A stretch of DNA of 20,263 nucleotides from IMG/VR virus record IMGVR_UViG_3300025151_000398, positions 1 to 20,263 of that record; one strand, written 5' to 3'. Position 1 is the first letter of the stretch. Each line of letters begins with the position of its first letter. Below are positions 1 through 20,263 of this stretch, in pieces. This DNA comes from a virus. A model generated the notes under the pieces. That model searched no databases. It was not told the DNA's origin and saw only the letters and a list, made by a program, of their open reading frames with translations. A program made the position numbers and the translations under genes.

Positions 1-1
1 A

Positions 2-106
2 GGTATGGGCAACTCAAGAGGTATTACAGGTATGAAATTAAACCACGCAGGTATACCTTACAAGCCGTTAAATGCAGTTCTTTGCGCTCAGGGTAAAGAA
101 GATTAA
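2..106 (+). CDS. C-terminal fragment of an upstream protein (partial)
   Basis: An open frame enters from the left edge and gives 34 residues before a TAA at 104-106, ending LNAVLCAQGKED. It contains internal Met codons, but no start can be assigned because the gene begins outside the window. The fragment is too short to place in a family. It runs in the same direction as everything downstream and stops 11 bases before the next ATG, so it is probably the preceding gene of the same transcription unit. I do not recognise it. Confidence 0.55.
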   Translation, partial: GMGNSRGITGMKLNHAGIPYKPLNAVLCAQGKED

Positions 107-117
107 ATATATTAGTT

Positions 118-534
118 ATGGCAGTAAACGAACAAGGACATTACGGGAAATATAGTGGTAACGCAAGATGTTGCGTGGGTCACCCATACACTAGAGTTGA
201 TAGGTATAACTACAAGGCAACAGAAAAAGATGATGCTGCTCATATTGATTATCTAAAAAGAGATGTATTGTATGATGATCATCATGGTCACGATGATGAA
301 AAAATGGTGGCAGATGAAAAGCACATATCTAAACTAGCTGGTGATATGAAGTATGATAAAGAACATCATGGACCTGCTAAAGACTTAGTTGGAAATCAAC
401 ACAGACTACCAGATCATTTAAAACAAAAAATTTTAGATGCACCAGGAAAGATGATGGAAGGACCAGCTAAACATTGCTTTGGACCAGCTAAATATGCTTA
501 CGATAGTCCCAGCAAAAGATATTGCATAAAATGA
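118..534 (+). CDS. Low-complexity His/Lys-rich protein with GPAK motifs, unknown function
   Basis: This is a 138-residue charged protein with no hydrophobic segment. Its C-terminal half carries a short motif three times as GPAK (residues 85-88, 115-118, 122-125) and once as SPSK (130-133). There is also a His/Asp-rich stretch near residues 55-61 and four Cys residues (18, 19, 120, 136). The repeats and the lack of a predicted core suggest a largely disordered protein that binds a partner through repeated short motifs; that is inference. A related motif array occurs in the protein encoded at 1002-2096. The stop overlaps the next gene's ATG (ATGA at 531-534), implying translational coupling. 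The upstream sequence is AT-rich with no Shine-Dalgarno motif. I recall similar SPAK/SPLK-type repeat proteins in marine Bacteroidota phages, none with an assigned function that I know of. Confidence 0.8.
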   Translation: MAVNEQGHYGKYSGNARCCVGHPYTRVDRYNYKATEKDDAAHIDYLKRDVLYDDHHGHDDEKMVADEKHISKLAGDMKYDKEHHGPAKDLVGNQHRLPDHLKQKILDAPGKMMEGPAKHCFGPAKYAYDSPSKRYCIK

Positions 535-683
535 AACCAAAAGGATTTGGAGACACTATTGCTGGCTTTACTAAAAAGACTGGTATTAAACATGTAGTTG
601 ATATAGTGTCTGAAGGTCTAAACATAAACTGCGGCTGTAATAACCGCCAAGAGTGGTTTAATAAAAAATTTCCATATAAATGA
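531..683 (+). CDS. 50-residue conserved phage mini-protein with C-G-C motif
   Basis: This short gene sits between two longer ones and overlaps both by ATGA junctions (531-534 and 680-683), which is good evidence that it is translated. The protein starts MKPKGFGDTIAGFTKKTGIK, continues with a short hydrophobic stretch (HVVDIV), then CGCNNR at about residues 34-39, and ends in FPYK. From memory, small phage proteins with the same plan (GLGDTI, a KKTGI-like helix, then CGC-x-x-R and a C-terminal LFPY) recur in phages of Bacteroidota and in marine viromes, always as hypothetical proteins. The C-x-C pair could bind metal or form a disulfide, but two Cys alone make only half a zinc site, so a dimer or partner would be needed. 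Function is unknown. Confidence 0.8.
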   Translation: MKPKGFGDTIAGFTKKTGIKHVVDIVSEGLNINCGCNNRQEWFNKKFPYK

Positions 684-991
684 TTGAAATAAAACCTGGT
701 TACCAGACTTCAGTTACACCTGTGTACGAAAGAGATATGAAAAATGATCCAGCTATAGGTAGAACTCTGATTAACGGGGTTATAATTATGGATAAAGATT
801 TATCGCCAGCACAACGAGTAGAAACATCTTCGCATGAAGGTGTGCATGCTGAAGAAATTGGAAATGGTGATTTTCATTGGGACGACGAAAAAATTTATTA
901 CAAGGGTAAACATTACCCAAAACATTTATTTGCTCATGGTAAGGGACCATGGGAAGATAGAGCTTATCGCGAGGAAATAAAAACAACATAA
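680..991 (+). CDS. Small HExxH protein, putative minimal zinc metallopeptidase
   Basis: This is a 103-residue protein. The sequence SSHEGVHAEEI contains H52-E53-x-x-H56, the zinc-binding and catalytic motif of zincin metallopeptidases. About 36 residues later, WEDRAYREE offers E92 as a plausible third zinc ligand, the gluzincin-type arrangement. The segment just before the motif (LSPAQRVETSSHE) fits the helix that carries the site. There is no signal peptide or membrane segment. The protein is very short for a peptidase, so it may be a minimal domain or a non-catalytic metal-binding relative. It overlaps the CGC mini-protein by four bases and lies 10 bases before the next gene. In a virion/lysis region it might process a phage protein or act in cell-envelope entry or exit, but nothing here decides between these. 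The motif reading is firm; the function is inference. Confidence 0.75.
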   Translation: MIEIKPGYQTSVTPVYERDMKNDPAIGRTLINGVIIMDKDLSPAQRVETSSHEGVHAEEIGNGDFHWDDEKIYYKGKHYPKHLFAHGKGPWEDRAYREEIKTT

Positions 992-1001
992 AATTAAAAT
1001 C

Positions 1002-2096
1002 ATGCCAAAAAAGAAAATGAAAACTAACCAAGATGGTGGTAGCTATACAGCTAAAAAGCCTGCAGCTGCTGCTGAAGAGTTAAAGAAAAACGAAGACGGT
1101 GCTGCTAAAATGGGGTATCAGCAAAAATTTGGAGCAGCTAGAATGTCGCCAAGCAAAATGGGTGATATGAAAGCAAGTGAGTTAATGCATGGTGCTGCTA
1201 GATATTATGATGGCGCTGGTCAGTATATGAACGGCGCGCCTAAATACGAAGGCGCTGGAAAATACGAAGGACCTATGGATAATCACCCTGGTGATGATAA
1301 TGACTCTATGTTTAAAGGTTCTTCAATAACTGTAGGTAAAAAAGTGTTACGTCCAGAAGATTTTCACGATAAACCAGCCGCTGATAGAGTTAGAAGTACT
1401 TTAGCAGCTGAATCAACAGATCCTATTACTGACGCTCCATCACCTATTCCAATAGACGAATATGGGTATTCTACACATCCTGATGAAGGAAAAAGATCAG
1501 CCCAAAACCTCAGCTTGGGACTAAGAGAGCGACAAAGAAGACCTATAACAGAACAAGAAACAGAATTTGAAAAACAGTTTGGTTTACGTAAGTTTGAAGG
1601 CTTAAAACCATTCCTTGATGATACACCAACTATTGATTTTGCTAAATCAAGAAGAAGAAGTGAAAAACCAGCTCAGACATATAAGGCTTATAAAGAAGGT
1701 CCAGTAGCTCAAAGGTATCAAGAAAATGTAAATATAGCTAAACAGCAACTTGAAAAAGAAAAAGGTTTCCAAATTGGAGGTAAAGGCACTACAGTTAAAT
1801 CCGTTTCAGGCCAACTACAAAGTTCAGCTAACAACGCAATGTCTGAACTTCAAAAGAAAGCCGCTGGCTTAACCGCAGCTCAAAATATTAACCAACCAAA
1901 GCCTAAAAAGAAAAAAGCAAGTTATCAGCAAAGATACGGAACAACAAGAACAGGTGATGCTTTAAGAGGTGTTGGCGGGGCAGTTCAAGATGTAGGTCAA
2001 GGTGTTGGCAATGTTGTTGAAAACATTGGAGATGCATTTAAAAGTATACTTCCTGTTAGAAGAGGTAAAAAAGTAAAATCAAGAGGTATTTTATAA
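1002..2096 (+). CDS. Low-complexity repeat protein with Gly-rich amphipathic C-terminus, unknown function
   Basis: This is a 364-residue basic protein of mostly low complexity. Residues 33-91 hold a run of degenerate motifs: GAAKM (33), GAARM (44), SPSKM (49), GAARY (64), GAGQY (71), GAPKY (78) and GAGKY (84), then EGPMD. From residue 64 the spacing is 6-7 residues. The middle is charged and contains a predicted helical Lys/Gln/Glu segment (about 230-260). A second YQQ-R-Y-G motif near residue 308 echoes YQQKFGAAR near residue 39, as if motif units were once duplicated. A KPKKKK stretch (290-295) precedes a C-terminal segment (319-350) with Gly every few residues and interspersed Val/Ile, which could form an amphipathic, membrane-active helix like those of ejected internal virion proteins. 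That is inference. The start at 1002 follows ten bases of AT-rich spacer. Function unknown; a virion-associated or ejected protein is my best guess. Confidence 0.8.
   Translation: MPKKKMKTNQDGGSYTAKKPAAAAEELKKNEDGAAKMGYQQKFGAARMSPSKMGDMKASELMHGAARYYDGAGQYMNGAPKYEGAGKYEGPMDNHPGDDNDSMFKGSSITVGKKVLRPEDFHDKPAADRVRSTLAAESTDPITDAPSPIPIDEYGYSTHPDEGKRSAQNLSLGLRERQRRPITEQETEFEKQFGLRKFEGLKPFLDDTPTIDFAKSRRRSEKPAQTYKAYKEGPVAQRYQENVNIAKQQLEKEKGFQIGGKGTTVKSVSGQLQSSANNAMSELQKKAAGLTAAQNINQPKPKKKKASYQQRYGTTRTGDALRGVGGAVQDVGQGVGNVVENIGDAFKSILPVRRGKKVKSRGIL
1191..1274 (+). repeat. Degenerate coding repeat, G-A-x-K/R-Y units
   Basis: This stretch encodes residues 64-91 of the protein at 1002-2096 and contains GAARY, GAGQY, GAPKY, GAGKY and a final GP, starting at Gly 64, 71, 78, 84 and 90. 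The DNA repeats are diverged, with units resembling GGCGCTGG and AAATACGAAGG, so conservation acts mainly on the protein. The regular spacing suggests expansion by slippage or local duplication followed by drift. Confidence 0.7.
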
Positions 2097-2135
2097 TTGT
2101 AATTTAAGTGAAATTTATGTGATATTTATATTAAA

Positions 2136-2157
2136 TAAATAACTTAAATTAAATAAA
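2136..2157 (+). promoter_or_regulatory. AT-rich leader element A, copy 1
   Basis: The 22 bases just upstream of the ATG at 2158 match the 22 bases just upstream of the ATG at 2919 at 21 positions. The shared core is TAAATAACTTAAATTAAAT. Both copies end directly at the start codon, so the element is probably a translation-initiation leader or a promoter/5'-UTR segment, not a random AT tract. No Shine-Dalgarno motif is present. This copy lies in a 61-base gap after the cassette 118-2096, a natural place for a promoter. Confidence 0.5.
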
Positions 2158-2496
2158 ATGAAATACTTAAATATACTTTTTTTACTAATATCTTTTTTAT
2201 CTTTTTCGCAAGATAAAATTAATATTAAAAAACAATTACCTTTAGTAGTAAAGCATAAAGTAAATTATACTGATTATTTTTTAAGAGACATACAGTTCAA
2301 ACAGTTTGCTTCAAAAAAAGATAAACGAACGTGGGCTAAAAATTCTAAAAAAGATCCAGTTCAGTTTGTTACTCTAACTGAATATCCTAAAAATATATTT
2401 CTAATGGCTATTTGGAGAAAACAAAGTATAGATTCTGTATTGGTAGGAGATGATTTATATGTTTATAAAACTACTAAAATAAAAAGAAAATTTTAA
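2158..2496 (+). CDS. Secreted small protein with flavobacterial-type signal peptide
   Basis: This is a 112-residue protein. Its N-terminus is a classical signal peptide: MKY, a hydrophobic run at about residues 4-16, then F-S-Q at 16-18, giving a likely cleavage after Ser17. A mature N-terminus beginning with Gln after S-F-S or S-F-A is typical of secreted Flavobacteriia proteins, which is useful evidence on the host. The mature part is about 95 residues and very basic, with many Lys, and has no further membrane segment and no lipobox Cys. It abuts the holin gene with no spacer (TAA then ATG at 2497), so a periplasmic role in lysis is plausible, for example an envelope-disrupting factor or a spanin-like partner. 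No family is recognised. It could instead be a secreted exclusion or host-interaction protein. Confidence 0.75.
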   Translation: MKYLNILFLLISFLSFSQDKINIKKQLPLVVKHKVNYTDYFLRDIQFKQFASKKDKRTWAKNSKKDPVQFVTLTEYPKNIFLMAIWRKQSIDSVLVGDDLYVYKTTKIKRKF

Positions 2497-2895
2497 ATGA
2501 AAAAACTTTTAAGTCTTTTAACAGGCGGTTTAATAAAAGACGTAGGTAATGTAATAGATAAACTTACAACTACAGACGAAGAAAGATTAGCTGCTAAACA
2601 AAAGATTCAAGAGTTGTTAGAAAAAGCAGATCAAGATGCGCAGACTCAAATTACTGAGCGCTGGAAACTTGACATGCAATCAGATTCATTTTTATCAAAG
2701 AATATTCGTCCTCTAGTATTAATATATTTAACTGTTATATTTACTGCGCTAGCATTTTTTGATGGTAACGTGGGTGGCTTTCAAGTAGATGAAGATTACA
2801 TACCTATATTCCAGTCGCTACTCATTACCGTGTATGGTGCTTATTTTGTGGGTCGTACGTGGGAAAAGGCGAAGAAGTCAAGTAATAATAAATAA
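2497..2895 (+). CDS. Holin-like protein of the gene-transfer-agent (3TM) type
   Basis: This is a 132-residue protein. An N-terminal amphipathic segment (about 1-20) is followed by a charged helical stretch (27-58), the sequence RWKLDMQSDSFLSKNIRPLV (55-74), and two clear membrane segments at about 73-89 and 103-120. The tail is Lys-rich. The arrangement RW-x-x-DM-x-SDS-x-L-x-KNIRP before the first strong membrane helix matches my memory of the Holin_3TM / GTA holin family (Pfam PF11351), proteins that permeabilise the inner membrane to release phage or gene-transfer-agent particles. Length fits the family. The gene directly follows the secreted-protein gene, so the pair looks like a lysis unit. 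No recognisable endolysin lies in the window; it may be elsewhere in the genome. Confidence 0.82.
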   Translation: MKKLLSLLTGGLIKDVGNVIDKLTTTDEERLAAKQKIQELLEKADQDAQTQITERWKLDMQSDSFLSKNIRPLVLIYLTVIFTALAFFDGNVGGFQVDEDYIPIFQSLLITVYGAYFVGRTWEKAKKSSNNK

Positions 2896-2896
2896 T

Positions 2897-2918
2897 TAAA
2901 TAACTTAAATTAAATTAA
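2897..2918 (+). promoter_or_regulatory. AT-rich leader element A, copy 2
   Basis: This 22-base element ends at the ATG at 2919 and differs from the copy ending at 2157 at one position only (T for A, three bases before its end). It fills almost the whole 23-base gap after the holin gene. The identical placement relative to two unrelated start codons argues for a functional leader. Whether it works in transcription or translation cannot be told from the sequence. Confidence 0.5.
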
Positions 2919-3188
2919 ATGTCAAAATCAATTACAGCTGAAGAGCTTAAACAAATTAAAGATCAACAAACAGAGTTAAGTCAAATAGTAAATCAAATAG
3001 GTCAATTAGAAGCAAACAAACACTCTTTGCTTCATAAGATTGCTGGTGTTAATGAAAGTATTGAGGAAACTAAAAAGAAGTTAGAAGGGAAATACGGATC
3101 TATTAACATTGATTTAGAAACTGGCACTTACACTGAAATCAAAAAAGAAGATGATGGTGATTTGAGTGTTGTTAAATCAGAAGACTAA
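2919..3188 (+). CDS. Small acidic coiled-coil protein, unknown function
   Basis: This 89-residue protein is dominated by helix-forming residues. Residues 5-60 show a heptad-like pattern of Leu/Ile/Val with Gln, Glu and Lys (EELKQIKDQQTELSQIVNQI, then GQLEANKHSLLHKI), consistent with a coiled coil. The C-terminal 30 residues are acidic and probably extended. There is no signal peptide or membrane segment. The stop overlaps the next ATG (TAATG at 3186-3190). I recall similar short coiled-coil proteins just upstream of the packaging genes of marine phages, without assigned function. It might be an assembly chaperone or a small structural component. Confidence 0.75.
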   Translation: MSKSITAEELKQIKDQQTELSQIVNQIGQLEANKHSLLHKIAGVNESIEETKKKLEGKYGSINIDLETGTYTEIKKEDDGDLSVVKSED

Positions 3189-3415
3189 TGAGTACTGTTA
3201 TAAGAAAAATCAGTATTGGTTCTGATTATAAGAACGATGCTATGCACTACGCGATAGGCCAACAGGTCTATGGTGGTCATGAAATATCACACATTCTGTT
3301 TGAAGACCAAGACGCTTCTTATAACATATTCATAAAGAAAAACAATGAGGTATTGCCATGGAAGAAATTTAATTCTAACATGGCAATATCCGTTGAATAT
3401 GATTTAGAATATTAA
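3188..3415 (+). CDS. Conserved 75-residue phage protein, unknown function
   Basis: This compact protein begins MSTVIRKISIGSDYKNDAMH and continues with YAIGQQVYGGHEI, IFIKKNNEVLPWKKFNSN and MAISVEYDLEY, which looks like a small mixed alpha/beta fold rich in beta strands. From memory, close relatives (IRKISIGPDYK, HY-x-x-GQ-x-VYGGHEI, PWK-x-FNSNMP) occur as hypothetical proteins in uncultured marine phages, also next to a GroES-like gene and terminase. It overlaps both neighbours by one base (TAATG junctions), so it is translationally coupled to the coiled-coil gene and to the cochaperonin-like gene. No catalytic motif or membrane segment is visible. Function unknown; the linkage suggests a role near capsid assembly or packaging. 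Confidence 0.78.
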   Translation: MSTVIRKISIGSDYKNDAMHYAIGQQVYGGHEISHILFEDQDASYNIFIKKNNEVLPWKKFNSNMAISVEYDLEY

Positions 3416-4020
3416 TGAAAAGCGTTTTTGACTTTATAGTAAAACCGCTCGGCGAAAAATATAACAATAAAATAAAAATAGGTGATATTGAGTTAGTGTT
3501 AAACACTAAAGTAGAAAACCATAAATTTGTAAATAATTTTGCCGAAGTAATTGCTACACCTATAGCTTACAAAACACCAGTTAAAAAAGGTGATATTATA
3601 GTTATACACCATAATGTTTTTAGAAGATGGTATAATATGCGTGGTGAACAAAAAGATAGTAGATCTTTTTTTAAAGATGATTTGTATTTTGTTTCTCAAG
3701 ATCAAGTGTATCTATACAGCAGTGGTAATACTTTCAAGTCTTTTGGTGATAGATGTTTTGTTTCACCAACCAAAAATAAAAACGTTTTAGATAACAAAAA
3801 AGAACAAAGCCTTGTAGGTATACTAAAAATAGGTAATAGTTCACTAGAAGCGCTAGAAATAAACCCTGGCGACGTTGTAGGCTACAAACCATTTAGCGAG
3901 TATGACTTTGTTATCAATAATGAGCGATTGTATTGTATGAAATCAAATGATATTGTAGTTAAGTATGGACACAAAGAAAACCAAACTGAGTATAATCCAA
4001 GCTGGGCAAAGAGCAGTTGA
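3415..4020 (+). CDS. GroES-like (Cpn10) cochaperonin, divergent
   Basis: This is a 201-residue protein with two Cpn10-like features. Residues 43-66 (AEVIATPIAYKTPVKKGDII, then VIHH) match the GroES pattern of a beta strand, a gap, then x-VKxGDxVI. Residues 134-185 include LEINPGDVVGYKPFSEYDFV and NNERLYCMKSNDIVVKYG, matching the GroES C-terminal block (GDxVxFxxxxxxExxIDGxxYLxxxxxDILA). The protein is about twice the length of GroES, with an insert between the blocks that includes VFRRWYNMRG (68-77). Phage T4 gp31 is the precedent: a phage cochaperonin that works with host GroEL to fold the major capsid protein. The gene lies upstream of terminase and the capsid genes. Its last 16 residues lie in a 56-base out-of-frame overlap with the next gene. 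I recall close marine-phage homologues. A GroES-fold protein without chaperonin function is the alternative. Confidence 0.68.
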   Translation: MKSVFDFIVKPLGEKYNNKIKIGDIELVLNTKVENHKFVNNFAEVIATPIAYKTPVKKGDIIVIHHNVFRRWYNMRGEQKDSRSFFKDDLYFVSQDQVYLYSSGNTFKSFGDRCFVSPTKNKNVLDNKKEQSLVGILKIGNSSLEALEINPGDVVGYKPFSEYDFVINNERLYCMKSNDIVVKYGHKENQTEYNPSWAKSS

Positions 4021-4240
4021 AGAATTAATTAAAGTTGCTAAAGAACCTATTGTAGACTCAGGTGATGACATAACTGCTGATAGATTGAAAAATGCAGCAG
4101 CAACAAAAAAATTAGCAGTGTTCGATGCTTTTGAAATATTACATAGAATACAAGAAGAAGAAAACATATTAAACGAAAAACCACAAGAAGTAAAAGAACA
4201 AAAAACTTTTAAAGGTTTTGCTGAAGGAAGATCTAAATAA
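3965..4240 (+). CDS. Conserved small protein before terminase; possible small-terminase or packaging accessory
   Basis: This is a 91-residue, mostly helical, charged protein starting MDTKKTKLSIIQAGQRAVEE, with ADRLKNAAATKKLAVFDAFE in the middle and an acidic/Lys C-terminus. The ATG at 3965 is inside the preceding gene, giving a 56-base overlap in another frame. I keep it because there is no later Met and, from memory, homologues in marine phages begin the same way just before the terminase gene. The stop overlaps the terminase start (TAATG at 4238-4242), so the two are coupled. Its position is where a small terminase subunit is usual, but I see no clear helix-turn-helix, so DNA recognition is only a positional inference. 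Confidence 0.75.
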   Translation: MDTKKTKLSIIQAGQRAVEELIKVAKEPIVDSGDDITADRLKNAAATKKLAVFDAFEILHRIQEEENILNEKPQEVKEQKTFKGFAEGRSK

Positions 4241-6450
4241 TGTACGATCAAAGTTTGTTTAAAGTATTAGATGATCATATAAAACCTAATATAATTAAGA
4301 AAAATAATAGGTATAAAAAGTGGGAGTACGGATACAATAAGGAACATGACGTTGTTATTATAAGCAAAACAGGTAAAATTGGTGAAGTATACGAAATACA
4401 AAATTTAAAAATAGCCTTGCCATTAGAAGAAAATGTTTTTAGTTTTGATGACAATAGATGGTCAAGAAAAGATCTACCTAAGCAATTAAGTAAAATAAAA
4501 ACAATATTTGACTGGGAACAATATCCGGTAGATTTTAAAGAAGAGTGGTATGACTATATTGACGAAGAGTTTGAAAGAAGGGAAAAAGGCTTTTGGTTTT
4601 ATAACAAGGGCAACCCTACTTATCTTACTGGTTCTCATTACATGTACTTGCAGTGGAGTAAAATTGATGTTGGAAAACCCGATTTTAGAGAGTCAAATAG
4701 GCTTTTCTATATCTTCTGGGAAGCTTGTAAAGCCGATAATCGTTGCTTCGGAATGTGTTACCTTAAAAACCGACGCTCTGGATTTTCATTCATGGCATCG
4801 GGAGAAGTGGTTAATCTTGCAACAATATCCTCTGATTCACGATATGGCTTGTTATCAAAATCAGGGCCTGATGCAAAATCTATGTTTACGGACAAGGTGG
4901 TGCCCATCTCCGTTAACTACCCATTCTTTTTCAAACCCATACAAGATGGTATGGACAGACCAAAGACGGAGCTCGCCTATAGAGTACCAGCCAGTAAATT
5001 TACGAGGCGTAAGATACTCGCAAACGAACCGCAAGAAGATTTACAAGGGCTTGATACGACAATCGACTGGAAGAACACAGGTGACAACTCCTATGATGGT
5101 GAGAAACTCAAGCTCCTCGTACACGACGAATCGGGTAAATGGGAACGGCCAAACAATATCCTTAACAACTGGAGGGTCACAAAGACGACGTTAAGATTAG
5201 GTAGTAGAGTTGTTGGTAAGTGCATGATGGGATCAACGTGTAACGCGTTAGACAAAGGTGGTGATAACTTTAAAAAACTATACTATGACTCAGACGTTAC
5301 AAAAAGAAACGCCAATGGACAGACTCGCTCAGGATTATATAGTTTGTTCATACCTATGGAATGGAACTACGAAGGATACATTGATTCTTATGGATTACCT
5401 GTATTCGAAACGCCGGCAGAAGAGACTAAAGGACCACATGGTGAGATTATTGAAATAGGCGTAATTGATTATTGGCAAAATGAAGTTGATGGTTTAAAAG
5501 ACGATCAAGACGGATTAAACGAATTTTATAGACAATTTCCAAGGACGGAAGAACATGCGTTTAGAGATGAAGCAAAAGAGTCTTTGTTTAATTTAACTAA
5601 AATCTACGAACAAATAGATTTTAATGGAGATTTAAAGCATAGTTCTCTTATTACTCAAGGTAACTTTCAGTGGCTTGACGGTGTTAAAGATACAAAGGTA
5701 GTTTTTATGCCTAACAAAAATGGTAGGTTTTTTATAACATGGATACCACCTGAAAACTTACAAAATCGTGTAATATTAAAAAATGGAATTAAATATCCTG
5801 GTAATGAAGATCTTGGGGCTTTTGGTTGTGACCCTTATGATATATCAGGCACAGTTGATAAAAGAGGTTCTAATGGATCTTTGCATGGGTTAACAACTTT
5901 TAGTATGCTAGACATACCGCCAAATCATTTCTTTTTAGAATATATAGCTAGACCTCAAACGGCTGAAATATTTTTTGAAGACGTATTGATGGCTTGTGTT
6001 TTTTATGGTATGCCGCTGCTTGCTGAAAACAACAAACCAAGATTGTTATACCATTTTAAAAGAAGAGGTTATAGAGGATATTCTATGAATAGACCGGATA
6101 AAGTTTACAATAAACTATCAGTGTCTGAAAGGGAAATAGGTGGAATACCTAATTCAAGTGAAGATATTAAGCAGGCTCATGCTGCTGCTATAGAAACTTA
6201 TATAGAAAACTTTGTTGGATACAACAACGATAAATACGGTGACGTTTATTTTCAACGCACCTTAAACGATTGGGCTAAATTTAATATAAATAATAGAACA
6301 AAGCATGATGCTTCTATTAGTTCTGGTTTAGCTTTAATGGCTTGCAACAAACACAGATATAAACCAGTACCTAAATTAATTGTTAAAAATTACGATTTAG
6401 GTATAAAGCGGTATGATAACACGGGAGTTGTTTCAAAAATTATAAAATAA
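4240..6450 (+). CDS. terL: Terminase large subunit (DNA-packaging ATPase/nuclease)
   Basis: This 736-residue protein is the motor that pumps DNA into the procapsid and cuts it. The ATPase domain shows a deviant Walker A, YLKNRRSGFS at 174-183, and a Walker B, LKLLVHDE at 290-297, with catalytic Asp296-Glu297. The nuclease domain offers the acidic residues expected of an RNase H-like fold: FGCDPYD (Asp531), LLAENNK (Glu596) and KHDASISSG (Asp690). The length is normal for large terminases of this type, including crAss-like ones. The N-terminal GNPTYLTGSHYMYLQW block is also typical. The gene overlaps the upstream small gene by one base and abuts the portal gene directly (TAA then ATG). Bases 4741-5160, covering the ATPase core, have clearly higher GC and different codon use from the rest of the gene. 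Confidence 0.95.
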   Translation: MYDQSLFKVLDDHIKPNIIKKNNRYKKWEYGYNKEHDVVIISKTGKIGEVYEIQNLKIALPLEENVFSFDDNRWSRKDLPKQLSKIKTIFDWEQYPVDFKEEWYDYIDEEFERREKGFWFYNKGNPTYLTGSHYMYLQWSKIDVGKPDFRESNRLFYIFWEACKADNRCFGMCYLKNRRSGFSFMASGEVVNLATISSDSRYGLLSKSGPDAKSMFTDKVVPISVNYPFFFKPIQDGMDRPKTELAYRVPASKFTRRKILANEPQEDLQGLDTTIDWKNTGDNSYDGEKLKLLVHDESGKWERPNNILNNWRVTKTTLRLGSRVVGKCMMGSTCNALDKGGDNFKKLYYDSDVTKRNANGQTRSGLYSLFIPMEWNYEGYIDSYGLPVFETPAEETKGPHGEIIEIGVIDYWQNEVDGLKDDQDGLNEFYRQFPRTEEHAFRDEAKESLFNLTKIYEQIDFNGDLKHSSLITQGNFQWLDGVKDTKVVFMPNKNGRFFITWIPPENLQNRVILKNGIKYPGNEDLGAFGCDPYDISGTVDKRGSNGSLHGLTTFSMLDIPPNHFFLEYIARPQTAEIFFEDVLMACVFYGMPLLAENNKPRLLYHFKRRGYRGYSMNRPDKVYNKLSVSEREIGGIPNSSEDIKQAHAAAIETYIENFVGYNNDKYGDVYFQRTLNDWAKFNINNRTKHDASISSGLALMACNKHRYKPVPKLIVKNYDLGIKRYDNTGVVSKIIK
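4741..5160 (+). other. GC-rich mosaic patch inside the terminase ATPase core
   Basis: By hand count this stretch has 188 G or C in 420 bases (about 45%), against 62 in 240 (about 26%) at 4261-4500. Codons such as CTC (Leu), CCC, TCC, ACG and CGG are common here, whereas elsewhere Leu is mostly TTA. CTC appears three times in five codons at 5107-5121. The reading frame is intact, and the patch runs from before Walker A to just beyond Walker B. It looks like a segment exchanged by recombination with a relative of different codon usage. Selection on the RNA or codons is the alternative. Confidence 0.6.
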
Positions 6451-8862
6451 ATGGAAATAAACTACAACGCTAATAGCGCCTTTCCAAATCAGGTAGTACC
6501 TTTGGAGGAAAAGATGAGTTTAAAATACGGTAAACAAGTTGCCGATGCTATACAGTCTGAGTGGTTTGCTCAAGGTAGAACTAATGGTAATAGATATTTA
6601 ACTACATTTAATAATTATCATACCCGTAGATTATATGCTAGAGGTGAGCAACCTGTTCAAAAATATAAAGATGAATTGTCTATTAACGGTGATTTGTCTT
6701 ATCTTAATTTAGACTGGAAACCAGTACCTATACTATCTAAATTTGTAAATATATTAGTTAATGGTATATCAAACAAAGATTATGATATAAAAGCTTATGC
6801 TCAAGATCCAGAAAGTTTAAAGAAAAGAACTAATTATGCTAAAGCTTTAGCTAAGGATATATTTGCTCAAGATATTATAGAGCAATTAAAAGCAACAACT
6901 GGCCAAGATATATCTAAGACAAGCGTATCAAAAGAAAATCTACCTAAGACCATAGAGGAAATGGAGTTGCATTTGCAGCTTAGTTATAAACAATCTATAG
7001 AAATAGCTGAAGAAGAAGCAATAACTCAAGTTTTAGCCACAAATAAATATGAGTTGCTAAAGCGAAGATTAAATGAAGATCTTGTTGTTTTAGGTATAGC
7101 AGCAGCTAAAACTAATTTTAACCCAAGCAATGGTATAACTTTAGATTACGTTGATCCTTCTTATATGGTTTATTCTTATACAGAGGATCCAAATTTTGAA
7201 GATCTATATTACGTTGGAGAAGTTAAAGCTTTGACTGTTGCTGAAATTAAAAAACAATTTCCGCATATATCTGATGATGAATTAGAAAAAATACAAAAAT
7301 CATATAGCAACAATAATTATATTTATGGTTGGGGAGCATATGATGAAAATACTGTTCAGGTTTTATATTTCGAATATAAAACATACATGGATCAAGTATT
7401 TAAACTAAAAGAAACCGATCAGGGTTTAGAAAAAATACTAGAAAAACCAGATACTTTTGATCCTCCAGAAAATGATAACTTCACTAGAGTTTCTAGAAGT
7501 GTTGAGGTTTTATTTGAAGGCGTAAAAGTTTTAGGTACAGACATGATGCTTAAATGGGAAATGTCTGAAAATATGACGAGACCTTTAGCTGATACCACTA
7601 AAGTTGAAATGAATTATGCTATATGCGCTCCGCGTATGTATAAAGGTAGAATTGAATCACTTATTACTAAGACCATGGGGTTTGCTGATATGGTTCAATT
7701 AACACATTTAAAGTTACAACAAGTAATATCACGCATGGTGCCTGATGGTGTGTTTTTAGACATGGACGGACTTGCAGAAGTTGATCTTGGTAATGGCACA
7801 AACTATAATCCAGCTGAAGCATTAAACATGTATTTTCAAACCGGTTCAGTTGTTGGTAGATCTTTAACACAAGACGGTGCGATGAATGCTGGTAAAGTTC
7901 CTGTTCAAGAGTTATCAACATCTGCTGGTCAAGCTAAAATTGGAGCGCTTGTAAATACGTACAATTATTACATACAAATGATACGTGACGTGACGGGTCT
8001 TAATGAGGCTAGAGACGGAACGTTGCCAGATAAAGATACATTGGTAGGTTTACAAAAAATAGCAGCTCAACAATCAAACATAGCTACAAAACATATAAAC
8101 AACGCTAGTCTTTATTTAACTCTTAGGCTTTGTGAAAATATATCTAAAAAAATATCAGATGTATTAAATTACCCTTTGACTGCTAAAGCTTTAAAAGAAA
8201 GTATATCTACTTATAATGTTGAAACTTTAAAAGAGGTTTCACATTTAAACCTTCATGATTTTGGTATATTCTTAGACTTAGAACCAGATGAAGAAGCTAA
8301 AGCTCAGTTAGAGCAAAATATACAAGTTGCGCTACAATCTGGCGGTATTGATTTAGAAGATGCTATTGATCTTAGGCAAATACGTAATTTAAAATTAGCA
8401 AATCAAATGCTAAAACAAAAACGTAGATTAAAAGCTGAAAGAGATCAGCAAGCACAACAAGCGAATATACAAGCCCAAGCTCAAGCTAACGCTCAACTTG
8501 CGGAACAAACTGCGCTAGCAGAAACACAAAAGCAAGAAGTGATAAACGAACAAAAAATAGCTTTAGAGCAAGCTAAATCTCAGTTTGAAATACAAAGAAT
8601 GCAAACTGAATCTCAAATAAAGCAAACTTTAATGGCTGAAGAGTTTAGTTACAATATGCAGTTAGCTAAAGCAAGAGCTCAAGTAGAGAAAGAAAAAGAA
8701 AAAGAAATAGAAGATCGTAAAGACGAGCGTGCTAGAATTATTGGAACACAACAGTCTGAAATGATTTCACAACGTCAAAATGACGAATTACCAAAAAACT
8801 TTGAATCAGCTGGTAATGATTCACTAGGAGGTTTTGGATTAGAACAATTTGAGCCTCGTTAA
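6451..8862 (+). CDS. Portal protein
   Basis: This 803-residue protein is identified by position directly after terminase, by length and by motifs. It would form the dodecameric ring at the head vertex through which DNA enters and leaves. Residues 510-549 include MIRDVTGLNEARDGTLPDKD and TLVGLQKIAAQQSN, the conserved segment (Arg-Asp-Val-x-Gly-x-Asn-x-x-Arg-x-Gly, then a small-residue helix) I associate with portals of podovirus and crAss-like phages. The N-terminal half is alpha/beta, consistent with the wing and stem. Residues about 650-765 are an unusually long Gln/Ala/Glu/Lys-rich helix with runs such as AQQANIQAQAQANAQLAEQ, likely the C-terminal barrel or an internal coiled coil reaching into the capsid. 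The end is Gly/Asn-rich. Translation starts right after the terminase stop, with only A/T-rich upstream sequence. Confidence 0.92.
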   Translation: MEINYNANSAFPNQVVPLEEKMSLKYGKQVADAIQSEWFAQGRTNGNRYLTTFNNYHTRRLYARGEQPVQKYKDELSINGDLSYLNLDWKPVPILSKFVNILVNGISNKDYDIKAYAQDPESLKKRTNYAKALAKDIFAQDIIEQLKATTGQDISKTSVSKENLPKTIEEMELHLQLSYKQSIEIAEEEAITQVLATNKYELLKRRLNEDLVVLGIAAAKTNFNPSNGITLDYVDPSYMVYSYTEDPNFEDLYYVGEVKALTVAEIKKQFPHISDDELEKIQKSYSNNNYIYGWGAYDENTVQVLYFEYKTYMDQVFKLKETDQGLEKILEKPDTFDPPENDNFTRVSRSVEVLFEGVKVLGTDMMLKWEMSENMTRPLADTTKVEMNYAICAPRMYKGRIESLITKTMGFADMVQLTHLKLQQVISRMVPDGVFLDMDGLAEVDLGNGTNYNPAEALNMYFQTGSVVGRSLTQDGAMNAGKVPVQELSTSAGQAKIGALVNTYNYYIQMIRDVTGLNEARDGTLPDKDTLVGLQKIAAQQSNIATKHINNASLYLTLRLCENISKKISDVLNYPLTAKALKESISTYNVETLKEVSHLNLHDFGIFLDLEPDEEAKAQLEQNIQVALQSGGIDLEDAIDLRQIRNLKLANQMLKQKRRLKAERDQQAQQANIQAQAQANAQLAEQTALAETQKQEVINEQKIALEQAKSQFEIQRMQTESQIKQTLMAEEFSYNMQLAKARAQVEKEKEKEIEDRKDERARIIGTQQSEMISQRQNDELPKNFESAGNDSLGGFGLEQFEPR

Positions 8863-8889
8863 TTTTTAATTATTTAATTATATTATATT
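8863..8889 (+). promoter_or_regulatory. AT-rich leader element B, copy 1
   Basis: The 27 bases between the portal stop and the scaffold ATG match the 27 bases before the ATG at 11630 at 25 positions. The shared core is TTTTTAATTATTTAATT followed by TATTATAT. Both copies end exactly at the start codon. This copy has no hairpin in front of it. It may be a late promoter, a ribosome-loading leader typical of hosts that do not use Shine-Dalgarno sites, or both. Confidence 0.5.
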
Positions 8890-10101
8890 ATGTCAGAAGA
8901 AAATGCGGCCGTAGAGGTCAAACAAGAAGGCGATTTTAAGATAAAATCAAAGCCTAAAAAGTTTACAGAACAAAAAAACGAACCTGTAAAAGTAGATCTT
9001 ACAAAAGATCCTAACACAAAAACAGAAGAACCTATTAAGGTTGAAATAAAAGAAGAAGATGCCGTTCAAGCACAGAAGACAGATGATAGCGATGTTGCTA
9101 TCGAAGAGCCCAAAAACAGTAGCGACAGCCAAGAAGTGGTTGAAGAAGTACGGAGCTCCGAAGAAAAATTAGAAAGTCCTATACAAGAAATTACTGAAGA
9201 AGAGCTTGATGAAAAAACAATGGAGCTCTACGAAGAAGCTGAAGAGGCTGTAAAAGAAACGGTTAAACAAGGTAAACCTTTACCTGAAAACATACAAGCA
9301 CTTGTTGATTTTATGAATGAAACAGGTGGTACGATGGAAGATTATGTAAGACTAAATCATGATTATTCTAAAATAGATGATCAAGCTTTAGTTACAGAAT
9401 TTTACAAAGCGTCTAAACCTCATCTTAACTTAGAAGAAATTAATTTTCTAATGGAAGATAAGTTTAAGTACGATGAAGAAATTGATGAGCCAAGAGATAT
9501 AAAAAAGAAACAATTGGCTTTTAAAGAAGAAGTTGCAAAAGCCCGCAAAGAGCTTGATGCTATGAAAGATAAATATTACCAGGAAATCAAGTTGAGACCT
9601 GGTGTTACTCAAGATCAGCAAAAAGCTTTGGACTTTTACAATCGATATAATGAGCAGCAAGGAGTAGCTGAAAAACAAGCTCAGGATTTTAAATCTCAAA
9701 CTGAACAATTATTTACTGATGATTTCAAAGGTTTTGATTTTAGTTTAGGTGAAAAAAAGTTTAGATATAAAGTTCAAAATCCAAAGCAAGTTGGACAATC
9801 ACAAGTTGATATAAATAATTTTATCAGCAATTACATAGATGAAGAAGGTAAAGTTATTGATCCAAGTGGTTATCATAAAGCGCTTTATGCTGCAATGAAT
9901 GCGGATAAAATCGCTAATCATTTTTACGAACAAGGGAAAGCCGATGGCATTAAAGGCGTTATCGACTCTTCTAAAAACCTAAGTAGTGACAAGCCACGGC
10001 AAGTTGCCGACGGAAACGTCTTTATAAATGGTTTAAAAGTAAGATCAATTAGTGGTGTAGATTCGTCTAGACTAAAAGTAAAAACTAAAAAATTTAACTA
10101 A
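8890..10101 (+). CDS. Probable capsid scaffolding protein
   Basis: This is a 403-residue, strongly charged protein between portal and major capsid genes, the usual place for a scaffold. The first 130 residues are acidic and low in complexity (Glu, Lys, Asp, Val), likely disordered. Helical stretches follow, including one at about 205-235 (KKQLAFKEEVAKARKELDAM) and another rich in Gln. The C-terminus is basic: RSISGVDSSRLKVKTKKFN. A basic C-terminal element is how scaffolds of P22 and phi29 type contact the capsid protein. No Ser-His-Asp or other protease motif is visible, so a protease-scaffold fusion is not supported. The start is preceded by leader element B, and the capsid gene follows after 16 bases. 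The function is inferred from position and composition, not from a recognised domain. Confidence 0.75.
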   Translation: MSEENAAVEVKQEGDFKIKSKPKKFTEQKNEPVKVDLTKDPNTKTEEPIKVEIKEEDAVQAQKTDDSDVAIEEPKNSSDSQEVVEEVRSSEEKLESPIQEITEEELDEKTMELYEEAEEAVKETVKQGKPLPENIQALVDFMNETGGTMEDYVRLNHDYSKIDDQALVTEFYKASKPHLNLEEINFLMEDKFKYDEEIDEPRDIKKKQLAFKEEVAKARKELDAMKDKYYQEIKLRPGVTQDQQKALDFYNRYNEQQGVAEKQAQDFKSQTEQLFTDDFKGFDFSLGEKKFRYKVQNPKQVGQSQVDINNFISNYIDEEGKVIDPSGYHKALYAAMNADKIANHFYEQGKADGIKGVIDSSKNLSSDKPRQVADGNVFINGLKVRSISGVDSSRLKVKTKKFN

Positions 10102-10117
10102 TTAAAACTTTTAAATT

Positions 10118-11563
10118 ATGGGAACATTAACCCCTACGTTTGGTACTATAGTACCCTCGCAACTGCAACAAACACTAGCGAGTAACTATTTATCATTCGA
10201 CGGCGCTGCTGGAGGAAACTTTGCGCAGCAATATTTGCCTGAGCTATACGAAGCTGAAGTAGAGCGTTACGGAAATCGTACGCTTTCTGGATTCTTACGT
10301 ATGGTTGGTGCTGAACTACCAATGACATCTGATCAAGTAATTTGGTCTGAGCAAAATCGTTTGCATATTGCTTATGATGGTTGTACTAACGGTGGAGCAG
10401 CTAACACTATTACTATTCCAATCGCTATCGGTGCTAATCCAGTAGAAAATGTTATTTCGCCACAACAAACTATCGTTGTGTTGGATAGCAATGGTGCTGA
10501 ATCAAAATGTTTGGTTGTTACTTCTGACACTACAACTGGTGTGCTAGAGGTACTTCCTTACGGTTCTGCTGACCTAGTTACTGAAGGACTTGTTGGTGAT
10601 TTGAAGATCTTTGTATACGGTTCTGAATATCCAAAAGGAACTAACACTACTATCGCTGGAACTGGAACTTTGCAAAAAAGTGGTAACGACTACCCAATTA
10701 TGTCAGTTACTCCTGCTTTCAAGCAATTTTCTAACAAACCAGTTATCATTCGTAACGCATATTCAATCAATGGTTCTGACACAGCTCAGATCGGTTGGGT
10801 AGAAGTTGCTACTGAAGATGGTACTTCTGGATATCTATGGTATCTAAAAGCTGAGTCTGAAACAAGACTACGTTTTGAAGATTACCTAGAAATGGCTGTT
10901 GTTGAAGGTGAGCAAGTAGGTGCTACATCTACTATTACTGGCGTAAGTGGTACTGAAGGTTTGTTTGCTGCGATCGAAGGTCGTGGAAATAAAATGGTAG
11001 GCTTTACAGCTGGTACTGGCATCGGTGACTTCGATGATATTCTACGTAACCTAGATACTCAAGGAGCTATTGAAGAAAACATGCTTTTCTTGAATCGCAA
11101 CACTAATTTAGAATTTGACGATATGCTTGCTGGCTTATCTTCAGGTGCTGATGGTGGTACTGCTTATGGACTATTTGAAAACTCAGCTGAAATGGCATTG
11201 AACCTTGGGTTCACTGGCTTCCGCAGAGGTTCTTATGACTTCTATAAGACTGATTGGAAATACTTGAACGATGCTTCAACTCGTGGCGCTCAAACTGGGC
11301 CAGCTTCAGTAGAAGGAGTTCTTGTACCAGCTGGTACTTCAACAGTGTATGATCAAATCCTAGGAACAAACATTCGTCGTCCATTCCTCCACGTACGTTA
11401 TCGCGCTTCACAAGCTGATGACAGACGTATGAAGTCTTGGCTGACTGGTTCTGTTGGTGGAGCTTTCACTAGTGATTTAGATGCTATGACAGTAAACTTC
11501 TTGTCAGAAAGATGTTTAGTTGTACAAGCTGCTAATAACTTTGTGATCTTCAAAGGAGCATAA
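10118..11563 (+). CDS. Major capsid protein
   Basis: This 481-residue protein comes right after the scaffold-like gene. It begins MGTLTPTFGTIVPSQLQQTL, followed by a helix and EAEVERYGNRTLSGFLRMVG, a pattern I know from capsid proteins of marine and crAss-like phages, expected to have the HK97 fold. Residues about 85-245 are beta-rich, Gly/Thr-rich and variable-looking, consistent with an inserted surface domain. The C-terminal part (from about 265) is more helical and ends LVVQAANNFVIFKGA. Codon use differs from that of neighbours: GC is raised (around 42% in three sampled lines) and codons such as AAC, TTC, CGT and CTA are frequent, as expected of the most highly expressed virion gene. A strong terminator hairpin follows eight bases after the stop, so this gene probably ends the scaffold-capsid transcript. 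Confidence 0.88.
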   Translation: MGTLTPTFGTIVPSQLQQTLASNYLSFDGAAGGNFAQQYLPELYEAEVERYGNRTLSGFLRMVGAELPMTSDQVIWSEQNRLHIAYDGCTNGGAANTITIPIAIGANPVENVISPQQTIVVLDSNGAESKCLVVTSDTTTGVLEVLPYGSADLVTEGLVGDLKIFVYGSEYPKGTNTTIAGTGTLQKSGNDYPIMSVTPAFKQFSNKPVIIRNAYSINGSDTAQIGWVEVATEDGTSGYLWYLKAESETRLRFEDYLEMAVVEGEQVGATSTITGVSGTEGLFAAIEGRGNKMVGFTAGTGIGDFDDILRNLDTQGAIEENMLFLNRNTNLEFDDMLAGLSSGADGGTAYGLFENSAEMALNLGFTGFRRGSYDFYKTDWKYLNDASTRGAQTGPASVEGVLVPAGTSTVYDQILGTNIRRPFLHVRYRASQADDRRMKSWLTGSVGGAFTSDLDAMTVNFLSERCLVVQAANNFVIFKGA

Positions 11564-11570
11564 TCATTTT

Positions 11571-11607
11571 AAGGTTAAAGGGCGCTTCGGCGCCCTATAG
11601 CCTTTTT
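11571..11607 (+). terminator. Intrinsic terminator after the capsid gene
   Basis: Bases 11571-11585 pair with 11590-11604 in a 15-position stem around a TTCG loop. Fourteen positions pair (one of them G-T) and one is an A-A mismatch. The core reads AGGGCGC-TTCG-GCGCCCT, a C(UUCG)G-type tetraloop, which is very stable. The T-run 11603-11607 closes the hairpin, and more T-rich sequence follows. This is a textbook rho-independent terminator and would both end the capsid transcript and protect its 3' end. Confidence 0.88.
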
Positions 11608-11629
11608 AATTATTTAATTTTATTATATC
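11603..11629 (+). promoter_or_regulatory. AT-rich leader element B, copy 2
   Basis: This 27-base element ends at the ATG at 11630 and differs from the copy ending at 8889 at two positions. Its first five T's are also the T-run of the capsid terminator, so the two signals overlap. A promoter or leader placed on the terminator's tail would let the gene downstream be expressed independently of capsid read-through; that is inference. Confidence 0.5.
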
Positions 11630-12457
11630 ATGGCAAAAAAAGAAACCAAAGAGGTAGAAGTGCACGAACCAGAAGTAGTAGTAGCGCCACCTAAACAAAT
11701 TAAAAAAGAAGTTAAAAAAGTAGATTCTTGGGAAATAAAACCAAGAACATATTTAGTTAAAGGTTCAAAGCAACCATTAACACTTACAATACCGAGCAGA
11801 CACAGTAGGAAATTTCCATTACTATGGTTTGATCCTGTTAACAAAGAACAAAGAGAACTTAGATATGCAACTAATCAAAATTCTCCATTTGTGTCAGAGC
11901 AAAAAGGAGAAGTTACATTAGGACATATTACTTTTAGAGATGGTGTGCTTTCTGTTCCTGCTGAAAACCAAATACTTCAAAAACTATTATCTTTATACCA
12001 CCCTTTGAGAGGAAAAGCTTATTACGAGTTTGATTCTCAAGTTGTGGCTGAAGATGAATTAGATGAAATAGAACTACAGCTACAAGCACTAAACGCTGCA
12101 AAAGATATGGATATTGATCAAGCTGAAGCAGTATTAAGAGTAGAAAAAGGTAGTGCTGTATCAAGTATGTCTTCTAAAGAAATACGTAGAGATTTAATGT
12201 TATTTGCTAGAAAAAAATCAGGTTTATTTTTAAACTTAGCTAGCGATGAAAATGTTGAGCTTAGAAACTTCGGTATCAAAGCAACAGAAGCCAACATCAT
12301 TAAGCTTTCACCAGATCAAAGAACTTTCCATTGGGGCTCTAATGATCGTAAATTAATGACAGTACCTTTTGATGAAAATCCATATTCTGCATTAGCAGCA
12401 TGGTTTAAAACTGACGAAGGTGTAGAAGTTTACAAATCTATAGAAAAAAGATTATAA
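11630..12457 (+). CDS. Conserved phage protein between capsid and neck genes, unknown function
   Basis: This is a 275-residue protein. The first 40 residues are charged and low in complexity (KKETKEVEVHEPEVVVAPPK). A conserved-looking body follows with SWEIKPRTYLVKGSKQPLTL, TIPSRHSRKFPLLWFD, RELRYATNQNSPFVSEQKG, and near the C-terminus DQRTFHWGSNDRKLMTVPFD and NPYSALAAWFKTDEGVE. From memory, the same blocks occur in hypothetical proteins of uncultured marine phages at the same place after the capsid gene. There is no membrane segment or recognised catalytic motif. It is flanked on both sides by strong hairpins (11571-11604 and 12470-12503), so it probably forms its own transcript or processed segment. 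Its position suggests a head-completion, decoration or head-interior role, but I cannot assign one. Confidence 0.82.
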   Translation: MAKKETKEVEVHEPEVVVAPPKQIKKEVKKVDSWEIKPRTYLVKGSKQPLTLTIPSRHSRKFPLLWFDPVNKEQRELRYATNQNSPFVSEQKGEVTLGHITFRDGVLSVPAENQILQKLLSLYHPLRGKAYYEFDSQVVAEDELDEIELQLQALNAAKDMDIDQAEAVLRVEKGSAVSSMSSKEIRRDLMLFARKKSGLFLNLASDENVELRNFGIKATEANIIKLSPDQRTFHWGSNDRKLMTVPFDENPYSALAAWFKTDEGVEVYKSIEKRL

Positions 12458-12469
12458 ACAAGTGATACT

Positions 12470-12503
12470 AGTATAAGGGCTCGCTTGTTCGGGCCCTAAT
12501 ACT
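12470..12503 (+). terminator. Hairpin between the 275-residue gene and the ring-protein gene; terminator or processing stem
   Basis: Bases 12470-12483 (AGTATAAGGGCTCG) pair with 12490-12503 (CGGGCCCTAATACT) around a CTTGTT loop. Thirteen of 14 positions pair, one of them G-T, with a single A-A mismatch. The stem is strong for such an AT-rich genome. No T-run follows; the downstream sequence is A-rich, leading to the ATG at 12517. A classical intrinsic terminator is therefore less certain than at 11571. An RNA-processing or stability stem in the spacer is equally possible. Confidence 0.65.
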
Positions 12504-12516
12504 TAAAAAAATATAA

Positions 12517-13332
12517 ATGGCAATAAACGTAAATACTGTATATCAAACAGTCCTGTCTATATTGAATAAAGAACAGAGAGGTTATTTAACTCCTGATGAA
12601 TTTAACAAGACAGCAACACAGGTTCAACTTGAAATATTTGAAAAATATTTTGAAGATTTAAATCAACAAATACGTGTGCCGCAAACTGATTTAGACTATG
12701 CTGATAGATTTTTAAATCTAGATGAAAAGCTTGCTATATTTAAAACCTATGGTGAAGCTACATATAACACTACAGACTATCCGGGCATAAAATACTTTAA
12801 ACTTCCAACAACAGATGCTTACAATGCGCAAGCAGATGTTCATACTTTAGGTACTGTAACATATACAGATTCTTACGGAAATATAACTGAACTCCAAAGG
12901 TTATCAAGAACTGATTTTTATAATATTCAAAAATCACCGCTAACAAAAGCTAACGAATCTTTTCCAACTTATTTATACGAAAGTTTACCAAATCAAAACA
13001 TAGCTGGTCAATCTTTAATAGAAAACTCACCAAGAGTTTTATATGTAAATCCTTCTACTATAACATCAGGTATAAACGTAGATTACATAAGAAAACCTAG
13101 TGATGTTAAATGGGGTTTTTCTATTGCTGCTAGAGGTAATTATATTTTTGATGATAACTTTTATAATCCTGGTTCTGGTCAAGGATCTAAAAACTTTGAG
13201 CTACACGAGTCTGAACAAACTAACGTTATACTTAGAATATTAGCTTATGCAGGTATAATTATAGAAGATCCAACTATAGTTCAAATAGCATCTCAGCAAG
13301 TTTCAGGTAGAGAAGCAAACAAAAAAAGTTAA
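12517..13332 (+). CDS. Ring/connector protein of the podovirus neck
   Basis: This is a 271-residue protein. Its N-terminus contains the block NKEQRGYLTPDEFNKTATQV (17-36) followed by QLEIFEKYFEDLNQQ, which I associate with ring or connector proteins encoded just after the capsid region in crAss-like and uncultured marine phages. The rest is mixed alpha/beta, with a central beta-rich segment and an IRKPSDVKWGF motif in the C-terminal part, and ends in a helical region (NVILRILAYAGIIIEDPTIV). There is no signal peptide. It lies 3 bases before the gp4-like adaptor gene, in line with assembly of successive neck rings below the portal. The family call rests on remembered motifs, not on an alignment. 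A general head-completion protein is the alternative. Confidence 0.72.
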   Translation: MAINVNTVYQTVLSILNKEQRGYLTPDEFNKTATQVQLEIFEKYFEDLNQQIRVPQTDLDYADRFLNLDEKLAIFKTYGEATYNTTDYPGIKYFKLPTTDAYNAQADVHTLGTVTYTDSYGNITELQRLSRTDFYNIQKSPLTKANESFPTYLYESLPNQNIAGQSLIENSPRVLYVNPSTITSGINVDYIRKPSDVKWGFSIAARGNYIFDDNFYNPGSGQGSKNFELHESEQTNVILRILAYAGIIIEDPTIVQIASQQVSGREANKKS

Positions 13333-13335
13333 CGT

Positions 13336-14871
13336 ATGTCATTATTAAAAGAAACAAATCGGCAATATTACGAAGGCGCTCAAGGCTTTAGATTTAATAC
13401 CTCAGATCAAGATGAATTTCTTACGTCTACACCATGGACTTTAACAACAACGTTTAATACTGATTTAGTTTTTGGTAGTTACGATCCATCACAAGTTAAC
13501 TACGCTTTAAACAACTTTAAATTATACTCTAGTTTAACAGCGACGCCTGGTAGTTGGACAGAATACACTGATGCGTATACAGTTTCTGGTAACACGATTA
13601 CACTTGGGCTTGTAACTTCTACTGTTAATTTAAGTCCATCATCACCAAATAATTATATAGATGTTGCAACTGATTCTTTAACCTCTAATGTAGAGATTGG
13701 AGCATTATTACTTATGCCAGATGCTACTTGGTCCTCTGGTATGAGTGGTAACAACGGATGGGCGTTTGTTAGCAGTGTAACCGATCAAGGTGGTAATTTA
13801 ACTAGAATACAATGGAGTGGTCAAGGTTACGGTAATGCTTCATACAACCCAAATACATCAGTTACTATAATTAATTACGTTAAAGAACAATCACGGCCAA
13901 CAACGTATTTTGTTGTACAACTTAAAAAACTTGATGGTGGTGAATACGCAAGCACCCAACAAGAAAAAGCATACGGAACTACTGTGGAAAAAAATTATGG
14001 TAGTTATGCTTATATTAGTTTAGATGAGGTTATAAATAACTTTATAGTTGCTTACGTCGGCCAGGGTAAACTAATACCTAGTGCTAAAAGAACTGATTTA
14101 ATTTTTCACGCAAAGAGAGGTTTACAAGAGTTTAGTTATGATACGTTAAAAAGCATCAAATCACAAGAGCTAACTATACCTCATAGTTTATCGTTACCGT
14201 TGCCACAAGACTACGTTAATTACGTAAGAACTTCTTGGGTAGATGAATTAGGTGTTCAGCATGTTATATATCCATCTAATAACCTTACTGATTCACCTTA
14301 TGAAATACCTTTGCAAGATGACAAAGGTGTAGCGGTTCAAGACAACTTTGATAAGAATATAGAAGGAACTTCTATAGTAGAAAAAAGATGGAAAACAAAT
14401 AAAATCGAACAAATAAATCAATTTTACGACCAAGAACAATATAACATGGGTCTTGATTGGTGGGGTTATGATTGGGGTTACGGAGGTAATTTACTTTGGG
14501 GTTACGGTCAATTATACGGAAACGATCCAAAGCTTGCGCAATACAATGGTTGGTTTAATTTAAATGAAAGAGAAGGTAAGATATCTTTCTCTAGTAACCT
14601 TAGAGATAGGCTAATAGTGTTAGAATACGTCTCAGATGGTCTAGCATATGATGGCGATACTAAAGTTCCTAAAATGGCAGAAGATGCGTTGTATGCTTAT
14701 ATGTCTCATGCTGTGCTAGCAAGCAGAATTAATCAACCAGAATATTTAATACAAAGATTAAAGCGAGAAGCTAGCGCTAAATTAAGAAATACTAAAATAA
14801 GATTATCTAATATTAAGTTAGATGAAATAACGCAAGTAATGCGTGGTAAGTCTAAATGGATAAAACACTAG
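13336..14871 (+). CDS. P22 gp4-like head-to-tail adaptor with an N-terminal beta-rich extension
   Basis: This is a 511-residue protein in two parts. The core (about 228-511) starts YISLDEVINNFIVAYVGQGK and continues with KRTDLIFHAKRGLQEFSYDT, SLPLPQDYVNYVRTSW and FSSNLRDRLIVLEYVSDGL. These are the blocks I know from gp4-like tail-accessory proteins of crAss-like phages, which attach under the portal and bind the tail. Residues 375-395 form a striking Trp/Tyr/Gly loop (WWGYDWGYGG, then NLLWGYGQLYG). The first part (about 1-225) is Ser/Thr/Asn-rich and beta-rich, and is not expected in P22 gp4, which is only about 166 residues. It looks like an added, probably surface-exposed domain. The gene begins 3 bases after the ring-protein stop and ends 6 bases before the stabilisation gene. 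Confidence 0.78.
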   Translation: MSLLKETNRQYYEGAQGFRFNTSDQDEFLTSTPWTLTTTFNTDLVFGSYDPSQVNYALNNFKLYSSLTATPGSWTEYTDAYTVSGNTITLGLVTSTVNLSPSSPNNYIDVATDSLTSNVEIGALLLMPDATWSSGMSGNNGWAFVSSVTDQGGNLTRIQWSGQGYGNASYNPNTSVTIINYVKEQSRPTTYFVVQLKKLDGGEYASTQQEKAYGTTVEKNYGSYAYISLDEVINNFIVAYVGQGKLIPSAKRTDLIFHAKRGLQEFSYDTLKSIKSQELTIPHSLSLPLPQDYVNYVRTSWVDELGVQHVIYPSNNLTDSPYEIPLQDDKGVAVQDNFDKNIEGTSIVEKRWKTNKIEQINQFYDQEQYNMGLDWWGYDWGYGGNLLWGYGQLYGNDPKLAQYNGWFNLNEREGKISFSSNLRDRLIVLEYVSDGLAYDGDTKVPKMAEDALYAYMSHAVLASRINQPEYLIQRLKREASAKLRNTKIRLSNIKLDEITQVMRGKSKWIKH

Positions 14872-14877
14872 AATTAA

Positions 14878-17800
14878 ATGGCGGAAAGTAAAAACATTTT
14901 TATAAAATCCAAAATGAACAAAGATCTTGATGATCGTTTGTTACAACAGGGTGAATATAGAAATGCTGTTAATATACAGGTAAGTAAGTCAGAGTCAGAA
15001 GATGTTGGAGCTCTAGAAAATATATTAGGTAATATAAAATCAATTGACACTGGTAGTGGCCATGCTATAGTAGGTTATTTAGTTTCAGAAAAAAATTCTT
15101 CTGTTTATCTATTTACAACAAATAATAAAATAGTTGGAAATCCAAACGGAGATTATTCTAAAAATTCAACTTGTCAAATAGTAGAATACATTTGGAATGG
15201 CTCTAGCTTTAGCACTACTAATTTATTAGTATCAGGAGCATTTTTAAATTTTTGGGAAGGATCGCCTATTGTGGCAAACTTATTAGAAGATTTTTTGTTT
15301 TTTACAGATAACAGAAATCAGCCTAGAAAAATAAATATACTTTTAGCAAGAGAATCATCTACGCATTATCAAACAGAAGATGATATAAGCATTGCTAAAT
15401 ACACTCCATATGTAGCCCCTTTACTTTATCAAACTTCTCCTTTATCACCTGGTGATTACGAAACAACAATGAAAGATGTTGTTAGTGAATATCTACCAGA
15501 CGGCACTACAAATAATCCATATTACAACGCTTTATACCAAGGTGATCCAGATTATTTAGAAGATAAATTTGTAAGATTTGGATATAGATTTCAATATGAA
15601 GATAATGAATACTCTGTGTTTTCACCTTTTACTCAAGAATGTTTTATACCAAAGCAAGACGGTTATTTTTTAGAGGGTGATGAACAGCAAACTGTAGCTA
15701 GTACGGTGGTTTCTTTTCTAGAAAATAAAGTAAACCAAATTACTCTACGTATACCAATGCCTTCCGTAAGTGATCCTGCGTTACCTAGTACTACACTTGC
15801 TAACGTTACTAATCAATTTAAAATTAAAAATGTAGAAATACTTTATAAAGAATCTGACGAAATAAGAGTTTTAGTTGTTGATACTTTAAGGGCTCAAGAT
15901 ATTATTAACCAATATCTTCCATTTTATATATCAAATCCAGGAACCAGTGGTTACACTCAAGCTACAGACGTTCCTACTACAGGTGGCACTGGAACTGGAC
16001 TTATTGTTACAGTTTCCCGTGTTGACTCTGGTCAAGTTGCAGAGGTTCAAATAACAGACAATGGAAGTGGATATGTAGAAGGAGATGTAGTGACTATAGA
16101 TGCTGGTAGTGCAGATGCGACTATAACTATAAAAAATCTAAACACATTAGAATATACTTATTCAGGTACTAAACCATTTAAAACTTTACCAGAAGCGCAA
16201 ACAGTTAGGGTGTATGATAAAGTACCTGTTAAAGCTAAAACACAAGAAATAATTAGCAATAGGGTTGTATATGGTAATTTTCAAACCAAACACACTCCGC
16301 CATCAGATTTAAATTACAACGTAGGTGCTCAACAAAAATTAACTTTTGATCTTGGTACATACGGCGTTGATGCGGCTACAAGTATTGTAGAATATCCTAA
16401 CCATAGTTTAAAGCAAAATAGAAACTATCAAGCTGGTTTTGTTTTTGCAGATCGATTTGGTAGAGCTACGTCTACTGTGCTTTCTAACTCAGGATCTATT
16501 AGCTCTACAACAGCTTCGCAGTTGTCTACAGTATATTCACCTTATAACGATAGTACAGTAGATATACCAGCGTGGCCAGGAGACTCTTTAGTTGTTCAGC
16601 TTAACGACACGATACCTTTGTCGCCAAATCCAAGTTCATTATATCCAGGGGTTTACAATGGTGATCCAAACAGCGACGACTATAATCCACTAGGTTTTTA
16701 CTCTTGGAAAATTGTAGTAAAACAACAAGAGCAGGATTATTACACAGTATATCTACCTTCAGCTATGAAAGGTAATCCCTATTTTACAGGCACGCCTAGC
16801 GCAACTGAACCTCCAGAACAAAACGCATCTTTTGTTACTATTATAAACGACAACATTAATAAAATACCAAGAGATTTAACAGAAGTTGGTCCTCAAGATA
16901 AAAGTTTCAGAAGTTCTGTTATATTGTATGGTAGGGTTGAAAACACAGAATCTACGTTTAGTAATATAGGAAACGTTCAGTATTATCCTGAAAGAAGATC
17001 GTTTACAACAAACGTTATAGAAGATTTATTTGATATATTTGATGTTGCTGACTTCAACGCAACAGGTCAAGCTCCACCAATAACTAATGATAACAATCCT
17101 TATTTTGCATTTTTTAGATCAGAATCAAATCCTTTTATAGCTGAATTTATTACATCACAAACAGAGCTAGATCAATTTGGTATAACCAACGAAGCTTATA
17201 CTAACGGTACTGCGTATGATAAATTTGAAAACTTAACTATAGTAGAAACAAATCCTGTAGAATCTAGGTTAGATATATATTGGGAAACATCGACATCTGG
17301 AACTATAGCAGATTTAAATGAGTATGTTTCAAACGAAGGCGGTTCAACAATATTTGCTTTAGAAAATTTTAATTTTGAATTTAATGAAGATTTTGAAGTA
17401 TATACTGGAACTGTATTAGACCCTGAGCCAAGCAACGGCAGAGCTGTCGTTAATAACAATGGTCCTTTTTATTTTAGCGACGTATTTAACCAACCTATAA
17501 CTCAAGTATCCTTAATTAGTTTTTCAGTTACTGCAAACAACACGCCTGTTAACGGTCAGTTTGATTGTATAAAAGTACCAGCAAATGATACTGTAGTTAT
17601 AAATGGAGTTTCATATAATAATCCTTATGATTCTTTTTATATTGTAAGCACAAATAGATTATATTACGACAATAATAACTTACTTGCTCAAGATTATACG
17701 TTTTCTATAACAGTTCAAGATACTTTTGGCGCGCCTAATATAAACGTAACAAAAACAGTCGCAAACAATTTACTTGGAAACAAAGATACTGAGATAGTTT

Positions 17801-19515
17801 CTGAAACACCTTCTTCTCCAGTTGATTATGTGTATGGGTATACTCAACCATCAAATGGTTTAGCTCAATTTATAGGTACTAATGGAGGTGGTGGTAAGTT
17901 TTCAAATAACGGAGCTACTAGTCTAAACCAAAATGGTTTAAGTTTTCAAATTACAGAAGTAAGAGATGGTGGTGGTAATGTGGTTCAAACTGGAAACACA
18001 GGATTGTTTACCATGAATAACGTTACAGTAGGACAAGCTAACGAAGGTCAAATAGTAGAAACAGTTTATGGAGCTGTTACTGGCAGTCACTCAATAGACG
18101 TTCTTTTAACAGGCCCAGAAGCAACTAACGACACTACAACATATGAGTTAACTATAGGTGAAGAAACAGCAGATGGATCTTTTACCTCAACAGGATCTCC
18201 TGTTACTATTTTTAGTGATAGTGGTAGTAGAGAATGGTCTTATGGAGGCACATATATAGGTAGTTTTCATGATAGTAATTATCAATTTGGAGATAACATT
18301 CAAAACACTTTTTATCCTACAACACTTTATTGGAACAATACTCAATACAATCTTGGAGCTTGCTTTACGTCCGGCTCTCAATCAGGTACACCTACAGGTG
18401 CTCAACAATGGTATACTTCTCCGAGAGTAACAACTGACTCATCAGCAGGTTATGGTTTTACTATGGGTACAGGTATTATTTACGGTTATTTTGAAATAAA
18501 CGGGCAAATGTCTTTTAGCTCTTTTTATAATTATGTTGGAACAACTATAGCTCAAATATCTGTAGATTATAGACCTAATAGTACTTCATCTTGGGTTGCT
18601 GCTAAAGATATAGAAGGTAGAACTATATCAATGTTTAATTCAAATAGTGTTTCTAACACAAACTTTCAAGCAGATAAAAACAATGCAGGTAATTCTTACA
18701 ATCCATTTAGACAGCGTTATGGAGCTAGAGATGGCAGTAGAACTATTAACTCTGGATCTAAGGGTGCCACTCAATTTGCTAGCAGCATTAGTGATATAAA
18801 TAATTCTAATCAATGTATAGTTCCTTTTTGTTTTGTTATAGGTAATAGCCCTGTGTACAATGGTACACTTGGAAATAATTATGGTACTGGTCACGGTGAG
18901 TATAGAGTTGTAGTAGGATATAATAATGGTAGTTTTACACAATGTAGTAATAGTGGTATATCTAATAATGGCGCACAAAGTCTTTCAAATTTAGTTGTTA
19001 GAGCAGCTGATTTTTACTATGATTTTGGTAGTAATAGATCTTATGCTTATAAAATTAACACTACTGCTTTTTCTACTAGACAAAATGCTATTGACGATGC
19101 TTCCAACACATCCCCAGGCGGTTTAAATACAAATGTTTATGCTAGAGAACCTTTTGCAAGATATGTTAGTCAATTTTATACTGATCCAGGTTTAACAAAT
19201 CCTTTAGATTTAGGTAATGGTACCCCTGCTTATTTCGCTTATATGGCTGCACATATTCCTGCTACAGGATCAGATTTAGTTGCAAACGCAAGTACTAACG
19301 CAAGTGTAGACATTACTATCGCTATGGAATCCGCTCAGTTACCTCAAGGTTTTGGCGGGTCTACCGCCCCGCCTCCAGGTCATTCTGGAACAGTGAGTCA
19401 AATAGACAGGCAAACAGATAGAATGTGGACTGCTCGATTTACACGCAATACATCTGAGCCAAATGGACTTATAAGTTATAAAGTTGCTAATTCAGCAGAA
19501 CCAAAAGGTCAGTAG
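14878..19515 (+). CDS. Large tail stabilisation protein fused to fibre-like domains
   Basis: This is a 1545-residue protein. The N-terminus, MNKDLDDRLLQQGEYRNAVN followed by IQVSKSESEDVGALENILGN (together residues 13-52), matches the opening of tail stabilisation proteins (P22 gp10-like) of crAss-like phages. Later parts look modular. At about 369-420 there is a Gly-rich beta unit of the kind GGTGTGLIVTV ... GSGYVEGDVVTIDAG. At 795-808, ESRLDIYWETSTSG is a motif I recall from several phage tail proteins. At about 875-960 there is an Ig/cadherin-like region. From about 1100 onward it is Ser/Thr/Asn/Gly-rich, as in fibres or adhesins. The protein would sit at the tail tip, sealing the channel and probably carrying host-binding regions. 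It is far longer than P22 gp10 (about 470 residues). The gene starts 6 bases after the adaptor stop. Confidence 0.8.
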   Translation: MAESKNIFIKSKMNKDLDDRLLQQGEYRNAVNIQVSKSESEDVGALENILGNIKSIDTGSGHAIVGYLVSEKNSSVYLFTTNNKIVGNPNGDYSKNSTCQIVEYIWNGSSFSTTNLLVSGAFLNFWEGSPIVANLLEDFLFFTDNRNQPRKINILLARESSTHYQTEDDISIAKYTPYVAPLLYQTSPLSPGDYETTMKDVVSEYLPDGTTNNPYYNALYQGDPDYLEDKFVRFGYRFQYEDNEYSVFSPFTQECFIPKQDGYFLEGDEQQTVASTVVSFLENKVNQITLRIPMPSVSDPALPSTTLANVTNQFKIKNVEILYKESDEIRVLVVDTLRAQDIINQYLPFYISNPGTSGYTQATDVPTTGGTGTGLIVTVSRVDSGQVAEVQITDNGSGYVEGDVVTIDAGSADATITIKNLNTLEYTYSGTKPFKTLPEAQTVRVYDKVPVKAKTQEIISNRVVYGNFQTKHTPPSDLNYNVGAQQKLTFDLGTYGVDAATSIVEYPNHSLKQNRNYQAGFVFADRFGRATSTVLSNSGSISSTTASQLSTVYSPYNDSTVDIPAWPGDSLVVQLNDTIPLSPNPSSLYPGVYNGDPNSDDYNPLGFYSWKIVVKQQEQDYYTVYLPSAMKGNPYFTGTPSATEPPEQNASFVTIINDNINKIPRDLTEVGPQDKSFRSSVILYGRVENTESTFSNIGNVQYYPERRSFTTNVIEDLFDIFDVADFNATGQAPPITNDNNPYFAFFRSESNPFIAEFITSQTELDQFGITNEAYTNGTAYDKFENLTIVETNPVESRLDIYWETSTSGTIADLNEYVSNEGGSTIFALENFNFEFNEDFEVYTGTVLDPEPSNGRAVVNNNGPFYFSDVFNQPITQVSLISFSVTANNTPVNGQFDCIKVPANDTVVINGVSYNNPYDSFYIVSTNRLYYDNNNLLAQDYTFSITVQDTFGAPNINVTKTVANNLLGNKDTEIVSETPSSPVDYVYGYTQPSNGLAQFIGTNGGGGKFSNNGATSLNQNGLSFQITEVRDGGGNVVQTGNTGLFTMNNVTVGQANEGQIVETVYGAVTGSHSIDVLLTGPEATNDTTTYELTIGEETADGSFTSTGSPVTIFSDSGSREWSYGGTYIGSFHDSNYQFGDNIQNTFYPTTLYWNNTQYNLGACFTSGSQSGTPTGAQQWYTSPRVTTDSSAGYGFTMGTGIIYGYFEINGQMSFSSFYNYVGTTIAQISVDYRPNSTSSWVAAKDIEGRTISMFNSNSVSNTNFQADKNNAGNSYNPFRQRYGARDGSRTINSGSKGATQFASSISDINNSNQCIVPFCFVIGNSPVYNGTLGNNYGTGHGEYRVVVGYNNGSFTQCSNSGISNNGAQSLSNLVVRAADFYYDFGSNRSYAYKINTTAFSTRQNAIDDASNTSPGGLNTNVYAREPFARYVSQFYTDPGLTNPLDLGNGTPAYFAYMAAHIPATGSDLVANASTNASVDITIAMESAQLPQGFGGSTAPPPGHSGTVSQIDRQTDRMWTARFTRNTSEPNGLISYKVANSAEPKGQ

Positions 19516-19545
19516 AATTATAAAAAAACAAGTGATTAAATATAT

Positions 19546-20263
19546 ATGGCACTTATAGAAGTTAAATATTTTAACTCTTTTATATTAAAGAAGATAAAAA
19601 ATAATAACATACCTGCTGATCCTCCTGTTTGGGACGGGTCTAGAGGTATACCTGCTTCTATAGATGGTAATCTAACTGGATATCCTATCGTAAGCAACCC
19701 TAATGAAACTTATTCTTGGGCTATTGAAGATTCTAGAATACGTGGTGGTTATAACAACACTCAGGTTAGTTTTGGACCTAAAGCTTACGTTGTTGAGGAA
19801 GATTCTTCTGGTTCTATACGTGGTAATGCTATGATATATTCTGGCATATTTAATTCTAGAACTGGTATAAATAACACAAATCAATTTAGCGTAGGTGAGG
19901 AAATAACAAAAGGAACGGATCCTGCTAACGGTAGTATACAAAGACTATACGCTGAAGATTCAAACCTTATTATATTTTCAGAAAAGAAAGTAAGTAGAGC
20001 TTTAATAGATAAAGATGCTATATACACCGCTGAAGGTGGTGGCGTGCCTGTTAGTCAACTAAATTTAGTTATAGGTCAAATAGTACCTTATGCTGGTGAA
20101 TTTGGTATAGGTGATCACCCTGAAAGCTTTGCTGTGTATGGTTATAGAAAATATTTTGTAGATAAAAATAGAAATGCTGTATTAAGATTATCACGAGATG
20201 GTATTACAGAAATATCTAACTATGGTATGATTGATTGGTTTAGAGATAAATTAGCTGAAGTAG
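19546..20263 (+). CDS. P22 gp10-like tail stabilisation/propeller protein (partial, 3' end missing)
   Basis: The ATG at 19546 opens a frame that stays open for 239 codons to the window edge, so the gene is truncated on the right. The protein begins MALIEVKYFNSFILKKIKNN. It then shows repeated blade-like stretches: YSWAIEDSRIRGGYNNTQVS, AMIYSGIFNSRTGINNTNQF, GSIQRLYAEDSNLIIFSEKK, VSRALIDKDAIYTAEGGG, HPESFAVYGYRKYFVDKNRN and AVLRLSRDGITEISNYGMID. I recall the last blocks (HPES-x-A-x-Y, a YF-x-D run, then LSRDGITEIS-x-YGM) from gp10-like stabilisation proteins of crAss-like phages. In those phages, as I remember it, these blocks and the MNK-type N-terminus belong to one protein, whereas here they lie in two neighbouring genes. 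The 30-base gap upstream is AT-rich. Confidence 0.8.
   Translation, partial: MALIEVKYFNSFILKKIKNNNIPADPPVWDGSRGIPASIDGNLTGYPIVSNPNETYSWAIEDSRIRGGYNNTQVSFGPKAYVVEEDSSGSIRGNAMIYSGIFNSRTGINNTNQFSVGEEITKGTDPANGSIQRLYAEDSNLIIFSEKKVSRALIDKDAIYTAEGGGVPVSQLNLVIGQIVPYAGEFGIGDHPESFAVYGYRKYFVDKNRNAVLRLSRDGITEISNYGMIDWFRDKLAEV

Follow-up and report, generated by a model that had tools for sequence, protein, structure and literature searches.

A short linear motif on unrelated late proteins of a marine podovirus-like phage group, a candidate docking tag for virion cargo

Why should two viral proteins that resemble each other in nothing else carry the same tetrapeptides? The question is raised by an IMG/VR virus record of 20,263 bases, analysed over its whole length and here called the window, which carries the packaging and structural module of a podovirus-like phage. 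The genes concerned are the following:

118..534, + strand: g1, 138 aa, a conserved His/Asp-rich domain (residues ~1-84) and a disordered motif tail
522..683 (probable start 531), + strand: g2, a small Cys-Gly-Cys protein between the motif proteins, itself free of the motif
680..991, + strand: g3, a small predicted HExxH (HEGVH) zinc-protease-like protein
1002..2096, + strand: g4, 364 aa, motif-rich in the N-terminal ~95 residues, the rest variable
2497-2895: holin-like protein (phrog_3427)
4240-6450: TerL (phrog_6681)
6451-8862: portal (phrog_6547)
10118-11563: virion structural protein, probably the major capsid protein (phrog_13704)

The genome is AT-rich (GC ~34%) and the cultured relatives of its TerL, with 30-45% identity, are flavobacterial phages (Flavobacterium elemo, Cellulophaga, Maribacter and Tenacibaculum phages). 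One circular podovirus record, found at Manatee Spring, has a TerL of 62% identity, TerL at 76-83% identity is encoded by at least 80 IMG/VR contigs, and a single scan of a genome collection matched three metagenome-assembled contigs and gave no clean host. The window also encodes a 201-aa protein (3415-4020, + strand) whose cultured-phage homologues, located just before TerL, are annotated as co-chaperonin GroES/cpn10, and many relatives encode a phage GroEL (L084:2036-3583 and its relatives) and a GroES-type protein immediately upstream of the block of motif-bearing genes described below.

The preliminary description had reported three GPAK and one SPSK in the protein at 118-534, and GAAK, GAAR, GAPK and GAGK units with an SPSK in the protein at 1002-2096. 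When the motif was scored as [GS][AP][APGS][KR] in the 18 window proteins, with expected counts from 20,000 residue shuffles, all of these were located; g1 contains four (0.09 expected, p <= 5e-5 from the residue shuffles) and g4 six (0.55 expected, p <= 5e-5 likewise), and each of the remaining 16 of the 18 proteins contains none. Their positions are:

370..381, + strand: GPAK motif 1, g1 residue 85, exactly at the domain/tail boundary
382..459, + strand: helical cassette LVGNQ..LP..L..IL.APGK between g1 motifs, recurring in unrelated proteins
460-471 and 481-492 (span 460..492), + strand: GPAK motifs 2 and 3, g1 residues 115 and 122
505..516, + strand: SPSK, g1 residue 130
1098..1262, + strand: the six g4 motifs, GAAK (residue 33), GAAR (44), SPSK (49), GAAR (64), GAPK (78) and GAGK (84)

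All six g4 motifs fall within residues 33-87, so that residues 1-100 hold six against 0.24 expected. They are spaced by 11, 5, 15, 14 and 6 residues, and the run with 6-7 residue spacing described at first is found only in the last interval, the GAPK-GAGK pair. That the two proteins are otherwise unrelated was borne out, the best BLASTP E-value between them being 0.25. The motif copies differ in their codons; SPSK is encoded by AGT-CCC-AGC-AAA in g1 and by TCG-CCA-AGC-AAA in g4, and since the first serine belongs to two codon families a single base change cannot join them. A DNA-level repeat or a recent duplication as the source of the motif is ruled out by this codon diversity.

For g1, 74 relatives were fetched from IMG/VR. 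All 17 invariant columns of the g1 alignment (A1) lie within residues 38-80, and by eye the conserved domain consists of two similar halves, AAHIDYLKRDxxYDxxHGH and EKHISKLAGDMKYDKEHHG. An AlphaFold model predicts long helices at residues 32-56 and 60-84 and gives most of the tail a pLDDT <50. Searches with g1 gave no Pfam match and a best PHROG E-value of 0.069, a fold search of the model in BFVD and PDB nothing at E <= 0.001, and tblastn with a g1 family sequence against 50,697 phage records no match. At the domain boundary, directly after a conserved HH, most of the 62 non-identical homologues (a share read off a list without a fixed scoring rule) carry a motif variant, including GSPAK, GPAK, GPGK, SPAK, SPLH and GAAR, and after this the tail becomes unalignable. 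The LVGNQ cassette of the window g1 recurs in L061 (E 2e-5), L114 (3e-3) and, weaker, L058 (E about 0.05), each time within an unrelated protein, and by eye a similar cassette is present in an SPFQ protein of G002. The piece HSESGEHLGxKKM is common to g1 tails (L091, L093, L103) and g4-like proteins (L013, L123) with E-values of ~1e-7 to 1e-6, which indicates that the g1 and g4 families exchange pieces. In one relative (L151:4858-6666) the g1 domain is embedded in a 602-aa protein.

The g4 family comprises 22 members according to a profile search, and its conserved part is the N-terminal motif-rich block, AEKLGYIQ..GA.R.SPGKMGD...HGDAAAKYYDGAG.YMNGAPKYEGASK. Some members contain tandem HHGGMK units, and the relative L084 has strict short-period tandems (HHGPMKEHGPMK...) with five GPMK clustered mostly 6 residues apart. 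Pfam and PHROGs gave nothing usable for g4, the best Pfam match (E 0.004) lying below its cut-off.

An unbiased search for three-residue patterns was performed on 267 non-redundant families from ~150 related marine contigs. SPL ranked first (69 versus 10.8 expected) followed by M.SP, SP.N and SP.K, SPF was found behind SPL, and neither SPK nor SPR was among the top 40 patterns. At position 3 L, F and A predominate, and position 4 of SP[LAMF] is frequently N or H. The general core is S-P-[L/F/A] followed by K, N or H, and does not support positive charge, which the preliminary description had pointed out, as the decisive property of the motif. In 11 long contigs (39-77 kb) SP[LAMF] is raised mainly in the block from -10 to -2.5 kb before TerL, with 50 versus about 10 expected, and is near expectation outside it; this late block adjoins the packaging and structural genes. 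An independent set of 44 contigs, having little DNA in common with the earlier ones and chosen by the KGKFTAW domain only, contained 66 SP[LAMF][KNH] versus 3.1 expected and 37 SPF versus 3.2, while TP, NP, GP, SP[GDEST] and SP[IVYWT] were weakly or not enriched, and in this set SP precedes the domain in 40 of 40 KGKFTAW proteins. The contigs behind these counts are partly redundant and uncultured, their ORFs were called mechanically (longest non-overlapping) and the expected values derive from residue shuffles; some counts depend on the chosen motif classes, the first ranking being the unbiased one.

The motif is often N-terminal (MSSPF/MSSPFQ, MKKSPL/MKKSPLN, MYTQYSSPFFK, MAYIQPxSPF), many copies starting 1-4 residues after the start Met, and stands ahead of differing small domains; its serine is encoded by TCN in ~72% and by AGY in ~28% of cases. 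No enrichment of the SP motif was detected in cultured relatives or Crassvirales loci, which rules out that all small phage proteins carry it. The SPAK-like repeats that the preliminary description mentioned for other Bacteroidota phages are present in the uncultured marine relatives but not in the cultured relatives checked, and a literature search found no paper on SPAK in Bacteroidetes phages, on DUF6321 or on linear motifs of ejection proteins. Across the related phages the motif is far above composition-matched shuffles. The existence of a motif system is well supported; the motif is group-specific, confined to the late block and spread over several proteins, and it looks constrained at the protein level. 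Judged from the sequences of the relatives, GPAK/GAAK of the window represents one branch of a genome-wide SP[L/F/A]-x tag on dozens of unrelated late proteins.

The two forms of the motif, S and G, were compared between g1 and the other proteins of each genome. Where g1 is of S type (GSPAK), the other proteins contain 103 S motifs versus 6.5 expected and 11 G motifs versus 43.6; where it is of G type (GPAK/GPGK), they contain 58 G motifs versus 15.4 and 6 S motifs versus 1.9. The flavour of g1 mostly goes with that of the other motif proteins in the same genome, an agreement which is the expected outcome of one shared partner. When the types are placed on a tree built from the 201-aa neighbour, one or two changes suffice to explain the G type. 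The correlation thus has no more than one or two evolutionary switches behind it, and a large part of the G signal is contributed by g4, a protein seldom present outside the G branch.

Two SP-tagged domains connect the group with virion cargo, since they recur in gp45 of crAss001. This gp45, cargo protein C1, has been placed inside the capsid and the tail barrel by mass spectrometry and cryo-EM, its peptides 275-300 and 307-320 being among those found by mass spectrometry (PMC10172136). The GTYPVNT domain matches gp45 residues 269-329 (phmmer E 4e-7; BLASTP 8e-10) and the KGKFTAW domain, weakly, residues 377-419 (E 3e-3). The latter can be clearly recognised in the C1 of Rudgehvirus, cr127_1, cr128_1 and cr108_1, the BLASTP alignment of cr128_1 C1 with a KGKFTAW protein starts at SPF in both, and in three Suoliviridae the domain forms a separate ORF between the portal and capsid genes. 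A fold search of the KGKFTAW domain in the PDB gave no match at E <= 0.001. The gp45 of crAss001 contains no SP[LAMF], and the general claim that crAss C1 carries the same motif was rejected, SP[LAMF] being raised in only 2 of 7 C1 proteins. Searches of a set of Crassvirales and cultured phage loci with g1 and g4 profiles gave no relative, and neither protein is a member of the gp45 family. The shared gp45-type domains could also serve a function outside the virion.

The C1 proteins of L200, L203, L207, L208 and L209 contain a recurring [FYH]xxGG above shuffles (e.g. 10 versus 2.5 in DAC15); in the crAss phages this element may take the place of the SP motif.

At its end the window encodes a relative of the crAss-like muzzle protein:

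19546-20262, + strand: muzzle relative, its family matching the C-terminal part of crAss001 gp44 (profile E 4e-10)

Further matches of the family are to structural proteins from Cellulophaga phi38:1 and from elemo phages, and two genes, this one and probably 14878-19515, seem to encode the muzzle between them. The relationship to gp44 makes a crAss-like tail plausible, and in the same block of Cellulophaga phi38:1 the small basic proteins gp69 and gp80 are annotated as structural.

We propose, at about an even chance and from sequence comparison, that late proteins use the motifs as docking tags for a single virion or assembly partner and are thereby packaged as internal cargo. The tetrapeptides would be copies of one short linear docking motif, S-P-[L/F/A/M]-[K/N/H] in its general form in the marine group and, in the branch to which the window belongs, mostly G-[P/A]-x-[K/R]. 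Unrelated late proteins, g1 and g4 among them, bear it at the N-terminus or between small helical cassettes. All bearers would bind one phage-encoded partner at the portal, the tail barrel or the assembling head, be packaged and be delivered with the DNA, and several copies per chain may raise the binding strength. Docking to one partner had been suggested from the outset; it fits the sharing by unrelated proteins, the enrichment, the late-block position and the co-varying flavour, and is retained here as a proposal. More tentatively, and with odds somewhat against it, the motif may be a general packaging code of these abundant marine Bacteroidota phages, a four-residue loading signal by which a whole payload of unrelated small proteins would travel in the virion and reach the host. 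Such a payload could include the HExxH protease and the DUF6321 proteins and evolve by cassette shuffling, motif and receptor having switched from SP to GP together in the window branch.

Of the two conserved neighbours between the motif proteins, g2 is conserved in 50 marine loci and in the Manatee Spring phage L157 (E 7e-22). Its neighbour g3 suggests another reading, in which the motif is a processing site and a phage protease, perhaps g3, cuts at S/G-P-x-K and frees the cassettes. The gene sits between g1 and g4, HExxH is kept in 77 of 77 homologues, no homologue was found in the cultured-relative or Crassvirales loci checked, which lack the motif, and the cassettes are separated by motifs. 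However, a cut would free nothing at the many motifs that stand within 1-4 residues of the start Met (as in MSSPF and MKKSPL), and the N-terminus of g3 in many homologues (MAFKLNNPPYK) itself resembles an SP tag, so that g3 may be cargo instead of processor; we consider processing unlikely. Weak matches to Peptidase_M91/DUF7225 were seen for a g3 relative.

We rate no higher the reading in which a host protein or the phage GroEL/GroES is the binding partner and the motifs act in infection or folding instead of in the virion. The chaperonin genes upstream of the motif block would suit it, but GroEL genes are present also in cultured relatives without the motif, and the shared gp45 domains point to virion cargo.

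Binding to DNA by a histone H1-like S-P-x-K element that condenses the AT-rich genome is more doubtful still. S/T-P-x-K sequences are minor-groove motifs which SPAK and SPSK resemble, and the low GC content would agree with such a role; the third residues are however mostly L, F and A and the fourth often N or H, unlike SPKK, the net charge of g1 is +1 and many G-flavour copies lack the S/T-P core wholly. Neutral low-complexity linkers spread by cassette recombination, as the hypervariable, mosaic tails and the cassettes swapped among unrelated proteins might suggest, are just as improbable, given that both serine codon families encode the motif, that the pattern is specific to SP[LAMF] and that the motif is kept at the g1 boundary while the downstream sequence changes completely.

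If the docking tag does load cargo, it would offer a simple peptide signal by which proteins are packaged in phages of this kind; the small proteins that enter the host with the DNA could be read from sequence in a common uncultured phage group, and cargo choice in crAss-like virions could be tested by four-residue mutations.

Among known systems, the SPKK repeats of the histone H1 C-terminus share the S-P-x-K look of some copies, but here the third residue is hydrophobic, the fourth frequently N or H and the context acidic or His-rich, and basic residues do not occupy positions 3 and 4. PF19846 (DUF6321) is matched above cut-off by two SP-tagged small proteins of the relatives, but is a domain of unknown function found also in pelagiphages and cyanophages and not in the window proteins. 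A DUF6321-like gene of the pelagiphage HTVC023P (L294, 4881-5198) lies three genes after a capsid protein gene. The internal proteins of T4 are a diverse small set whose only common feature is a short capsid targeting sequence, CTS (PMC3012670), and the diverse small late proteins described here likewise share only a short tag. The likeness drawn here is an analogy of tag principle and not an assignment to the T4 class; the present tag has an SP[LF] core and is also internal and repeated, and its role in packaging is putative.

The closest comparison is with C1, the ejected cargo protein of the gut crAss-like phages, a multi-domain, partly disordered protein of Bacteroidota phages with a related muzzle protein, which contains within one chain the GTYPVNT-type and KGKFTAxAKK-type domains; two domain families of gp45 recur in other motif-bearing proteins of the group, where they are separate SP-tagged proteins. 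C1 differs in being one protein of 576-854 aa encoded after the muzzle gene, whereas here many small proteins precede the terminase, the motif block lying 2.5-10 kb upstream of TerL and not right behind the muzzle gene; the linker that recurs in C1 is [FYH]xxGG, not SP/GP, and C1 lacks the g1 and g4 domains. In the docking reading preferred here, many small cargo proteins would replace the single long multi-domain C1.
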